Below the pieces are notes generated by a model, which was not told the origin of the DNA, searched no databases, and worked only from the letters and a program-made list of their open reading frames with translations. Made by a program: the position numbers and the translations under genes. From Erythrobacter neustonensis (GTDB lineage: Bacteria > Pseudomonadota > Alphaproteobacteria > Sphingomonadales > Sphingomonadaceae), in NCBI RefSeq assembly GCF_001663175.1, contig NZ_CP016033.1, positions 868,001 to 932,000 on the forward strand: a DNA stretch of 64,000 bases. The letters are read 5' to 3'. This document shows, one piece after another, positions 1 to 64,000 of this stretch. The stretch's first letter is position 1, and every line of letters starts with the position of its first letter.

Positions 1-446
1 CCCAGCGCGATGAACGGCCAGGCCAGCAAGCGCTTGACCGGCGCGCGTTCGGGCCGGAACGCCATCGTGACGGCATTGTCGCTTTCGGCGCGGTCCAGGA
101 AGGCGATGATGTCGAGCGCGGCGACTTCGCCCGGATGGCCCAGCACCACCAGATCGCCGATCGATTCTTCGGCTGCGATCACCCGGCGGTCGTAATATTC
201 GGACCCGGCGCGCACCACGAACAGCCGCGTGTTGGGCACATCGCGCACCACATCGAGGAAGGCGGCGCGGTCCGCCTCGTCGACGACGAGGATGATCTCG
301 CGAAAGCGGTAGGCGGTGTCGAGCCGCGCGGCGATATCGCGAAGCTGCGCGAAGGCGGCGGGGCTTGCCGAAAGTTCGGAAAAGCAGACCGAGACAACCA
401 CGTCCTCGCGCGGTTTGCGAAATGCGCCGGCGTCGGGTTCACGCAT
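1..446 (-). CDS. Glycosyltransferase family 2-like protein, partial (C-terminus beyond window)
   Basis: About 148 residues of an N-terminal region are visible; the gene runs off the left edge. It begins MREPDAGAF and then shows the beta-alpha-beta pattern of a GT-A fold (VVVSVCFSEL near residue 17, REIILVVDEAD near 50, IGDLVVLGHPGE near 95). The usual GT2 motifs are not clear: VDEAD stands where DDGS is expected and no obvious DxD follows. The ATG overlaps the stop of the upstream TIM-barrel gene by 8 bp, so it is the last visible gene of the operon that starts near 5756. The fold call is an inference from pattern only; a divergent or non-catalytic GT2 homologue is possible. Confidence 0.5.
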   Translation of the reverse strand, partial: MREPDAGAFRKPREDVVVSVCFSELSASPAAFAQLRDIAARLDTAYRFREIILVVDEADRAAFLDVVRDVPNTRLFVVRAGSEYYDRRVIAAEESIGDLVVLGHPGEVAALDIIAFLDRAESDNAVTMAFRPERAPVKRLLAWPFIAL

Positions 447-1284
447 CGGCGGCCTCCGTCGCATCGACCGCCGCGCGCAGGCCATTGACGGCGCGGCGCA
501 CTGCGGCAAGGCCATCGGGCGCGCGCTTCATCTCGATCGAGACCGCGCGCGTGTATCGCGCACCGGCAAGCCCCTTAAGCACGGGGACAAGCCGCGCCGG
601 ATCGGCGGGCGCAGGGGCCAGGCCGGGTTCGCTGACGTGGACATGAGCAAGGTGCGGGGCAAGCGCGGGCAGGCGCGCGGGCAATTCGGCGAAATCGCCG
701 TTCATGTGCATCGCTCCCACGTCGAGATGGGGCACAATCGCGGGGTGACCCACCGCGGTGACGAAGGCCAGCGCCTCGTCCAGCGTGTTGAGGAAATTGG
801 TGCCATAGGCCGCCGGATTGGCTTCGATCGCGATTCGCGTGCCTGCCGCCATGGCGGCATCGCCAAGACGGCGGAACACCTCGGCAGCCTCGTCCAGCGC
901 GCGCGCCATTGCCATGCCTTCGGGCACGCAGCGTTGCAGCGGGGAGCCGAACACGAGGTTTGGGATGTTAAAGCGCCCCGCCAGCCGGATCGCGCGGTGC
1001 ATCCCGGCCTCCAACGCGGCGCGCGGCGCCTCACCCTCGAACAGCGCGGCGCCGCTGACCCCGAACAGCAGCGATTGCATCGAAACCAGCGTCAGCCCGG
1101 CATTGGCGATTTCGCCCAGAGCGGCGGCGGCAACGGGTTCGGACGGGGCGAACGGGTCATCGGCCGCATGGAAGAACAGCCCCGGCGCGATTTCGAGGCC
1201 GCCAAAGCCCGCTTCGGCAAGGATCGCATAGGCTTCGCGCCGCTCGTCCGGCGACCACGCGATATTCGACATCGCGGGCGTCAT
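439..1284 (-). CDS. Sugar phosphate isomerase/epimerase family TIM-barrel protein
   Basis: A 281-residue protein of the xylose-isomerase-like/AP-endonuclease-2 superfamily. A metal site like that of D-tagatose 3-epimerase relatives can be read in order: Glu in IAIEANPAAYG (about residue 152), Asp/His in PHLDVGAMHMNGD (about 187), His in HVHVSEPG (about 216) and Glu in VSIEMK (about 250). This predicts a divalent-metal aldose-ketose isomerase or epimerase; the substrate cannot be read. Its ATG overlaps the epimerase stop codon by 4 bp (ATGA), so the two are translationally coupled. The neighbours (epimerase, GT2-like protein) suggest work on a sugar or sugar-derived metabolite. Confidence 0.75.
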   Translation of the reverse strand: MTPAMSNIAWSPDERREAYAILAEAGFGGLEIAPGLFFHAADDPFAPSEPVAAAALGEIANAGLTLVSMQSLLFGVSGAALFEGEAPRAALEAGMHRAIRLAGRFNIPNLVFGSPLQRCVPEGMAMARALDEAAEVFRRLGDAAMAAGTRIAIEANPAAYGTNFLNTLDEALAFVTAVGHPAIVPHLDVGAMHMNGDFAELPARLPALAPHLAHVHVSEPGLAPAPADPARLVPVLKGLAGARYTRAVSIEMKRAPDGLAAVRRAVNGLRAAVDATEAADA

Positions 1285-2264
1285 GCGGTGCGCTCGCGCT
1301 GCCCGGTGCAGAAGCGGGCGAGGCTTTCCAGCGTGTCCGCGGCGCTGAACTGGTAAGCGCCCTCAGCGCCCCACAGCCCCGCATGGGCGGTTCGCATATC
1401 CTCGCGGTGGAGGCGCGCCGCAGTCTCGGGCATCGGGCGGCCCGTCAACCGCATGTGAATATCGGCAGCGCGCAAGGGCTCGGGCGCGAGGTGGAGATGG
1501 GTGAGCCGCGCTTCGACCGCGATGCCGACATCCTGCCACAGCCGGTCGGTGTCGTAATACTGGTAGGTCGTCTCGCGGTGGTGGAACTGGACCGCGCTCG
1601 CGCCCACCGCATCGAGGGCCGCTTCCAGCGCAGGCCGACGCGGATCGGCATTCAGCGCCTCGCGGTCGAGTTTGAGCAGCCCGGTCGCGGGATCGGACAC
1701 GTAAAGCTCGTCCAGCCACGCCGCCAGATCGCCGCCGAGCATGGCAGCCACATCGTCGCGCCGCGAAGCGGTCAGCATCGCGGGCACGGGGTTCAAGAGA
1801 TCGAACAGGAAATTCTTGCGCAAACCCGCCCCGAACAATGCGGGCAGGCGGACGATCAGGCTGCCGGGGAACCGCGCTTCGACAAAGGCTTCGAGCATCC
1901 GGCGATGGCGGCCATAGGCAAGCTCCTGCTGGTAGGCATGCGTCGCCTCATCGTCGCCGCCGGCGAAATCGGCGAGCACCGCAATCGAGGACATCAGGAC
2001 GAATCGCTCCGCCCGGACCGTGTCCAGCCGCGCGATCAGCGCCTCGATCGCCGCTGCATCGCGTTCGGGCGCGCGGTTGGCTTCGATCATCGAGCCAGGT
2101 GCCGCCGCGCACACCAGCGTGGCGAAAGACGCGCCCTCGATATTGCCGATATTGCCGCTGTTGAAACAGGCATCGAACCGCGCCTGACGCAGCAGCGCGC
2201 CGCCCACGAAGCCGGTATGGCCGATCAGCCCGACAGGGCCGCGCGAGAGGTCAGCAAGGGTCAT
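1281..2264 (-). CDS. NAD(P)-dependent epimerase/dehydratase family protein
   Basis: 327 residues from the ATG giving MTLADLSRGPVG. An N-terminal Rossmann dinucleotide motif GLIGHTGFVGG marks the extended SDR family, followed by VLMSSIAVLAD (Ser region) and AYGRHRRMLE where the catalytic YxxxK is expected; the +4 position is Arg rather than Lys. A further upstream in-frame start would add about 20 residues before the Rossmann strand and looks unlikely. A 108-bp gap with a hairpin separates it from the NTF2-like gene, so it could have its own promoter, but it is tightly coupled to the TIM-barrel gene downstream. Substrate unknown; nucleotide-sugar chemistry is an inference from the family. Confidence 0.7.
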   Translation of the reverse strand: MTLADLSRGPVGLIGHTGFVGGALLRQARFDACFNSGNIGNIEGASFATLVCAAAPGSMIEANRAPERDAAAIEALIARLDTVRAERFVLMSSIAVLADFAGGDDEATHAYQQELAYGRHRRMLEAFVEARFPGSLIVRLPALFGAGLRKNFLFDLLNPVPAMLTASRRDDVAAMLGGDLAAWLDELYVSDPATGLLKLDREALNADPRRPALEAALDAVGASAVQFHHRETTYQYYDTDRLWQDVGIAVEARLTHLHLAPEPLRAADIHMRLTGRPMPETAARLHREDMRTAHAGLWGAEGAYQFSAADTLESLARFCTGQRERTA

Positions 2265-2372
2265 CGGGTGGTTCGCCGGGGTTGCTTTCGTGTCCGCACA
2301 AAGCAGGCCACCTGCGGCCTGCACCCGGCTGCGATAATTAATAGTGCTCTAGATTGGGTTAACCACCCGGCG
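2265..2372 (-). promoter_or_regulatory. Intra-operon gap with hairpin and AT-rich stretch
   Basis: This is the only sizeable gap inside the operon. It holds a 7-bp inverted repeat, GCAGGCC (2303-2309) and GGCCTGC (2316-2322), and an AT-rich run at 2333-2343 that contrasts with the surrounding GC. It may be an internal promoter or attenuator for the epimerase, TIM-barrel and GT2-like genes. I do not see a convincing -35/-10 pair. Confidence 0.3.
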
Positions 2373-2759
2373 TCACGCGCGGGCGGCGATCTCGGCGGCG
2401 TCGAAATAGTGGATGCGCAAGGTGCGCAGCAATCCGTTCTCGAAGGTGCCTGCTTCGCAGATCGTCTGGGTGAAGGGCTCGCTGCCGTCCTTCGGGTGCA
2501 TGGTGAGGCGGATCACCATCACCGCGTGCGTTTCGCCCCCGGTGCAATCGAGGATTTCGAGATTCGTGTCGGCCCAGGTGCCATACATCGCTGCGGCGCA
2601 GCGTTGCAGCGCGTCCCTGCCGCGCCACTCGCCCGCAAAGGGGAGCGAGTTCGCCTCGTAAAGCACGAAATCGGGATGGATCAGCGCCTCCACCGCCGCC
2701 CAGTCACGCGCGCCGGCGGTGGCGTAGACACGTGCCAGAAGTTCGCGCGGAGTCGCCAT
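2373..2759 (-). CDS. NTF2-like (SnoaL/ketosteroid-isomerase fold) protein
   Basis: 128 residues with the classic NTF2-like start: a helix (PRELLARVYATAGARDWAAVEALI) then HPDFVLYEANSLPFAGEWRGRDAL, a curved sheet and a C-terminal strand RIHYFDAAEI. Members are small cone-shaped proteins that act as isomerases, cyclases or binding proteins. It lies 4 bp after the lipoyl-domain gene in the same operon, so it probably works on the product of the E1/lipoyl system. No catalytic residues can be assigned with confidence. Confidence 0.7.
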   Translation of the reverse strand: MATPRELLARVYATAGARDWAAVEALIHPDFVLYEANSLPFAGEWRGRDALQRCAAAMYGTWADTNLEILDCTGGETHAVMVIRLTMHPKDGSEPFTQTICEAGTFENGLLRTLRIHYFDAAEIAARA

Positions 2760-2763
2760 CCAA

Positions 2764-3000
2764 TTAGCCTTCGTCGATGGTGCCGATCAGGTCGCCGACC
2801 TTGTAGACCGCGCCTTCCTCGCCCGTGGGACGGATGATCCCGCTGGCCTGGGCTTCGATCTCGGTGGTGCTCTTGTCGGTTTCGACGGTGTAGATGATGT
2901 CGCCTTTCTCGACACGCTCACCATCGCCGAACATCCATTCGACGAGAGTCATTTCGACCGCGCTCATGCCGAGCTTGGGGATACGGATTTCGCTGGCCAT
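2764..3000 (-). CDS. Stand-alone lipoyl (biotinyl/lipoyl) domain protein
   Basis: 78 residues that form one complete lipoyl domain and nothing else. The hairpin IYTVETDKSTTEIEA near residue 45 carries the lysine expected to be lipoylated (DKST), and IRIPKLGMSAVEMTLVEW opens the domain as in E2 subunits of acetoin and branched-chain dehydrogenases. The peripheral-subunit-binding and acyltransferase domains of a normal E2 are absent, and the stop is followed directly by another gene. The ATG overlaps the E1 beta stop (ATGA), so coexpression with E1 is certain in outline. It could act as a mobile acyl carrier; the final acceptor of the acyl group is unknown. Confidence 0.88.
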   Translation of the reverse strand: MASEIRIPKLGMSAVEMTLVEWMFGDGERVEKGDIIYTVETDKSTTEIEAQASGIIRPTGEEGAVYKVGDLIGTIDEG

Positions 3001-3986
3001 CAGGGCTTTCCTACGCTCGCTTTGATCTGGGCGACGATATCCGACTTCTGCGGGATCCAGGCCTGCTCCAAGTGGCTCGCAAAGGGCACCGCCGAGAACG
3101 TCCCTCCGATGCGCCGCACCGGTCCCTTGAGGCTGTCCCAGCACTTTTCCTGGATATTGGCGGCGATTTCCGCGCCGGTGCCGAAGGGGCGCACGGCTTC
3201 GTGCAGGGTGAGCGCGCGGCCGGTCTTGCGGACTGATGCGAGCACGGTCGCCTCGTCGTAAGGCGCGATGGTGCGAAGGTCGATCACCTCGACGCTGATG
3301 CCTTCCTTGGCGAGATCATCCGCCACGGCCAGCGCGTCCAAAACGGTGCGGCCATAGGTGATGATCGAGATATCGCTGCCCTCCCGCGCGATCGCCGCCT
3401 TGCCCAATGGCACGCGGTAACCCGGGCCGGGGTCTTCGGCCTTGAGACCATAGCACAGGATGTTCTCGATGAAGATCACCGGGTCATTGGCGTCGATGCT
3501 CGCCCGCATCAGCCCGCGCGCGTCGGCGGGGTTGGACGGGGTGACGACATGGATGCCCGCAACATGCGCGAACCAGGCTTCGAGCATATCCGAATGCTGC
3601 CCGCCGAAGCCGACACCGACGCCGGTGGTGGTGCGGATCACCATCGGGCACGGGGTCTGCCCGCCGCTCATGAAGCGCAGCTTGGCGGCGTGGTTGACGA
3701 TCTGGTCCATGCACACGCCGACGAAGTTCATCAGCATGATCTCGGCAATCGGGCGCTGGCCCGCGAGCGCCGCACCGACCGCCGCACCGATGATCGCGGT
3801 TTCCGAGATCGGCGTCGCGCGGATGCGGTGTTCGCCATATTTTTCGGTGAGGCCCGAGGTGACCTTGAATACCCCGCCCCCCTGCTTGGCGGACACATCC
3901 TCGCCAAGGCAGAACACGCCCGGATCGTCGGCCATCGCCTCGTCGATCGCGAGGTTGAGCGCCTGAGTCATGGTGATCTGGGCCAT
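3000..3986 (-). CDS. 2-oxoacid/acetoin dehydrogenase-type E1 beta subunit
   Basis: 328 residues, full length for the E1 beta (transketolase-like) family. The protein shows FCLGEDV, RATPISETAIIGAAVG with the TPP-facing glutamate, and GFGGQHSDMLEAWFAHVAGI, all typical of pyruvate/acetoin dehydrogenase E1 beta. With E1 alpha it should decarboxylate a 2-oxoacid (or cleave acetoin) and pass the acyl group to lipoamide. It is coupled by ATGA overlaps to E1 alpha upstream and to the free lipoyl domain downstream. The absence of E2 and E3 genes nearby is unusual for a catabolic complex. Confidence 0.9.
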   Translation of the reverse strand: MAQITMTQALNLAIDEAMADDPGVFCLGEDVSAKQGGGVFKVTSGLTEKYGEHRIRATPISETAIIGAAVGAALAGQRPIAEIMLMNFVGVCMDQIVNHAAKLRFMSGGQTPCPMVIRTTTGVGVGFGGQHSDMLEAWFAHVAGIHVVTPSNPADARGLMRASIDANDPVIFIENILCYGLKAEDPGPGYRVPLGKAAIAREGSDISIITYGRTVLDALAVADDLAKEGISVEVIDLRTIAPYDEATVLASVRKTGRALTLHEAVRPFGTGAEIAANIQEKCWDSLKGPVRRIGGTFSAVPFASHLEQAWIPQKSDIVAQIKASVGKP

Positions 3987-4966
3987 CAGGCGGTCTCCTC
4001 CAGCACGTCACGATAGATTTCGTCGGTGTCCGGCAGCGGTGCGGCGAGCGCGTGCTGGACGGCCGCGTCGATCTGGGCGTCGATGTCGGCGACGATTTTG
4101 TCCAATTCTTCCTCGGTGAACTGGTGCTCCCGCATCACCTTCCTGAGCTTGGGCAGCGGGTCTTCGGCCTTCATTTCGGCGATGTGCTCCGCTGGCATGT
4201 AGCTGAAGTCGGCGCCGAAGAAGTGGCCCATCATGCGGTAGCACATGGCTTCCACCAGAGTCGGCCCCTCGCCCGCCCGTGCCCGCGCGACGGCTTCGAC
4301 CATTGCAGGGTAGATCTGATGAACATCATTGCCGTCGACCGTCACGCCCTTCATCCCGTAGCCCGCCGCGCGGCTCGCGATATTGGGGCTGTCGGTGTGG
4401 TCGGCATAGGCCGTGTGCTCGCCATAGCGGTTGTTCTGGCACAGGAAGATCACCGGCAACTTGTAGAGCTGGGCCATGTTCATCGCTTCGTGGAAGCCGC
4501 CAATATTGGCCGCGCCGTCGCCGAAGCTCACGAGGGTCACGCGCCCGTCGCCGTTGTTCTGGCTCGCTATCGCAAGACCGTTGGCGATCGGAAGGCCGCT
4601 GCCCACCACGCCGGTCGTCACCATGATCCCGGTCTCGGGATCGGTGATGTGCATCGTGCCGCCCTTGCCCTTGCAGGTGCCGGTCGCCTTGCCGAGGCAT
4701 TCGCCCCACCACTTCTCCATCGGGATGCCCTTGGCGGTCTGCTCGCCCTGCCCGCGATAGGTGCAGACGACGTAATCGTCCTGTTTCAGCGCCGCCATCG
4801 CTGCGGCCGAGACCAGCTCCTGCCCGCGCACGCAGTAATACATCACCGCGACCTTGCCGCCCATCAGCAGCTCGCGGAACTTCTCGTCGGTGCGGTTCAC
4901 CTTCATCGTGCGGGTGTAGATGTCGAGCAGCGTGTCGCGCCCAATCTCTTTGGCGATCTCAGCCAT
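3986..4966 (-). CDS. 2-oxoacid/acetoin dehydrogenase-type E1 alpha subunit
   Basis: 326 residues. The thiamine diphosphate motif runs from SFGDGAANIGGFHEAMNM (about residues 146-163) to CQNNRYG (about 175-181), and GTCKGKGGTMHI matches the AcoA/PdhA type. Catalysis: TPP-dependent decarboxylation with reductive acylation of lipoyl groups in a heterotetramer with E1 beta. It begins with ATG 25 bp downstream of the SDR gene. The best overall resemblance is to the acetoin-dehydrogenase AcoA class rather than to housekeeping PdhA, judged by pattern only; the true substrate is not visible. Confidence 0.9.
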   Translation of the reverse strand: MAEIAKEIGRDTLLDIYTRTMKVNRTDEKFRELLMGGKVAVMYYCVRGQELVSAAAMAALKQDDYVVCTYRGQGEQTAKGIPMEKWWGECLGKATGTCKGKGGTMHITDPETGIMVTTGVVGSGLPIANGLAIASQNNGDGRVTLVSFGDGAANIGGFHEAMNMAQLYKLPVIFLCQNNRYGEHTAYADHTDSPNIASRAAGYGMKGVTVDGNDVHQIYPAMVEAVARARAGEGPTLVEAMCYRMMGHFFGADFSYMPAEHIAEMKAEDPLPKLRKVMREHQFTEEELDKIVADIDAQIDAAVQHALAAPLPDTDEIYRDVLEETA

Positions 4967-4991
4967 GTGTTTGAGCCCTTTCGGATGAGAA

Positions 4992-5756
4992 TCAGAACTG
5001 GACGCGCTGGGTGAAGCCGCCGTCGACGACGATGTTTGCGCCGGTCATGTAGGGCACCGCCGGGCTCGCGACGAAGACGATGGCTTTCGCGACCTCGACC
5101 GGTTCGCCGAAACGGCCCGTAGGCATCCTGGCGAGAGTGGCATCGAAAAGCTCCTTCATGTGCTCCTCGATCACTTCCCAATTGCCGCCCTTGTAATAGA
5201 CCGCGCCGGGGCTGACGGTGTTCACGCGGATGCCCTTCGCCGCATAGGCCTGGGAGAGCTGCGAGGCGTAGGTGATCAGCGCGGCCTTCAAGGCGTTGAA
5301 GGGATTGGGCGCGATGAAGGTTTCGAGCGCCGCGGTGCTCGACAGCATCACGATCGATCCGGTGCCAGAGGCTTCGAGGTAAGGCGTCAGCGTTTCGACC
5401 GCGTAGGCCGCGCCCTTGATGTCCATGTCGAGACAGGCTTGCCAGTCGCCCGCCCCGCCGGTGCCCGAGGCGCTGGCGGTGTGGACGAAGATATCGCAGC
5501 CGCCCAGTTCCTGCGCCGCCTTCTCCAGCCACGCCTGATAAGCCTCGGCGCCGGACGCCATATCGAACACCTCGGCAAACACCTTGCCCGGCCCGGCAGC
5601 ATCGATCTCGGCGACAGCGGCGGCGATCCTGTCTTCCTTGCGGGAGAAAAAGGCGACATCCGCGCCCTCGGCCGCAAACAGCTTCAATGATTCCAGCCCG
5701 AGCCCGTGGGCCCCGCCGTTCATGATGACCTTCTTGCCCTTCAATCCCAGATCCAC
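4992..5756 (-). CDS. SDR family oxidoreductase with Phe in place of the catalytic Tyr
   Basis: 254 residues of the classical short-chain dehydrogenase/reductase fold: NGGAHGLG (cofactor loop), HTASASG (NNAG position), MLSSTAA (catalytic Ser region), RVNTVSPGAV and a C-terminal VDGG. At the active site the expected YxxxK reads FNALK (codon TTC), so the catalytic tyrosine is replaced by phenylalanine while the lysine is kept. Start is GTG, with the purine-rich GGGGAGAGG just upstream. First gene of the operon leading to E1 alpha/beta. It may be catalytically impaired, structural, or use an altered mechanism. Confidence 0.85.
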   Translation of the reverse strand: MDLGLKGKKVIMNGGAHGLGLESLKLFAAEGADVAFFSRKEDRIAAAVAEIDAAGPGKVFAEVFDMASGAEAYQAWLEKAAQELGGCDIFVHTASASGTGGAGDWQACLDMDIKGAAYAVETLTPYLEASGTGSIVMLSSTAALETFIAPNPFNALKAALITYASQLSQAYAAKGIRVNTVSPGAVYYKGGNWEVIEEHMKELFDATLARMPTGRFGEPVEVAKAIVFVASPAVPYMTGANIVVDGGFTQRVQF

Positions 5757-6135
5757 AGCGCCTCTCCCCGGCCAGCCATTGTCGGCGACGGGAATAGCCC
5801 ACGCGAGGCATGCGGCGTATCGTCAATTTTGACGGGGTTGCGTCACGAAGGCCGCCGGCTGGCGTTCCGCGCCGCGCCAGCAACCGCTGACCGGATCGGG
5901 TGTGGTGGATGCCTGGCCGCCGCGCAGCGTTATGTGTTGTGTCTTACCGCCTCGATCGCTTCAGGACTGCCGCATCAAGGCGGCTATCCGTAGCGCTCCG
6001 TCTGCCCCAATCTTTTTATTATCATGCGATCCGAAAGGGGCCAGGCATCCTCATGGCCGCAATCGTTTGTCACGGCCAAAACTGCAATGCGATCTGCCCA
6101 TTTTGGGCAAGCGCGCCGTGCCGCAGCCCGCGCTG
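5757..6135. promoter_or_regulatory. 379-bp intergenic region upstream of the E1/lipoyl operon
   Basis: No credible gene is visible. It should contain the promoter of the operon reading leftward from 5756. Two inverted repeats stand out: CGTCAA-TT-TTGACG at 5821-5834, about 65 bp upstream of the SDR start, and TGCCCA-TTT-TGGGCA at 6095-6109, just past the stop of the wHTH gene. A short AT-rich stretch lies at 6010-6024. I cannot fix a -35/-10 pair with confidence. Confidence 0.45.
5821..5834. promoter_or_regulatory. Inverted repeat, candidate operator
   Basis: A perfect 6-bp inverted repeat CGTCAA/TTGACG with a 2-bp spacer in an otherwise gene-free region. On the minus strand its first arm reads TTGACG, so it could overlap a -35 element for the SDR-led operon, although no good -10 follows at 16-18 bp. 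The adjacent winged-helix gene (6136-6573) is the obvious candidate binder; this link is inference. Confidence 0.35.
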
Positions 6136-6573
6136 TCAATCGGGGAGCCGCGCGAGATATTCGGCGAGCACGTCCACCTTTCGCGCCAGAAACAACCGGA
6201 TTTCGCGCGTCTGATCGCTATCGCCGTCCTGTGCGGGAAACATAACGCCCGCGCCCGACCGCCTGAGGAAACCGCGCTCGACCAGTGCGGACACCTTCCG
6301 GCGGGTTGTCTCGCGGCTCATGCCGAGGCTGGTGTGGATGTATTTCAGCGGCACGCTGGGCCGAACATCATTGGGCAGGACATCGTCCTCGCTGCCAAAA
6401 TTGCGCGTCGCAAAGGGATTTTTGCGCACCTCGCGCGTGGATTCGGCGGCAACCAGACAGATGATCGCGACCTCTTCGACGGTCAGATCGTTCTGATGGA
6501 CCGAAAAGCGCAGAAAATCGCTGAACACTTCGACGATGAATGACGCAATATAGCGGGTGGCCGCGCTTCCCAT
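6136..6573 (-). CDS. Winged-helix transcriptional regulator (unassigned family)
   Basis: 145 residues from the ATG at 6573; an in-frame ATG at 6609 would add 12 residues and neither has a strong ribosome binding site. Any longer reading runs into the tRNA-Thr gene and is excluded. The C-terminal half has a helix-turn-helix core, IHTSLGMSRETTRRKVSALVERGFLRRSG (about residues 85-113), in which MSRETTRRKV is a typical recognition helix. The N-terminal part is helical (YIASFIVEVFSDFLRF). I cannot name the family. It is transcribed in the same direction as, and just upstream of, the E1/lipoyl operon, which makes it a candidate local regulator. Confidence 0.6.
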   Translation of the reverse strand: MGSAATRYIASFIVEVFSDFLRFSVHQNDLTVEEVAIICLVAAESTREVRKNPFATRNFGSEDDVLPNDVRPSVPLKYIHTSLGMSRETTRRKVSALVERGFLRRSGAGVMFPAQDGDSDQTREIRLFLARKVDVLAEYLARLPD

Positions 6574-6649
6574 GCGTCCCGCATAGCAAACGGTTTGGCG
6601 CAAGGCCATGCCGCGCGGGTGCCAAAATACATCGATTTGGGAGGCAATT

Positions 6650-6671
6650 GCGCCGCTGGCGAAAGCGGCGC
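6650..6671 (-). terminator. Hairpin downstream of tRNA-Thr
   Basis: Perfect 8-bp stem GCGCCGCT/AGCGGCGC with a 6-base loop, placed between the tRNA 3' end and the regulator start. On the minus strand it is followed by AATTGCC, so the U-tract is poor. It may end or process the tRNA transcript. Confidence 0.35.
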
Positions 6672-6678
6672 GGTGTTC

Positions 6679-6753
6679 TGGTGCTGCTGGGGAGGATTGA
6701 ACTCCCGACCTCACCCTTACCAAGGGTGCGCTCTACCACTGAGCTACAGCAGC
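6679..6753 (-). tRNA. tRNA-Thr (anticodon GGT)
   Basis: A complete 75-nt cloverleaf including an encoded CCA. Acceptor stem GCTGCTG pairs with CAGCAGC; the D arm is GCTC-AGTGGTA-GAGC; the anticodon stem CACCC/GGGTG closes the 7-base loop TTGGTAA, giving anticodon GGT, which reads threonine ACC/ACT codons; the T arm is GGGAG-TTCAATC-CTCCC. Discriminator base A. Its own promoter lies immediately upstream. Confidence 0.97.
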
Positions 6754-6770
6754 GCCGGATCAGGCGCGCC

Positions 6771-6798
6771 CTATTGTCGCGCGCTGCGGTTATGTCAA
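6771..6798 (-). promoter_or_regulatory. Promoter of tRNA-Thr
   Basis: On the minus strand a perfect -35 TTGACA (6798-6793) is followed after 16 bp by CAATAG (6776-6771), placing a start site roughly 10 bp before the mature tRNA 5' end at 6753. The strong -35 suits a stable-RNA gene; the -10 is weaker. Confidence 0.6.
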
Positions 6799-6841
6799 GC
6801 AGGGCTTGATGGGGGGATGCTATATCTGCAAGGCGTTTCGC

Positions 6842-7003
6842 ATGAATGACGATGCTCGCAAGAAAATAACAAGGGAGGAGCGGCTCGCAGCCAAGCTTCG
6901 CGAAAACCTGCGGCGTAGGAAGGCGCAAAGCCGTGCCGCGGCGCAACTCAATGACGAATCGGATAGCGCGCAGCCTCTTCCCAATTGTCCGCCTGAGAGC
7001 TAA
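6842..7003 (+). CDS. Small basic/charged protein of unknown function
   Basis: 53 residues from the ATG giving MNDDARKKITREERL; an upstream in-frame start would add 12 residues with no hydrophobic or domain character. The middle is a Lys/Arg/Glu-rich helix (EERLAAKLRENLRRRKAQSRAAAQ) and the tail is proline- and serine-rich. It precedes gpmA by 54 bp in the same direction. No function can be read; the charged single helix could bind nucleic acid or a protein partner. Confidence 0.6.
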   Translation: MNDDARKKITREERLAAKLRENLRRRKAQSRAAAQLNDESDSAQPLPNCPPES

Positions 7004-7057
7004 CGCCGCGCGCTCTTGCTGGTTGCTCACCGATCCCACCGGAACCCCGGAGACAAA

Positions 7058-7744
7058 ATGCCCAAGCTCATTCTCGTCCGCCACGGCCAGAGCCAGTGGA
7101 ACCTCGAAAACCGCTTCACCGGCTGGTGGGATGTCGATCTCACCGAAAAAGGCGTCGCTGAAGCGGTCGCAGCGGGGCATCTGCTGCGCGAAAAGGCGGT
7201 GCTGCCCACCTTTGCCTTCACCTCGCTCCAGACCCGCGCGATCCGCACGCTGCATCTCGCGCTCGAAGCGGCGGGCCGGTTGTGGATCCCCGAGGTCAAG
7301 GACTGGCGCCTGAACGAGCGGCACTATGGCGGGCTGACCGGGCTCGACAAGGCCGAAACCGCGGCCAAGCACGGCGACGATCAGGTCAAGATCTGGCGCC
7401 GCAGCTTCGATATTCCCCCGCCCGAACTCGAAGCGGCGAGCGAATATGATCTGGCGAGCGACCCGCGCTATGCCGGGATCGCGATCCCCAACACCGAAAG
7501 CCTCAAACTGACGATCGAGCGCGTGCTGCCCTATTGGGAAAGCACGATCCTGCCCGTGCTCGCCCGGGGCGAGACCGTCATCATCGCCGCGCACGGCAAC
7601 AGCTTGCGCGCGCTGGCCAAACACCTTTCGGCGATTTCGGATGCGGACATCACCGATCTGGAAATTCCCACCGGCCAGCCGATCATCTACGACTTCGACG
7701 AGACGATGCAGCCGCGCGAGCGCTACTATCTGAAGGACGCGTGA
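7058..7744 (+). CDS. gpmA: 2,3-bisphosphoglycerate-dependent phosphoglycerate mutase
   Basis: 228 residues. Interconverts 3- and 2-phosphoglycerate in glycolysis/gluconeogenesis through a phosphohistidine. [10 protein letters not shown] at residues 6-15 carries the phosphorylated histidine (residue 9), Glu in [10 protein letters not shown] (about 87) is the proton donor, and [10 protein letters not shown] (about 180-189) supplies the second active-site histidine. The ATG is preceded by GGAG and begins the conserved [10 protein letters not shown]; an in-frame upstream start lacks family similarity. The stop overlaps the purE start by 1 bp. Confidence 0.96.
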
Positions 7745-8247
7745 TGGAAGAGACCGGGGGCAAGGTTGCGATCGTGATGGGCAGTCAGTCCGACTGGCCG
7801 ACCATGAAATGCGCCGCCGAGGTGCTGAGCGAACTCGAAGTGCCGTTCGAGGCGCGCATCACCTCCGCCCACCGCACGCCCGACCGGATGGTCGCCTTTG
7901 CCAAGGGCGCGGAAGGCGAAGGCTTCAGCGTCATCATTGCCGGGGCCGGCGGCGCCGCGCACTTGCCCGGCATGATCGCCAGCATGACCCATCTGCCCGT
8001 GCTGGGGGTGCCGGTGCAGTCGAAGGCTTTGTCGGGCATGGATAGCCTGCTCTCGATCGTGCAGATGCCGGGCGGGATTCCGGTCGGCACGCTCGCCATC
8101 GGCGAAGCGGGGGCGAAGAACGCAGGGCTGCTTGCCGCCTCGATCCTCGCGCTCTCCGACGAGGCATTGTCGGAGCGTTTGCAGGACTGGCGCGCGGAAA
8201 AGAGCGCTGCGGTGGCCGAGGCGCCCTCCGAAGAACCGGAACACTGA
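7744..8247 (+). CDS. purE: N5-carboxyaminoimidazole ribonucleotide mutase
   Basis: 167 residues. Moves the carboxyl group of N5-CAIR to C4 in purine synthesis. The class I PurE signatures [23 protein letters not shown] (substrate-binding His) and [16 protein letters not shown] are all present, as is [29 protein letters not shown]. The ATG overlaps the gpmA stop and the stop overlaps the purK start, so the three genes are translationally coupled. Next to purK it forms the usual bacterial two-step carboxylation pair. Confidence 0.97.
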
Positions 8248-9314
8248 TGCTTAGCCCGGGCTCAACCATCGGCATTCTGGGCGGCGGACAGCTGGGCCGG
8301 ATGATGGCCATTGCCGCGCTGCAGCTCGGCTACCGCGTGATCGGCTATGCGCCCGAAGGCGACAATGTCGCCGCCGATGCGTGCAGCGATTTCATCACCG
8401 CCGAATGGGACGATGCCGCGGCGCGCGCCCGCTTCGCCGATGCCTGCGACGTGGTGACGTGGGAATTCGAGAACGTCCCTGTCAGCACGGTGGCCGCTTT
8501 GCCCGAAGGGCTGGTCGCCTGCCCGGCCAAGGCGCTCGAAGTGGCGCAGGATCGGCTGAGCGAAAAAGCCTTCGCCGCCGATCTCGGCGGAACGCCCGCC
8601 CCCTACGCTGCGGTCACCAGCGCCGAAAGCTTTGCCGCGGCGATTGCTGCGATCGGCACCCCCGGCATCCTCAAGACCGCGCGCGACGGGTACGACGGCA
8701 AGGGCCAGTGGCGCGTGCGCTCCGCGCTCGAGGCCGGCGCGCTCGCCTTTCCCGGGGTCACCTGCATCTACGAAGGCTTCGTCACCTACGAGACCGAATT
8801 TTCGGTGATCCTCGTGCGCGGCGCGGACGGCACGATCAAATTCTGGGATTCGACCGCGAATTTCCATGAAGGCGGGATGCTTGCGCTGTCGGTGCTGCCC
8901 GCGGGCGCGCTCGTCGAAGCCCAGGTCGCGCAGGCGCGGGCGCTTGCGGGCAAGGTCGCCGATGCGCTCGGCTATGTCGGGGTGCTGACGCTCGAATTCT
9001 TCGCCACGAAGGACGGGCCGGTGTTCAACGAGATGGCCCCGCGGGTGCACAATTCGGGCCACTGGACGATCGAGGGCGCGGCCACCAGCCAGTTCGAAAA
9101 CCACATCCGCGCGGTGTGCGGCCTGCCCCTGGGCGGCACCGCGACCCGCTTTGCCAGCATCGAGATGCGCAACATTGTCGGCGAGGATGGCCTGCGGGCC
9201 CACGCGATGCTTGCCGAACCGGGAGAGCCGCACCTCCACCTCTACGGCAAGGCCGAAGCGCGCGAGGGACGCAAGATGGGCCATGTCACCCGCGTCGGAC
9301 ACGCACTGGGATGA
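8247..9314 (+). CDS. purK: 5-(carboxyamino)imidazole ribonucleotide synthase
   Basis: 355 residues, ATP-grasp fold. Uses ATP and bicarbonate to carboxylate AIR to N5-CAIR, the substrate of PurE. The N-terminal GILGGGQLGRMMAIAA is diagnostic; ILKTARDGYDGKGQWRV is the ATP-binding lysine region; EFFATKDGPVFNEMAPRVHNSGHWTIEGAATSQFENHIRA is the metal-binding C-terminal signature. Shares an ATGA overlap with purE upstream and with folA downstream. Confidence 0.97.
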   Translation: MLSPGSTIGILGGGQLGRMMAIAALQLGYRVIGYAPEGDNVAADACSDFITAEWDDAAARARFADACDVVTWEFENVPVSTVAALPEGLVACPAKALEVAQDRLSEKAFAADLGGTPAPYAAVTSAESFAAAIAAIGTPGILKTARDGYDGKGQWRVRSALEAGALAFPGVTCIYEGFVTYETEFSVILVRGADGTIKFWDSTANFHEGGMLALSVLPAGALVEAQVAQARALAGKVADALGYVGVLTLEFFATKDGPVFNEMAPRVHNSGHWTIEGAATSQFENHIRAVCGLPLGGTATRFASIEMRNIVGEDGLRAHAMLAEPGEPHLHLYGKAEAREGRKMGHVTRVGHALG

Positions 9315-9811
9315 GTCGCGAGATCATGCTGATCTATGCCCGCGCCGCCAATGGCGCGATCGGGCTCGACGGCGATCTGCCGTGGCGGCTTCCCGCTGAT
9401 CTCAAACATTTCAAGGCGCTGACGCTTGGCCTGCCGATGATCATGGGCCGCAAGACCTTCGAGAGCCTGCCCGGCCTGCTGCCCGGCCGCCGCCATATCG
9501 TGCTGACCCGCGATGCCGGATGGGCAGCGGCAGGGGCCGAAACTGCCGCGAGCCTCGATGACGCACTCACGCTTGCGGCCCAAGGCAACGACAGCGGAAC
9601 CATCGCGATCATCGGCGGCGCGGCGGTGTTCGAGGTGTTCCTCCCGCTCGCGGACCGAGTCGAACTCACGCAGATCCACGCCGATTACGAAGGCGACACC
9701 TTCATGCCGCCATTGGGCCCCGAATGGCACGAGACCGCGCGCGAGGATCACGCGGCCGACGGCGACACGCCCGCTTTCTCCTTCATCACCTATCGTCCGG
9801 AAAGCCGCTGA
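9311..9811 (+). CDS. folA: Dihydrofolate reductase
   Basis: 166 residues. Reduces dihydrofolate to tetrahydrofolate with NADPH. MLIYARAANGAIGLDGDLPWRLPADLKHFKALTLGLPMIMGRKTFESL contains the full DHFR signature, including the acidic active-site Asp in the LPADLKHFK region and the MGRKT NADPH-binding turn; IAIIGGAAVFEVFLPLADRVELTQI is the second. ATGA overlap with purK fixes the start; the stop overlaps ribF by 1 bp. Confidence 0.96.
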   Translation: MSREIMLIYARAANGAIGLDGDLPWRLPADLKHFKALTLGLPMIMGRKTFESLPGLLPGRRHIVLTRDAGWAAAGAETAASLDDALTLAAQGNDSGTIAIIGGAAVFEVFLPLADRVELTQIHADYEGDTFMPPLGPEWHETAREDHAADGDTPAFSFITYRPESR

Positions 9812-10743
9812 TGCGCTGGCTCGATCACCGCGAACCCATGCCCGAGGCGCTGCGGGGTGCGATCATCGCGCTCGGCAATTTCGACGGGTTCCATCTGGGT
9901 CATCAGGCCGTGGCGGGCGAGGCGATCGCCTGGGCGCACGCCGAAGGCCGCCCTTCGATCATCGCCACCTTCGATCCGCATCCGGTGACCTTCTTCAAGC
10001 CCGATGTCGCCCCCTTCAAGCTAACCACGCTCGAACAAAGGCAGGAACTCTATCTAGCCGCCAGTGCGACCGCGATGCTGGTGTTCCACTTCGATGCCGA
10101 GCTTGCAGGCACCAGCGCGGAAGATTTCATCGCGCAGATCCTGATCGACCGTTTCGGCGCGCACGGGGTGGTGACGGGGGGCGATTTCACCTTCGGCAAG
10201 GGCGCGCGCGGCAATGTCGATATGCTGCGCTCGCTCGGCGGCGAACTGGGCCTCGAATCGCGGGTGGTCGACGCGGTCAGCGAAAATGGCGAGGTTGTCT
10301 CCTCCAGCCGCATCCGCGCAGCCTTGCGCGAGGGCGACCCGCAGGAGGCTGCGCGCCTGCTCACCCGCCCCTTCGCGATCCGCGGCATCGTCGAACACGG
10401 CGACAAGCGCGGGCGCACGATCGGTTACCCCACCGCCAATCTCGGCGTCGAGAATTACCTGCGCCCCAAATACGGCATCTACGCCGTCACGGGCCGCATT
10501 CTGGCGACCGGCGAGGTGCTGCAAGGCGCGGCCAATATCGGCATCCGCCCGCAGTTCGAACCGCCCAAGGAACTGCTCGAACCCTACTTCTTCGACTTCA
10601 AGGGCGACCTTTACGGGCAGGAGATCGAAGTCGCCTTCCACCACTTCCTGCGCGGCGAGGCAAAATTCGATTCGCTCGATGCGCTGATCGAACAGATGGA
10701 CAGGGATTGCGCGGAGGCACGGCGGCTTTTGTCCGCGCAATGA
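9811..10743 (+). CDS. ribF: Bifunctional riboflavin kinase/FAD synthetase
   Basis: 310 residues. Converts riboflavin to FMN and then FAD. The N-terminal nucleotidyltransferase domain shows ALGNFDGFHLGHQAV (about 20-34) and ATFDPHPVTFF; the C-terminal kinase domain shows RGRTIGYPTANLGVEN (about 204-219) and the YGIYAV strand. The start overlaps the folA stop by 1 bp. Downstream ileS follows after 45 bp, the common ribF-ileS-lspA order. Confidence 0.96.
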   Translation: MRWLDHREPMPEALRGAIIALGNFDGFHLGHQAVAGEAIAWAHAEGRPSIIATFDPHPVTFFKPDVAPFKLTTLEQRQELYLAASATAMLVFHFDAELAGTSAEDFIAQILIDRFGAHGVVTGGDFTFGKGARGNVDMLRSLGGELGLESRVVDAVSENGEVVSSSRIRAALREGDPQEAARLLTRPFAIRGIVEHGDKRGRTIGYPTANLGVENYLRPKYGIYAVTGRILATGEVLQGAANIGIRPQFEPPKELLEPYFFDFKGDLYGQEIEVAFHHFLRGEAKFDSLDALIEQMDRDCAEARRLLSAQ

Positions 10744-10788
10744 CGAGCCTTTGCACCGGCCCCGCGAACCGCTAAGGCCGCGCGCGAT

Positions 10789-13728
10789 ATGACCGACGAC
10801 AGCACCAAGCGCGATTACAGGGACACCGTCTTCCTGCCGAAGACCGATTTCCCGATGAAGGCCGGCCTTCCCGCAAAGGAGCCGGGCATTGCCGCGCGCT
10901 GGGAACAGATCGGGCTGTATCGCGGGTTGCGCGATGCGCGCCGGGGGCGCGAGAAGTTCATCCTCCACGATGGCCCGCCCTATGCCAATGGCGACATCCA
11001 CGTGGGCCATGCGCTGAACCACATCCTCAAGGACATGGTCTGCCGCACCCAGAACCTCTTGGGCCGCGATGCGCCTTACGTGCCCGGCTGGGACTGCCAC
11101 GGCCTGCCCATCGAATGGAAGGTCGAGGAAGCTTACCGCAAGGAGAAGAAGGCCAAGCCCGTCCTCACCGGTGCAGGCCGCGACGAGGCGGCGGTCAAGG
11201 CGTTCCGCGACGAGTGCCGCGCCTATGCGCAGAAGTGGGTCGATACGCAGCGCGGGCAGCTGAAGCGCCTCGGCATCATGGGCGATTGGGACCACCCCTA
11301 CCTCACCATGCAGAAGGAGAGCGAGGCGGTGATCGTCGCCGAACTGCTCAAGCTGGCCGAGGCGGGGAACCTCTACCGCGGCTCGAAGCCGGTGATGTGG
11401 TCCCCGGTCGAACAGACCGCGCTGGCCGAGGCTGAGGTCGAATACGAGGACATCACCTCGACCCAGATCGACGTGGCCTTCGAGATCGTCGAGAGCCCGA
11501 TCCCCGAACTGGTCGGCGCTCACGCGGTGATCTGGACGACGACGCCGTGGACGATCCCGGTGAACCAGGCTTTGGCCTATGGGCCGGACATCGAATACGC
11601 ACTTGTGGACGTGTACACGCCCAACGATCCAATCGCGCTGAATGGCGCGAAGCTGGTCGTGGCCGCTTCGCTGGTCGATGCATTGCTTGCTCGTATCCAC
11701 CGGCCCGGAGCCGAACTTCCGAGGATCACGACCTTCAAGGGCGCAGAACTCGCCGGCACCCTCGCCCGCCACCCGATGCACCACCTCGGCGGGTTCTACG
11801 CGGCCCCGCGCCCGCTGCTGCCCGGCGATTTCGTCACCACCGATAGCGGCACCGGGCTCGTCCACATGGCGCCCGATCATGGCGAGGACGACTTCGAGCT
11901 GTGCAAGGCGAACGGGATCAACCCCGTTTTCGCGGTGATGGACGACGGGCGCTACCGCGACGACTGGGGCTGGCTCGGCGCTGCCGATGAGCGGCGCATG
12001 AGCGTCATCAACCCCAAGTTCAACGCGCCCGATGGCCCGATCTGCTCGGACCTGCGCGAAGCGGGCGCATTGCTCGCCGCGAGCGCCGACTACGCGCATT
12101 CCTACCCGCATTCGTGGCGCTCCAAGGCCAAGGTGATCTTCCGCGCCACCGCGCAGTGGTTCGTGCCGATGGATCAGCCGCTGACCAATCTGCCCGCCAA
12201 GACCCCAGCCGAAAAGGCGTGGGAGGCCGAAGGCGGCGCGATCGATCCGGCCGACGAGACGCTGTGCGCCTCACCCACCCTGCGGGAGCGCGCGGTGGAG
12301 GAAATCGCCCGCGTCCAGTTCATCCCCGAAAAGGGCCGCAACCGCATCGGCGCGATGGTCGAAGGACGGCCCGACTGGGTGCTCAGCCGCCAGCGCGCGT
12401 GGGGCGTGCCGATCACACTGTTCGTGCGGCCCGACGGCACCTATCTGCAAGACCCCGAGGTCAACGCCCGTATCGTCGCCGCGGTGAACGCGGAAGGGAT
12501 GGACGCGTGGAACAGCGCCAACAAGGCCGCCTTCCTCGGGCCGGATCACGATCCCGCCGATTTCGAGATGGTCACCGACATTCTCGACGTGTGGTTCGAT
12601 AGCGGCTGCACCCACGCCTTCGTGCTCGATTCGGGGCGCTGGCCGGACCTCCAATGGCCCGCCAACCTCTATCTTGAAGGCAGCGACCAGCACCGCGGCT
12701 GGTTCCAGTCCTCGCTGCTGCAATCAACTGCGACCCGCGGCCGCGCGCCCTACGATCAGGTTTTGACCCACGGCTTCACGATGGATGCCAAGGGCAAGAA
12801 GATGTCCAAGAGCCTCGGCAACACGGTCGATCCCTTGAAGGTGATGGAAACCTACGGCGCGGATATCGTCCGGCTGTGGGCGCTTTCGGTCGACTTCACC
12901 GAAGATCACCGCATCGGCGACGAGATCCTCAAGGGCGTCGGCGACCAGTATCGCAAGCTGCGCAACACCTTCCGCTACCTGCTCGGCGCGCTCGACGGGT
13001 TCGTGGGCGACATGGGCGATGCGGGCGAACTGCCCGAACTGGAAGTTTACGTTCTGTCGCTGCTTGCCGATCTGGACGCAAAGCTGAAGGCGGCGGCGGA
13101 GGCTTACGACTTCAACACATACACCCGCTTGCTGGTCGACTTCTGCAACGAGGACCTGTCGGCGTTCTTCTTCGATATCCGCAAGGACAGCCTCTATTGC
13201 GACGGGCCGGATTCGACCACGCGCAACGCCTATCGCACCGTGCTCGACCTCTTGTTCCACGCGCTCGTGCGCTATGCCGCGCCGGTGCTGGTGTTCACCG
13301 CCGAAGAGGTGTGGATGGCGCGCTATCCCGAAGATGCGCAAGCGGATGAAAACGGTCAGCATGGCTCGGTCCACCTGCTCGAATGGCCGAGCGTTCCGGG
13401 CGTGGTGGTCGAGCCTGCCAAGTGGGAGCAGCTTCGCACCCTGCGCGATGCGGTCAACGAGGCGATCGAGCCGCTGCGGCGCGACAAGACGATCCGTTCC
13501 AGCCTCGAAGCCGACATCGTGGTGCCTGCCAGCATGGTCCCCGAAGGCGTCAGCGACGCGGCTCTTGCCGAACTGTTCATCACCGCGACAGTCACCCGCG
13601 GGCAGGGCGACGACGTGATCGTCGCCAAGACCCAACACCACAAATGCGGCCGCTGCTGGCGCCATCTGCCCGATGTGGCAGAGGACGGCGACCTGTGCGG
13701 CCGCTGCGAAGCGGTGGTCGGCGCATGA
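10789..13728 (+). CDS. ileS: Isoleucyl-tRNA synthetase
   Basis: 979 residues, a class I synthetase. GDIHVGHALNH (about residues 68-78) is the HIGH motif and KKMSKSLGN (about 669) the KMSKS loop; the editing domain includes WTTTPWTIPVNQALA. The C-terminal CGRCWRHLP...CGRC motif supplies a zinc site, as in bacterial-type IleRS. Start MTDDSTKRDYRDTVFLPKTDFPM is typical of alphaproteobacteria. Its stop overlaps lspA (ATGA). Confidence 0.98.
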   Translation: MTDDSTKRDYRDTVFLPKTDFPMKAGLPAKEPGIAARWEQIGLYRGLRDARRGREKFILHDGPPYANGDIHVGHALNHILKDMVCRTQNLLGRDAPYVPGWDCHGLPIEWKVEEAYRKEKKAKPVLTGAGRDEAAVKAFRDECRAYAQKWVDTQRGQLKRLGIMGDWDHPYLTMQKESEAVIVAELLKLAEAGNLYRGSKPVMWSPVEQTALAEAEVEYEDITSTQIDVAFEIVESPIPELVGAHAVIWTTTPWTIPVNQALAYGPDIEYALVDVYTPNDPIALNGAKLVVAASLVDALLARIHRPGAELPRITTFKGAELAGTLARHPMHHLGGFYAAPRPLLPGDFVTTDSGTGLVHMAPDHGEDDFELCKANGINPVFAVMDDGRYRDDWGWLGAADERRMSVINPKFNAPDGPICSDLREAGALLAASADYAHSYPHSWRSKAKVIFRATAQWFVPMDQPLTNLPAKTPAEKAWEAEGGAIDPADETLCASPTLRERAVEEIARVQFIPEKGRNRIGAMVEGRPDWVLSRQRAWGVPITLFVRPDGTYLQDPEVNARIVAAVNAEGMDAWNSANKAAFLGPDHDPADFEMVTDILDVWFDSGCTHAFVLDSGRWPDLQWPANLYLEGSDQHRGWFQSSLLQSTATRGRAPYDQVLTHGFTMDAKGKKMSKSLGNTVDPLKVMETYGADIVRLWALSVDFTEDHRIGDEILKGVGDQYRKLRNTFRYLLGALDGFVGDMGDAGELPELEVYVLSLLADLDAKLKAAAEAYDFNTYTRLLVDFCNEDLSAFFFDIRKDSLYCDGPDSTTRNAYRTVLDLLFHALVRYAAPVLVFTAEEVWMARYPEDAQADENGQHGSVHLLEWPSVPGVVVEPAKWEQLRTLRDAVNEAIEPLRRDKTIRSSLEADIVVPASMVPEGVSDAALAELFITATVTRGQGDDVIVAKTQHHKCGRCWRHLPDVAEDGDLCGRCEAVVGA

Positions 13729-14261
13729 GCGGCCTGTTCACCCGCAACCGCGTGATCGGTCTGGCGATCGCCGCGGTCGTCGCCCTGATCGACCAGGTGT
13801 CGAAGTGGTATATCGTCGGCCCGCTCGATCTGCGGCGCGTGGGCCATATCGATCTGCTGCCGTTCTTCGACTTCACCTATACCGAGAACCGCGGCGTTTC
13901 CCTGGGGATGTTCCAGGCCAACAGCATGGAAACCCGCTGGGCGCTGGTCGCGCTGACCGCGGGGATCGCGCTGGTGGTGCTGGTGTGGCTGATGCGCGAG
14001 AAGAAGCTTGGCGACATTGCCGGCCTTGCGCTGATCCTCGGCGGGGCGCTGGGCAATATCCGCGACCGGTTCGAGCTTGGCTATGTCATCGACTTTGCCG
14101 ATCTGCACATCGGCACCTTCCGCCCGTTCATGATCTTTAACATCGCCGATGCCGCGATCACGTTCGGCGTTCTCATTATCCTTGCCCGCAGCCTGCTGGT
14201 GCGCGACAAGGACGACACCCAATCCGGGGACATGCCCCGCGGAGAAGCTCAAGATGCGTAA
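13725..14261 (+). CDS. lspA: Lipoprotein signal peptidase
   Basis: 178 residues. Aspartyl inner-membrane protease that removes signal peptides of prolipoproteins. Four membrane segments; ALIDQVSKWYI near residue 20, TENRGVSLGMF near 53, GGALGNIRDRFELGYVIDF near 107-124 with the first catalytic Asp, and FNIADAAI near 138-145 with the second. Overlaps ileS by 4 bp and the lipoprotein gene bamF by 8 bp. The last dozen residues are charged and variable. Confidence 0.96.
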   Translation: MSGLFTRNRVIGLAIAAVVALIDQVSKWYIVGPLDLRRVGHIDLLPFFDFTYTENRGVSLGMFQANSMETRWALVALTAGIALVVLVWLMREKKLGDIAGLALILGGALGNIRDRFELGYVIDFADLHIGTFRPFMIFNIADAAITFGVLIILARSLLVRDKDDTQSGDMPRGEAQDA

Positions 14262-14673
14262 GACTGCCCCCCTCATCCTGCTGGCCGGCGCGTCGGTTGT
14301 GCTGACTGCCTGCGGCAGCGGCGATGCCGGTATCTTCAACCGCGCGCGTCCCGATGAATTCGCGGTGCAGCGTCAGGCGCCGCTGGTGGTGCCGCCCGAT
14401 TTCACGCTGACCCCGCCCGCGCCGGGCGCGCCGCGTCCGGCCGATGGCACCGCGTCGGAGCAGGCGCTCGACGCCCTGTTCGGCGGCCCCGCTCCGCGCA
14501 GCCGCGTCGAAGCCAGCGTGATCGACCGCGCGGGCCGCGCCGATCCCAGCATCCGCAGCCAGGTCGGCGACACCGCCACCGCGACGGTCGCCAAGGGCCG
14601 CACCACGCGCGACATCATCGCCGCCCCCGAAGGCGACGGCCAGTCAGCCAGCACGGTGATCCCGACGTCTTGA
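14254..14673 (+). CDS. bamF: DUF3035/BamF-type lipoprotein
   Basis: 139 residues. A lipoprotein signal ends in VVLTAC (Cys about residue 19), followed by the alphaproteobacterial DUF3035 pattern with the FNRARPDEFAVQRQAPLVVPPDF segment. In Caulobacter this family (BamF) belongs to the outer-membrane beta-barrel assembly machinery; the link here is by family. The ATG is preceded by GGAG and overlaps the lspA stop by 8 bp, so its processing enzyme is encoded just upstream in the same operon. Confidence 0.8.
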   Translation: MRKTAPLILLAGASVVLTACGSGDAGIFNRARPDEFAVQRQAPLVVPPDFTLTPPAPGAPRPADGTASEQALDALFGGPAPRSRVEASVIDRAGRADPSIRSQVGDTATATVAKGRTTRDIIAAPEGDGQSASTVIPTS

Positions 14674-14893
14674 GTTCCGCACGCCATCCGGCGTGCGAAA
14701 TCCTCGCTCATGCGGCCTGAAGGCCGCGTCGCTGCGGGCGGCCGTTCGGCCTTGCGGCGGCGATGCCGCCGATTGGTGTGATAAGATCCGACACCGGAGG
14801 TGTCGCAAGCGCGAACGCGCGCCCGAGCTTATGCGAGGAAAGCCAAGGCGGACGGAGGTCCGCCGCCCGGCGCCTGAGGGCAATGCAAAAAAC
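14674..14893. repeat. Modular palindromic intergenic repeat, two opposed copies
   Basis: Between the convergent ends of bamF and the CNNM gene. Copy 1 (14674-14770) has, in order, GCACGCC-atcc-GGCGTGC, TCCTCGCT (14701), stem GCGGCCT-ga-AGGCCGC (14712-14727), joint GCTGCGGGCG (14731-14740), stem GGCCG-tt-CGGCC (14740-14751) and stem GGCGGC-gat-GCCGCC (14756-14770). Copy 2 is on the other strand: TCCTCGC (14839-14833), a GCGCG/CGCGC stem, then CGACACC-gga-GGTGTCG (14789-14805). A further GGCGGAC/GTCCGCC stem lies at 14848-14865. A homologous element is at 33483. Confidence 0.75.
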
Positions 14894-16195
14894 TCAGTCC
14901 TCGCGCGCGCGGCTGACCAGCAGCTTGTCGATGCGGCGGCCATCCATGTCCACCACCTCGAAACGCCAACCCTGATCGTGGAAATGCTCGCCTTCCTGCG
15001 GCAGCTTCTTGATCACCGACAGCACATAACCCGCCGCGGTGCCGAATTCGCGGTCCTCGCCGTAATCGAGCCCAAGCCGGTCGGCGAGCGCATCGGCGGA
15101 CAGCGATCCCGACACCAAGAGCGAGCCGTCCTCGCGCTCGACCACGCTGGGCAGATCGCCATCGTCCGAATCGCTGGCAAAATTGCCGACGATCGCAGTG
15201 AGCAGGTCGACCGGGGTGACGATCCCTTCGAAATGGCCGTATTCGTCGTGGACCACCGCCATCGCGACCTCGGCCGATTGCAGCACGCGCAGCGCGTCCA
15301 TCGCGTCGAGCTGGTCAGGCACCACCTCGACCCGGCGCATCATGTCGCGGATCGCCACCGGACGGCCCGCGACCATCGCGGCGAGCACATCGCGCACCTT
15401 GACCGCACCGATGATCGTATCGGGCGTGCCCTCAGCGACCGGCAGCAGCGAATGCGAGCTGCGTTCGATCGCCTCGTGAATATCGGCGGCCTGCGCATCG
15501 GCGCCGATCCAGTCGACTTCGGTGCGCGGGGTCATCATTTCGCGCACGGGCCGTTCGGCAAGGCGCACCACGCCGGTCAGAAGCTGGCGCTGCTCGTCCT
15601 CGATCACGCCCGAACGCGTCGCCTCGGCAAAGATCATCTGCAATTCTTCGGCGGTGACCGAGCCATCGTCGCCGTTGCGGATGCCGAACAGGCGGATGAT
15701 CGCGGCCGAGCTTGAATCGAGCAGCCACACCAGCGGCGCGGCGGCCCTGGCCATGAGAGCCATCGGCCGCGCCATCACCAGCGACACCGGCACCGCGATC
15801 TGCAACGCCAGCTGCTTGGGCACCAGTTCGCCGATGATCAGGCTGAGATAGGTGGTGAAGGCGATCACCACAGCAAACCCGGCAGTGTCGGCATATTCGC
15901 CCGGCACCCCCAGCATCATCAGCCGTTCGCCCACCGGGCCGCCAAGGCTCGCGCCCGAATAGGCGCCGTTGATGATCCCGATCAGCGTGATGCCGATCTG
16001 CACGGTCGACAGGAACTTGCCCGGTTCGGCCGCCAGCGCGATTGCGATGCGTGCCGCCGACGAGCCGGCCTCCGCCTTGGCTTCGAGCGCGCTGGTCTTG
16101 GCCGAGACGATGGCGAGTTCGGACATGGCGAAGACGCCGTTGATAACGACGAGCACCACGATGATGGCGAGATCGGTCCAGGGAAAGGGTGTCAC
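14894..16195 (-). CDS. CNNM/CorC-HlyC family membrane protein with CBS domains
   Basis: 433 residues. N-terminal CNNM (DUF21) domain with about four membrane segments (IIVVLVVINGVFAMSELAIVSAK; STVQIGITLIGIINGAYSG; GFAVVIAFTTYLSLIIGELVPKQLALQ), then a pair of CBS domains (MMTPRTEVDWIGADA; VKVRDVLAAM) and a C-terminal CorC_HlyC domain. Relatives are Mg2+/Co2+ efflux or cation-homeostasis proteins historically called hemolysins. Start is GTG; the next Met would remove the first membrane segment. Divergent from the OmpA lipoprotein gene. Confidence 0.88.
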   Translation of the reverse strand: MTPFPWTDLAIIVVLVVINGVFAMSELAIVSAKTSALEAKAEAGSSAARIAIALAAEPGKFLSTVQIGITLIGIINGAYSGASLGGPVGERLMMLGVPGEYADTAGFAVVIAFTTYLSLIIGELVPKQLALQIAVPVSLVMARPMALMARAAAPLVWLLDSSSAAIIRLFGIRNGDDGSVTAEELQMIFAEATRSGVIEDEQRQLLTGVVRLAERPVREMMTPRTEVDWIGADAQAADIHEAIERSSHSLLPVAEGTPDTIIGAVKVRDVLAAMVAGRPVAIRDMMRRVEVVPDQLDAMDALRVLQSAEVAMAVVHDEYGHFEGIVTPVDLLTAIVGNFASDSDDGDLPSVVEREDGSLLVSGSLSADALADRLGLDYGEDREFGTAAGYVLSVIKKLPQEGEHFHDQGWRFEVVDMDGRRIDKLLVSRARED

Positions 16196-16387
16196 CCGAT
16201 CGCGCTAGCATAATCGCAGGCGCTTGCCATCCAAACATACAGGACGATGGAACATCTTCAATGTGCGCAGACTTTGGGGGCTATCTGGAATGAAGCCCTC
16301 CGGCCTCATGCCAGCAGGATTAGCGCCCGTATCCCGCGTCCCCCCGGACACGATGGCATGGGTTGGCATTGTAGGAAGGGAATAACC

Positions 16388-17086
16388 ATGACGATTTCGC
16401 GTATTCTGCTCTCGGGCACCGCGGTTCTGGCACTGCTGGGCACCACGGCTTGCGTTACCGACCCGAACACCGGCGAGCAGAAGATCTCGCGCACCGCGAT
16501 CGGCACCGGCCTCGGCGGCACGCTGGGCTACCTGCTCGGCGGCGCGATCGGTGGCAACACCGGCCGCATCATCGGCGCAGGCATCGGCGGTTCGGCGGGC
16601 GCCGTGATCGGCAAGCAGTATGACGACCAGATCAAGGAACTGCGCGAACAGACCGCCGGCAGCGGCGTCGATGTCGAGCAGGTCGGCGATCAGGAAGCGA
16701 TCCTCGTGCGTCTGCCCGACGGCGTGACCTTCGCCAGCGGTTCGGCTTCGATCAACCCGGGCTTCCAGACCACGCTCAACAGCGTTGCCGAAACCCTGAT
16801 CCGTTACCCCAACACGCTGATCGACGTGTACGGCTTCACCGACACCACCGGTTCGAACGCCACCAACGATGCGCTGTCGCAGCGCCGCGCCCAGGCGGTT
16901 GCCGATTACCTCGCATCGCGCGGCGTGGCCCGTTCGCGCATGGCGACCCGCGGCTATGGCGAGCAGTACGACTATCTGCGCGTCAAGACCGGTGACAACG
17001 TCAACGAGCCGCTGAACCGCCGCGTTGAAATCAAGATCATCCCGGTCAGCCAGGATGACGTGAACCGCGCCCGCGCCGGCAGCTGA
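16388..17086 (+). CDS. OmpA-family lipoprotein with glycine-zipper
   Basis: 232 residues. A lipoprotein signal peptide ends in LLGTTAC (Cys about 22). A glycine-rich zipper follows (GTGLGGTLGYLLGGAIGGNTGRIIGAGIGGSAGAVIG), then a C-terminal OmpA domain with VYGFTDTTGSNATNDALSQRRAQAVADYL and NRRVEI, which binds peptidoglycan. Comparable to YiaD-type proteins that tie outer membrane to cell wall. AGGAAGGG ahead of the ATG is a strong ribosome binding site. A clear terminator follows, so this is a single-gene unit. Confidence 0.92.
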   Translation: MTISRILLSGTAVLALLGTTACVTDPNTGEQKISRTAIGTGLGGTLGYLLGGAIGGNTGRIIGAGIGGSAGAVIGKQYDDQIKELREQTAGSGVDVEQVGDQEAILVRLPDGVTFASGSASINPGFQTTLNSVAETLIRYPNTLIDVYGFTDTTGSNATNDALSQRRAQAVADYLASRGVARSRMATRGYGEQYDYLRVKTGDNVNEPLNRRVEIKIIPVSQDDVNRARAGS

Positions 17087-17108
17087 TTTCGCATTCGATA
17101 AAAACAGG

Positions 17109-17138
17109 ACGGGCTGCCCCTTGCGGGCGGCCCGTTTT
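17109..17138 (+). terminator. Rho-independent terminator after the OmpA lipoprotein gene
   Basis: Stem ACGGGCTGCC (17109-17118) with GGCGGCCCGT (17126-17135), one G-T pair, 7-base loop, followed by TTTT. It also sits just past the stop of the convergent phosphatase gene. Confidence 0.88.
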
Positions 17139-17143
17139 GCGTT

Positions 17144-17920
17144 TCAGCGCAGCGAGGCCGCGCGCGCGGCGAGCCGCTCGACCGCGGCCGCATGGATCGC
17201 GGGCGAGCACACCAGCACGCCGAAATCGCGCGGGTCGTGCTTGTTGTAGGCAAGCGGACGGCCGAAGGCATCGGTCACCTCGGCCCCGGCCTCGCGCGCG
17301 ATCAGTGTCGCTGCCGCGATGTCCCATTCGAACCCCCAGCGCAATGTCGCGACCAGATCGGCGCGGTCATCGGCGACCATCGCGATCCTGAGCGCGATCG
17401 AATTGGGCTGCTCGACCGCGACCAGATCGCTGTCTTCCTTCATCAACGCGACCGTCGGGACGCGTGCGCCGGAAAATTGGGCGCGGGTGCTTGCCCGGAT
17501 CGGCACGTTATTGAGCGTTGCGCCTTGTCCCGCGACCGCGACCCATTCCTCGCCCCGCGCAGGCGCCGAAAGCATCCCGATCAGCGGCCTGCCCGAACTC
17601 ACCAGCGCGACCGACACCGCCCAACCGCTGCGCCCGCGCACGAAATCGCGCGTGCCGTCGATCGGATCGACCAGCCAGATCAGCCCGCTTTTCGTGCGCG
17701 CCTTGTCGTCGGCGGTTTCTTCCGAAAGCCAGCCAGCCGACGGCAGCAACCGCCCCAACTCGCGCTTCAGGAAGCGGTCGACCTCGAGATCGGCCTCGCT
17801 TACCGGGTTGCCGGGCGTCTTGTCCCAGCTTTGCAACGCATGGCCCGCGCCGGGCCAGCGGGAATGCGCGATCCTGCCCGCCTCGCGGACGATGTCCTGA
17901 AGATGATGCCTGTCAATCAT
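17144..17920 (-). CDS. Inositol monophosphatase/CysQ-type phosphatase
   Basis: 258 residues of the lithium-sensitive phosphatase fold. Metal-binding motifs in order: GWLSEETADD (Glu), WLVDPIDGTRDFVRG (DPIDGT, about residues 87-92) and EWDIAAATLIAREAGAEVTD near 203. Members hydrolyse inositol-1-phosphate, 3'-phosphoadenosine-5'-phosphate (CysQ) or histidinol phosphate; the short form and the ESWDKTPGNPVSEAD-like segment fit the CysQ/ImpA group, but the substrate cannot be fixed. Start at MIDRHHLQDIV chosen because the longer reading has no domain content. Confidence 0.85.
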   Translation of the reverse strand: MIDRHHLQDIVREAGRIAHSRWPGAGHALQSWDKTPGNPVSEADLEVDRFLKRELGRLLPSAGWLSEETADDKARTKSGLIWLVDPIDGTRDFVRGRSGWAVSVALVSSGRPLIGMLSAPARGEEWVAVAGQGATLNNVPIRASTRAQFSGARVPTVALMKEDSDLVAVEQPNSIALRIAMVADDRADLVATLRWGFEWDIAAATLIAREAGAEVTDAFGRPLAYNKHDPRDFGVLVCSPAIHAAAVERLAARAASLR

Positions 17921-18034
17921 GAGAGGCCGCCGTGTTGCCCCTGCACAGGACACTTTTCAAGAGGGGCGATCCGTGCTTAGGCCCCGCGTGGACGAACCTC
18001 TCCCCAGAGAATGCATTGAAGGGATCGATAAGCC

Positions 18035-19234
18035 ATGAACGTTCACGAATATCAGGCCAAGGAACTGCTGGCCCAGCACGGGATCGCCGTGCCCGCCGGT
18101 CACGCCGCCTTGAGCGTCGAAGAAGCGGTGGAAGCCGCCAAGAAGCTGCCCGGGCCTCTTTATGTCGTGAAGGCCCAGATCCACGCGGGCGGCCGCGGCA
18201 AGGGCAAGTTCAAGGAACTGGGCGCCGATGCCAAGGGCGGCGTGCGCCTCGCCAAGAGCCTTGATGAAGTGAAAGACCACGCCGAAGAAATGCTCGGCAA
18301 CACGCTGGTCACGATCCAGACGGGTGATGCGGGCAAGCAGGTCAACCGCCTCTACATCACCGACGGCGTCGACATCGCCAAGGAATACTACCTCTCGCTG
18401 CTGGTCGACCGTGCCACCGGCCGCGTCGCTTTCGTCGTCTCGACCGAGGGCGGGATGGACATCGAAACCGTCGCGCACGACACCCCCGAGCTGATCACCA
18501 CCTTCAGCGTCGATCCCGCGCAGGGCTTCCAGCCGCACCACGGCCGCGCGGTGGCCTTCGCGCTGAAGCTGACCGGCGACCTCAACAAGCAGGCGCAGAA
18601 GCTCGCCAAGCAGCTGTATGACGCCTTCCTCGCCACCGATTGCGAGATGCTCGAAATCAACCCGTTGGTCGAAAGCGAAGACGGCAAGCTTTTGGTGCTC
18701 GACGCCAAGATGAGCTTCGACGGCAATGCGCTCTATCGTCACAAGGACATCGAAGCCCTGCGCGACGAGACCGAGGAAGACCCCGCCGAAGTCGAGGCAT
18801 CGGAATACGACCTTGCCTACATCAAGCTCGATGGGAACATCGGCTGCATGGTGAACGGCGCGGGCCTCGCGATGGCGACGATGGACATCATCAAGCTCAA
18901 CGGCGCCTTCCCCGCCAACTTCCTCGACGTGGGCGGCGGCGCCACCACCGAGAAGGTCACCGCGGCCTTCAAGATCATCCTCAAGGACCCCGCGGTCGAG
19001 GGCATCCTCGTCAACATCTTCGGCGGGATCATGAAGTGCGACGTGATCGCCAACGGGATCGTGCAGGCGGCCAAGGACGTGAACCTGCAGGTTCCGCTGG
19101 TCGTGCGTCTCGAAGGCACCAATGTGGCCGAGGGCAAGGCGATCCTGAACAATTCGGGCCTCGCGATCGTCAGCGCCGACAATCTGGGTGACGCTGCGCA
19201 AAAGATCGTCGCTGAAGTGAAGAAGGCGGCGTAA
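18035..19234 (+). CDS. sucC: Succinyl-CoA synthetase beta subunit (ADP-forming)
   Basis: 399 residues. ATP-grasp subunit of the TCA enzyme that makes ATP from succinyl-Co[69 protein letters not shown] and [39 protein letters not shown] are hallmark segments. The alpha subunit gene (sucD), which normally follows, is not here: a terminator and a convergent gene come next. In several sphingomonads sucD is located elsewhere with the oxoglutarate dehydrogenase genes. Confidence 0.97.
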
Positions 19235-19261
19235 GCCTCCTTCCAGCCGACGCTTGCAAAG

Positions 19262-19292
19262 CCCCCGCCGGTTCGCGCCGGCGGGGGTTTTT
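19262..19292 (+). terminator. Rho-independent terminator after sucC
   Basis: Perfect 10-bp GC stem CCCCCGCCGG (19262-19271)/CCGGCGGGGG (19278-19287) with a 6-base loop and TTTTT. AAAG before the stem may let it act weakly on the convergent transcript as well. Confidence 0.92.
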
Positions 19293-19300
19293 CGTTGCCG

Positions 19301-20170
19301 TCAGCGCGAGCGGCCCGGAGCGGGCAGATCGGGCGGAGTGGTGTCCATATAGGTCAGCCACTGCTGCCAGATCGTCCGCGTACGTTCGTCGATCAGCGCG
19401 ATCTCGCAGCCCAGCGCCTGAACCGTGCGGATCGTGCCGCCCTCGTAATCGGTATAGACCGCCTCGCACGCCGTCTCGCGATAGGCGTCGAAGGCCGCAT
19501 CGCTTTTGCGGATCAGGGCAACCAGCTCGGGCCGGTCGGCGTTGCGGGCAAGGGCGGCGGCTAGATATCGGGCCTTGCGCGCGCCGGCGCGCTCGCGGAT
19601 GCCCGCCATGCACGCATTCAATTCGAGGGTGGTGCCATCACAGGCGATCATGCCCGAAGGCCGCTCCGCCCGGTCGAAGCGGAACAGCAGTTCTTCAGGC
19701 TCTGCCGCATCGCTTTTCATCTGCACCGCAACCACCAGCTTGTCCGGCCCGTCGCAGCGGATGGTCAGCCCGCTGAACCGGGCAAGGCAATGGTCCAGCG
19801 ACAGCAGGCGGAAGGTGACCATCCCGTCCTTCTCCTCCCAGCCGGTGAGGTCGGGATTGAAATGCTTGAGCTTCAGAACGAGGCTCCCGCCCTCTTCCAT
19901 GATCTGCATATGCTCGGTGAAAAGGATACCGCCCCCGGCCTTTTCCTGCACGAAGGTGCCGACCATGGTATCGCCCGCCGGTGCAAGCCAGCTTTCGGTT
20001 GCTGGCGCGCCATCGATACCCTCGCCCCGCCACTGGCCTTCGAGCCAGGCGAGCGCGTGAATTTCGGCGGGCGGCGCGCTGGACCCCGCCCCGGCGACTT
20101 GCGTTTCCTGCGCTGCCAGAGGCGTTGCCGCCATCAATGCCAGCGCCGCGATCCCTGCCTGTGCCATCAT
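19301..20170 (-). CDS. Secreted DUF6265 + LprI-like domain protein
   Basis: 289 residues. A signal peptide ([20 protein letters not shown]) is followed by a DUF6265-type region ([13 protein letters not shown]...[23 protein letters not shown]...[21 protein letters not shown], about 35-130) and a C-terminal LprI/DUF1311-like region with paired cysteines ([14 protein letters not shown]...[36 protein letters not shown]). LprI-type domains in other bacteria bind lysozyme; here the role is unknown and periplasmic. GGAGGG 9 nt upstream of the first of two adjacent ATGs sets the start. The two-domain combination is uncommon in my experience. Confidence 0.75.
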
Positions 20171-20298
20171 CGCCGCATCCCTCCACGTTGTGCTGCGTAT
20201 CTTTGCCCGAAAGGACCGGCAAAGCACTCGCGAATTGAAGGCTTGACCTGCGCATGGAGCAAAGCAAGGGGAAACGACAATCGCGGCGCACGTCGGTT

Positions 20299-20323
20299 GC
20301 TTGACGTTTACGTAAACGCAAGC
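20299..20323. promoter_or_regulatory. MerR/LiuR-like operator upstream of etfB
   Basis: A 14-bp perfect palindrome CGTTTACGTAAACG (20305-20318) flanked by GCTTG (20299-20303) and CAAGC (20319-20323), giving a nearly perfect 25-bp inverted repeat. It includes TTGACG (20301-20306), usable as a -35 for etfB, 65 bp upstream of the etfB ATG. The motif resembles published LiuR (MerR-family) sites controlling branched-chain amino-acid and acyl-CoA catabolism in proteobacteria; assignment is by memory of that motif. Confidence 0.55.
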
Positions 20324-20387
20324 TAGGCGGGCGGCCAAGGCGCTTTGCCATGCGTCACGTGATTCTTTGAGAGGAAGGACAAGCCCC

Positions 20388-21134
20388 ATGAAGATCCTCG
20401 TCCCCGTCAAGCGGGTGATCGATTACAACGTCAAGCCGCGGGTCAAGGCCGATGGCACGGGCGTTGACCTTGCCAACGTCAAGATGAGCATGAACCCGTT
20501 CGACGAAATCGCGGTCGAAGAAGCGATCCGGTTGAAGGAAAAGGGTGCCGCCACCGAGATCGTCGCGGTTTCCGTCGGTCCGGCCAAGGCCGCCGAAACG
20601 CTGCGCACCGCGCTCGCGATGGGCGCGGACCGGGCGATCCTGATCGAAACCGACGAAGAGGTCGAACCGCTGGCGGTTGCCAAGATCCTGAAGGCGATCG
20701 CCGACGAAGAAGCCCCCGGCCTCGTCATCCTCGGCAAGCAGTCGATTTCGGACGATTCGAACCAGACCGGCCAGATGCTTGCAGCCCTCATGGGCCGTCC
20801 GCAGGGCACCTTTGCCAACACCGTCGAAGTCGAAGGCGACGCGGTGATCGTGAAGCGCGAAGTCGATGGCGGCTTGCAGACCGTGAAGCTCACCATGCCC
20901 GCGATCGTCACCACCGACCTGCGTCTGAACGAGCCGCGCTATGCCTCGCTGCCCAACATCATGAAGGCCAAGCAGAAGCCGCTCGCCACCAAGACCGCTG
21001 CCGATTACGGCGTCGATCTGGCCCCGCGTCTTAAGACGCTCAAGGTCGCCGAACCCCCGGTCCGTAAGGCGGGCGAAAAGGTCGCCGACGTCGCCGCGCT
21101 GGTCGAGAAGGTCAAGGCGCTCGGCATCGCTTGA
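20388..21134 (+). CDS. etfB: Electron transfer flavoprotein beta subunit
   Basis: 248 residues. With EtfA it carries electrons from acyl-CoA dehydrogenases to ETF-ubiquinone oxidoreductase. [39 protein letters not shown] and [31 protein letters not shown] are family signatures, the last including AMP-binding residues. Ribosome binding site GAGGAAGG precedes the ATG. The downstream etfA gene follows after 30 bp, and a palindromic operator lies 65 bp upstream. Confidence 0.97.
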
Positions 21135-21164
21135 GCCCGCCCCCGGATATAAGGAACATACGAG

Positions 21165-22094
21165 ATGAAGACTCTGGTTCTCGTCGAACATGACAACACC
21201 AAGGTAGCCGACGCGACCCTCGCGGTCGTCACGGCTGCAGCGAAGCTGGGCGAAGTCCACCTGCTCATCGCCGGCCACAACTGCGGCGGCGTTGCCGAAG
21301 CGGCCGCGAAGATCGCCGGCGTGGGCAAGGTCCACGTCGCGGACGATGCGGCTTACGCCAATGGCCTGGCCGAAAACGTCGCCCCGCTCGCAGCCGAGCT
21401 GATGGGCCACCACGACGCGTTTCTCGCGGCTGCCACCACGCAGGGCAAGAACGTCGCCCCGCGCGTTGCCGCACACCTCGACGTGATGCAGGTTTCGGAA
21501 ATCCTGTCGGTCGAAGGCCCCAAGACCTTCACCCGCCCGATCTACGCCGGCAACGCGATCGCCACGGTCGAATCGAGCGATGAGAAGCTCGTCATCACCG
21601 TGCGCGGCACCGCGTTCGAAAAGGCCGCGACCGAAGGCGGCAGCGGCACGATCGAAGCCGTCAGCGGCGCAGGCGATGCCGGCACCTCGAGCTTCGTCAG
21701 CGCCGAAATCGCCAAGAGCGAGCGTCCCGAACTCACCAGCGCCAAGGTCATCGTTTCGGGTGGCCGCGCGCTCAAGGATGCCGAAACTTTCGAGAGCGTC
21801 ATCACCCCGCTCGCCGACAAGCTCGGCGCAGCGATCGGTGCAAGCCGCGCGGCGGTCGATGCGGGCTATGTCCCCAACGACTACCAGGTCGGCCAGACGG
21901 GCAAGATCGTCGCCCCGGAAGTCTATTTCGCGATCGGCATCTCGGGCGCGATCCAGCACCTTGCCGGCATGAAGGATTCCAAGGTGATCATCGCGATCAA
22001 CAAGGACGAGGACGCGCCGATCTTCCAGGTCGCCGATATCGGCCTGGTCGCGGACATCTTCACCGCGGTGCCGGAACTGACCAACGCGCTGTAA
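21165..22094 (+). CDS. etfA: Electron transfer flavoprotein alpha subunit
   Basis: 309 residues. FAD-binding partner of EtfB. The C-terminal FAD domain shows [94 protein letters not shown], which matches the ETF-alpha signature. Operon with etfB. Three successive hairpins and a terminator follow its stop codon. Confidence 0.97.
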
Positions 22095-22166
22095 GGCGGT
22101 AAAGCCTTATAAAAAGCTTTGAAATACAAAGAATCCCCGGTAAGCTTCGGCTTATCGGGGGTTTTT
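22092..22166 (+). terminator. Three stacked hairpins ending in a terminator after etfA
   Basis: Hairpin 1: TAAGGC/GCCTTA (22092-22109), starting at the etfA stop. Hairpin 2: CTTTG-aaata-CAAAG (22117-22131). Hairpin 3: CCCCGGTAAGC (22135-22145), TTCG tetraloop, GCTTATCGGGG (22150-22160), one G-T pair, then GTTTTT. The last is a strong rho-independent terminator and ends only 3 bp before the next start codon. Confidence 0.9.
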
Positions 22167-22169
22167 CTC

Positions 22170-23045
22170 ATGGGTCGCTTGTTTCTTGCTCCAGCCATCA
22201 TGCTGGCCGTCCTTCCTGCCTTTCCGGCTGTTGCAGCAGAACCGCTGCGGCTGGCACCGGCAGGTCCATGGCGAATTGATTACGGCGAAGGCACATGCTC
22301 GCTGGCGCGCAAGTTCGGTAGCGGCCCGGACGCGGTGGAGTTGCAGATCGACCAGTCGGGAACCGGCCCCTTTTTCAACATCATCCTGACCGGCGCACCC
22401 TTCGGCAAGACCGTTGGGGCCGAGATGCGGATTGCTTTTGGCCCCGATGAAGCACCATCCGAACGCTCCTTTCTTTCGAGTGTCCGCAAGGAGGGGATGA
22501 CACCCTTCATCATGATGCACGGCATTCATCTTGCGCCCGCAACCCGCCCCGACCCCAAATCGCCGCCCGTCGTCAGCGAAATCGGGTCCGAGCGCGAGAA
22601 GGCAATTCAGACGCTGTCCCTCTCCAAAGGTCTGCGCGCGCCAGTCACACTTGAGATCGGAGAGATGCGGTCGCCGCTCAATGCGATGCGGACCTGTGTT
22701 GTTGACCTCGTCAAGAGCCTTAAACTCGACGAAGCAGGTCTGGCACAGATCACGCAAGGACCACGTCCCAAGAACGTCCGCGAGTTCGCCCGATTCCTTC
22801 AGGAGCGCTTCCCCCAGCGCGAATTGTTGAACGGTGACGATGGCACGGTTGCGGTGCAACTCACCATCGACGACAAGGGCCGCGTGACCACTTGCCAGAT
22901 CGCGGCCTCGGACCGGCCTGCGGTGTTCGACGATGCCGCCTGCTTCGGCTTCCTTCGCGCGGCGGAGTTCGAGCCGGCAATCGGGACGGATGGCCAGCCG
23001 CGCTACGGCTTCTGGGGCACGCGGGTCACCTACCGAAGCAATTGA
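22170..23045 (+). CDS. Secreted protein with TonB C-terminal-like domain
   Basis: 291 residues. A signal peptide ([25 protein letters not shown]) precedes an unassigned region (about 25-205) and a TonB-C-like end: [48 protein letters not shown]...[10 protein letters not shown]. There is no transmembrane anchor and no proline-rich TonB linker, so a classical energy transducer is unlikely. The ATG lies 3 bp after the etfA terminator T-run and the only SD-like run (GGGGG) is inside the hairpin arm. Codon use and GC appear slightly less extreme than in the neighbours. Confidence 0.7.
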
Positions 23046-23091
23046 GAATAGTCGTCCTCAGCCCGCATCCCGAATGCACGATTCGCGCGCG

Positions 23092-24384
23092 CTAGAGCAC
23101 CACGGTCAGGAAATGCAGCGCCATCCCGACGAGCCCGCCCACCAGCGTGCCGTTGATGCGGATGAACTGGAGGTCGCGGCCCACCGCGCCTTCGACGCGG
23201 TCGGTGATGGTGCGCGCGTCCCAGCGTTTGACCGTCTCGGACACCAGCCGCACGATCTGGTCGCCATAGCGGGTCGCCACGCCCACCATCGTCCGGCGCG
23301 CGAAGCGGTTGATCTGGTGCTGAAGCCGCGCGTCTGATTGCAGCGCGGTGCCCAGTTCGGCGAGCATGCTGCGCATTTCCTCGCCCATCCCGCTTTCCGG
23401 ATCGCGCGCGCGGGCAATCAGCGAGCGGCGGATGCGTTCCCACACCCCGGTCCACCACACCGCCACCGCCGGGTTGGCGATCAGCTCGCGCTTCATCTCC
23501 TCGACCTTGGCGCGGGTTTCGGGATCGTGCTGCAGGTCCTGGCCGAGCTTGGACAGCCCTTCCTCGATCTTGCCGCGCAAGGGGTGCTGCGGGTTCACCA
23601 GCACCTCCGCCAGCAATTTATACAGCCCGTCGAGCACGCTCGACGAGATCGTCTTGTCGATCCCGGTCCAGCGCAGCACGCCCGCGACGCGCTGCGAGAT
23701 GATTTCGCGCAGCGTATCCTCGTTGTCCTCGATCGTCAGACCCGCCCAGCGCACGAAGCCATCGATCAGCGGCTGGTGGCGCTTGTCGGCCATCGTCGTC
23801 TCGATCATGCGGCCCGCAAGCGGCGCGATGTCGAGCTTGGCGAGTTGGCCCGCCAGCCCCGAACGGACCTGGTTGCCGAGCCGGTCGGGGTCGAGCGATT
23901 CGAGCACTTCGGCGAGCAGTTCGGCCGCGCCTCCGGTGATCCGCGAACGGTCGTCCACCCCGCCACGCTCCGGCGAGGCGGCGAGAAATTCGCCTGCCGC
24001 CTTGGCGATGTTCATCGCCGCCATCCGCCGTGCGACCACCGCGGGGGTCAGGAAATTCTCGCGCAGGAACACCGCCATCGTATCGGCGATGCGGTCCTTG
24101 TTTTCGGGGATGATCGCGGTGTGCGGGATCGGCAGGCCGAGCGGATGGCGGAACAACGCGGTCACCGCGAACCAGTCGGCAAGGCCCCCCACCATCGCGG
24201 CTTCGGCAAAGGCGTGGACATAGCCCCACGCGGGGTGCCCGTCCGCCGCAAGCCCCAGCGTGGCAACGAAGATCGCCGCCATGGCTGCCAGCATGCCGGT
24301 CGCGGTCCAGCGCATCCGCCGCGCGCGGTCGATGGTCAGCGGCTGTCCGCCAAGAGTGAGCGGGCGCAAGGGGGGCGTGGCCAT
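23092..24384 (-). CDS. DUF445 family inner-membrane protein
   Basis: 430 residues. DUF445 features: an N-terminal membrane segment (TGMLAAMAAIFVATLGLA), the conserved HAFAEAAMVGGLADWFAVTALFRHPLGLPIPHTAIIPENKDRI block, a long helical middle and a C-terminal GTLVGGLVGMALHFLTVVL hydrophobic end. The function of the family is unknown. ATG at 24384 used; a TTG two codons earlier is the alternative. Convergent with the TonB-C gene. Confidence 0.9.
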   Translation of the reverse strand: MATPPLRPLTLGGQPLTIDRARRMRWTATGMLAAMAAIFVATLGLAADGHPAWGYVHAFAEAAMVGGLADWFAVTALFRHPLGLPIPHTAIIPENKDRIADTMAVFLRENFLTPAVVARRMAAMNIAKAAGEFLAASPERGGVDDRSRITGGAAELLAEVLESLDPDRLGNQVRSGLAGQLAKLDIAPLAGRMIETTMADKRHQPLIDGFVRWAGLTIEDNEDTLREIISQRVAGVLRWTGIDKTISSSVLDGLYKLLAEVLVNPQHPLRGKIEEGLSKLGQDLQHDPETRAKVEEMKRELIANPAVAVWWTGVWERIRRSLIARARDPESGMGEEMRSMLAELGTALQSDARLQHQINRFARRTMVGVATRYGDQIVRLVSETVKRWDARTITDRVEGAVGRDLQFIRINGTLVGGLVGMALHFLTVVL

Positions 24385-24432
24385 GTTCAATGCCTTAGCC
24401 CGCCGCGTAGCCCGGCGTCACCCCTTTTGCGT

Positions 24433-27400
24433 TCATTCGGCAGGGTGCGGGGCCGCCACGATCCCGCGCGTGTCGTCGCCCGGCTGATAGGTCAGCATCC
24501 GCGAACGCAGCCACGGGCCGACGCGCTTTTCCAGGCCATCGGCAAGACTGAAGCCCGCGGGCACGATCAGCAGCGTGAGCAGCGTCGAGACGACCAGCCC
24601 GCCGATCACCACGATCCCCATCGGCTGACGCCACGCCCCGTCACCCGAAAGCGACAGCGCGACGGGCACCATGCCTGCGGTCATCGCCACGGTGGTCATC
24701 ACGATCGGCTGTGCACGCTTGTGCCCGGCATCGAGGATCGCGGCGCGCTTGCCCACACCCTTGTTCATCTCCTCGATCGCGAAATCGATCAGCAGGATCG
24801 AGTTCTTCGAGACGATGCCCAAGAGCAGCAGGATCCCGATATAGACCGGCATCGAGTTGGGCTGGCCCAGCAGCCAGATCAGCAGCACGCCGCCCAGCGG
24901 CGCGAGCGCCAGCGACGTCATGTTGACCAGCGGGCTCATCAACCGCTTGTAGAGCAGCACGAGCACCGCGAACACCAGCAGCACGCCCGCGATCACCGCG
25001 ATGATCAGGTTCTGCACCAGTTCGGCCTGCCATTCCTCTTCGCCCACCACGTCGCGGATCACGCCCACGGGCAGGTCCTGCAGCACGGGCAGCGCATCGA
25101 TCTGCGCCTGCGCCTCGCCCTTCAGGACGCCGGCGGCCAGATCGGCGCCCACCAGCACGCGGCGGTTCTGGTTGTAGCGCTGGATCGCGGTCGGGCCCGA
25201 ACCGAAGCTGATGTCGGCGACGCGGCTCAGCGGCACCGAACCACCGTTGGGCAGCGGCACGGGCAGGTTTTCGATCGTGGTGAAATCGGTGCGCGATTCC
25301 TCCGACAGGCGGACCACGATCGGGATCTGGCGATCCGACAGCGAGAAGCGCGCGGCGTTCTGCTCGATCTCGCCCAGGGTCGCGATCCGGATCGTCTGCG
25401 ACAAGGCGGCGGTGGTGATCCCCAGTTCGGCGGCGATCTGACCGCGCGGGGTGATGATGATTTCCGGCCGGTTGAGGTCGGCGCTGATCCGCGGGGCGAC
25501 GAGCGATCTGAGGCCCTTCATCTCCTCCACCAGCCGCGCGGCGGTCTGGTCGAGCAGCACCGGATCGGAGCCGGCGAGCATCACGGTCATGTCGCGGCCC
25601 GAACCGAACCCGCCCGATTGCGACTGGAACCGCACGCGGGCATCGGGGATGCGCGCAAGTTCAGGCGCAAGCTCGCGCTCGAAATCGACCGAGCTGCGGG
25701 CTCGGTCGGCGCGCAGCTTGATGAACACCGACGAGGTTTCGCCCTGCCGGATGCGTTCGAGCAGCCGTTCGACCTCGGGTTCCTGACGCAGCCGCGCGGC
25801 GACCGCGTTGACCACGCGCTTGGTTTCGTCGAGCGTGGTGCCGGGGACCATCTCGATCTCGACCCGGCTGTTTTCGTCGTCGATGGTCGGCTGGAACTGG
25901 CCGGGGATCTGGCCGAACAGCAGGATCGTCACCAGCAGCGACAGCCAGCCTGCGCCCAGCATCCAGATGCGGTGATCGTAGAACCGCGCGGTCAGCCAGC
26001 GGGTGTTCTGCGCAAAGCGGCTGTCACCGCCCGCGGGCGCCTCGATCGCCTTGAAAGCGAAATAGCCCGCAGCGAAGGCCGCAACCGAAACGAACAGCAC
26101 GATCGCCACTTCGAACACCTTGGCGACGATCTTGTAGATCGCGGTGTTGGTATCAGACGAAACCGCAGCGGCGATCTGCTTGTCGATGCCGAGGCCGAGC
26201 AGCCCCTTCCACGCGCCGGTCACGGAACCGTTCGCCAGTTCGAACATGGTGAGCGCGGGCACCATCAGCAGCGCGATCACCACCAGCAGCAGCATCGGCA
26301 CATAAAGCGCGCGGCGGCGCGGGCCGGTGAGGCCCGCACGGCGCACCGCCATCTTGCCGGTGTCGAGCGTCCAGGCGAGCACGCGCATATAGGCGTCGAT
26401 CGCGCGGCCTTCGCCGTGTTCGGCGGCGCCGTGCGACTTGAGGAAATAGGCCGCCATCAGCGGGGTCAGCATGCGCGCGACCGCAAGGCTCATCAGCACC
26501 GCGACCACCACGGTGATCCCGAAGTTCTGGAAGAACTGACCCGACACGCCCGGCATCAGGCCGACCGGCAGAAACACCGCAACGATGCAGAAACTGGTCG
26601 CCACCACGGGCAGGCCGATCTCGTCGGCGGCGTCGATCGATGCCTGATAGGCGGTCTTGCCCATCCGCATGTGCCGCACGATGTTCTCGATCTCCACGAT
26701 CGCATCGTCGACCAGCACGCCCGCCACCAGCGCCAATGCGAGCAGCGAGAGGAAATTGAGGTTGAACCCAAGCAGATCCATGAACCAGAAGGTCGGGATC
26801 GCCGACAGCGGGATCGCGACCGCCGAAATGAAGGTCGCACGCCAGTCGCGCAGGAAGATGAACACCACGATCACCGCGAGCACCGCGCCTTCGACCAGCG
26901 CCCACATCGAGGACTTGTACTGGCCGCGGGTGTAGGTCGTGCTGGTCGAGAACTTGATGAACTTGACGCCCTCGTTCTCGGCCTCGATCTTGTCCATCTC
27001 CTCGAGCGCGGCGTCATAGACCGTAAGGTCCGACGCGCCGCGCGCGCGGTTCATCAGGAAGTTGACGACCTCCTTGCCGCCGACTTCGCTGATCGAGGAA
27101 CGTTCGGAATAGCCGTCGCGCACCTGCGCGATGTCGGCCAGGCGCACGGTGCGCCCGCCGCCAAGCTGCACCTGCGTCTGCGACAGCTGGAACGCGGTGT
27201 CCGAATTGCCCAGCACGCGCAGCGACTGGCGGGTGCCGCCAACCTCGGCAACACCGCCTGCGGCATCGAGATTGTTCTGCCGCAGCGCGGCGTTGATCTG
27301 CGAGGCGGTGACCCCGAAGGACTGCATCCGCGCCGGATCGAGGATCACCTCGATCTGCCGGTCGACCCCGCCGATCCGCTCGACCTCGGCCATGCCGGGG

Positions 27401-27912
27401 ATCTTGAGCAGCCGCTTGGCGACCACATCGTCGACGAACCAGCTGAGCTGTTCGAGCGTCATGTCGTTGGCTTCGACCCCGACATAGCCGATCGGCTCGC
27501 CAACGACGTTGACCTTGCCGACCTGCGGTTCGAGAATACCGTCGGGCAAGCTGCCGCGCACCGATGCGATCGCGGTCTCGACCTCGTTCACCGCTTCGAT
27601 CAGATCGGTGCCGATCTCGAATTCGACGAAGGTCATCGAACTGCCTTCGCGCGCGGTCGATTGCAGCGAATTGACCCCCGCGATCGAACGCAGCGCGCTT
27701 TCAACGCGCTGGGTGATCTGGTTCTCGATCTCGGTCGGGGAGGCGCCGGGCTGCGCGATATTGACCATTACCGCGGGGAAATCGACATCCGGGTTGTTGG
27801 TCACATCCATCCGCATGAAGCTGATGATCCCGGCAAACAGCAGTCCGGTGAAGAACACCAGAGGGATCACCGGATTGCGGATCGACCAGGCCGAGATGTC
27901 GCGTAGTGCCAT
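24433..27912 (-). CDS. RND multidrug efflux permease (HAE1/AcrB type) with central insertion
   Basis: 1159 residues, longer than the usual 1030-1060. Start MALRDISAWSIRNPVIPLVFFTGLLFAGI is typical of an inner-membrane AcrB-like pump. Internal repeat halves are recognisable (VFIFLRDWRATFISAVAIPLSAIPTFWFMDLLGFNLNFLSLLALALVAGVLVDDAIVEIENIVRHM, with the proton-relay DD; second half FAVLVLLYKRLMSPLVNMTSLALAPLGG). Between halves, around residues 530-630, are two extra hydrophobic stretches (ALYVPMLLLVVIALLMVPAL; VFEVAIVLFVSVAAFAAGYFAF) that account for the extra length. Operon with the adaptor gene, 78 bp upstream; a CCCTGCCG/CGGCAGGG repeat lies in that gap. Confidence 0.93.
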   Translation of the reverse strand: MALRDISAWSIRNPVIPLVFFTGLLFAGIISFMRMDVTNNPDVDFPAVMVNIAQPGASPTEIENQITQRVESALRSIAGVNSLQSTAREGSSMTFVEFEIGTDLIEAVNEVETAIASVRGSLPDGILEPQVGKVNVVGEPIGYVGVEANDMTLEQLSWFVDDVVAKRLLKIPGMAEVERIGGVDRQIEVILDPARMQSFGVTASQINAALRQNNLDAAGGVAEVGGTRQSLRVLGNSDTAFQLSQTQVQLGGGRTVRLADIAQVRDGYSERSSISEVGGKEVVNFLMNRARGASDLTVYDAALEEMDKIEAENEGVKFIKFSTSTTYTRGQYKSSMWALVEGAVLAVIVVFIFLRDWRATFISAVAIPLSAIPTFWFMDLLGFNLNFLSLLALALVAGVLVDDAIVEIENIVRHMRMGKTAYQASIDAADEIGLPVVATSFCIVAVFLPVGLMPGVSGQFFQNFGITVVVAVLMSLAVARMLTPLMAAYFLKSHGAAEHGEGRAIDAYMRVLAWTLDTGKMAVRRAGLTGPRRRALYVPMLLLVVIALLMVPALTMFELANGSVTGAWKGLLGLGIDKQIAAAVSSDTNTAIYKIVAKVFEVAIVLFVSVAAFAAGYFAFKAIEAPAGGDSRFAQNTRWLTARFYDHRIWMLGAGWLSLLVTILLFGQIPGQFQPTIDDENSRVEIEMVPGTTLDETKRVVNAVAARLRQEPEVERLLERIRQGETSSVFIKLRADRARSSVDFERELAPELARIPDARVRFQSQSGGFGSGRDMTVMLAGSDPVLLDQTAARLVEEMKGLRSLVAPRISADLNRPEIIITPRGQIAAELGITTAALSQTIRIATLGEIEQNAARFSLSDRQIPIVVRLSEESRTDFTTIENLPVPLPNGGSVPLSRVADISFGSGPTAIQRYNQNRRVLVGADLAAGVLKGEAQAQIDALPVLQDLPVGVIRDVVGEEEWQAELVQNLIIAVIAGVLLVFAVLVLLYKRLMSPLVNMTSLALAPLGGVLLIWLLGQPNSMPVYIGILLLLGIVSKNSILLIDFAIEEMNKGVGKRAAILDAGHKRAQPIVMTTVAMTAGMVPVALSLSGDGAWRQPMGIVVIGGLVVSTLLTLLIVPAGFSLADGLEKRVGPWLRSRMLTYQPGDDTRGIVAAPHPAE

Positions 27913-27990
27913 ATTGTCCTGCCTGTGGTTCGCCCTTGCGGCGGCCCTGCCGGTTGCGCCCCTTGTGAGGGCTGCGGCAGGGGGAATGCG

Positions 27991-29181
27991 TTACTTCTTG
28001 AGCGGCTGCGGGTTGACGGTTTCACCCGGATTCAGGAACCCGCCGGCGCGCAGCACCACCCGTTCGGTGCCGTTCAGCCCTTCGGTGATCGCCAATCCCT
28101 GTTCGGTGACCGCGCCGGTTTTCACCGCACGGCGCGTGGCCTTGTTGTCCTTGCCCACGACATAGACGAAGCTGCCCTGGGTATCGGCCAGCACCGCGCT
28201 TTCGGGGAGCACGGTCGCGCTGAAGCTGCCGCTGTTGATCCGCGCGGTGGCAAAGCCGCCGGGGCGCAGTTCGGGCGCGAAGCTCAGCGCGATGCGTGCG
28301 GTGCCCTGCCGGGTGGTCTGGTCGATCACCGGAGCGATCTGCCAGATCTGGCCGCTGAAGCTCTGTTCGGAGCCGGTCGGGGTGATCGTCGCTGCGGTGC
28401 CGACCGACAGCTTGGACAGCTGTTCTTCGGAAAGCTGCGCGAGCATTTCCATCTCGCCGCCGCTGGCGATCGTGAACAATGCGGGGCTGCCTGCGCCCAC
28501 GGTCTGCCCGGGTTCCACCGCGCGGGCGAGGACATAGCCCGAGGCGGGCGCGAGGATGTTGAGCCGCTGGTTGCGCGCGCGCTGTTCGCCCAGCTGCGCC
28601 TGCGCCACCTTGACGCGCGCGACCGCGGCATCGCGGGTCGCGGTCAGACGGTCGACATCGGCCTTGGACACGAACCCGCGCGCGACCAGTTGGAGGGCAC
28701 GGTCGAGATTGGCCTGCGCCAGATTGGCATCGGCGCGCGCGACATCGATCTGCGCGGCCTGCGCCTCGGCCTGACGGACCTGAACGCTGCGGTCGATCAC
28801 CGCGAGCACCTGACCTTGCGAAACCCAGTCGCCCGCATCGACGGTGACGCTGATCACCTGCCCGCCTTCGCCGACCACGCCCACGGGCATCGGACGGCGC
28901 GCGGCGAGCGTGCCCGGCGCTTCGAATTCGCCCGCGACCATCGTGCGGCCGGGCGTCACCACCGTGACCGAGGGCGCCTGCGAATTGTCGTCGGCGACCG
29001 GCGCGGGCTCCTTGCCGACGAACACGAACCATGCCGCGATCGCGAGCAGCAGGCCGAACACGGAAAGCCCGCCGATGATCAGCCAGCGCGGGATCGCGGG
29101 CGCCGCCAGCGGGCGCGCCCCCGAAACCTCGGGCGCGATTTCGTCGCCAGCTTCGGACCTGATCGTCGTCTCGTAATTCAT
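27991..29181 (-). CDS. RND efflux periplasmic adaptor (membrane fusion protein)
   Basis: 396 residues. A cytoplasmic tail, one membrane anchor (WLIIGGLSVFGLLLAIAAWFVFV, about 33-55), a split lipoyl/barrel-sandwich domain (VGEGGQVISVTVDAGDWVSQGQVLAVID; LNILAPASGYVLARAVEPGQTVGAGSPALFTIA), a coiled-coil hairpin between them (RQAEAQAAQIDVARADANLAQANLDRALQLVARG...VKVAQAQLGEQRARNQR) and beta-barrel regions. Bridges the RND permease to an outer-membrane channel; no TolC-type gene lies nearby. Driven by the promoter at 29235-29263. Confidence 0.93.
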   Translation of the reverse strand: MNYETTIRSEAGDEIAPEVSGARPLAAPAIPRWLIIGGLSVFGLLLAIAAWFVFVGKEPAPVADDNSQAPSVTVVTPGRTMVAGEFEAPGTLAARRPMPVGVVGEGGQVISVTVDAGDWVSQGQVLAVIDRSVQVRQAEAQAAQIDVARADANLAQANLDRALQLVARGFVSKADVDRLTATRDAAVARVKVAQAQLGEQRARNQRLNILAPASGYVLARAVEPGQTVGAGSPALFTIASGGEMEMLAQLSEEQLSKLSVGTAATITPTGSEQSFSGQIWQIAPVIDQTTRQGTARIALSFAPELRPGGFATARINSGSFSATVLPESAVLADTQGSFVYVVGKDNKATRRAVKTGAVTEQGLAITEGLNGTERVVLRAGGFLNPGETVNPQPLKK

Positions 29182-29234
29182 CGCCGTTCCCTCACTGGGG
29201 ACGCCCCGCGCACTGCACGCGCCGCCCCCAGAGT

Positions 29235-29263
29235 GTATTATCTACATAAGTCACCAATTGCAA
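29235..29263 (-). promoter_or_regulatory. Promoter of the RND efflux operon
   Basis: On the minus strand, TTGCAA (29263-29258) and TAATAC (29240-29235) separated by exactly 17 bp, in an AT-rich island, with the adaptor ATG about 50 bp further on. No local TetR or MarR gene is present, so the regulator, if any, is elsewhere. Confidence 0.65.
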
Positions 29264-29381
29264 CGCCTGATAGATCGGCGAGGCCAAGCCCGCAATCGGC
29301 GCATCGACGGGTGACTTCCGGCCTAGACGAAAGGCAGGAAAGGGAAAGGCGCAATCCGGCCGCAATCGGCCGGAAAGCCGG

Positions 29382-29648
29382 TCACCGCACGCGGCCGCGC
29401 TGGACGAGATTGAAGATGCCGAGCAGCACCACCGCGCCCAAGAGCGCGATCAGCATCCCGGTCAGCGAAAACTGCTGCACGCTGCCGCGCACGCCGAACA
29501 ATGGCCCGGCAATCGCATTGCCGATGACCGAGCCGACACAGCCGACCACGATGTTGAGAATGATCCCCATCGACGCATCGCGCCGCATCACCTTGCTCGC
29601 CAGCCAGCCGGCGATCCCGCCGACGATCAGTGCAACAATCCATCCCAT
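29382..29648 (-). CDS. GlsB/YeaQ/YmgE family membrane protein
   Basis: 88 residues with three hydrophobic segments: WIVALIVGGIAGWLASKVM, MGIILNIVVGCVGSVIGNAIAG and LTGMLIALLGAVVLLGIFNLV. The glycine-rich GGIAGWLA and GCVGSVIG patterns are diagnostic of the transglycosylase-associated/YeaQ family, small inner-membrane proteins often tied to stress. Its role here is unproven. Stands alone between the efflux operon and sciP. Confidence 0.9.
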   Translation of the reverse strand: MGWIVALIVGGIAGWLASKVMRRDASMGIILNIVVGCVGSVIGNAIAGPLFGVRGSVQQFSLTGMLIALLGAVVLLGIFNLVQRGRVR

Positions 29649-29769
29649 GATCTGTGATCCCCTTTGCTAAGCGCCCGGATGCAGGTGGCATCGGGCGCAG
29701 CCACGAGACTGGCACAGGGGTTCGCTGCAAGGCAACCCTGTTCGCCGGGCGGCCGCAGCGGCAGCGGGA

Positions 29770-30069
29770 TCAGTATTTCAGCTGGCGCTCGTAGAGATCG
29801 CGGTAATGCTGGATCTTGGTGACGCGCAGGCCATGCATCCCCGAACGGTCGACCGCGCGCTGCCACGAGGCGAATTCCTCGAGCGTGAGGCCATAACGCG
29901 CCAGCGCCTCGTCGAGCGTCAGCAGCCCGCCATTCACCGCGGCCACCACCTCGGCCTTGCGCCGCACCACCCAGCGCTTGGTCTGGGGAGAAGGCAGGTC
30001 GGCAAGCGTCAGCGGCTCGCCGAGCGGGCCGATTACCTGTGCGGGGCGGATATCCTGATTCTCAATCAT
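29770..30069 (-). CDS. sciP: CtrA inhibitor SciP (DUF1153)
   Basis: 99 residues. Contains the DUF1153 fold: NGGLLTLDEALARYGLTLEEFASWQRAVDRSGMHGLRVTKIQHYR, a helix-turn-helix-like element with a C-terminal basic tail. In Caulobacter SciP binds the master cell-cycle regulator CtrA and blocks activation of its promoters. N-terminus RPAQVIGPLGEPLTLADLPSPQTKRWVVRRKAEVVAAV is highly typical. ATG chosen; a GTG one codon upstream is possible. Its start touches the stop of the upstream hypothetical gene (overlap 1 bp). Confidence 0.95.
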   Translation of the reverse strand: MIENQDIRPAQVIGPLGEPLTLADLPSPQTKRWVVRRKAEVVAAVNGGLLTLDEALARYGLTLEEFASWQRAVDRSGMHGLRVTKIQHYRDLYERQLKY

Positions 30070-30473
30070 CACTTGTCTCTCGCAGCGCGGCGGGGCGCAT
30101 CGGAAGGGGTCTGTCGCATCGTGTCCCGGCGGTTTGCATCACTGGCCTTGTCATGCACCTTCGGACCTTTCCATTGCCCTAAGGCATCGAGGTTAAAATC
30201 GGGTTCGTCATGATCTAGGAGCGCAAAATAGCTTGCCGCGGCATCGCCGAAGCTTGCTGCGGCCGCTTCGATCGGTGCCTGCGAATCGCTGCGCAGCAGG
30301 GCGCGCAGATCGCGCGCGGCGTTGAGCCTTGCGGTCAGCTCACTCCATTCGAGCGCACGCAGCGCATCGCCGCCGCGCCGGGCGGCGAATCGCGCCGGGG
30401 CCGTGACGCCCCCCGGATCGCGGGCGGAGGCGGTGAAATGCGCCGGCTGGGGTTTGGCTTTTTCGAACATCAT
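30069..30473 (-). CDS. Conserved-looking hypothetical protein upstream of sciP
   Basis: 134 residues (133 if the second of two adjacent ATGs is used, which gives better spacing to AGGGCGA). Begins [12 protein letters not shown], with an Ala/Arg-rich helical core ([23 protein letters not shown]...[16 protein letters not shown]) and a basic disordered tail. The stop overlaps the sciP ATG, so both are coexpressed; a cell-cycle or motility role can be suspected from context only. No domain recognised. Confidence 0.6.
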
Positions 30474-30613
30474 TCGCCCTGATAGGCGCACGCATGTCAA
30501 AATCCGGTAAATCCCCCTTTTACCTCGGGTTAGGGACGGGAGCAGGCGATTTTGGCGCTGCCCGCGCACCACTGGCGCGCGGGCGGCGGCATCGCTATAT
30601 GCGCTGGCATCCC

Positions 30614-31798
30614 ATGGAAACCCCTGCCACCCTTGCCGCCGGCGCGTCCGCCGCCCTGCCCCTTGACCGCGAAGCCGCCGCCGCGCTGTTCGATCTGCCG
30701 CGTGCCGCGGCCGATTGCCGGATCGTGGTCGCGATGAGCGGCGGGGTCGACAGTTCGGTGGTCGCCGCGCTCGCCCATGCCAGCGGCGCCGAAGTGATCG
30801 GGATCACGCTCCAGCTTTACGATTATGGCGCCGCGACGGGGCGCAAGGGCGCGTGCTGCGCGGGCGACGATATCCGCGATGCGCGCGCCGTGGCCGACCG
30901 GCTGGGGATCGCGCATTATGTCTTCGACCACGAAAGCGCGTTCCGCGAGGACGTGGTCGAACAATTCGCCGACGAATATCTCGCCGGGCGCACCCCGGTG
31001 CCCTGCATCCGCTGCAACATGGGCCCGAAATTCACCGACCTGTTCCGGATGGCGCGCGAGTTGGGCGCGGATTGCCTTGCCACGGGGCATTATGTCCGCC
31101 GCGTGATCGCGAACCACGGTGCCGAACTGCATCGCGCCTTCGACCCCGCGCGCGACCAGTCCTATTTCCTTTACGGCACCACCGACGATCAGCTTGCCTA
31201 TCTGCGCTTCCCGCTGGGCGGGATGCCCAAGCCGCAGGTGCGCGAACTCGCCGAGGCCGCGGGCCTGCGCAACGCCGCGAAGCCCGATTCGCAGGACATC
31301 TGCTTTGTCCCCGATGGCAATTACGCCGGGATTGTCACCAAGGTCCGCCCCGAAGGCGCCGCGCCCGGCAACATTGTCCATGCCGCGACCGGCGCGGTGC
31401 TGGGTTCGCACAAGGGGATCGTCCATTTCACCGTGGGTCAGCGCAAGGGCCTCGACATCGGCGGGCAGCCCGAACCGCTCTACGTCATCGGCCTCGACGC
31501 GCCGAGCCGCGAAGTGCGCGTCGGCCCGAAGCGGATGCTGGGGGTGAGCGCGGCACAAGTGACCGAAACAAACCGGATCGGCCCACTTCCCGATGGCCCG
31601 CTAACCGCCAAGGTTCGCAGTCTGGCCAAGCCCGTGCCCGTGACACTCGAAGGCACGCTGGGCGACGGCGCGGCGGTGACGATCCGTTTCGCCGCGCCCG
31701 AATATGGCGTCGCGCCGGGACAGGCAGCGGTGATCTATGCAGGCGACCGCGTGGTCGGCGGCGGGTGGATCGGCGCAACCGAGAAGGTCGCCGGTTAG
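30614..31798 (+). CDS. mnmA: tRNA-specific 2-thiouridylase MnmA
   Basis: 394 residues. Makes s2U34 in tRNAs for Lys, Glu and Gln. The PP-loop [15 protein letters not shown] sits near residues 39-53; the two catalytic cysteines are in [11 protein letters not shown] (about 133) and [11 protein letters not shown] (about 227). GKCCAGDD-like and [13 protein letters not shown] segments complete the signature. METPATL was chosen as start; an ATG five codons earlier is also possible. Longer N-terminus (about 30 residues before the PP-loop domain) is usual in this group. Confidence 0.95.
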
Positions 31799-31873
31799 CA
31801 GCGATGTGCGCGGGGTTTGCCGAGGGCTTGCCCCCTAGCAGACCCCCTCCAGACCCGGCTCGCCCTCCCCTTA

Positions 31874-31920
31874 CCCGAATGTTTCACGTGGAAGCGAAGC
31901 TCTACGAAGTAGAAACATCG
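31874..31920. promoter_or_regulatory. Degenerate parS-like site
   Basis: TGTTTCACGTGGAAGC (31880-31895) matches 13 of 16 positions of the exact parS at 48284 and shares the 17-nt CCCGAATGTTTCACGTG (31874-31890) with it. The right arm is degenerate. A second repeat arm GAAACAT (31912-31918) pairs with ATGTTTC (31879-31885), so it can still form a hairpin. It lies between convergent genes, as the exact site does. Confidence 0.5.
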
Positions 31921-31935
31921 AGTCGGAGCCGCACC

Positions 31936-32301
31936 TCAACCCTCCCACGGCTCCAGCACGCAGCCATAGCCTTCGCGGTAGGTCGCTGTCGCCTTGGCCA
32001 CCAGCGGGAAACGCGCGGTGACGCTGCGGGTCTCTTCGTCCTCGACCATCGTCACCAGCTCCATCCCGGCAACCTTGTCGCGCTTGCAATCCTTCAGATC
32101 GCGCCCCGCGACATAGCGGCACGAGCACCCCACCCGCGCCGAATAGGCCGCGGCAATTGCGCCATATCCGCGGATCGGTTCGCGGTAGGCATAGGCGGCA
32201 ATTGCGACCGCTGCGGCAAGGATCGCGATGAGCCACAGGCCCCAGCGCGCGCCCTTGCGGGTTTGCGCCGCGCCGCGCGCGGGTGCGGATGATTTCGCCA
32301 T
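31936..32301 (-). CDS. Membrane-anchored protein of unknown function
   Basis: 121 residues. A basic N-terminus (KSSAPARGAAQTRKGAR) leads into one membrane segment (WGLWLIAILAAAVAIAAYAY), so the rest should be periplasmic. The exported part carries CSCRY...DLKDCKRDK and a late CVLEPW, four cysteines that could form disulfides. Divergent from the serine hydrolase gene, with only 35 bp between the start codons; the two may share control and act on the same envelope process. No family recognised. Confidence 0.6.
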   Translation of the reverse strand: MAKSSAPARGAAQTRKGARWGLWLIAILAAAVAIAAYAYREPIRGYGAIAAAYSARVGCSCRYVAGRDLKDCKRDKVAGMELVTMVEDEETRSVTARFPLVAKATATYREGYGCVLEPWEG

Positions 32302-32336
32302 TGCCAAGCCTTCATGCTTCGGGGAATGAGAGCGCG

Positions 32337-33482
32337 ATGACCCTCCACAAAGCTGCCCTTAACCGCGCGCTCGGCCTCGCGCCAGCCCTGCTGGCACTTG
32401 CCGCCTGCGGCGCCGCCGCCCCTGCCGAAGCGCCCTTGTCCGATGCCGCCAAGGCCGCGGTGACGAAGGATGCGGGCGCGCCGAAGGACCAGCTTGCCCG
32501 CGCGATCGACGACCTGTTCACCGCGCCCGGCCTAGGCGATACGCGCGCGGTGGTGGTGATGGCGAACGGCAAGCTTGCCGCCGAACGTTACGGGCCGGGC
32601 TACGACAAGGACACGCGCTTCGTCAGTTGGTCGATGGCCAAGACCGTTACCGGCGTGCTGATCGGGATGCTGGTGTCAGACGGGCTCCTCGCATTGGACG
32701 CGCCCGCCCCCGTCCCGCTGTGGCAGCGCCAGGGCGATCCGCGCAGCGAGATCACGTTGCGCCACCTGCTCCAGATGCGCAGCGGCCTCCGCCACACCGA
32801 GGCGGGCGATCCGCCCTACGAATCGAGCGAGGTCAGGATGCTGTTCCTCGACGGGCGCGACAACATGGCCAAGTGGGCCGAGGAACAGCCGCTCGAAGCG
32901 GAGCCGGGCAAGCAGTTCGAATATTCGAGCAACACCAGCGTGATCCTCGCCGATATTGCCACGCGCGCGCTGACCACCAGCACCAAGCCCGAGGCGCGAC
33001 GCAAGGCGGTGGCCGATTACCTCCAGCAGCGGCTGTTCGCCCCGCTCGGCATGACCAGCATGGTGCCCGAATTCGATGCCAGCGGCACGCTGATCGGCGG
33101 CAGCCTGATGCATGCCACCGCGCGCGACTGGGCCAAGCTTGGCGAATTCCTGCGCCGCAAGGGCGCCGCGCCCGGCGGCGAGCAACTGGTGCCGCAACGC
33201 TGGGTCGAAGCGATGGTGACGCCCTCGCCGCGCAGCCCGCATTACGGGTTCCAGATCTGGCTCAACCGCCCGGTCCCCGGCGCGCCGGCAGGCGAACACC
33301 CGCTGTTCCCCGACCGCGCGCCCGAAAGCGTTTTCAGCCTGATCGGCCACATGGGCCAATATGTGCTCGTCTCGCCCCGCCAGCGCGTGACTCTGGTGCG
33401 TCTCGGCCATTCGGACGCTGCCGAACGCCCGCCGATGCTGCAACAGGCGGCGGACGTCCTGGAGCTTTACCCGGAGTCTTAG
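32337..33482 (+). CDS. Beta-lactamase-fold serine hydrolase lipoprotein
   Basis: 381 residues. Lipoprotein signal ending LLALAAC (about residue 24). Class C beta-lactamase/penicillin-binding-protein fold: WSMAKTVTG (SxxK, catalytic Ser and Lys, about 101-109), EYSSNTSVI (YxN-like second motif, about 198) and GHMGQYV (replaces KTG, about 337). Such proteins act as esterases, amidases or D-amino peptidases rather than resistance enzymes. The modular palindromic repeat begins right after the stop. Confidence 0.88.
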   Translation: MTLHKAALNRALGLAPALLALAACGAAAPAEAPLSDAAKAAVTKDAGAPKDQLARAIDDLFTAPGLGDTRAVVVMANGKLAAERYGPGYDKDTRFVSWSMAKTVTGVLIGMLVSDGLLALDAPAPVPLWQRQGDPRSEITLRHLLQMRSGLRHTEAGDPPYESSEVRMLFLDGRDNMAKWAEEQPLEAEPGKQFEYSSNTSVILADIATRALTTSTKPEARRKAVADYLQQRLFAPLGMTSMVPEFDASGTLIGGSLMHATARDWAKLGEFLRRKGAAPGGEQLVPQRWVEAMVTPSPRSPHYGFQIWLNRPVPGAPAGEHPLFPDRAPESVFSLIGHMGQYVLVSPRQRVTLVRLGHSDAAERPPMLQQAADVLELYPES

Positions 33483-33579
33483 GTTTCCGCACGCCATCCG
33501 GCGCGCGGTCCTCGCTAGACGCACAGCATAGCTGCGCCCGCTGCGGGCGCCCGTTCGGGCTTGCGGTCGCTGCGCGACC
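33483..33579. repeat. Modular palindromic intergenic repeat (copy B)
   Basis: Matches copy 1 at 14674 in its fixed parts: TTCCGCACGCCATCCGGCG, TCCTCGCT (33509), GCTGCGGGCG (33540-33549), CCGTTCGG and CTTGCGG in the same order and spacing. The stems differ in sequence but stay paired: GCACAGC-ata-GCTGCGC (33521-33537, one mismatch), GCCCG-tt-CGGGC (33549-33560), GGTCGC-tgc-GCGACC (33565-33579). It sits between the convergent serine hydrolase and phzF-type genes. Confidence 0.78.
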
Positions 33580-33581
33580 GA

Positions 33582-34397
33582 TCAGAGATAGAACGCACCC
33601 TCGACCACGGTGACGCAGGGGCCGCCGAGCCATGCGCGGTCGCCTGCCAGCCGCAGCGTCAGATCGCCGCCGCGCGTGCTCGCCTGATGCGCGGTGAACT
33701 GCGTGCGGCCCAGCTTCTGCGCCCAGAACGGGGTGAGCGCGGCGTGCGCCGAGCCGGTGACCGAATCCTCGTCCACCCCGCCGCCGGGCACGAAGACGCG
33801 GCTGACGATATCGGTTGCATCGCCCGGCGCGGTGCAGATGAACTGGTCGCTGCCCAGCCGCTCGAGCCCGCGGATATCGGGCGCAAGCGCGCGCACCGCG
33901 GCCGCGTTTTCGAACAGGTAGATGTTGTAACCAAGCTCCGACCGCGCGACTTCGAACGGCGCTGCGCCCAGCAAGGCAATCGCCTCCGCCTGCCGCGCGG
34001 CAGTATCGGGCGCACACGGAATCGCGGGGAGCGCGAGTTCATAGCCCGCGCCGTCGCGCACCACTTCGAGGATCCCCGATTGCCGGGTGCGGAACGTCAC
34101 CCGGTCCATCGCCTGCCCTTCGGCATCGCAGGTCAGCAGCACGTGCCCGCTTGCCAGCGTGGCATGGCCGCACAGCGCGATCTCGTAGGTCGGGGTGCAC
34201 CAGCGCAGCTCCCAGTCGGCCGCACCGCTCGCATCGCGCACCACGAAGGCGGTTTCGGCGAAGTTGTTCTCCCCGCCGATCTTCACCAGCACATCGTCAG
34301 GCAACCATTCGTCCAGCACCATCACCGCTGCCTGATTGCCGCCGAAAGGCCGATCGCTGAAGGCATCGACGTGCCAATATGGAATTTTCTGCGTCAT
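33582..34397 (-). CDS. PhzF family isomerase
   Basis: 271 residues with the two-lobed diaminopimelate-epimerase-like fold. N-terminal YWHVDAFSDRPFGGNQAAVMVL and NNFAETAFV (catalytic Glu, about residue 46) match PhzF; LCGHATLASGHVL and the second-lobe VFVPGGGVDEDSVTGSAHAALTPFW complete the signature. Members are isomerases of small metabolites; the phenazine pathway itself is absent. It lies 10 bp after pdxH and is probably cotranscribed with it. Confidence 0.92.
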   Translation of the reverse strand: MTQKIPYWHVDAFSDRPFGGNQAAVMVLDEWLPDDVLVKIGGENNFAETAFVVRDASGAADWELRWCTPTYEIALCGHATLASGHVLLTCDAEGQAMDRVTFRTRQSGILEVVRDGAGYELALPAIPCAPDTAARQAEAIALLGAAPFEVARSELGYNIYLFENAAAVRALAPDIRGLERLGSDQFICTAPGDATDIVSRVFVPGGGVDEDSVTGSAHAALTPFWAQKLGRTQFTAHQASTRGGDLTLRLAGDRAWLGGPCVTVVEGAFYL

Positions 34398-34407
34398 CGT
34401 CCGTGCC

Positions 34408-35076
34408 TCAAGGGTAAAGGAGCGTGTCGGCCCACTCGCCATCCGCCCCATCGCGGACGAATTCGCGCCGGTCGTGCAGCCGGTTGTCGCGGTCGATCCA
34501 GAATTCGATCCGGCGGGGGGAAAGCGTGAAACCGGTCCAGTGCGCGGGGCGCGGCACCTGGCCTTCGCCCTCGTGTGCGGCCCAGACTTGCTGCACCCGG
34601 TCGAGATACTCCTGCCGCTGTGCCAGTGGGCGCGACTGGTCGCTCGCCGCGCTGCCGACCTGGCTCTTGTAGGGGCGCGAGTGGAAATAGGCATCGGCGC
34701 GCGCGGGGCTGACTTCGACCAGCGGGCCTTCGATGCGGATCTGGCGGCGCAGGCTCTTCCAGTGGAACAGCAAGGCGGCCTGCATGTTGGCGCGGATCTG
34801 CTCGCCCTTGCGGCTTTCCGCATTGGTGAAGAAGGTAAAGCCCCCGCCCCCCATGCCTTCGGGATTCTCGCCCGCGCCGTGCCCCTTCAAAAGCACCATC
34901 CGCACCGAGGGCGCACCATCCGCCGAGGCCGTGGCCAGCGCCATCGCGTTGGGATCGTTCAACTCGCCCACCTGCGCAGCGGCGAACCATTCCTCGAACA
35001 GGGCAAAGGGATCGGCGCCGGCGGGCAGCACGCTGTCGGCAAGCTGGGCATCGTCGAGCGGGGTGGTATCGGACAT
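34408..35076 (-). CDS. pdxH: Pyridoxamine/pyridoxine 5'-phosphate oxidase
   Basis: 222 residues. FMN enzyme that forms pyridoxal phosphate. APSVRMVLLKGH, GFTFFTNAESRKGEQIRANMQAALLFHWKSLRRQIRIEG, YFHSRPYKSQVGSAASDQSRPL and the C-terminal FWIDRDNRLHDRREF are family signatures including FMN- and PLP-binding residues. A slight N-terminal extension before FEEWF is common. Leads a two-gene unit with the phzF-type gene. Confidence 0.96.
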   Translation of the reverse strand: MSDTTPLDDAQLADSVLPAGADPFALFEEWFAAAQVGELNDPNAMALATASADGAPSVRMVLLKGHGAGENPEGMGGGGFTFFTNAESRKGEQIRANMQAALLFHWKSLRRQIRIEGPLVEVSPARADAYFHSRPYKSQVGSAASDQSRPLAQRQEYLDRVQQVWAAHEGEGQVPRPAHWTGFTLSPRRIEFWIDRDNRLHDRREFVRDGADGEWADTLLYP

Positions 35077-35219
35077 GGGCGCTTCCTCGAAACGGCGGTG
35101 ATTGCGGTGCCATAGTTACGCAGCACTGCCGGCGAAAGGCGCATGTGATGAACACGCGATTTCGCTCGGCACGGGCCGCACGCTTGCACAGGGCCGCTGT
35201 CTCACCTAGCTAACTCACC

Positions 35220-36215
35220 ATGCGCGATCCTTACGTCATTCTCGGAATACCCCGCACCGCGTCCGACGCGGACATCAAGAGCGCCTATCGCAAGCTCGCC
35301 AAGGAGCTGCATCCGGACCGCAACAAGGACAATCCCAAGGCGGCGGAGAAATTCTCCGATGCGACCCGCGCCTATGATCTGCTGAGCGACAAGAACAAGC
35401 GCGCGCAGTTCGACCGCGGCGAGATCGATGGCGAAGGCAATCCGGCCAATCCCTTTGCGGGCATGGGCGCGCGCCCCGGTTACGGGCGCGGCGGCACCTA
35501 TGGCGCGGGGCCGGGCGGCCCGGGCGGCGCAGGGCCGGGCGATTTCGGCGGCTTCGGCGGCGACGATGTCGATCTGGGCGATCTGTTCGAAGGGCTGTTC
35601 GGCGGGCGCAAGGCGCAGGCGCAGGCCGGCGCGCGGCGCGGTTTCGGCCGCCAGCCTCCGCCGCCCCCGCCCCGGCGCGGCGCGGATATCCAGTACCGGC
35701 TCGCAGTGCCTTTCGTCGATGCGGCTACCGGACGCGATCAGCGGATCACGCTGGCCGATGGCAAGGCGATCAACCTCAAACTGCCCGCCGGTGTCGAGGA
35801 TGGCACGATAATGCGCCTCAAGGACAAGGGCCACCCCGGCACCGGCGGCAATGGTGACGGGATCGTGATGGTCGAAGTCGGCACGCACCCCTTCTTCCGG
35901 CGGGAGGGCGACAATATCCGCATGGACCTGCCCGTCACGCTCGACGAGGCGGTGCGCGGCGCGAAGGTCAAATGCCCCACGGCCGATGGCGCGGTGATGC
36001 TGACGGTGAAGCCCGGCACCTCCAGCGGCACGGTGATGCGGCTGGCAGGCAAGGGCTGGACGAAGAAGAACGGCAAGACCACCGGCGGCGCGCCCGAACG
36101 CGGCGACCAGCTGGTGACGATCGAAATCCAGTTGCCCGCCGATCTGGCGGCGCTGGAACAGCGGCTCGACGGGTGGGTCGATACTGCGCGCCCGCGGGAG
36201 AAGTTCGGCCTCTAG
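35220..36215 (+). CDS. DnaJ/CbpA-type J-domain protein (no zinc finger)
   Basis: 331 residues. J-domain [45 protein letters not shown] with HPD at about 31-33, then a long Gly/Phe/Pro-rich linker (about 75-155) and a C-terminal DnaJ substrate-binding region ([74 protein letters not shown]). The four CxxCxGxG repeats are missing, so it is a CbpA-like class B co-chaperone of DnaK. First gene of a four-gene unit ending in the UDP-sugar epimerase. Confidence 0.92.
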
Positions 36216-36233
36216 CGCCGGGCGAACACGATC

Positions 36234-37124
36234 ATGGCCCTGCCCTTCTCCCTCGCGCGTCTCCCCGCCCGCACATGGCCGGTGACGCGCAAGGTGCTGA
36301 TCGATACCTTCAACGACGGGTTCATCCACGCGGGCAACCTTGCCTATCTGTCGATGCTGGCGATCTTCCCGTTCTTCATCCTGGGCGCGGCGCTGTTCGA
36401 TCTGATCGGCGGGCGCGAGAATGCCGAGGCGCTGATCTTCAACGTCGCGCGCGCCATGCCATCCTCGGTCGCGACCACGATCGTTCCCGTCGCCGAAACG
36501 GTCATCGCCGCACGCTCGGGCTGGCTGTTGTGGCTGGGCGGGCTGGTGGCGCTGTGGACCGTGTCGAGCCTGATCGAGACGATCCGCGATATCCTGCGCC
36601 GTGCCTACGACACCAAGTCGGGCAGCAGCTTTTTCAAGAAGCGGCTGATTTCGATCGGGCTGATTCTGGGGGCGGTGGTGCTGCTGATGCTGTCGCTGTT
36701 CGCGCAGGTGATGATCGGCGGCGCGCAGGAGATCATTCAGACCACGGTGCCCGAATTCGCCACGCTGATCGGCGCGCTGCGCCTGTCGCGGATCGTGCCG
36801 GGGATCGGCCTTGCGGCCTCGCTGTGGATTTTGTTCGTCACGCTGACGCCCAAATCCTATCGCGGGCGGCAGTGGCCCAAATGGCCCGGCGCACTGTTCA
36901 CCACGCTGTGGTGGCTCGCGGTGTCCGCCGCGCTGCCCGTGGTGCTGCGCAGCGCCTTTGCCTATGATCTGACCTATGGCAGTCTGGCGGGCAGCATGGT
37001 GACGCTGCTGTTTTTCTGGCTTGTCGGGCTGGGCCTCGTTATCGGCGCGGAATTGAATGCGGCACTGGCGGTCGAGGGGCGCACCCCCACGCCCGAACCC
37101 GCCGCCAAGGAGACGACGGAATGA
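36234..37124 (+). CDS. YihY/BrkB family inner-membrane protein
   Basis: 296 residues, about six membrane helices. DTFNDGFIHAGNLAYLSMLAIFPFFILGAALFDLIGG is the diagnostic first block; AARSGWLLWLGGLVALWTVSSLIETIRDILRRAYD and LTYGSLAGSMVTLLFFWLVGLGLVIGAELNAAL close the family. Function is unsettled (once proposed as RNase BN, now considered a membrane protein of unknown transport role). Overlaps fabI by 4 bp. Confidence 0.92.
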   Translation: MALPFSLARLPARTWPVTRKVLIDTFNDGFIHAGNLAYLSMLAIFPFFILGAALFDLIGGRENAEALIFNVARAMPSSVATTIVPVAETVIAARSGWLLWLGGLVALWTVSSLIETIRDILRRAYDTKSGSSFFKKRLISIGLILGAVVLLMLSLFAQVMIGGAQEIIQTTVPEFATLIGALRLSRIVPGIGLAASLWILFVTLTPKSYRGRQWPKWPGALFTTLWWLAVSAALPVVLRSAFAYDLTYGSLAGSMVTLLFFWLVGLGLVIGAELNAALAVEGRTPTPEPAAKETTE

Positions 37125-37927
37125 ACGGACTGATGGCAGGCAAGCGCGGCCTCATCATGGGCCTTGCCAACGACAAGTCGCTGGCGTGGGGCATCGCCAA
37201 GAAGCTGGCCGAACACGGCGCGCAGCTGGCCTTCTCCTATCAGGGCGACGCGCTGGCCAAGCGGGTGATTCCGCTCGCCGCCGAACTGGGCAGCGATTTC
37301 ACTTTCGAATGCGACGTGTCGAGCATGGATTCGCTCGATGCGGCCTTTGCTGCGCTGAAGGAACGCTGGGACACGATCGATTTCGTGGTCCACGCGATCG
37401 GCTATTCGGACAAGAACGAACTGCGCGGAAAATATGTCGACACCAGCCTCGACAACTTCCTCAACACGATGAACATCTCGGCCTATTCGCTGGTGGCGAT
37501 CAGCCAGCGCGCGGCGGCGATGATGCCCGAAAGCGGCGGCGCGATCCTGACGCTGTCTTATTACGGCGCCGAAAAGGTGATCCCGCATTACAACGTCATG
37601 GGCGTCGCCAAGGCGGCGCTGGAGACGAGTGTGAAATATCTCGCCAATGATCTGGGGCCGCGCAATATCCGTGTCAACGCGATCAGTGCAGGCCCGATCA
37701 AGACGCTGGCGGCAAGCGGGATCGGCGATTTCCGCTACATTCTGAAGTGGAACGAATACAACGCGCCGCTGCGCCGCAACGTCACGATCGAGGATGTCGG
37801 CGGTGCGGGGCTCTATCTCGTGTCCGATCTCGCCTCGGGCGTGACGGGCGAAACGCACCATGTCGATGCGGGCTATCATGTGGTCGGCATGAAGCAGGAA
37901 GACGCACCCGACATCGCGCTCGCCTGA
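37121..37927 (+). CDS. fabI: Enoyl-[acyl-carrier-protein] reductase (NADH)
   Basis: 268 residues. Last step of each fatty-acid elongation cycle. MGLANDKSLAWGIAKKL is the FabI cofactor loop, AIGYSDKNELRGKY and TLSYYGAEKVIPHYNVMGVAKAAL give the Tyr-x6-Lys active site typical of FabI rather than FabL/V. AAGGAGACGACGGA precedes the ATG. Cotranscribed with brkB-type gene (ATGA overlap). Confidence 0.96.
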   Translation: MNGLMAGKRGLIMGLANDKSLAWGIAKKLAEHGAQLAFSYQGDALAKRVIPLAAELGSDFTFECDVSSMDSLDAAFAALKERWDTIDFVVHAIGYSDKNELRGKYVDTSLDNFLNTMNISAYSLVAISQRAAAMMPESGGAILTLSYYGAEKVIPHYNVMGVAKAALETSVKYLANDLGPRNIRVNAISAGPIKTLAASGIGDFRYILKWNEYNAPLRRNVTIEDVGGAGLYLVSDLASGVTGETHHVDAGYHVVGMKQEDAPDIALA

Positions 37928-37933
37928 CCGGGC

Positions 37934-38947
37934 GTGCGCACCGTCCTTGTCACGGGGTCTGCCGGGTTCATCGGCTATCACCTGTCGGCGCTGCTGCTGG
38001 CCGAGGGGTTCCGCGTCGTCGGTTATGACGGGATGACGGACTATTACGATGTCCGGCTGAAACAGCGGCGCCACCAGATGTTGCTACAGCATCCGAATTT
38101 CTCCTGCACCGAGGGGCTGCTGGAGCATTTCGAGACACTGCACGCGCTGGCGCTCGCGGAAAAGCCCGATGTGATCGTCCACCTCGCCGCGCAGGCGGGG
38201 GTGCGTTACAGCCTCGAAAACCCGCGCGCCTATGTCGAAGCCAATCTGGTGGGCGCGTTCAACGTGATGGAATGCGCGCGCGAGCTTGGCGTGGATCATC
38301 TGCTGATGGCCTCGACCTCGTCGGTCTACGGCGCGGAAACCGACATGCCGTTCCGCGAAGCGCAGAAGGTCGACACGCCGCTTACGCTCTACGCCGCGAC
38401 CAAGAAGGCGAACGAGGCGATGGCGCATTCCTACGCGCACCTCTGGAACCTGCCGACCACGATGTTCCGGTTCTTCACGGTCTACGGGCCCTGGGGGCGG
38501 CCCGACATGGCGCTGTTCAAGTTCACCCGCGGGATCCTCGAAGGCACGCCGATCGACATCTACAACGACGGCGCGATGTACCGCGATTTCACTTACGTCA
38601 CCGATCTGGTGCGCGGCATCCGGCTGCTGATCGATGCCGCCCCGGTGCGGCCCGAGAGCGCGGAGGACATCGCGGAGGGCGACAGCCTTTCCCCGGCTGC
38701 GCCCTACCGCGTGGTCAATATCGGCAATGGCGACAAGGTGCGGCTGCTCGATTTCGTCGAGGCGATCGAGGCCGAATGCGGGCGCGCCGCGATCCGCAAC
38801 TACCTGCCGATGCAGAAAGGCGACGTCCCTGCGACCTGGGCCGATGCCGCGCTGCTCAGGGCGCTCACCGGCTACGCCCCGCAAACGCCGTTTCGCGAAG
38901 GCGTGGCGCAGTTCGTCGCGTGGTACCGCGAATATTACGGGGTGTGA
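37934..38947 (+). CDS. NAD-dependent UDP-sugar epimerase (UDP-glucuronate 4-epimerase type)
   Basis: 337 residues. Extended SDR: VLVTGSAGFIGYHLSALLLAEG; YGDGMTDYYDVRLKQRR-like YDGMTDYYDV, HLAAQAGVRYSLENPRAYVEANLVGAFNVMECARE, STSSVYGAETDMPF, and YAATKKANEAMAHSYAHLW (YxxxK). The DYYD/RLKQ and R-Y-S-L-E-N-P blocks point to the UDP-glucuronate/galacturonate epimerase (LpsL/CapI) group. Start is GTG, 6 bp after the fabI stop. Probably supplies a uronic acid sugar for envelope polysaccharide. Confidence 0.88.
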   Translation: MRTVLVTGSAGFIGYHLSALLLAEGFRVVGYDGMTDYYDVRLKQRRHQMLLQHPNFSCTEGLLEHFETLHALALAEKPDVIVHLAAQAGVRYSLENPRAYVEANLVGAFNVMECARELGVDHLLMASTSSVYGAETDMPFREAQKVDTPLTLYAATKKANEAMAHSYAHLWNLPTTMFRFFTVYGPWGRPDMALFKFTRGILEGTPIDIYNDGAMYRDFTYVTDLVRGIRLLIDAAPVRPESAEDIAEGDSLSPAAPYRVVNIGNGDKVRLLDFVEAIEAECGRAAIRNYLPMQKGDVPATWADAALLRALTGYAPQTPFREGVAQFVAWYREYYGV

Positions 38948-38950
38948 GGC

Positions 38951-39517
38951 TTACTTGGGCGGCGCGGGCAAGGCGCCCTCGCCCGGAAGCTCGGCCTGCC
39001 GCTCGCGTTCCAAACGCTGCATGTATTCGCGCTCGATCATCTCGACGCGGCTCTGTTCTTCCGCGGCATCGGCGTCGATCGTCGACAGACGTTCGGCGCG
39101 CGCCTGCTCGATCAGCAGACCGAAGCGCACCGCGTCAGCCTCGGACTTGTCCTTGTAGGCGGCTTCGATGAACTTCTGGTTGCATCCGGTGAAACCCCCT
39201 GCGCCCGCGGGCGAGCAGCTCATCGTGCCGAAATCGCCGACATATTTGATTTCCTCGACCTGCCGCGCGCGCGCGCGGTTGGCGGGATCGTCCGAATAGC
39301 GCAGGTTGGTGGGGATGCGGTAGCGGTCTTCCTGGACGAGGATTTCGCACACCACAACCTCGCCCGGCTGCGCCACGGGGCATTCGGCCGGATCATAGGC
39401 GATCACCATGTTGACCTTTTCGCCTGCGCTCTGCGCGACGGCCGGGACCGATCCGGCACCGATCGCGGCAAGCGCGCCGAGAACGGCAAGCGGGGCGGAG
39501 GCGAACAGATGCTTCAT
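38951..39517 (-). CDS. Secreted protein of unknown function
   Basis: 188 residues. Signal peptide MKHLFASAPLAVLGALAAIGAGSVPAVAQS. The mature part has MVIAYDPAECPVAQPGEVVVCEILVQEDRYRIPTNLR, paired cysteines further on (MSCSPAGAGGFTGCNQKF) and a long, highly charged C-terminal helix (IEQARAERLSTIDADAAEEQSRVEMIEREYMQRLERERQAE) ending in proline. The RYRIP segment recurs in many small sphingomonad exported proteins in my recollection. No catalytic motif seen. Confidence 0.65.
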   Translation of the reverse strand: MKHLFASAPLAVLGALAAIGAGSVPAVAQSAGEKVNMVIAYDPAECPVAQPGEVVVCEILVQEDRYRIPTNLRYSDDPANRARARQVEEIKYVGDFGTMSCSPAGAGGFTGCNQKFIEAAYKDKSEADAVRFGLLIEQARAERLSTIDADAAEEQSRVEMIEREYMQRLERERQAELPGEGALPAPPK

Positions 39518-39674
39518 GGCGGACGGTAATCCTCTATCGGGGCGCGGGGCTGGACAAAACCATGCCCCCGGTGCTGCGGCCTTGTCTAGTCCCGGGGGGC
39601 TGAACCGGGTGTGAAGGCAGGACAAACCCGCCGCCTGCCGGCAATGTTCCGGCGTCGGGGCGGGCCGCCGCCCT

Positions 39675-40196
39675 TCAGACCCGCTCGCTGACTTTGATCG
39701 CGATCCGGCAGCCCAGCCGGATCACCCCCGACAACAGCGGATAGGCCGGCGCGCGTTCGGCGCCGTGGGCGAAGGCGGCATCGCGGTGCTCGCGCTCTTC
39801 CTCGCGGAATTCGGCGATCATTTCGGCAAGCTCGGGGTCGGCCCCGGTCGCCTCCAGCGCGTCGAGCTGATCCGAATAGTGCTTGTCGATCTCGGTCTCG
39901 ACCGCGGCGGTGCAGGCCATCGCCGCCTCGGGGCCGAGCAGCGCGGTGCCTGCACCCAGCACATAGCCTGCCGCCGACCAGATCGGATGGAGCGCGGTCG
40001 GGCGCACGCCCCGTTTGGCCATCAGCGCATCGAACTTCGCGCGGTGCACGGCTTCCTGGGCTGCCATGTGCCGGATCTCGGCCGATTGCGGCCCGCGGTC
40101 GCCCATTACGGCAAGCTGGCCTTCGTAGATGCGGGTCGCGCCGAATTCGCCGGCCTGGTCGACCCGGATCATGCGGTGGATGTCTTTGCGGTCCAT
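39675..40196 (-). CDS. coq7: Demethoxyubiquinone hydroxylase family protein
   Basis: 173 residues of the ferritin-like di-iron Coq7 family. Iron ligands are in GEFGATRIYEGQLAV (Glu), AAQEAVHRAKFDAL (ExxH) and EFREEEREHRDAAFAHG (ExxH). Hydroxylates 5-demethoxyubiquinol in ubiquinone synthesis. AGGAG with 6-nt spacing favours the second of two adjacent ATGs. It follows dsbB by 22 bp on the minus strand. This di-iron route is one of several alphaproteobacterial options for this step. Confidence 0.93.
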   Translation of the reverse strand: MDRKDIHRMIRVDQAGEFGATRIYEGQLAVMGDRGPQSAEIRHMAAQEAVHRAKFDALMAKRGVRPTALHPIWSAAGYVLGAGTALLGPEAAMACTAAVETEIDKHYSDQLDALEATGADPELAEMIAEFREEEREHRDAAFAHGAERAPAYPLLSGVIRLGCRIAIKVSERV

Positions 40197-40218
40197 CATC
40201 GGCTCCTTGAAAGCAGTC

Positions 40219-40671
40219 TCACTTGCGATACGCGGCGAGCGCCACGATGGCCGCACCCGCCACGCTCGAAATCAGGAAGTTGAAGCCTGCAAGGCTGATT
40301 CCGCCCAGCGTCCACGGCGCGACATCGCAGCGGATCAGCGGCGCGGCGTTGAAATCCATGATGTCGACGCCCGCACCCGGCTTGGAACAGGCGGTGATGC
40401 CTTCCCACCAGCCATATTCGACCCCGGCATGGAACCCGCCGATCAGCCCCGAGGTCAGGATCGCCAGCCCCGCCAGCGCCGTCCACACCTGCGGCGGTTT
40501 GGCGACATAGGCGATCACGCCCAGCACCAGCGCGGCAAAGTGCGGGTAACGCTGCCACCAGCACATCTCGCACGGGTAGAGCCCGAAGGCATATTGCCCC
40601 ACATAGGCCCCGCCGAGCAGTGCAGCCGGGACCAGCACGGCGAGCATCCGCGCCTTTGCAAGATTGTCCAT
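40219..40671 (-). CDS. dsbB: Disulfide bond formation protein B
   Basis: 150 residues, four membrane helices. The first redox pair is LYPCEMCWWQRYPH (about 33-46) and the second is TACSKPG...LIRCDVAPW (about 94 and 114), the DsbB arrangement that passes electrons from DsbA to quinone. ATG at 40671 chosen over a TTG one codon before. Between ctpA and coq7 on the minus strand; its electron acceptor quinone pathway is served by the next gene. Confidence 0.92.
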   Translation of the reverse strand: MDNLAKARMLAVLVPAALLGGAYVGQYAFGLYPCEMCWWQRYPHFAALVLGVIAYVAKPPQVWTALAGLAILTSGLIGGFHAGVEYGWWEGITACSKPGAGVDIMDFNAAPLIRCDVAPWTLGGISLAGFNFLISSVAGAAIVALAAYRK

Positions 40672-40684
40672 CAACGCTGTCCGG

Positions 40685-42049
40685 TTACGGCTTGGCCGCA
40701 GGCTGCTTGCCAGGGCGCAGTGCCACGGTGCTGCGGGTGGTGCGGCGCAAGGTTTCCATCGCGTAGTTCAGCTGGAAATCCTTGATGCCCTGCTTTTCCA
40801 GTTCGGCGGCGGTCAGCTGGAAGCGCGGATCGGCGATCTTGTCGGCCTCCATCTGCTCGTCCTTCATGCCAAGCTCGTTGATCAGGTGGCCGCGCAGATC
40901 GCTTTCGCGGGTCTGGTATTTCTGGCGCAGCACATAATCGGGATCGGAAATCTGCGGCACCATGATGTCGGGCTTGATCCCGCCTTCCTGCACCGAACGA
41001 CCCGCGGGCAGATAGTAGCGTGCGGTGGTCAGCTTCAGCGCGGCATCATTGCCCAGCGGCAGCAGCGACTGCACGCTGCCCTTGCCGAAGCTCCGCTCGC
41101 CCATCACCAGCGCGCGGCGGTGGTCCTGCAAGGCGCCCGCGACGATTTCCGAGGCCGAGGCGGAGCCGGCATTGATCAGCACGATCATCGGCACGCCTTC
41201 GGCCATGTCGCCGCGATAGACGGTCTCGGCATCGTAGAGCATCGTTTCGCCGCGCGCGCGGCCACGCTGGCTGACGATCCGGCCATTGGTCAGGAACAGG
41301 TCCGACAGCGCGACCGATTCGTCGAGGCTGCCGCCGGGATTGTTGCGCAAATCGAGCACCAGACCGGCGATCTTGCCGCCCGGCGCCTTCTTCTTGAGCG
41401 CCTGCCATTCGGCGAACACGTCCGCGCCAACATTGGCGCTGAATTCGTTGACCGAAATCATCGCGATATTGCCCGGCGCCAGTTCCGAGGTGACCGGTTC
41501 CAGCTCGATCACGCCGCGCATCACGTCGAGTTCGAGCGGCGCATCGCGGCCCTCGCGGAAGATCGTCAGCCGGATCGAGGTGCCCTTGGGCCCACGCATC
41601 TGCGCGACCGCATCATCGAGCTTGGTATCGACGATCAGCTTGCCGTTGAGGTGTGTGATGAAATCGCCAGCCTTGATCCCGGCAGTTTCGGCCGGGCTGC
41701 CGCGGAACGGCGAGATCACCTTGACCGCGCCATCCTCCATCACCACCGACAGGCCGAGGCCAGAGTACTTGCCGTCGATCATCGTTTCGAGCCGCTGGAG
41801 ATCGCTCCCGTCGAGATAGGCCGAGTGCGGATCGAGGCTGGCGAGCATCCCGTCGATCGCGCCGCGGATCAGCTTTTCATCGTCGACTGGCTCGACATAG
41901 CTCGCCTTGACCCGCTGGAAGACCGCGAACAGCTTGGCAAATTCGGGCCCCGCGCGGCCATCGACCTGCGCCATCGTGGCGGTGGTCGCCGGGATCAGCG
42001 CGATGGCGGTGACCAGCGCTGCACTGTGGAGGAGAGCGGCAAACTTCAT
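40685..42049 (-). CDS. S41 family carboxy-terminal processing peptidase
   Basis: 454 residues. Signal peptide (MKFAALLHSAALVTAIALIPATTATMAQ), a Ctp N-terminal region (VFQRVKASYVEPVDDEKLIRGAIDGMLASLDPHSAYL), a PDZ domain (SGLGLSVVMEDGAVKVISPFRGSPAETAGIKAGDFITHLNG) and the S41 protease domain with the Ser in NAGSASASEIVAGALQDHRRA and Lys in GERSFGKGSVQ. Periplasmic protease for peptidoglycan-associated or tail-specific processing. It follows the EnvC-like gene, a pairing found in many alphaproteobacteria and likely functional. Confidence 0.95.
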   Translation of the reverse strand: MKFAALLHSAALVTAIALIPATTATMAQVDGRAGPEFAKLFAVFQRVKASYVEPVDDEKLIRGAIDGMLASLDPHSAYLDGSDLQRLETMIDGKYSGLGLSVVMEDGAVKVISPFRGSPAETAGIKAGDFITHLNGKLIVDTKLDDAVAQMRGPKGTSIRLTIFREGRDAPLELDVMRGVIELEPVTSELAPGNIAMISVNEFSANVGADVFAEWQALKKKAPGGKIAGLVLDLRNNPGGSLDESVALSDLFLTNGRIVSQRGRARGETMLYDAETVYRGDMAEGVPMIVLINAGSASASEIVAGALQDHRRALVMGERSFGKGSVQSLLPLGNDAALKLTTARYYLPAGRSVQEGGIKPDIMVPQISDPDYVLRQKYQTRESDLRGHLINELGMKDEQMEADKIADPRFQLTAAELEKQGIKDFQLNYAMETLRRTTRSTVALRPGKQPAAKP

Positions 42050-42146
42050 GGGTGGCAAGGCTCCTTAAGGCGGCCAATGTATAGGTTCGGCCGCATGAAC
42101 GCCAGATAACTCGTGCGCCTTGGCAAAGCCCGCAAGGCGGGACAGA

Positions 42147-43382
42147 TCAGCGCAGATATTGCAACGGATTGACCGGCTTGCCCGCACGGCGCAGCTCGAT
42201 CGTCACCGGCACCGCGCCCCCGCTGGCGCGGCCGATCGGCGATCCGCCGATCACGCCCGCACCCACCATCACATCGACCCGCGCCAACCCTGTGACAAGG
42301 CTGGTCCAGCCGCCGGGATGCTCGATGATGACGATCCGCCCGAACCCGCGATATTCGCCCGCAAAGGCCACCCGTCCGCTCGCCGGGGCGACGACCTGCG
42401 CCTGGGCGGCGGGCGCCAGCGTGAGCCCGGTCGAGGCCAGCCCGCTTGTCCGCCTTGCGCCGAAGCCGACCAGCGTGCGCCCCTGCACGGGCAGCTGGAA
42501 ATCGGCCGGTGGCGGCGTGGCGGCGGGGTCGGCGGCGGCAGGCGCGGGCTGCGATGGCAGCGGCGCGGCCAGATCGGCCGGGCGCAGGATCGGCCCGGGC
42601 AATGCGGCCAATTCGCTGCGCAGCCGCGCAACCTCGCCCAGCTTGTCGACCAGCCCGTCGAGATCGCGCGCGTCCTCTGCCAGTGCGAGCGCGCGTTCGG
42701 CTTCGCGCAGCGCCGCGCCTTGCGCGCTGCGCGAGGCGGTGCGCTGCTGCTGTTCGAGCGCGGCAAGCTGGGCGCGGCGGCCCCGCAGTTCGGCCTCGCT
42801 GCCCTGCAACTGCGCGAGCGCGGTTGCGGCCTGCCGCTCGAGCGCGCGCCCGCGTTCGAGATCGCGGCGCAGGCTGGCGGTGCGCGCCGCGATCTGCGGC
42901 ACCGCGCTCGCCATCACCGCGCGCACGTGGACGACATCGGCAAGCGATCCGGGTTGCAGCGCGGCCAGCGCGAGCGGACGGCGCGCCGCGGTCTGGAGCG
43001 CGGCGGCAAGCCGGGCGGTGGGTTCGCGTTTTTCGGCCAGCCGGGCGGACAGAGCGGCGCGGCGGCTGCGCGCGATCGTCAGCCGCGCGCGGCTCGCTTC
43101 GATCTCGGCTTCGGCCTGCTGGATCCGCGCGGCGAGCGCGGCGGCCTGGCTTGCGGTTTTCTGCGCGGCTTCGGTGGCGCTGTCGGCGGCGCGGGTAAGT
43201 CGCGCGGCGCGACTTTCCGCAAGCCGGCTTTCGCGGGTCGCGCGGGCGAGCGCGGCCTCCGCCTCGGCGGGATCGTCAAGCGCAATGACCGGGGCGGCGT
43301 GCGGCAGACGCGGCATCGCGAGCGTCAGCGCTGCCGCCACGCCGATCACCGCGCCCAATATCAGGATTGTTCGCCCCCGCAT
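42147..43382 (-). CDS. EnvC-like murein hydrolase activator (degenerate M23 domain)
   Basis: 411 residues. N-terminal membrane anchor/signal (TILILGAVIGVAAALTLAM), a long Ala/Arg/Glu-rich coiled coil (about 50-260) and a LytM-like end (LVGFGARRTSGLASTGLTLAPAAQAQVVAPASGRVAFAGEYRGFGRIVIIEHPGGWTSLV). The zinc ligands of active M23 peptidases are lost: there is no HxxxD, and VTIELR replaces HLHFE. This fits an EnvC-type activator of amidases rather than an enzyme. Lies 7 bp after rlmH and 97 bp before ctpA. Confidence 0.85.
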   Translation of the reverse strand: MRGRTILILGAVIGVAAALTLAMPRLPHAAPVIALDDPAEAEAALARATRESRLAESRAARLTRAADSATEAAQKTASQAAALAARIQQAEAEIEASRARLTIARSRRAALSARLAEKREPTARLAAALQTAARRPLALAALQPGSLADVVHVRAVMASAVPQIAARTASLRRDLERGRALERQAATALAQLQGSEAELRGRRAQLAALEQQQRTASRSAQGAALREAERALALAEDARDLDGLVDKLGEVARLRSELAALPGPILRPADLAAPLPSQPAPAAADPAATPPPADFQLPVQGRTLVGFGARRTSGLASTGLTLAPAAQAQVVAPASGRVAFAGEYRGFGRIVIIEHPGGWTSLVTGLARVDVMVGAGVIGGSPIGRASGGAVPVTIELRRAGKPVNPLQYLR

Positions 43383-43389
43383 GGCGCCG

Positions 43390-43821
43390 TCATGCCCGAT
43401 GATAGGGATGTCCTGCAAGGATCGTGGTGGCGCGGTAGAGCTGTTCCATCAGCATCGCGCGCGCGATCATGTGCGGCCAGGTGGCGGGGCCAAAGGCGAA
43501 CAAGAGGTCGGCCGCGGCGCGCTCGGCATCGGAATGCCCGTCCGCCGCGCCGATCATGAAGCGGGTCTCGCGCACCCCGTCATCGCGCCAGCGGCCCAGC
43601 AGGACGGCGAAGCTTTCCGAGGACATCGCCTTGCCGCGCTCGTCGAGCAGCACGGTGCGGTGCGGGGTGATGGGCTCTGCCACCTTGCCTGCGCCGGTGT
43701 CGGGCCATTCGGTGATCTTGACGGGCCACGTCAGCCGCTTGGCATAGCGATCGACCAGATCGCCCTCCGGCGACCGTCCGATCTTCCCGCGCGCGATGAT
43801 GTGGAGGAGAATAAGCGCCAC
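43390..43821 (-). CDS. rlmH: 23S rRNA pseudouridine-1915 N3-methyltransferase
   Basis: 143 residues from a GTG giving (M)[34 protein letters not shown] methyltransferase with [43 protein letters not shown] and the knot C-terminus [29 protein letters not shown]. Members are about 140-160 residues. No ATG lies at the proper place; GTG fits, with a weak SD. It follows rsfS after a palindromic repeat, in the conserved nadD-rsfS-rlmH order. Confidence 0.93.
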
Positions 43822-43829
43822 CCTAAGCA

Positions 43830-43945
43830 AGACAGAGCGATTTCGGGGCGCGCTGCGCCCCGCGAGCGCACGCGCGCGAGCCGCAGGCGCTCGAGCCCGC
43901 AGAGCTCGAAACAGCGCCGAGGACGGGGGCGCGAAGGTGCCCCCG
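43830..43945. repeat. Palindrome-rich intergenic repeat (diverged copy C)
   Basis: Between rsfS and rlmH. On the minus strand TCCTCGG (43923-43917), CTGCGGGC (43902-43895), the palindrome GCTCGAGC (43889-43896) and TGCGG (43885-43881) recur in the order seen in the elements at 14674 and 33483. Extra perfect stems are CGGGGCGC-gct-GCGCCCCG (43844-43862) and GGGGGC/GCCCCC (43925-43944). Relationship to A and B is weaker. Confidence 0.55.
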
Positions 43946-43954
43946 CAACAATAA

Positions 43955-44395
43955 CTAATTCCGACCCTGCATCGACGTCTCCGACCCCTCGAAGCTCCAC
44001 ATGCGTTCGAGGTTGTAGAACGTGCGCACTTCGGGGCGGAACAGGTGGACGACCACGTCGCCCGCATCGATCAGCACCCAGTCGGCGGCCGGCAGGCCTT
44101 CGACGCGCGCATGGCCGAAGCCCGCATGCTTGATCTTCTCGGCCAGCTTCTGCGCCATCGACGCGACCTGACGGGTCGAACGGCCGCTGGCGATCACCAT
44201 GTGATCGGCGATCGAGCTTTTCCCTTCGAGCGGGATCGAGACGATTTCCTGCGCCTGATCGTCGTCGAGCTGCGCCATCACGAGCGCGTGCAGGCTATCG
44301 GCGCCCATGTCAGCGCGCACCAGCGAGGGTGCCTTGGCGGCGGCTTGCACTGCGCCCAGCGGCAGCGCCGCGGCGAGGGCTTCGGGGATCGGCAA
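43955..44395 (-). CDS. rsfS: Ribosomal silencing factor RsfS
   Basis: 146 residues. Binds L14 on the 50S subunit and blocks subunit joining in starvation. Core [57 protein letters not shown] and [34 protein letters not shown] match the family. The reading frame is closed by a TGA just before 44395, so TTG at 44395 (with GGAG 8 nt upstream) or the ATG at residue 30 are the only options; TTG is preferred. Confidence 0.93.
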
Positions 44396-44479
44396 TCACA
44401 ATTCTCCAGAGTTCGGGGCGATGAAGCCAGCACGTCCGCACACCGGCAAGCGATGCAGCCGAGCCACGCAAACCGCGCC

Positions 44480-45145
44480 TCATGCAGCATCCTCTGGCCG
44501 GACAGTACGGAATGTCAGCCGATCGCGCAGCGGCACATCTCGATCCGGCCCGAGCAGGGCCTCGGCCCAATCCGCATTGGCACGGCGGATCGCCGTGGCC
44601 GAGCGGTGGTCTGGATCGAAACGCAGTAACACCAGTGCCGGTGCGCTCCATTGCCCCCGTTTCCGAATGCTGGCACCAGACACACGATAGCGCCTGAACC
44701 AGACCATGGCGGGGCTCGTCATGGCGCCCGCATCATAGCCCGGACGCGCAATAACCGCAATCGGCATTGTCCGCGCGATCCGGCGCCAGTCCTTCCAGCG
44801 GTGAAACTGCGCCAGATTGTCCGCCCCCATCAGCCACACGAAGCGCCGCTTGGGATAGCGCCGGACAAACTTTGCCAGCGTGTCGGCGGTGTAGCGCGTG
44901 CCCAGTTGCTGCTCGATCGCGGTGGGCAAGATTCGCGCGCGCCGCGCCTGCCGGCGGGCGGCGAGCAGCCGCGCTTTCAGGGGCGCCATCCCCGCCTTGG
45001 GCTTCAGCGGATTGCCGGGCGAGACCAGCCACCACGCCTCGTCCAGCCCCAGCGCATCGATCGCAAACAGCGTGATTCGCCGGTGCCCGCCATGCGCGGG
45101 GTTGAAGCTCCCGCCGAGCAGCCCGGTCAGCACGGCGGCGCTCAA
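44480..45145 (-). CDS. nadD: Nicotinate-nucleotide adenylyltransferase
   Basis: 221 residues. Forms deamido-NAD from NaMN and ATP. LTGLLGGSFNPAHGGHRRITLFAIDALGLDEAWWLVSPGNPLKP carries the nucleotidyltransferase GxFxPxHxGH motif; FVWLMGADNLAQFHRWKDWRRIARTMPIAVIARPG and RRANADWAEAL are also conserved. The start is not an ATG: a TTG makes a TTGA overlap with the proA stop and is preferred; GTG codons at 45133 and 45178 are alternatives. Confidence 0.93.
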   Translation of the reverse strand: MSAAVLTGLLGGSFNPAHGGHRRITLFAIDALGLDEAWWLVSPGNPLKPKAGMAPLKARLLAARRQARRARILPTAIEQQLGTRYTADTLAKFVRRYPKRRFVWLMGADNLAQFHRWKDWRRIARTMPIAVIARPGYDAGAMTSPAMVWFRRYRVSGASIRKRGQWSAPALVLLRFDPDHRSATAIRRANADWAEALLGPDRDVPLRDRLTFRTVRPEDAA

Positions 45146-46422
45146 GGCCGCGTCTGCCCCGCCCCGCGCACCTGCCACTTGTAGGTCGTCAGCCCCTCCA
45201 GCGCGACCGGCCCGCGTGCGTGCAGCCGCCCCGTGGCGATCCCGATTTCCGCGCCGAGCCCGAATTCGCCCCCGTCGGCAAATTGCGAGGAGGCATTGTG
45301 CATCACGATCGCGCTGTCGACTTCGGCCAGAAAGCGTTCGGCAGTCTCCGCATCAGCGGTGACGATCGCATCGGTGTGGCCCGAAGAATGGCGCGCGATA
45401 TGCGCCAGCGCATCCTCCAACCCGTCGACCACCGCGACCGACAGCACCGCGTCAAGATATTCGGTGTCCCAGTCCTCGTCGCTCGCCGCGATCACCCGGC
45501 GGTCAAGCGCGGCGGCGCGCCCGTCGCCGCGCACTTCGCACCCCGCATCGATCAGCGCGGCGACCAGCGCCGGCGCTGCGGGATAGGCCGAATCGATCAG
45601 CAGCGTTTCCATCGCCCCGCAGATGCCCGTGCGGCGCAGCTTGGCGTTGACCGCGATCCGCTCCGCCATCGCCGGCTCGGCAGCGTGGTGGACATAGGTG
45701 TGGTTGATCCCGTCGAGATGCGCGAGCACGGGGACCCGCGCATCGGCCTGCACCCGCGCGACAAGGCTCTTGCCCCCGCGCGGCACGATCATGTCGATGA
45801 GGCCGCTCGCGGTCAGCATCGCGCCGACACAGGCGCGGTCCTGAGAGGGGACAAGCTGCACGGCTTCGGCCGGAACGCCGCCAGCCACCAGCCCTTCGGC
45901 CAGCGCGGCGTGGATCGCGGTGTTCGAATGCACCGCCTCGCTCCCGCCGCGCAGCACCGCAGCATTGCCCGCGCGCACGCACAAGGTGGCGGCATCGGCG
46001 GTGACGTTGGGGCGGCTTTCGTAGATGATCCCGATCACCCCGATCGGCACGCGCACGCGGCTCAGCGCAAGGCCATTGGGCCGCGCTGCCGTATCGATCA
46101 CCTGCCCCACCGGATCGGGCAGCGCCGCGACCGCCGCGACCGCATCGGCGATTGCGGAAAGCCGCGCTTCGTCGAGCATCAGCCGGTCGAGCATCGCGCC
46201 CGACAGTCCGCGGGCCTCGCCCGCCGCAAGATCGCGCGCATTGGCTGCAAGCACCGCGGGCGCGGCGGCGCGCAAGGCATCGGCGGCACGCACCAGCGCG
46301 GCGGCACGCGCGTCGCTCGAAAGCGCGGCAAGCTGGCGCTGCGCCCTGCGCGCGGCCTGCGCCAGCGTGGTCACAAGTGCTGAGGGATCAGCGGGCGCGG
46401 ATGCGGTTGCAATCGTGGTCAT
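45142..46422 (-). CDS. proA: Glutamate-5-semialdehyde dehydrogenase
   Basis: 426 residues. NADPH-dependent reduction of glutamyl-5-phosphate for proline synthesis. RVPIGVIGIIYESRPNVTADAATLCVRAGNAAVLRGGSEA, VPRGGKSLVARVQADARVPVLAHLDGINHTYVH and the catalytic Cys in LRRTGICGAMETLL are diagnostic. proB is not adjacent. First gene of the long minus-strand block, coupled to nadD. Confidence 0.96.
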   Translation of the reverse strand: MTTIATASAPADPSALVTTLAQAARRAQRQLAALSSDARAAALVRAADALRAAAPAVLAANARDLAAGEARGLSGAMLDRLMLDEARLSAIADAVAAVAALPDPVGQVIDTAARPNGLALSRVRVPIGVIGIIYESRPNVTADAATLCVRAGNAAVLRGGSEAVHSNTAIHAALAEGLVAGGVPAEAVQLVPSQDRACVGAMLTASGLIDMIVPRGGKSLVARVQADARVPVLAHLDGINHTYVHHAAEPAMAERIAVNAKLRRTGICGAMETLLIDSAYPAAPALVAALIDAGCEVRGDGRAAALDRRVIAASDEDWDTEYLDAVLSVAVVDGLEDALAHIARHSSGHTDAIVTADAETAERFLAEVDSAIVMHNASSQFADGGEFGLGAEIGIATGRLHARGPVALEGLTTYKWQVRGAGQTRP

Positions 46423-46635
46423 GGCCGCGTTCTAGCAGGCCGCAAACACCCTGTCAGGCCACAAGGCGGGTCGAGTCGCCGGCACCCGAAGCCTGCCCGA
46501 ACCCGCCCGTTTTGGCGTTTCATCGCGATTCGCTGTCCACTCGGCCAAACTGCGCGTCCGGGGATTCGACCGGCCCCATCGGGCCTGATAACGGCGCTGC
46601 CATCGGGCATAGATATAAAAAAATCGGGGCCGCAA

Positions 46636-47781
46636 TTGTCAGACGAAATATCCACGAAGTCGTGGGGTGACCGGGTACGCGAATGGTTCCCGGACCGCGA
46701 GTTCTTCATGCGCGCCGATGGCGAAGTGCGCTTCATCAAGGTATCCTCGACGCTGCAAAAGCGTGTGGCGGGCAGCATCGCCGTGCTGCTCGCGCTGTGG
46801 CTGGTCGCGCTCGCCGTGATGGCCTGGGGCACCTACCGCGCCGAGGCAGACCTTGCCGCGCTTGCACAGGAAAAGGCCCGCGTCGCCAGCGCCAGCAAGC
46901 GGATCGATGCCTATGGCGGCGATCTGGGCAAGGCGGTGGGCGAGCTTGAGGAACGCCAGAAGTTCCTCGAGGAAATGGCCCGGATGCTGCCCGAGGACAT
47001 GGTCGAGGCCGCTGCCGCCGCGCCCGCTCCCGCCACCCCTGCCGCTGCCGAAACCGCCGCCACGATCCGCAAGGTCAGCGCGATGGTCCCCGGTGCCAGC
47101 GGGCTTGCCGCGATCGAAGCGCGCCAGATCGCCTTTGCCGAACGCCTGACCCGCTTTGCCGAAGCCCGCGCCCGCCGCGCCGAAGCCGCGATCCGCAAAT
47201 TGAACCTCGATCCCGGCACGCTCACCCGCAACACGCAGGCCGCAATGGGCGGCCCGTTCGAAGCGATGAAGGGCGCAGAAGACCCGCGCTTTGAACGCCT
47301 CGGCCTCAGCCTTGCGCGCATGGCGGTGCTCGAACGCGCGATCGACGGCATCCCGCAGGTCGTCCCCGCCAGCATCCAGAACATCACCTCGGGCTTCGGC
47401 TTCCGCCACGATCCCTTCCACGGGCGCGGCGCGATGCATGCGGGAATCGATTTTCGCGGGCCCATCGGCTCGCCGATCTTCGCCGCTGCCGATGGCCGCG
47501 TGACCTTTGCCGGGGTCAAGTCGGGCTATGGCAATGCGATCGAGATCACGCATGGTAACGGGATGTTGACCCGCTATGCCCACCTGTCGCGGATCGACGT
47601 GAAGGTCGGCCAGGGCGTCGGCGCAGGCAGCACGATCGGCGGGCTCGGCTCGACCGGGCGTTCCACCGGGCCGCACCTCCATTTCGAAGTTCGCATCAAT
47701 GACCGCGCGGTCAATCCGCGCCCGTTTCTGGAGGCCGCACCCAATGTTCTCAAGGAAGTCCGCGCAGCCGGAGCAAAGTAA
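46636..47781 (+). CDS. M23 family peptidoglycan metallopeptidase, membrane-anchored
   Basis: 381 residues from a TTG start (an ATG at about residue 25 is the alternative). Cytoplasmic N-terminus, one membrane helix (AVLLALWLVALAVMAWGTY, about 49-67), coiled coil, and a full catalytic M23 domain: GFGFRHDPFHGRGAMHAGIDF (HxxxD), YGNAIEITHGNGMLTRYAHLSRI and STGPHLHFEVRINDRAVNPRPF (HxH). Zinc endopeptidase acting on peptide crosslinks. Its 3' end overlaps the bactofilin gene by 38 bp, a pairing like BacA-LmdC. TATAAA at 46614 may be part of its promoter. Confidence 0.9.
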   Translation: MSDEISTKSWGDRVREWFPDREFFMRADGEVRFIKVSSTLQKRVAGSIAVLLALWLVALAVMAWGTYRAEADLAALAQEKARVASASKRIDAYGGDLGKAVGELEERQKFLEEMARMLPEDMVEAAAAAPAPATPAAAETAATIRKVSAMVPGASGLAAIEARQIAFAERLTRFAEARARRAEAAIRKLNLDPGTLTRNTQAAMGGPFEAMKGAEDPRFERLGLSLARMAVLERAIDGIPQVVPASIQNITSGFGFRHDPFHGRGAMHAGIDFRGPIGSPIFAAADGRVTFAGVKSGYGNAIEITHGNGMLTRYAHLSRIDVKVGQGVGAGSTIGGLGSTGRSTGPHLHFEVRINDRAVNPRPFLEAAPNVLKEVRAAGAK

Positions 47782-48181
47782 CGTGGCCGGGATCCGGCCC
47801 GCAATCAGGGGCAATGCAATGGGGGCAGGTTCGACCTTTTCGGTGATCGGATCGGATGTGACGATCACGGGCAATATCAGCGCCTCGGCCGATCTGCATA
47901 TCGACGGCACGATCGATGGCGACATCGCCTGCGCTTCGCTGGTGCAGGGCGACAAGAGCGCCATCAACGGCGCGGTGACGGCGGAAACCGCGCGGCTGGC
48001 GGGCAAGGTGACCGGATCGATCACCGCGCGCGAGCTGGTGATCCTCAAGACCGCGCGGATCGAAGGCGATGTGCATTATGATGCTCTGACCATCGAACAG
48101 GGCGCGCAGGTCGATGGCCGTTTTGCTCCCAACGCACGCGCCGCGGTGATGGCCGTGCCGAGCGTGGCGATCGCGGGTTAG
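47744..48181 (+). CDS. Bactofilin
   Basis: 145 residues. Core of the polymer-forming beta-helix: STFSVIGSDVTITGNISASADLHIDGTIDGDIACASLVQGDKSAINGAVTAETARLAGKVTGSITARELVILKTARIEGDVHYDALTIEQGAQVDGRF. The short MFSRKSAQPEQSN tail is typical of membrane-targeted bactofilins. Its ATG lies inside the 3' end of the M23 peptidase gene (38-bp overlap), so the pair is coexpressed; bactofilins elsewhere recruit peptidoglycan enzymes to set cell shape or stalks. Confidence 0.93.
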   Translation: MFSRKSAQPEQSNVAGIRPAIRGNAMGAGSTFSVIGSDVTITGNISASADLHIDGTIDGDIACASLVQGDKSAINGAVTAETARLAGKVTGSITARELVILKTARIEGDVHYDALTIEQGAQVDGRFAPNARAAVMAVPSVAIAG

Positions 48182-48277
48182 GCACCGCCGCGCGGCGTTT
48201 CGATCGGGGTTAGCGGGGCCTTAGGCCCCCTCCAGCCCGGTTGAGGCCGTTCTCAGACAGGCATTTTCACGCCTTCG

Positions 48278-48312
48278 CCCGAATGTTTCACGTGAAACAT
48301 TCGGGCCGTTTT
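48278..48312. promoter_or_regulatory. parS (ParB-binding) site inside a terminator hairpin
   Basis: TGTTTCACGTGAAACA at 48284-48299 is the exact consensus parS 16-mer. It is the centre of a 28-bp perfect palindrome (48278-48305, arms CCCGAATGTTTCAC) followed on the plus strand by GCCGTTTTTG, so the same sequence is a hairpin terminator for the bactofilin transcript. It lies between convergent genes (bactofilin and the acyl-CoA ligase). Confidence 0.9.
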
Positions 48313-48322
48313 TGTGTCCGTG

Positions 48323-50002
48323 TCAGAGCACCTCGGCGCGCAGGGTCTTGCGGTCGAGCTTGCCGATCATGGTCTTGGGCAGGCTGTCGCGCACCACCAC
48401 CTGATCCACGCGCTCGTGCTTGCCGATCCGCGCGTTGAGCCAGCTTGCCAGCTCGGCCCCGGTTTCGGTCGCGCCTTCGTTCAAGGTGACATAGGCGCGC
48501 GGCACTTCGCCCCGGGCATCGTCGGGAACGCCGATCACCAGCGCTTCCTTGATCGCGGCGTGTTCGAGGATCACGTCCTCGACCACGCTGGGGAAGACCT
48601 TGAAGCCATTGACCGCGATCATGTCCTTGATCCGGTCGACGATCTCGAGGAAGCCGTCCTCGTCGATCCGCGCGACATCGCCGGTGCGCAGATAGCATTT
48701 CCCGTCGCGCCGGACGAAAGTGTCGGCATCGCTTTCCGGTCGCTGCCAATAGCCGCGCATGATCTGCGGCCCGCACACCGCAAGCTCGCCCGGCTCGCCC
48801 TCGGGGGCGAGGTTTTCGGGGTTTTCCTTGTCGAGCAGAATTACTTCGGTGCCCGGCACCAGCTGCCCGATCGTCCCGCGCTTGCGGGTGCCCTGATAGG
48901 GGTTGGCCGAGACCACGCCCGAACTTTCGGTCAGGCCATAGCCTTCGGCAATCCGCACCCCGGTAACCGCCTCGAAGCGTTCGTGCACCGGCGCTGGCAT
49001 CGGCGCCCCGCCCGAGATGCAGACCTTGAGGCTCGACAGATCGGTCTTGGCGAGATCGGGATGGTCGAGCAGCGCCTGGAACATCGTCGGCACGCCGGGA
49101 AAACCGGTGCAGCGGTATTTCTGGATTATCGCCAGCACTTGGCCCGCATCGAACCGCGGCACCATCGCGATCGACCCGCCGGTCACCATCGCGTGGTTGA
49201 GCAGGGCGGTGTTGGCGAAGACGTGGAAGAACGGCAGCGCGCCGACGAACACCTCGCCCGCGGGATTGCCGAAGGGGTTGATGCCGGCGACCTGCTGCGC
49301 GTTGACCGACAGCTGGTCATGCCCGAGCATCGCGCCCTTGGGCCGCCCGGTGGTGCCGCCGGTATATTGCAGCAGGGCGAGGTCTTCCGGCCCCACCGCG
49401 ACCTTGGGCGGCGTGCCCGCAGGCGTCATCCCGGCCCAGCTTTTGACCTTGGCGCCATAAGCAACATCGGCGATCTGGCTGCGCTTCAGCAGCTTCATCG
49501 CGACGCCCTTGAGCCGTGGAAGCTGGTCCGCGAGGCTGCCAACCACCAGCGTTTCCAGCGTCGAGGCATCGAGCACCTTCTTCGCGGTCTTGTAGAGTTC
49601 GGGCACATCGACCGTCACCAGCACCTTGGTGCCGCTGTCGCCGACTTGCCAGGACAGTTCCTCGACCGAATAGAGCGGCGAGAAGTTCACCACGACCGCG
49701 CCCGCCATCATCGAGCCGTAATAGGCGGCGGCATAGATCGGCACGTTGGGCAGGAACAGGCCGACCCGGTCGCCCTTGACGATCCCGGCCCGCGACAGAC
49801 CCAGCGCAAAGGCCTGTGCCTGCGCGTAAATCTGCTTGTAGCTGTAGGTGCGCCCGAGGAAATGCAGGAACGGCGCATCCGGGTTGCGGTGCAGCGTGCG
49901 TTCGAACAGCGCGGGCAGGCTCGCCGGCGTGAAGATCGTGCCGAGCGGTGTGGGGTGATGATAGGCGGCGGATCGGGCGGGGGAAAAGTTACTGACAGTC
50001 AT
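48323..50002 (-). CDS. Long-chain fatty acid-CoA ligase
   Basis: 559 residues. Acyl-adenylate-forming fold: LLQYTGGTTGRPKGAMLGHDQL is the P-loop signature (about residues 213-223), AEGYGLTESSG and YLRTGDVARIDEDGFLEIVDRIKDMIAVNGFKVFPSVVEDVI follow, with Lys of the C-terminal subdomain in LPKTMIGKLDRKTL. FadD-type enzymes activate long-chain fatty acids for beta-oxidation. A slight N-terminal extension (MTVSNFSPARSAAYHHP) precedes the fold. The 3' end faces the parS terminator. Confidence 0.92.
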   Translation of the reverse strand: MTVSNFSPARSAAYHHPTPLGTIFTPASLPALFERTLHRNPDAPFLHFLGRTYSYKQIYAQAQAFALGLSRAGIVKGDRVGLFLPNVPIYAAAYYGSMMAGAVVVNFSPLYSVEELSWQVGDSGTKVLVTVDVPELYKTAKKVLDASTLETLVVGSLADQLPRLKGVAMKLLKRSQIADVAYGAKVKSWAGMTPAGTPPKVAVGPEDLALLQYTGGTTGRPKGAMLGHDQLSVNAQQVAGINPFGNPAGEVFVGALPFFHVFANTALLNHAMVTGGSIAMVPRFDAGQVLAIIQKYRCTGFPGVPTMFQALLDHPDLAKTDLSSLKVCISGGAPMPAPVHERFEAVTGVRIAEGYGLTESSGVVSANPYQGTRKRGTIGQLVPGTEVILLDKENPENLAPEGEPGELAVCGPQIMRGYWQRPESDADTFVRRDGKCYLRTGDVARIDEDGFLEIVDRIKDMIAVNGFKVFPSVVEDVILEHAAIKEALVIGVPDDARGEVPRAYVTLNEGATETGAELASWLNARIGKHERVDQVVVRDSLPKTMIGKLDRKTLRAEVL

Positions 50003-50137
50003 GTCAATAATTGTGCCGAACAATCGCCCAAGGCACAAGCGAAACCGCCGGATTTGCGACGATTTTGCGCTGCCGGAAACACCATCGCCCCGGAAGCGAT
50101 CCGGGGCGACGGGTTGTTGGTCAGCAGGAAAGGCGGA

Positions 50138-50875
50138 TCAGATGAACCCGCTTTCCGGATCGATCTTCTGTTCGGCGGCTTCGGCTTCGCGCTTGCGGGC
50201 GAGCCAGGCTTCGGCCTCGGCTTCCTGCGCAGCGGCGCCGGCGGCCTTGGTCTGCGCTTCGCGTTCGGCGCGCAGTTCGGCGATCAGGTTCTCGCGGTCG
50301 TTGCGTTCGGCCTTGGGCGCGGCATCGCCGCCTTCGCTGATCCCGGCGCGCTTGGCCGCCTTGGCGACCATCGCATCAAGCTCGCGCTGCGAACACAGGC
50401 CCAGCGTCACCGGGTCTTTCGGGGTAATGTTCGCGATGTTCCAGTGCGTGCGGTCGCGCAGCGCGCCGATGGTGTTGCGCGTGGTGCCGATCAGCTTGCC
50501 GATCTGCGCGTCCGACACTTCGGGATGATGGCGCAGGATCCAGGCGATGCCGTCGGGCTTGTCCTGACGCTTGGACACGGGGGTGTAGCGCGGGCCCTTG
50601 GTGCGGGTCACTTCGACCGGGGCCTTGTGCATCTTGAGCGAATAGGCCGGGTCTTCCTGACCCTTTTCGATTTCGGCCTGCGTCAACTCGCCCGAATGCA
50701 CCGGATCGCGGCCGGTATACTTGCTGCCCGCAAGGTCATCGGCCATCGCCTGCACTTCGAGGATGTGGAGGCCGCAGAACTCGGCGATCTGTTCGAACGA
50801 CAGCGCCGTGTTGTCCACCAGCCAGGTCGCCGTGGCATGCGGCATCAGCGGCTTGGGCTGATCCTTGATAGCCAT
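50138..50875 (-). CDS. trcR: DUF1013 cell-cycle transcriptional regulator TrcR
   Basis: 245 residues. LMPHATATWLVDNTALSFEQIAEFCGLHILEVQAMADDLAGSKYTGRDPVHSGELTQAEIEKGQEDPAYSLKM and PDGIAWILRHHPEVSDAQIGKLIGTTRNTIGALRDRTHWN contain two helix-turn-helix-like segments and match DUF1013. In Caulobacter, TrcR is a CtrA-linked cell-cycle regulator. The C-terminus is an Ala/Glu-rich coiled coil. A terminator separates it from the glycosyltransferase gene upstream. Confidence 0.93.
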   Translation of the reverse strand: MAIKDQPKPLMPHATATWLVDNTALSFEQIAEFCGLHILEVQAMADDLAGSKYTGRDPVHSGELTQAEIEKGQEDPAYSLKMHKAPVEVTRTKGPRYTPVSKRQDKPDGIAWILRHHPEVSDAQIGKLIGTTRNTIGALRDRTHWNIANITPKDPVTLGLCSQRELDAMVAKAAKRAGISEGGDAAPKAERNDRENLIAELRAEREAQTKAAGAAAQEAEAEAWLARKREAEAAEQKIDPESGFI

Positions 50876-50889
50876 GAGGGGAATCTCCG

Positions 50890-50924
50890 TTGAAAATGAA
50901 AGGGCCGCCCCTTTCGGAGCGGCC
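50890..50924 (-). terminator. Rho-independent terminator between the GT4 gene and trcR
   Basis: Read on the minus strand: GGCCGCTCC (50924-50916), GAAA loop, GGGGCGGCC (50911-50903), one G-T pair, then CTTTCATTTTC. It ends the glycosyltransferase transcript before trcR. Confidence 0.8.
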
Positions 50925-50974
50925 GCCTTGGGAGCTTAGATAGGCCAAACGGCGAAGAACGGCAAGAAATGGAT

Positions 50975-52081
50975 TCAAAATCCGGGCGGGGCCGCAAGGA
51001 TGTGCGCCCGATCTTCGCCCAGCGGCGCGAGGCCTGCAAGAAACTGCCGCGTCGCTGAGGCCCATGAAAAGCCCGCACCATAGGCGCGGCACGCGGCGCG
51101 GTCGCAATAGCGCGCGGCATCGATCGCGCGGGTCAGATCTTCGGACAGCGCGCCCACTTCCTCGGTGACGATATCGCGCGGCCCCGCCACCGGGAACGCG
51201 GCGACCGGCGTCCCGCAGGCCAGCGCCTCAATCATCACCAGCCCGAAGGTATCGGTGCGGCTCGGGAAGACGAAGACATCGGCGTGCGCGTAACATCCCG
51301 CCAGCGCTTCGCCGGTGCGCTTGCCGAGGAACAATGCGTGCGGAAACTGCCGCTCCAGCGCGGCGCGCGCGGGGCCATCCCCCACCACGACCTTGGTCCC
51401 GGGGTAATCACAGGCAAGGAAGGCGGCTATGTTCTTTTCGACCGCGACCCGTCCGACATAGAGCAGGATCGGGCCTGCCAGACCCGCATATTCGGGCGGC
51501 GGCGGCGCGGCGGGCGAAAAGCTCGCCAGATCGACCCCGCGGCTCCAGTGGGCCAGCCGGGTGAGGCCCTGTTCGCGCAGCTGGCTGCGGATCGTTTCGG
51601 TGGCGACCATGACGCTTTGCGCAGGGCGGTGGAACCAGCGGATATAGGGCCAGAACAATGCGGCAGGCAGGCCCGTGCGCTGTGCGACATAATCGGGAAA
51701 CTGCGTGTGATAGGCGGTGGTGAACGGCACCCCCCGACGCAGGCACCAGGCCCTTGCGGCAAGCCCCAGTGGGCCTTCGGTGGCAATATGCACCGCATCG
51801 GGCGCGGCGCGCGCCAATCGGCGTCCGACCGCGCCGGGCAGTGTCAGCGCAAGCCGGATTTCGGGATAGGTCGGCGCAGGCACCGACGGATAGCCTTCGG
51901 GGCTGATCACCGTCACGCGGTGGCCCCACGCGCGCAGCTGGTCGCAGGTCGCAGTCAGCGTGCGAACCACGCCATTGGTCTGCGGGTGCCACGCATCGGT
52001 AACGATCGCGATCGAGGCGGGTTGCGGCAGCACGCCGAGCGGCTCTGCATCGTCGAGGCCGATGACGGACAGGCTGTTCAT
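50975..52081 (-). CDS. Glycosyltransferase family 4 (lipid/mannosyl type)
   Basis: 368 residues, GT-B fold. N-domain IAIVTDAWHPQTNGVVRTLTATCDQLRAWGHRVTVISPEGYPS; C-domain ILLYVGRVAVEKNIAAFLACDYPGTKVVVGDGPARAALERQFPHALFLGKRTGEAL and FPSRTDTFGLVMIEALACGTPVAAFPVAGP with the nucleotide-sugar-binding Glu. Resembles alphaproteobacterial enzymes that glycosylate diacylglycerol or phosphatidylinositol. Coupled by an ATGA overlap to the phosphoesterase gene upstream, a pair often found together. Confidence 0.88.
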   Translation of the reverse strand: MNSLSVIGLDDAEPLGVLPQPASIAIVTDAWHPQTNGVVRTLTATCDQLRAWGHRVTVISPEGYPSVPAPTYPEIRLALTLPGAVGRRLARAAPDAVHIATEGPLGLAARAWCLRRGVPFTTAYHTQFPDYVAQRTGLPAALFWPYIRWFHRPAQSVMVATETIRSQLREQGLTRLAHWSRGVDLASFSPAAPPPPEYAGLAGPILLYVGRVAVEKNIAAFLACDYPGTKVVVGDGPARAALERQFPHALFLGKRTGEALAGCYAHADVFVFPSRTDTFGLVMIEALACGTPVAAFPVAGPRDIVTEEVGALSEDLTRAIDAARYCDRAACRAYGAGFSWASATRQFLAGLAPLGEDRAHILAAPPGF

Positions 52082-52971
52082 GCCGCCGCGCGGGCTTCGC
52101 CGGCTGGCGCCGCATCCGCGATGCGCCGCTGCATTTCCTCGGGCCAGTGGAGGATTTCCATGCGCCCGTCGTGATGTTCGGCCAGCGCATTGCAGCCCTC
52201 GACCCAGTCGCCATCGTTCCAGTATTCGATGGTCCGGCCATTGTGTTCGAAGCTGCGGAATTCGGCGGTGTGGATGTGGCCGCACACCACCCCGTCGACC
52301 CCGCGCTCCCCCGCAGCGCGCGCGACGACTTCCTCGTATCGGCCGATGAACTGCGCGGCGTTCTTGACCTTGTGCTTGGCCGCCTTGCTGAGCGACCAGT
52401 AGGGCAGCCCCAGCCCGCGGCGCACCGCGTTCACCACAAGGTTGAGCCGCATCATCAGGTGGTAGGCATGATCGCCTACGAAGGCGAGCCACCGGTGCGA
52501 CAGCATGACGGCATCGAATTCGTCCCCGTGCAGCACCATCAGCCGGCGCCCGTCGGCGGTGTCGTGGAAGGCCGCGCGGCGAATCTCGATCCCGCCGAAG
52601 TTGAGGCCGGTGAACTGGCGGAACATCTCGTCGTGGTTGCCCGGGATATAGACCACCCGCGTGCCGCGCCGGGCGCGTTTCATGATCCGCCAGACGATGT
52701 CGTTGTGCGCGGCGGGCCAGTAGAACTTCTTCTTCAGCCGCCAACCATCGATGATGTCGCCGACCAGATACATCGTCTCGCTGTCGACATGGTCGAGGAA
52801 GTCGATCAGCAGCTCGGCGTTGCACCCTTTGGTGCCGAGGTGGACATCGCTGATCCAGACAGTGCGATAGCGGCGGCGCGCCGCATCTATGGGTTCGGGG
52901 CGGCGCGAAGGCCTGCGCGGCAGGCGCGCGATCCTGTCGGCCATCGGGTCGCTGCGGTCGGCGCTGGTCAT
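52078..52971 (-). CDS. UDP-2,3-diacylglucosamine diphosphatase-like metallophosphoesterase
   Basis: 297 residues. Calcineurin-like motifs in order: TVWISDVHLGTKG, YLVGDIIDGWRL, VVYIPGNHDEMFRQ, LMVLHGDEFDAV and VVCGHIHTAEFR, with NDGDWVEGCNAL near the end. Similar to LpxH, but most alphaproteobacteria use LpxI for lipid A; with the partner glycosyltransferase, a role in another membrane lipid is as likely. The first 35 residues are basic and unstructured. Confidence 0.88.
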   Translation of the reverse strand: MTSADRSDPMADRIARLPRRPSRRPEPIDAARRRYRTVWISDVHLGTKGCNAELLIDFLDHVDSETMYLVGDIIDGWRLKKKFYWPAAHNDIVWRIMKRARRGTRVVYIPGNHDEMFRQFTGLNFGGIEIRRAAFHDTADGRRLMVLHGDEFDAVMLSHRWLAFVGDHAYHLMMRLNLVVNAVRRGLGLPYWSLSKAAKHKVKNAAQFIGRYEEVVARAAGERGVDGVVCGHIHTAEFRSFEHNGRTIEYWNDGDWVEGCNALAEHHDGRMEILHWPEEMQRRIADAAPAGEARAAA

Positions 52972-53094
52972 CGCAAGGCTCCTGAGCAGGGTCTCTCAGG
53001 CAGCCTGTGGCAGCAGAATGTGACACCAGCGCCGCAAGCCGGTGACGGTTGCGCGACAGTTTCCGGTCAGCGCGGGGTCAGGCCGATGCGCGGC

Positions 53095-54117
53095 CTATCC
53101 ACCGGCCACTTCGAGCACAATCTTGCCGATATGATCGCCCGCTTCCATCCGCGCGTGGGCCGCGGCAGCTTCGGCCAGCGGGAAGGTCTTGTCCATCACC
53201 GGGGCCAGTTCCCCGTCGCAGAACAAGGGCCAGGCGTTGGTGGCGATCTCGTCGGCCAACGCGGCCTTGAAGCTGTCCGATCGCGGGCGCAGCGTCGATC
53301 CGGTCAGCGTCAGGCGGCGCATCATCACCACCGCCATATTGATGTCGGCCTTGGCCCCGCCCAGCACCGCGATCGTCACGTGGCGGCCATCTTCGGCCAT
53401 GCATTTGAGGTTGCGCGCGACATAATCGCCCGACACCATATCGAGCACGATGTCCGCGCCCTTGCCATCGGTGTGCGCCATCACCGCTTCGACGAAATCG
53501 GTGTCGCGGTAGTTGATTGCGAGATCCGCGCCGATCCGGCTGGCGGCGGCGCACTTGGCCGCATCGCCGCAGGTCACGATCACCGTCATGTCGAACGCCT
53601 TGGCGAGCATGATCGCCATTGTCCCGATACCGCTGGTGCCGCCGTGGATCAGCACGGTCTCGCCCTCGCGCGCAAGCCCGCGTTCGAACAGGTTGTGCCA
53701 CACGGTGAACAGCGTTTCGGGCAGCGCGGCGGCATCGGCCAGCATCATGCCTTCGGGCACGGGCAGGCAGTGCTGCCAATGCGCGGCGCAATATTCGGCG
53801 TAGCCCCCGCCCGGCGTCAATGCGGCGACCACCTGCCCCACCATCTCGCGCGGGACTTCGCTGCCGACCGCGACGATCTCGCCCGAAACTTCAAGCCCGA
53901 GCAGCGGCGAGGCCCCCTTAGGCGGCGGATAGGCGCCCGCGCGCTGGAGGCAATCGGGCCGATTGACCCCGGCATAGGCAACGCGAATCAGCACATCGTC
54001 AGGGCGCAGGCGCGGCAGCGGCATCTCCTGCACCTTGAGAACCTCGGGCCCGCCCGGTGCCTCGAACCCGATGGCTTGCATGGTTTGGGGCAAATCGGAC
54101 CCGTTGCTGAACACCAT
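53095..54117 (-). CDS. NAD(P)H:quinone oxidoreductase, zinc-less MDR family
   Basis: 340 residues. Medium-chain reductase: AIGFEAPGGPEVLKVQEMPLPRLRPDDVLIRVAYAGVNRPDCLQRAGAYPPPKGASPLLGLEVSGEIVAVG and the Rossmann loop VLIHGGTSGIGTMAIMLAKAF. No zinc-ligand cysteines, as in QOR/crotonyl-type members. AAGGGG 8 nt upstream supports the ATG at 54117 over two other in-frame ATGs. Divergent from the DUF1192 gene. Confidence 0.9.
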   Translation of the reverse strand: MVFSNGSDLPQTMQAIGFEAPGGPEVLKVQEMPLPRLRPDDVLIRVAYAGVNRPDCLQRAGAYPPPKGASPLLGLEVSGEIVAVGSEVPREMVGQVVAALTPGGGYAEYCAAHWQHCLPVPEGMMLADAAALPETLFTVWHNLFERGLAREGETVLIHGGTSGIGTMAIMLAKAFDMTVIVTCGDAAKCAAASRIGADLAINYRDTDFVEAVMAHTDGKGADIVLDMVSGDYVARNLKCMAEDGRHVTIAVLGGAKADINMAVVMMRRLTLTGSTLRPRSDSFKAALADEIATNAWPLFCDGELAPVMDKTFPLAEAAAAHARMEAGDHIGKIVLEVAGG

Positions 54118-54217
54118 TCCGTCTGCCCCTTGAACCTGCATATTAACCAACTTGGCGCAGCGAATAACCGCGACACCGATTGACAGCAAGCCGCTTGGGG
54201 CGGATGCTGCGACGGCA

Positions 54218-54421
54218 ATGGAAGAACCCGATCGCCCCCGGCCTGTCGGAGACGCCGCGACCCGCCTCGCTACGGAGGATCTCGGCCCCTATTCGCAGGC
54301 AGAACTGGATCACCGGATCGCGCTGCTCGACGCGGAAATCGCGCGGGTCAGGGCGCACCGCGACAAGGCCGCCGCGCACCGCGCCGCGGCCGACGCATTG
54401 TTCGGCAAGCGCGGTGGTTGA
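54218..54421 (+). CDS. DUF1192 family protein
   Basis: 67 residues. Starts MEEPDRPRP and shows LGPYSQAELDHRIALLDAEIARVRAHRDKAAAHRAAADALF, the short coiled-coil motif of DUF1192 in alphaproteobacteria. Function unknown. Transcribed away from the quinone oxidoreductase gene, ahead of clpA. Confidence 0.85.
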   Translation: MEEPDRPRPVGDAATRLATEDLGPYSQAELDHRIALLDAEIARVRAHRDKAAAHRAAADALFGKRGG

Positions 54422-54551
54422 TCCGCGCTGCCCGGCCTTGCGTATCTGACACAGGGGATTCGCAATTCGCGGGTGCTCTCCCATATTGTGAGGAAATGGC
54501 CTGTCTTCGCCCCTTGGCCACGGGCTTCACCCCTGCTGAAAGGCCTCTCCC

Positions 54552-56909
54552 ATGCCCAGCTTCGCCCAGAACCTCGAACGCACGCTGCACAATGCGCTCG
54601 GCAACGCGTCCGAACGGCGGCACGAATATGCCACGCTCGAACATCTGTTGCTGGCGCTGATCGACGATGAGGATGCGGCCGCCGTGATGGCCGCCTGCGG
54701 GGTCGACCTTGCCGAACTGGGCGAGGTGGTGAAGCAGTATCTCGATCAGGAATACCAGTCCCTCAAGACCGAGGACGGCGCCGATCCGCAGCCCACGGCA
54801 GGCTTCCAGCGCGTGATCCAGCGCGCGATCCTGCACGTCCAGTCCTCGGGCAAGGACACCGTCACCGGCGCCAACGTGCTGGTCGCGCTGTTCTCCGAAC
54901 GCGACAGCTACGCGGTCTATTTCCTCCAGCAGCAGGACATGAGCCGGTTGGATGCCGTCAGCTTCATCAGCCACGGGATCGGCAAGGGCGGCCGCCAGGT
55001 CGAACCCAAGTCGCCGCAGGGCACCGACAAGTCCGAAGACACCGCGCAGACCAAGGAGACGGGCGGCGCGAAGAAGGAAACCGCGCTCGACCAGTTCACG
55101 GTAAACCTCAACGCCAAGGCCGAAAACGGCAAGATCGACCCGCTGATCGGCCGCGGGCCGGAGGTCGACCGGACGATCCAGATCCTGTGCCGCCGTTCGA
55201 AGAACAACCCGCTCTATGTCGGCGATCCCGGCGTAGGCAAGACCGCGATTGCCGAGGGCCTGGCGCGCAAGATCATCGAAGGCGACGTGCCCGAAGTGCT
55301 GCGCGAAGCGGTGATCTACTCGCTCGACATGGGCGCGCTGCTCGCCGGCACGCGCTATCGTGGTGATTTCGAGGAACGGCTGAAGCAGGTCGTCACCGAG
55401 CTTGAGGCGATGCCGCATGCGGTCTTGTTCATCGACGAGATCCACACCGTGATCGGCGCGGGCGCGACCAGCGGCGGGGCGATGGATGCCTCGAACCTGT
55501 TGAAGCCGGCCCTGTCGGGCGGGACGATCCGCTGCATCGGTTCGACCACCTACAAGGAATTCCGCAACCACTTCGAAAAGGACCGCGCGCTGCTGCGCCG
55601 GTTCCAGAAGATCGACGTGAACGAGCCCACGATCGAGGACACGGTCAAGATCCTTAAAGGTCTGCGCAGCGCGTTCGAGGATCATCACAAGGTCAAATAC
55701 ACCTCGGATGCAATCAAGACCGCGGTCGAATTGTCGGCGCGTTACATCAACGACCGCAAGCTGCCCGACAAGGCGATCGACGTGATCGACGAAGTCGGCG
55801 CGATGCAGATGCTGGTGCCGCCGAACCGCCGCAAGAAGACGATCACCGCGCGCGAGATCGAACAGGTCATCGCGACGATGGCCCGCATCCCGGCGAAATC
55901 GGTGTCGAAGGACGACAAGAAGGCGCTCGAAAACCTCGAACGCGATCTGAAGCACGTCGTCTTCGGTCAGGACGAGGCGATCAAGCGGCTTTCGACCGCG
56001 ATGAAGCTGGCCCGCGCAGGGCTGCGCGATCCGGACAAGCCGATCGGCAGCTTCCTGTTCTCCGGCCCCACCGGCGTCGGCAAGACCGAGGTCGCGCGCC
56101 AGCTCGCCACCATCATGGGAATCGAACTGAAGCGCTTCGACATGTCTGAATACATGGAGCGTCACTCGGTCAGCCGGCTGATCGGCGCGCCTCCGGGCTA
56201 TGTCGGGTACGATCAGGGCGGCCTGCTGACCGATGCTATCGACCAGAACCCGCATTGCGTGCTGCTGCTCGACGAGATCGAGAAGGCGCACCCCGATCTG
56301 TTCAACATCCTCTTGCAGGTGATGGACAACGGGCGCCTGACCGATCACCACGGCAAGACGGTCGATTTCCGCAATGTGGTGCTGATCATGACCACCAATG
56401 CCGGCGCCTCCGATATGGCGCGTCAGGGCATCGGTTTCGGCGATGTGTCGAAGGCGGATGCGGGCGACGAGGCGGTGAAGAAGATGTTCACCCCCGAATT
56501 CCGCAACCGCCTGGATGCGATCGTGCCCTTCGCCTATCTGGGCAAGAGCATCGTCGCTCGCGTGGTCGACAAGTTCATCCTCCAGCTCGAACTGCAGCTG
56601 GCCGAACAGAACGTCCACATCCAGTTCGACAGCGATGCCCGTGCATGGCTGGGCGACAAGGGTTACGACAAGCTCTACGGTGCGCGTCCGATGGCTCGCC
56701 TGATCCAGGAAAAGATCAAGCAGCCGCTCGCCGAGGAGCTGTTGTTCGGCAAGCTCGCCGAAGGCGGCGAGGTGCATGTCAGCATCAAGGACAACAAGCC
56801 CGCCTTCGAGATGACCCCGGCCCCGCCCAAGGTGAAGCCGGTCAAGAAGACCGCGGCGCGCAAGTCCGATCCCGAAACCAACCCCGCCCCCGAAACCGAC
56901 GAGGGCTGA
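54552..56909 (+). CDS. clpA: ATP-dependent Clp protease ATP-binding subunit ClpA
   Basis: 785 residues. N-domain (QNLERTLHNALGNASERRHEYATLEHLLLALIDDEDA), AAA1 with GDPGVGKTAIAEGLARK and the arginine-finger region, and AAA2 with FSGPTGVGKTEVARQLATIM. Unfoldase for ClpP. A ClpP-binding IGL-like loop is likely in AAA2. The C-terminus has a Lys/Pro-rich tail (KVKPVKKTAARKSDPETNPAPETDE). The adaptor gene clpS, usually just upstream, is absent from this window. Confidence 0.97.
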   Translation: MPSFAQNLERTLHNALGNASERRHEYATLEHLLLALIDDEDAAAVMAACGVDLAELGEVVKQYLDQEYQSLKTEDGADPQPTAGFQRVIQRAILHVQSSGKDTVTGANVLVALFSERDSYAVYFLQQQDMSRLDAVSFISHGIGKGGRQVEPKSPQGTDKSEDTAQTKETGGAKKETALDQFTVNLNAKAENGKIDPLIGRGPEVDRTIQILCRRSKNNPLYVGDPGVGKTAIAEGLARKIIEGDVPEVLREAVIYSLDMGALLAGTRYRGDFEERLKQVVTELEAMPHAVLFIDEIHTVIGAGATSGGAMDASNLLKPALSGGTIRCIGSTTYKEFRNHFEKDRALLRRFQKIDVNEPTIEDTVKILKGLRSAFEDHHKVKYTSDAIKTAVELSARYINDRKLPDKAIDVIDEVGAMQMLVPPNRRKKTITAREIEQVIATMARIPAKSVSKDDKKALENLERDLKHVVFGQDEAIKRLSTAMKLARAGLRDPDKPIGSFLFSGPTGVGKTEVARQLATIMGIELKRFDMSEYMERHSVSRLIGAPPGYVGYDQGGLLTDAIDQNPHCVLLLDEIEKAHPDLFNILLQVMDNGRLTDHHGKTVDFRNVVLIMTTNAGASDMARQGIGFGDVSKADAGDEAVKKMFTPEFRNRLDAIVPFAYLGKSIVARVVDKFILQLELQLAEQNVHIQFDSDARAWLGDKGYDKLYGARPMARLIQEKIKQPLAEELLFGKLAEGGEVHVSIKDNKPAFEMTPAPPKVKPVKKTAARKSDPETNPAPETDEG

Positions 56910-56930
56910 GGCCAAGGCGATAAAACAATT

Positions 56931-56964
56931 GGGTCGCGGGAGAGGAACCTCTTCCGCGCCCTTT
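56931..56964 (+). terminator. Probable terminator after clpA
   Basis: Long imperfect stem: GGG-t-CGCGG-g-AGAGG (56931-56945), AA loop, CCTCT-t-CCGCG-CCC (56948-56961), then TTTCT. The bulge and short T-run make it moderate. Confidence 0.6.
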
Positions 56965-56978
56965 CTGTTAAGCCTTGC

Positions 56979-58013
56979 ATGAGCGCGCCCTTTTCCTGGA
57001 TCAAGCCCGAGCCGTGGGGCATTCACATCGTCCCCGCCGATGCCTGGGTCGATCCCTCGCGCCCGGTGCCGCGCGCGCTGGTGACGCACGGCCACGCCGA
57101 TCACGCGCGCGGCGGGCATGGCGAAACCATCGCCACCCCGGAGACGCTGGCGATCATGGAGCTGCGCTATCGCACGGGCGCTTCGGATGCTTCCGGAACC
57201 GTTCTGCACAAGGCCACCCCGGTCGAATATGGCGAGACGATCCGCCTGCCCGGCAATGTCGATGCGACCTATATTCCCGCGGGCCATGTGCTCGGCTCTG
57301 CGCAGATCCTGCTGGAACACGCGGGCGAGCGGGTCGTCATCACCGGCGATTACAAACGTGCGCCCGATCCCACCTGCGCGGCGTTTCAGGTGACCCCCTG
57401 CGATATCTTTATCACCGAGGCGACCTTCGGGCTGCCGGTCTTCACCCATCCCCCGATCGGCGAGGAAATCGGCAAGCTGATCGAGGCACGGCGCGACAAT
57501 CCCGATTCGGCGGTGATCGTGGGCGCCTATGCGCTGGGCAAGGCGCAGCGGGTGATCGCGGAACTGCGCGCTGCAGGCCACCACGACACGATCTGGCTGC
57601 ACGGCGCGATGGAAGGGATGTGCCGGCTTTACGAAGACCACGGCATACCGCTGGGCGATCTCAAGCTCGTCAGCGATGCGCCTTCGAAGGATGCGATGCG
57701 CGGGCATATCATCGTTGCCCCGCCCTCGGCGCTCAACGACCGCTGGAGCCGCCGGATGCCCGAGCCCATCACTGCGATGGCGAGCGGGTGGATGCGCGTG
57801 CGCGGGCGGGCGCGCCAGCGCGGGGTCGAACTGCCGCTGATCATCTCGGATCACGCCGACTGGGGCGAACTCACCCGCACGATTGGCGAGGTGAACCCGC
57901 AGGAAACGTGGATCACCCACGGCCGCGAGGAAGCGCTGCTGCGCTGGTGCGCGCTGTCGCAGCGCCGCGCGCGCGCGCTAGCCCTGGTAGGCTACGAGGA
58001 CGAGGATGACTGA
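56979..58013 (+). CDS. Ligase-associated DNA exonuclease (metallo-beta-lactamase fold)
   Basis: 344 residues. LVTHGHADHARGGHGETIATPETLAIM (HxHxDH zinc site), YIPAGHVLGSAQILLEHAGERVVITGDYKRAPDPTCAAFQVTPCDIFITEATFGLPVF and WLHGAMEGMCRLYEDHGI belong to the RNase-Z/beta-CASP-like exonuclease group that travels with ATP-dependent DNA ligases. The partner ligase is 438 bp downstream, with a small reverse gene between them. Proposed role: repair of DNA ends or crosslinks. Confidence 0.9.
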   Translation: MSAPFSWIKPEPWGIHIVPADAWVDPSRPVPRALVTHGHADHARGGHGETIATPETLAIMELRYRTGASDASGTVLHKATPVEYGETIRLPGNVDATYIPAGHVLGSAQILLEHAGERVVITGDYKRAPDPTCAAFQVTPCDIFITEATFGLPVFTHPPIGEEIGKLIEARRDNPDSAVIVGAYALGKAQRVIAELRAAGHHDTIWLHGAMEGMCRLYEDHGIPLGDLKLVSDAPSKDAMRGHIIVAPPSALNDRWSRRMPEPITAMASGWMRVRGRARQRGVELPLIISDHADWGELTRTIGEVNPQETWITHGREEALLRWCALSQRRARALALVGYEDEDD

Positions 58014-58041
58014 CATCCCCGCCCCCGCATATCGGCAAGGC

Positions 58042-58353
58042 TTACTTGATCGCGGCCAGATCGGCGCCGATCTTGGCGAGCAGGTCGTCGGTGATCATCC
58101 CCTGCGAATAGGGCGCAAGGACCTTGAGGCTCATGCCCTTGAATTGTTCGAACGCCGGGTGCTGGTCGATGCCGGGCAGGTGCTTGTCGAGCACCGCCTT
58201 GGCACGTGCATCGGCAACCAGCGCGGCGATCGGGGTGTCGATCGACAGCGTGGCAGCGGGCGCCGCGGCGGGCGCTTCCTGCGCGCTGGCAGCGACCGGC
58301 GCGGTGGCGGCAGCAAGGGCAAGACCAAGGGCAGCAAAGGGCGCAAGCTTCAT
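58042..58353 (-). CDS. Small secreted protein of unknown function
   Basis: 103 residues. A clear signal peptide MKLAPFAALGLALAAATAPVAASAQEAP, then LSIDTPIAALVADARAKAVLDKHLPGIDQHPAFEQFKGMSLKVLAPYSQGMITDDLLAKIGADLAAIK, a compact helical bundle. The IDQHPAFEQFKGMSL segment recurs in small exported alphaproteobacterial proteins, as far as I recall. It is antisense to and between the exonuclease and ligase genes. Confidence 0.72.
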   Translation of the reverse strand: MKLAPFAALGLALAAATAPVAASAQEAPAAAPAATLSIDTPIAALVADARAKAVLDKHLPGIDQHPAFEQFKGMSLKVLAPYSQGMITDDLLAKIGADLAAIK

Positions 58354-58451
58354 GGAACGGTATCCTCATCGCAAAATGGACTGACACGCATGTCAGCAAG
58401 CGCGTGTAACGCTTTCGCATGTAAGCGCAATGAACAGATGGGGCCGCGCTG

Positions 58452-60065
58452 ATGGAGGAATTTGCCGCCCTGCTCGACGCGCTGGTCTATACCACCAGCC
58501 GCAACCGCAAACTGGCGCTGATCGCGGCATACCTGCGCGAAGCGCCCGATCCCGATCGCGGCTGGGCCTTGGCCGCGCTGACCGACGGGCTCGATTTTCC
58601 CTCGGTGAAATCCTCGACCGTGCGCAATCTGATGATGGAGCGGGTCGACCCGGTGCTGTGGACGCTGAGCCGCGATTTCGTCGGCGACACGGCGGAAACC
58701 GCCAGCCTGCTGTGGCCCGAGCCCGAAGGTGCCGCGCCGCAGCCCGCGCTCTCGCTCACCGAAATGGTCGAGCGCCTTTCCGCGCTGACCCGCGCTACCG
58801 CCCCGCGCGAATTGCCCGCCTTGTTCGACCGCACCGATGCCAAGGGCCGCTATGCACTGATCAAGCTGGCGACCGGGGGGATGCGCGTGGGCGTGTCAGC
58901 GCGGCTGGCCAAGGTTGCTTTTGCGCAGGCCTTCGATGTCGCGGTCGAGGAGGTCGAGGAATACTGGCACGCCCTGACCCCGCCTTTTGCCGAACTCTTC
59001 GCCTGGGGTGCAGACGGCGGCCCCGCCCCCGACCTTGCCAACGCGCCGCATTTCCGCCCCTTCATGCTCGCCCACCCGCTCGAAGACGGAGTGGTCGATC
59101 TCAAGGACTATGCCGCCGAATGGAAATGGGACGGCATCCGCGTGCAGCTGGTGCGCGCGGGCGGGGAAACGCGGGTCTATTCGCGTTCGGGCGACGATAT
59201 TTCGGCGACCTTCCCCGAACTGCTCGATGTGCTGCCGATGGACGCGGTGCTCGACGGCGAATTGCTGGTCCGCGCGCACACGCAACTGGGCCGCGCGCAG
59301 GGCGGCGAGACGGGCGGCGCGGCGAGCTTCAATGCGCTTCAGCAAAGGCTGGGGCGCAAGACCGTGTCGAAGGCGATGCTGCGCGATTACCCGGCCTTCG
59401 TGCGGCTCTACGATGTGCTGCTGCTCGATGGGACCGACTGGCGCGAACAGCCATGGAAGTCGCGCCGCGCGACTTTGGAAAGCCTGATGGCGCGGCTGCC
59501 CGACAGCCATTTCGATCTGTCCCAGCTGGTCGTGGCCGAGGATTTTGCCGCACTCGCCCGCGTGCGCGATACCGCGCGCGACGAGGCGATCGAGGGGCTG
59601 ATGCTCAAGCACCGCGAGAGCCCTTACGTGGCGGGGCGCAAGGTCGCGCTGTGGTACAAGTGGAAACGCGATCCGCTGCTGATCGACTGCGTGATGATGT
59701 ATGCCCAGCGCGGCAGCGGCAAGCGGTCAAGTTTCTATTCCGATTACACCTTCGGCTGCTGGAACGGCGATCCCGATGCGGGCGCCGAACTGCTGCCCGT
59801 CGGCAAGGCCTATTCGGGCTTCACCGACGAGGAGTTGAAGAAGCTCGACCGGTTCGTGCGCCAGAACACCTTGAACCGTTTCGGTCCGGTGCGCGAAGTG
59901 AAGCGCGAACTGGTGTTCGAAGTCGCCTTCGACAGCGTCCACACCTCCAAACGCCACAAATCGGGCGTGGCGATGCGGTTCCCGCGGATCCACCGCATCC
60001 GCTGGGACAAGCCCGCGCACGAAGCGGACCGGCTCGACAGCCTCAAGGAATTGATAAAGGACTGA
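58452..60065 (+). CDS. ATP-dependent DNA ligase (cisplatin-damage-response type)
   Basis: 537 residues. The nucleotidyl lysine is in AEYAAEWKWDGIRVQLVRAGG-type EWKWDGIR (about residue 223); the N-terminal domain FAALLDALVYTTSRNRKLALIAAYL is typical of the bacterial LigC/'PP_1105'-type family. Motifs DAVLDGELLVRA, EGLMLKHRESPYVAGRKVALWYKWKRDP (motif IV-V) are visible. Works with the upstream exonuclease; helicase and phosphoesterase partners that complete this cluster elsewhere are not here. Confidence 0.93.
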   Translation: MEEFAALLDALVYTTSRNRKLALIAAYLREAPDPDRGWALAALTDGLDFPSVKSSTVRNLMMERVDPVLWTLSRDFVGDTAETASLLWPEPEGAAPQPALSLTEMVERLSALTRATAPRELPALFDRTDAKGRYALIKLATGGMRVGVSARLAKVAFAQAFDVAVEEVEEYWHALTPPFAELFAWGADGGPAPDLANAPHFRPFMLAHPLEDGVVDLKDYAAEWKWDGIRVQLVRAGGETRVYSRSGDDISATFPELLDVLPMDAVLDGELLVRAHTQLGRAQGGETGGAASFNALQQRLGRKTVSKAMLRDYPAFVRLYDVLLLDGTDWREQPWKSRRATLESLMARLPDSHFDLSQLVVAEDFAALARVRDTARDEAIEGLMLKHRESPYVAGRKVALWYKWKRDPLLIDCVMMYAQRGSGKRSSFYSDYTFGCWNGDPDAGAELLPVGKAYSGFTDEELKKLDRFVRQNTLNRFGPVREVKRELVFEVAFDSVHTSKRHKSGVAMRFPRIHRIRWDKPAHEADRLDSLKELIKD

Positions 60066-60106
60066 ACGCGGCCTACCCCTTCGCGAAACAAGCGGAGAGA
60101 TACGCC

Positions 60107-60625
60107 ATGTCTTATGCCACCGCCGCGCTTGCGACCTATGCCAATGCACTCGCAACGCTCGATACGCTGGTCACCAAGGCCGAGAATCACGAAAAAGGTG
60201 AAGCGCTGCTCGCCGCACGGCTTGCCGAGGATATGTTCCCGCTATCCACGCAGATCCGCTTCACGCTCGATCAGGTGCTGACCGCGCTGAAACGGCTGGG
60301 CGAAGACGGCGCAGCAACGGACGACAGCGAGATCACCAGCTTTGCCCAGGCGCACGAACGCATCGCCGCGGTGCGCGCCGCGGTTGCGGCGACCGATCCG
60401 GAAAGCTGGCCCGCAAGCGGCGAGACGGTTGAATTCACGCTGCCCAACGGCATGGCCTTCGCGATGCAGGCGCACGAATATTGCCGCGACTGGGCGATCC
60501 CGCAGGTCTATTTCCACCTGATGGCGGCTTATGCGATCCTGCGGGCCGAAGGGGTGGCGATCGGCAAGATCGATTATGTCGGCCATATGCTGCGCTATCT
60601 CAAACAGCCGGCGCCGGCGGCCTGA
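60107..60625 (+). CDS. DUF1993 family protein
   Basis: 172 residues. MSYATAALATYANALATLDTLVTKAENHEKGEALLAARLAEDMFPLSTQIRFTLDQVLTALKRLGED and NGMAFAMQAHEYCRDWAIPQVYFHLMAAYAILRAEGVAIGKIDYVGHM mark a DinB-like four-helix bundle of the DUF1993 family. His/Cys/Asp residues of a possible metal site are present (AHE, YCRDW). Function unknown. GGAGAGA precedes the ATG. Confidence 0.85.
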   Translation: MSYATAALATYANALATLDTLVTKAENHEKGEALLAARLAEDMFPLSTQIRFTLDQVLTALKRLGEDGAATDDSEITSFAQAHERIAAVRAAVAATDPESWPASGETVEFTLPNGMAFAMQAHEYCRDWAIPQVYFHLMAAYAILRAEGVAIGKIDYVGHMLRYLKQPAPAA

Positions 60626-60679
60626 CGCGCGCGGCATGCCCGGCGGATCAAACAAGCGCCGTCATCGCTTATACGGGCC

Positions 60680-60979
60680 ATGAAAACCAAGATCCGCGCC
60701 AACTGGTCGCATGCCGTTCTGGTCTGCGCCAAATGTTCGAAGAAGCTCGACAAGAAGGACTTGGGCTTCGGGCCTGACGACAAGCGGCTGGCCGCCGCGC
60801 TCAAGCGGGAACTCGGCGCTGGCAAAGGGCGCAAGGCGGCGGTCGGCGTGATCGAGGTACCATGTCTCGACATCTGCCCCAAGGGCGGTGTGGTTGTCAT
60901 CGACAGCCGCCGCCCGGAAGAATGGCGTATCATCACCCCCGATGCGCCATTCGAGGAGGCAGTCGAGGCCTTGCGCTAA
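60680..60979 (+). CDS. Thioredoxin-like [2Fe-2S] ferredoxin (predicted metal-binding)
   Basis: 99 residues. LVCAKCSKKL gives a CxxC pair (about residues 16-19) and EVPCLDICPKGGVVVI the second pair (about 61-65), an arrangement typical of thioredoxin-like 2Fe-2S proteins and DUF1636-like proteins. Isolated gene; stop overlaps the convergent carbonic-anhydrase gene by 3 bp. Electron partner unknown. Confidence 0.75.
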   Translation: MKTKIRANWSHAVLVCAKCSKKLDKKDLGFGPDDKRLAAALKRELGAGKGRKAAVGVIEVPCLDICPKGGVVVIDSRRPEEWRIITPDAPFEEAVEALR

Positions 60980-61548
60980 AGCGCGGCGGCGACCGCCTCG
61001 GCATGCGCGCGTGCGTTTTCGGCATAGTGCGCGGTGCCGATCCGCATGCCCATCACCGCCGCATCATCGAGATCGCGCAGCTTTTTGGCGGGACGGCCGG
61101 CCCACAATTCGCGCGGCGCAATCACCTTGCCCTCGGTCAGCATCGCGCCGGCGGCCAGCATCGCGTCCGAACCGATCACCGCCTTGTTCATCACGATCGC
61201 GCCAAGGCCAACAAAGCCGCGGTCGTGGATCGTGCAGCCGTGCACCATCGCCATGTGGCCGATCAGCACATCGTCGCCGATGATCAGCGGCGAGCCATCG
61301 GGATCGCCCGGACGCGGCGGGTCGCAGTGGAGCACGCTGCCATCCTGCACATTGCTCCGCTGGCCGATCACGATCCGCGACACGTCCGCGCGCAGCACGC
61401 AATTATACCAGATCGACGAGCCTTCGCCGATTTCGACATCGCCGATGATCGTGACGCCCGGCGCGATAAAGGCGCTGTCGTGGATGCGCGGGGTCTTGCC
61501 GTGGATCGGCACGATGTTGACGCCCGGGCGGCTGGAGGAAGAATTCAT
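60976..61548 (-). CDS. Gamma-carbonic anhydrase family protein
   Basis: 190 residues. Left-handed beta-helix hexapeptide repeats (SAFIAPGVTIIGDVEIGEGSSIWYNCVLRADVSRIVIGQRSNVQDGSVLHCD and LIIGDDVLIGHMAMVHGCTIHDRGFVGLGAIVMNKAVIGSDAMLAAGAMLTEG). The metal histidines (SVLH, IGHM, VHGC) are present. AGAGG ahead of the ATG at 61548 supports this start. Often a Caffeoyl/YrdA-like enzyme without proven CA activity. Confidence 0.9.
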   Translation of the reverse strand: MNSSSSRPGVNIVPIHGKTPRIHDSAFIAPGVTIIGDVEIGEGSSIWYNCVLRADVSRIVIGQRSNVQDGSVLHCDPPRPGDPDGSPLIIGDDVLIGHMAMVHGCTIHDRGFVGLGAIVMNKAVIGSDAMLAAGAMLTEGKVIAPRELWAGRPAKKLRDLDDAAVMGMRIGTAHYAENARAHAEAVAAAL

Positions 61549-61561
61549 GACGGACCTCTGA

Positions 61562-63796
61562 TCAGGGCTTGACGCCAAGCAGCGTGTTCCACCGAAATTG
61601 CGGCAAAGTCGATGCATATTGATCGCTCCAGACCGTATCGGACAGCGTGGCAAGTGCGCGCCATTCGGTTCTACCGCTGGCCTGCCTGAGCGCGGCCAGG
61701 GTTTCGGCCCTTTGCGAGAGCACGATCCACATCGACGGGGTCAGGCCGGTTGTCCGGTCCGGGTTGTCCCAGCGCAGCATCGCCTGCATCCCGGCATCGC
61801 GGGCGAGCGCGGCGATCACAGGTTCCAGATCGATAAAGCGGTTCGAAATGTGGATCGCCACCGAACCATTCGCCGCGATCGAACGGCGATAGGCCTCTAG
61901 CGCCTCGCGCGTCAAAAGGTGCAGCGGGATCGCGTCGGACGAGAAAGCATCGACGACCAGAATATCGAACTGGCCCGGCGCTTCGTCTTCGAGCGCAATC
62001 CGGGCATCTCCAATCACGATCTCGCTGTCGGGGGCACAATCGGACAGGAACGTGAACCGCCCGCGGCGCGAGAATTCGAGGATCGCAGGATCGATTTCGT
62101 AGAACCGGTAGGTCTGACCGGGCGTGCGGTAACAGGCGAGCGTTCCCGTTCCAAGACCGACAACCCCGATCCGCGCCTCCGTACCGTATAGCGCCGATGC
62201 ATTGCGCAGCAGCAACCCCACCCCGGCTTCGCGGCCATAATAGGCTGTCGGTTCGCGCCGCTTTGCAGGCGCAAGGAACTGGCGACCGTGATCGGTCGTG
62301 CCATGTGCCAGCACGCGCAAGCCATGCGTTTTCGAATCGCTGACAGTGTAGACGCCGAAATAGCTGCGCACCCGCTCCCCGGTCCGGTAGGCATTCACAT
62401 GCCCGGGCAGGCCGATCGCCACCATCGTCAGCCCGAATACGGCGAGAAACGCGGCGCGGTTGAACATCACCCCCACCGCCACCACGGCGAGCGCACCATA
62501 AAGCGGCCAGACGATCGCTTCGCGGCCCTGATCGGCGGCGAGAACGAGGTGCCAGGACAGCAACATCGCCAGCATCAGCCCCACTGCCAGAACCGGCAAC
62601 CGCAGCCTGGTATCGGCCGCCAGCCGGTCCTGCCAAGGGGTGAGCGAACGCAGCGGCACCAGCGCGGCGGCCGCCATCACCAGCAGCGGGTGTTCCCACA
62701 CCCAGTCGAACAGCAGCGGCGCAAACAGTGCGGTGAACATCCCGCCCAATGCGCCGCCCGCCGACATCACGAGGTAGAACAGCGTCAGGCGCGAGGGATC
62801 GGGGCGCAGATCGTACATCCGGGCGTGAAGCGCGACCGAAACGGCGAACAGGAGCGCCACCGACGCACCCAGCAGCCACAGGTTCTCACCCGATTGCGAC
62901 ATCATCGCAGTCCCACCGGCGATCACCACGACCGCAGGCGCCGCGCGCGAAATCAGCCGCGCAGGCTTGCGGTTCTCGGCGAAGGCAACGCTGAAACTGA
63001 GAAGGTAAAGGCCAAGCGGGATCACCCACAAAAGCGGCATCGCAAAGATATCGGTGGTCAGATGCGTCGTCGTCGACAGCATCAAGCCTGATGGCACGGC
63101 AGCGAGCACCAGCCACACGGCCATCCGCCGCCCCGCAATCGGCGCCGCGGGGGATCGTGCCCCATCCGCGCTGTCCATGGCAGACGCGGCATTATCGGGC
63201 GCAGCAAGATGCCACCGCGCAACCGCTACCGACAGCAACAGCAGCACCATGATACCGTAACCGATGCTCCAGATCAGGCTTTGGTCGCCAAGGCCAAGCA
63301 GCGGCTCGATAAGCAAGGGATAGCTGAGCAATCCGGCAAAGCTGCCAATGTTCGAAGCCGCATAAAGGCCATAGGGGTCGCCCGCGCCCGGATCGGCCGA
63401 GAACCAGCGCTGGATTAGCGGGGCCTGTGCCGAAATCAGGAAGAACACGGGCCCGACCGAGGCGAACAGCAGCGCAGGCACCCACAAGGCTTCCATGCCC
63501 GCGCCCAAGTCGGAGAGGTCGGCAAGCGACAGCGGCAAGGTCAACGCGGCCGCGATCAGCAACGCAATATGCAGCCCCAATTGACGCCGCAACGTCAGCC
63601 TGCCGATCAGATGCGCATAGGCATAACCCCCGAGCAACAGCGCCTGATAGACCAGCATTGCGCTGTTCCAGACGTTGGGCGTCCCGCCCAGCCGCGGCAG
63701 TGCAAGGCGCGCCATCAGGGGCTGCACGAGAAACAGCAGGAAGCTCCCTGCGAAAATGGCGGCAACGAAAAGCGAGCGGCGAGGGTTGGTCATCAT
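61562..63796 (-). CDS. Fused MFS-like membrane/spermidine-synthase-like protein
   Basis: 744 residues. About 12 membrane helices over the first 500 residues (LFVAAIFAGSFLLFLVQPLMARLALPRLGGTPNVWNSAMLVYQALLLGGYAYAHLI), then a spermidine-synthase-like Rossmann domain: GVVGLGTGTLACY, YRFYEIDPAILE, VIGDARIALEDEAPGQFDILVVDAFSSDAIPLHLLTREALEAYRRSI. Such fusions are widespread with unknown substrates; the active Asp of spermidine synthase aligns near DAFSSDAIP. Two adjacent ATGs open the gene. Confidence 0.85.
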   Translation of the reverse strand: MMTNPRRSLFVAAIFAGSFLLFLVQPLMARLALPRLGGTPNVWNSAMLVYQALLLGGYAYAHLIGRLTLRRQLGLHIALLIAAALTLPLSLADLSDLGAGMEALWVPALLFASVGPVFFLISAQAPLIQRWFSADPGAGDPYGLYAASNIGSFAGLLSYPLLIEPLLGLGDQSLIWSIGYGIMVLLLLSVAVARWHLAAPDNAASAMDSADGARSPAAPIAGRRMAVWLVLAAVPSGLMLSTTTHLTTDIFAMPLLWVIPLGLYLLSFSVAFAENRKPARLISRAAPAVVVIAGGTAMMSQSGENLWLLGASVALLFAVSVALHARMYDLRPDPSRLTLFYLVMSAGGALGGMFTALFAPLLFDWVWEHPLLVMAAAALVPLRSLTPWQDRLAADTRLRLPVLAVGLMLAMLLSWHLVLAADQGREAIVWPLYGALAVVAVGVMFNRAAFLAVFGLTMVAIGLPGHVNAYRTGERVRSYFGVYTVSDSKTHGLRVLAHGTTDHGRQFLAPAKRREPTAYYGREAGVGLLLRNASALYGTEARIGVVGLGTGTLACYRTPGQTYRFYEIDPAILEFSRRGRFTFLSDCAPDSEIVIGDARIALEDEAPGQFDILVVDAFSSDAIPLHLLTREALEAYRRSIAANGSVAIHISNRFIDLEPVIAALARDAGMQAMLRWDNPDRTTGLTPSMWIVLSQRAETLAALRQASGRTEWRALATLSDTVWSDQYASTLPQFRWNTLLGVKP

Positions 63797-63846
63797 CGTC
63801 CCGGCGTTGAAAAACGAACCTTCGCCCTACGGGCTTATGGTAAATA

Positions 63847-64000
63847 TCACGTATCCGCCGCCGGGCCCTGCCCCTCCCACGCCCTCCGGGTGATCGCGTA
63901 TTGGATATGCCGCTCGCCCCCGTCGGGGTCGGCGAAATCCAGGTTTTCGCGGCGGGTCATGCCGAGTTTTTCCATCAACCGCCAACTGCCGACATTGCTG
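63847..64000 (-). CDS. GNAT family acetyltransferase, partial (N-terminus beyond window)
   Basis: Only the last 50 residues are visible. SNVGSWRLMEKLGMTRRENLDF is the acetyl-CoA-binding and C-terminal strand region of GNAT proteins, the Ser/Arg-L-M-E-K-L-G-M pattern being typical of RimJ/RimL-like members. The gene ends with TGA at 63849-63847 and the start lies to the right of the window. Confidence 0.85.
   Translation of the reverse strand, partial: SNVGSWRLMEKLGMTRRENLDFADPDGGERHIQYAITRRAWEGQGPAADT

Follow-up and report, generated by a model that had tools for sequence, protein, structure and literature searches.

A putative ThDP/lipoyl acyl-transfer unit with a free lipoyl protein in Erythrobacter neustonensis and its relatives

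The 2-oxoacid dehydrogenases are substrate-channelling machines whose E2 core carries the swinging arm on a tether, and the E2 of acetoin dehydrogenase joins a lipoyl domain and a hydrolase-type domain in a single chain. ThDP is also used by EdcC, an enzyme of oestrogen degradation in Novosphingobium/Sphingomonas. This 2-oxoacid:ferredoxin oxidoreductase is proposed to convert a ring-cleavage 2-oxo acid into a CoA ester by oxidative decarboxylation (PMC7793797). The steroid-17,20-desmolase DesAB of Clostridium scindens is a two-subunit, transketolase-like enzyme for which a TPP-based cut of the steroid side chain has been hypothesised (PMC3735941). Lipoyl, thiamine and dehydrogenase E1 are unmentioned in three papers on bile-salt degradation by Sphingobium Chol11 (PMC12175502, PMC8399759, PMC12882949), as are lipoyl and thiamine in a C. 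tardaugens oestrogen paper and in an oestrogen review. No description of a unit composed of E1 alpha, E1 beta and a free lipoyl protein was found in the open-licence PMC literature.

Layout of the locus and its proteins

The window, that is, the whole stretch of 64,000 nucleotides of E. neustonensis DNA that was analysed, begins with eight reading frames on the minus strand. All eight had been proposed in an earlier sequence-only reading and are borne out as open reading frames. They are given below in the direction of reading.

4992..5756, minus strand: SDR1, 254 residues, short-chain dehydrogenase/reductase fold (PF13561, E 4.5e-40)
3986..4966, minus strand: E1 alpha, ThDP-binding, 326 residues (PF00676, E 1.7e-70)
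3000..3986, minus strand: E1 beta, 328 residues (PF02779/PF02780, Transket_pyr/Transketolase_C)
2764..3000, minus strand: stand-alone lipoyl protein, 78 residues (PF00364, Biotin_lipoyl, E 3.4e-14)
2373..2759, minus strand: NTF2/SnoaL-like protein, 128 residues (PF12680, SnoaL_2, E 1.5e-12)
2265..2372, minus strand: intergenic gap of 108 nt, end of the conserved unit judged by spacing and by relatives
1281..2264, minus strand: extended SDR resembling an epimerase, which opens a separate module of surface-sugar type (weak PF01370, E 2e-6)
439..1284, minus strand: TIM-barrel protein (AP_endonuc_2) of the same separate module (PF01261, E 3e-22)
1..515, minus strand: start of a 367-residue "GT2-like" protein of the same module, running past the window (no Pfam match)

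SDR1 and E1 alpha are separated by 25 nt, E1 alpha/E1 beta and E1 beta/lipoyl have one base in common each (TGATG), and 4 nt lie between the lipoyl and NTF2 genes, while the epimerase and TIM-barrel genes overlap by 4 (ATGA). The eight genes had been taken for a single tight run, but this run is broken by the 108-nt gap between the NTF2 gene and the ATG of the epimerase, which shrinks to 48 nt if the epimerase starts at the GTG at 2324. The scanner found no terminator in the gap, where the fold z-score (-1.63) is unremarkable. SDR1, E1 alpha, E1 beta, the lipoyl protein and the NTF2 protein are a compact unit, from which the sugar genes stand apart as a module of their own. The label "GT2-like" is not confirmed: a Pfam search with the complete 367-residue protein gave nothing at E<=0.001; further downstream, the sugar-type genes are followed by an FAD oxidoreductase, a GtrA protein and a GT2 membrane protein.

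E1 alpha and E1 beta have the sequence features of a heterotetramer-type E1 (PF00676, PF02779, PF02780). In alignments, the ThDP and catalytic motifs are intact (GDG..N, PISE, QHS, GH), E1 beta retaining the QHSD motif and the ThDP glutamate (PISE). The E1 alpha motif is YY..RGQE, and PDH and acetoin E1 have His at this site: Tyr44 is found in 81/81 aligned rows, vs His in human PDH and in the organism's own PdhA. Thus, E1 alpha lacks the pocket His ahead of the GQE motif that characterizes a pyruvate dehydrogenase E1 (His63 of human E1 alpha). Every NCBIfam score of E1 alpha, E1 beta and the lipoyl protein lies below its cut-off, including the best matches of E1 alpha (PDH, TIGR03182) and of the lipoyl protein (acetoin E2, PRK14875), with the exception of E1 beta against PRK09212 (347.7 bits, cut-off 321). 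The E1 alpha subfamily stands apart from the acetoin/PDH rows in the alpha tree (1.000), and the E1 beta subfamily from the acetoin-type rows in the beta tree (0.999), which contains no PDH or BCKDH row; both trees are small, the organism's own BCKDH E1 alpha was dropped, and the alpha row of the second copy of L054 is partial. These alignments and trees show an E1 subfamily that is, at the level of sequence, distinct from PDH and acetoin E1.

The lipoylation turn of the 78-residue protein reads ETDKSTTEIEA, and its Asp-Lys is kept in 79/79 aligned rows, as expected of a lipoyl domain (PF00364) with a conserved lipoylation lysine. The Pfam matches of this protein are Biotin_lipoyl models only, which sets it outside the GcvH family, and most of the NCBIfam models and solved structures closest to it are lipoyl domains of E2; at E<=0.001 it has 485 homologues. 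Moreover, the E1 alpha, E1 beta and lipoyl genes are contiguous in 78/78 testable loci of relatives, a strict linkage within the order. The mobile lipoyl acyl carrier envisaged from the sequence alone gains from both the contiguity and the invariant Asp-Lys, and the 78-residue protein is very probably such a carrier, serving the adjacent E1.

The flanking members of the unit are also conserved. SDR1 lies less than 1.6 kb upstream of E1 alpha in 71 of the 72 loci with enough upstream sequence, and an NTF2 match at >=35% identity is present in 69/80 loci. In SDR1 the canonical catalytic Tyr is replaced by Phe153 in 76/76 aligned rows, its own sequence included, with Ser140 and Lys157 retained, so that SDR1, judged by these residues, may perform other chemistry.

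Neighbourhood and co-occurrence

The neighbours were counted in 80 named loci out of 126 confirmed ones, which are close relatives and not independent; the counts are raw and come without a random-locus baseline. The genes of each locus were placed by tblastn with chosen identity and length thresholds, not by a gene caller; a simple ORF caller, which mis-called several frames, served for orientation only, and the neighbour counts are independent of it. At least two genes of ten catabolic-cluster families, which include a LuxR regulator, occur in 47/80 loci, with RO1 counted at >=42% and ACAD at >=55% identity, other cut-offs shifting the counts. In 26/80 loci neither catabolic nor sugar neighbours are present within the DNA examined. 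A GST gene at >=40% identity is found in 22/80 loci and lies directly between SDR1 and E1 alpha in those of Sphingopyxis/Blastomonas. The sequence-only reading would have yielded to a known degradation pathway encoded by the same operon: the setting is indeed degradative, although it could not be matched to any known pathway by name.

Four sugar genes were looked for, and only 7/80 loci have at least one of them (epimerase in 7/80, TIM barrel in 6/80, GT2-like in 6/80; a partial epimerase match in L006, under the length cut, was not counted), as do 6 of the 65 loci with at least 9 kb downstream of E1 alpha. Sugar genes and two or more catabolic neighbours never appear together (0/80). A surface-sugar operon would have a conserved link between the E1-lipoyl genes and the epimerase, TIM-barrel or glycosyltransferase genes, and this link is confined to those few loci; the description of a "sugar-type operon" thus fits what lies next to the unit in some strains and fails for the rest of the relatives.

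Co-occurrence was followed across 147 genomes of the order, of which 5 carry E1 alpha, 9 RO1 and 10 the LTP-like thiolase. All five E1 alpha genomes, which belong to one family, three of them to one genus, also carry relatives of RO1 (Rieske) and of the thiolase (Fisher, 2.4e-7 and 4.7e-7, respectively). For the thiolase, the preset E<=1e-120 gives the result to use; at >=81% identity the thiolase is present in exactly the five E1 alpha genomes (p 1.9e-9), a cut picked after seeing the table. The E1 alpha search at E<=1e-105 would miss E1 alpha at about 50% identity, so that a distant E1 alpha may be present in further RO1/thiolase genomes. Linkage alone is insufficient to explain the co-occurrence, since the E1 alpha, RO1 and thiolase genes are about 100-350 kb apart in G000 and G519 and E1 alpha lies on a separate contig in G349, whose RO1 match is only 48% identical and has one internal stop. 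In the organism's own genome, the Rieske and thiolase relatives are likewise far from E1 alpha, in the clusters SDR4-RO1-VOC-LuxR-CoA ligase (L115) and OB-thiolase-SDR3-ThuA-ACAD (L116).

E2 domains and the fate of the acyl group

The organism's own 3.09-Mb contig has just three PF00198 genes, at 2.46, 2.64 and 2.95 Mb, all far from the operon at about 0.87 Mb; the absence of E2 noted in the sequence-only reading thus stands for a dedicated E2. The search for a dedicated one-chain E2 (lipoyl, subunit-binding and PF00198 core) found none for this unit. No stand-alone E2 is present in 5/5 operon-bearing genomes of the order checked (the organism's own and four others), each of which carries three ordinary E2 genes. 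Within the 80 loci, E2-core matches are confined to L054-L056, where they belong to complete E2 genes. E3-like genes lie beside two of the own-genome E2 genes, with none near the operon (tblastn, selected own-genome stretches).

Eight distant plasmid loci were also examined, taken from 20 of a total of 711 records. A lipoyl gene of 76-77 residues directly follows E1 beta in five of them (L101, L102, L104, L105 and L107) and lies 4.3 kb from E1 beta in L106. In three (L101, L102 and L107), a PF00198-only acyltransferase directly follows the lipoyl gene, and the two together are, judged by their domains, a split E2; a stand-alone E2 acyltransferase also lies beside the lipoyl gene in L125, and Azospirillum has a separate lipoyl-E2cat pair. 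The arrangement in these 3/8 distant loci suggests that the ancestral acyl acceptor was CoA. Annotations of the eight include a Rieske protein (4/8), an AMP-binding ligase (4/8) and an enoyl-CoA hydratase (5/8); Rieske is not annotated in L102 and L106, and L101 has none of Rieske, ligase, ACAD or NTF2 in its annotated 19 kb. L104 and L107 have, next to E1, a KstD that exceeds its NCBIfam cut-off, and L125 has a 76% relative. The own genome lacks KstD, with only a 49-residue match (E 3.2e-4), which leaves a steroid (9,10-seco) route unsupported for this organism. The bile-salt pathway of Chol11 was set aside as well: the three papers named above mention neither lipoyl nor thiamine nor dehydrogenase E1, and Chol11 is stated to have no Sal and Ltp2 homologues (PMC8399759), vs the LTP-like thiolase in the pathway here.

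On balance, and with moderate confidence, SDR1, E1 alpha, E1 beta, the lipoyl protein and the NTF2 protein appear to form a ThDP/lipoyl acyl-transfer unit dedicated to a CoA-dependent pathway, encoded in dispersed genes, that degrades a hydrophobic, probably cyclic compound. The alpha2beta2 E1 would bind a 2-oxo acid of the pathway, or an alpha-ketol from Rieske/SDR steps, and cut the C-C bond adjoining the carbonyl, reductively acylating the lipoyl group on the 78-residue carrier. Once acylated, the carrier would diffuse to an E2 acyltransferase that works in trans, either the stand-alone E2cat where present or, in the order of the window, presumably a housekeeping E2; the acyl-CoA product could enter acyl-CoA dehydrogenase/thiolase steps, and a housekeeping E3 would reoxidise the carrier. 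Against transfer to CoA in the window's order, where E2 could be borrowed or bypassed, stands the lack of a stand-alone E2cat in all five operon-bearing genomes checked. A more specific version, which we put forward only tentatively, is that the compound split by E1, with the help of the Tyr-less SDR, is a bulky cyclic alpha-ketol, or else a 2-oxo acid from ring cleavage, supplied by Rieske oxygenases. E1 would pass the acyl group to the free lipoyl protein, for delivery with no dedicated E2 in Sphingomonadales, and ring-derived carbon skeletons would thereby be cut in a previously undescribed manner.

The acyl group could instead pass, in the window's order, from the lipoyl protein to a non-CoA acceptor, such as water, glutathione via GST or an enzyme-bound nucleophile. 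The lack of a dedicated E2 in the five genomes and of E2-core matches in the 80 loci beyond L054-L056 would agree with this, as would the GST genes, including those between SDR1 and E1 alpha, and an SDR1 that may do other chemistry. However, E2 acyltransferases lie next to the lipoyl gene in three distant loci and L125, and we know of no enzyme for acyl transfer from lipoyl to glutathione, which makes this E2-free transfer unlikely.

The E1-lipoyl genes could also be an ordinary dehydrogenase module of acetoin/pyruvate type that just happens to lie near catabolic genes and borrows its E2 and E3. This reading would account for the Pfam/NCBIfam matches to PDH/acetoin models (PRK14875 for lipoyl, TIGR03182 for E1 alpha) and draws some weight from neighbour counts taken without a random-locus baseline. 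Nevertheless, we regard it as improbable, considering the scores below cut-off (PRK09212 excepted), Tyr44 in place of the PDH/acetoin His in every row, the separation of E1 in the trees and the co-occurrence with RO1 and the thiolase. The transfer of a C2 or longer unit from the lipoyl carrier to a sugar or aldehyde acceptor, giving a branched or acylated surface sugar, was the model of the sequence-only reading and has in its favour the same-strand epimerase, TIM-barrel and GT2-like genes in the window, with the FAD oxidoreductase, GtrA and GT2 membrane proteins beyond, but it is very improbable and is discarded on the neighbourhood counts, since the sugar genes are set off by the 108-nt gap and rarely shared, and the genes that the E1 unit keeps company with are catabolic ones of CoA type.

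Comparison with described systems

The pyruvate and branched-chain 2-oxoacid dehydrogenases share with this unit an alpha2beta2-type E1 with the ThDP motif and the catalytic His and Glu, and an E2-type lipoyl domain. However, here the lipoyl protein is free and the operon has no subunit-binding or catalytic E2 part, the pocket His of PDH is Tyr, and the neighbours are those of catabolic clusters. The unit represents a conserved family whose swinging arm is no longer attached; in some lineages the E2 core is itself another free protein, and in others no dedicated core was found. The family offers a natural test of the need for tethering. It also points to an unassigned degradation pathway of Sphingomonadales, apparently for ring compounds, with relatives in Burkholderiales, Azospirillum and Actinomycetota.

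Acetoin dehydrogenase (L119 of Azospirillum thermophilum, L118 and L120) has the same order of E1 alpha, E1 beta and lipoyl, and the best NCBIfam match of the lipoyl protein is an acetoin E2; for L118 and L119, the records call the E2 acetoin-type. Nevertheless, the acetoin E1 alpha has His where Tyr is found here and falls in a separate clade, and AcoABC was ruled out by the small tree and the motif, with no AcoC in the operon. In Agrobacterium (L123), a fused E1, a 77-residue lipoyl protein and a separate alpha/beta hydrolase also show a lipoyl domain detached from E2, although the neighbourhood is of sugar/polyol type and the fused E1 lies outside the E1 subfamily. DesAB differs in belonging to the transketolase family, in being anaerobic and in having no lipoyl carrier. 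EdcC, from a sphingomonad steroid pathway, is the nearest functional precedent (PMC7793797), although it belongs to the ferredoxin-type family and works without a lipoyl carrier.

Gene layout and neighbourhood of the unit

The window (bases 868001-932000) belongs to a single 3.09-Mb contig, and the unit occupies these window positions:

4992-5756, minus strand, SDR1
3986-4966, minus strand, E1 alpha
3000-3986, minus strand, E1 beta
2764-3000, minus strand, lipoyl protein, 78 residues
2373-2759, minus strand, SnoaL/NTF2-like protein, 128 residues

SDR1 and E1 alpha lie 25 nt apart and the lipoyl and NTF2-like genes 4 nt apart, whereas the genes at the two junctions in between share one base each. 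A 108-nt gap precedes the next three genes, which encode an epimerase-like SDR, a TIM-barrel protein, and a product of 367 aa. Outside the window edge lie genes for an FAD (DAO) oxidoreductase, a large membrane protein, GtrA, and a GT2 membrane protein. The gene list of the sequence-only reading is correct, but its single tight eight-gene operon is not borne out, given the gap after the NTF2-like gene. An HTH regulator ORF (6136-6753; 195 aa from TTG) begins within a tRNA-Thr gene (6679-6753), and thus its true start is probably further downstream.

In the E1 alpha scan, the closest named relatives were Erythrobacter and Porphyrobacter. The best 80 of 126 confirmed loci (69-96% identity) span Erythrobacter, Porphyrobacter, Altererythrobacter, Novosphingobium, Sphingopyxis, Blastomonas, and others; they are close relatives, and their neighbour counts are raw. 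Among these best 80, E1 alpha, E1 beta, and the lipoyl gene are contiguous in 78 of the 78 loci having sufficient sequence, SDR1 lies no more than 1.6 kb upstream of E1 alpha in 71 of 72, and an NTF2 match occurs in 69 of 80. Only 7 of the 80 have any of four sugar genes (epimerase, TIM barrel, GT2-like, DAO), 47 have two or more of ten catabolic-cluster families, and 26 have neither kind; in no locus do the two kinds occur together. The ten families, assigned by NCBIfam matches mostly under cut-offs, are two Rieske oxygenase alpha subunits, VOC, a LuxR regulator, a PRK07798-like acyl-CoA synthetase, a pimC-like acyl-CoA dehydrogenase (ACAD), ThuA, an SDR, an LTP-like thiolase, and a ChsH2_C OB-fold protein. 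Judged from these neighbourhoods, the unit and the sugar genes are separable modules.

The sugar module (window 1-2264; loci L003:3804-8515 and L002:13465-15906) contains the epimerase, TIM barrel, 367-aa protein without a Pfam match, DAO, membrane protein, GtrA, and GT2 membrane protein, in an order common to six Porphyrobacter/Erythrobacter loci (L007, L008, L012, L016, L025, L060), and looks like a Gtr-type surface-sugar locus. Sphingopyxis/Blastomonas loci (L064, L065, L067, L081, and others) carry a glutathione S-transferase gene between SDR1 and E1 alpha. In the Novosphingobium-type loci L054 (1-2999), L055, and L056, another E1 lies some 10 kb upstream of the free-lipoyl unit, accompanied by a complete E2 that has both lipoyl and catalytic parts.

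The E1 subfamily and the Phe-type SDR1

The catalytic elements of E1 are kept in the alignment, namely GDG..N for ThDP, PISE and QHS in E1 beta, and GH in E1 alpha. Where the genome's own PdhA, human PDH, and acetoin-type references have His ahead of GQE, which we take to be a substrate-pocket residue, E1 alpha of the unit has Tyr44 followed by RGQE in 81/81 rows, invariant also in the 12-row alignment A1. Small FastTree trees place the unit's E1 alpha apart from acetoin and PDH rows (support 1.000) and its E1 beta apart from acetoin-type rows (0.999, in a tree without a PDH row). On this alignment and tree evidence, the E1 of the unit is a subfamily of its own.

In SDR1, the catalytic Tyr of YxxxK is replaced by Phe153 in 76/76 aligned rows, including its own, while Ser140 and Lys157 are kept. 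Among the best-listed 120 of 1815 homologues, 118 have Phe and 2 have Tyr. Of eight remoter plasmid relatives, Phe is found in both that have E1 alpha and beta in the stretch, L103 and L108 (identity of L108 only 35%); the six without them comprise five with Tyr and one with Phe (L135), which has a single-chain ThDP-binding protein nearby. These small numbers suggest that SDR1 chemistry is linked to the ThDP step.

A detached E2 in distant relatives

Distant relatives were taken from 8 of 20 listed plasmid records (E1 alpha identity 43-51%). A 76-77-aa lipoyl gene directly follows E1 beta in five of the eight (Diaphorobacter L101; Paraburkholderia L102 and L107; Azospirillum L104; Streptomyces L105); in Sphingobium RAC03 (L106), it is 4.3 kb distant. 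None is annotated in the 19-kb stretches of Sphingobium TomTYG64 (L103) and Rhodococcus (L108); a sister Sphingobium record, TomMM15, has one about 17 kb from E1 alpha. Annotated neighbours include a Rieske oxygenase and an AMP-binding ligase (each in L104, L105, L107, L108), enoyl-CoA hydratase (L103, L105-L108), ACAD (L102, L103, L105, L107), NTF2 (L104, L107, L108) and, in L108 only, VOC, ThuA, OB-fold, and thiolase; none of these is annotated in L101, and L103 has a weak unannotated Rieske match. FAD proteins of L107 (924 bits) and L104 (915 bits) exceed the NCBIfam KstD (3-ketosteroid-delta-1-dehydrogenase) cut-off of 789, whereas those of L105 and L106, the others of the four tested, fall under it. 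The actinomycete cluster L108 (Rhodococcus sp. ZPP) unites E1 alpha and beta, a Phe-type SDR, Rieske, ThuA, VOC, NTF2, OB, and thiolase, much of the sphingomonad gene set, with no lipoyl gene annotated in 19 kb.

In L101, L102, and L107, the gene after the lipoyl gene encodes a 249-275-aa protein with PF00198, the E2 acyltransferase core, only; L125 (genome G146, another family) has the order Rieske-KstD-E1 alpha-E1 beta-lipoyl-E2 core-ligase-ACAD-ACAD. On this evidence, the lipoyl protein is most plausibly an E2 lipoyl domain that has become detached, and its partner, where found, a detached E2 core. In L103, a 231-aa frame resembling an E2 core lies at 4 kb from E1 alpha, and no E2 core was found in the 19-kb stretches of L104, L105, L106, or L108. 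However, elsewhere on the plasmid of L104 (Azospirillum B510), another free lipoyl gene with a stand-alone E2 catalytic domain after it (L131:8679-9720) lies amid transposases, at a distance of over 80 kb from the plasmid's E1 alpha, E1 beta, and lipoyl genes. G146 has five PF00198 genes, one beside E1 alpha. The five operon-bearing genomes of the order Sphingomonadales checked have exactly three each, all frames of at least 408 aa and by their length ordinary E2s; the E2 core is therefore presumably borrowed or unused in the order.

Dispersed pathway genes, proposed reaction and precedents

By homology, the remaining pathway genes are present in the own genome, dispersed: the Rieske oxygenase RO1 (84% identity) at 1.225 Mb, beside SDR4, VOC, LuxR, and a CoA ligase, and the thiolase (85%) at 0.773 Mb, beside OB, SDR3, ThuA, ACAD, and a P450. 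In the thiolase locus (L116), the P450 is accompanied by a molybdopterin oxidoreductase and a second ThuA-like protein (all three in 3384-5564 and 6600-9092). Among 147 genomes of the order, E1 alpha occurs in 5 (E<=1e-105), RO1 in 9, and thiolase in 10 (both E<=1e-120), with all five E1 alpha genomes within both other sets (Fisher 2.4e-7 for RO1 and 4.7e-7 for thiolase, ignoring kinship); E1 alpha is thus rare in the order and, with the family alignment as query, was found in only 3 of 398 genomes of a phylum sample at E<=1e-105. The five belong to one family, three of them to one genus, and G087, G467, and G506, of the same genus, have no E1 alpha, RO1, or thiolase match. The RO1 match of G349 is weaker (48%, one internal stop). 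The association is not mere linkage, because the three genes lie about 100-350 kb apart in G000 and G519, and E1 alpha is on a separate contig from the other two in G349.

From gene content, conservation, context and, in part of the relatives, the split E2, which are observed directly, we infer the catalytic steps. Rieske and SDR steps could yield an alpha-ketol, or a 2-oxo acid after ring opening, which E1 would cleave or decarboxylate, loading the acyl group on the lipoyl carrier; an E2 in trans would form the acyl-CoA for ACAD and thiolase, and an E3 in trans would reoxidise the carrier. Since the own genome lacks KstD, we do not name this a steroid pathway.

No description of the unit was found in the open-licence papers searched. 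A step of the proposed kind seems reasonable in steroid catabolism, since EdcC of Novosphingobium tardaugens (PMC7793797) and the DesAB hypothesis for Clostridium scindens (PMC3735941) provide printed precedents, although the passages on them mention no lipoyl carrier. In its working, the unit would resemble a 2-oxoacid/acyloin dehydrogenase, but one whose E2 is not a single chain.
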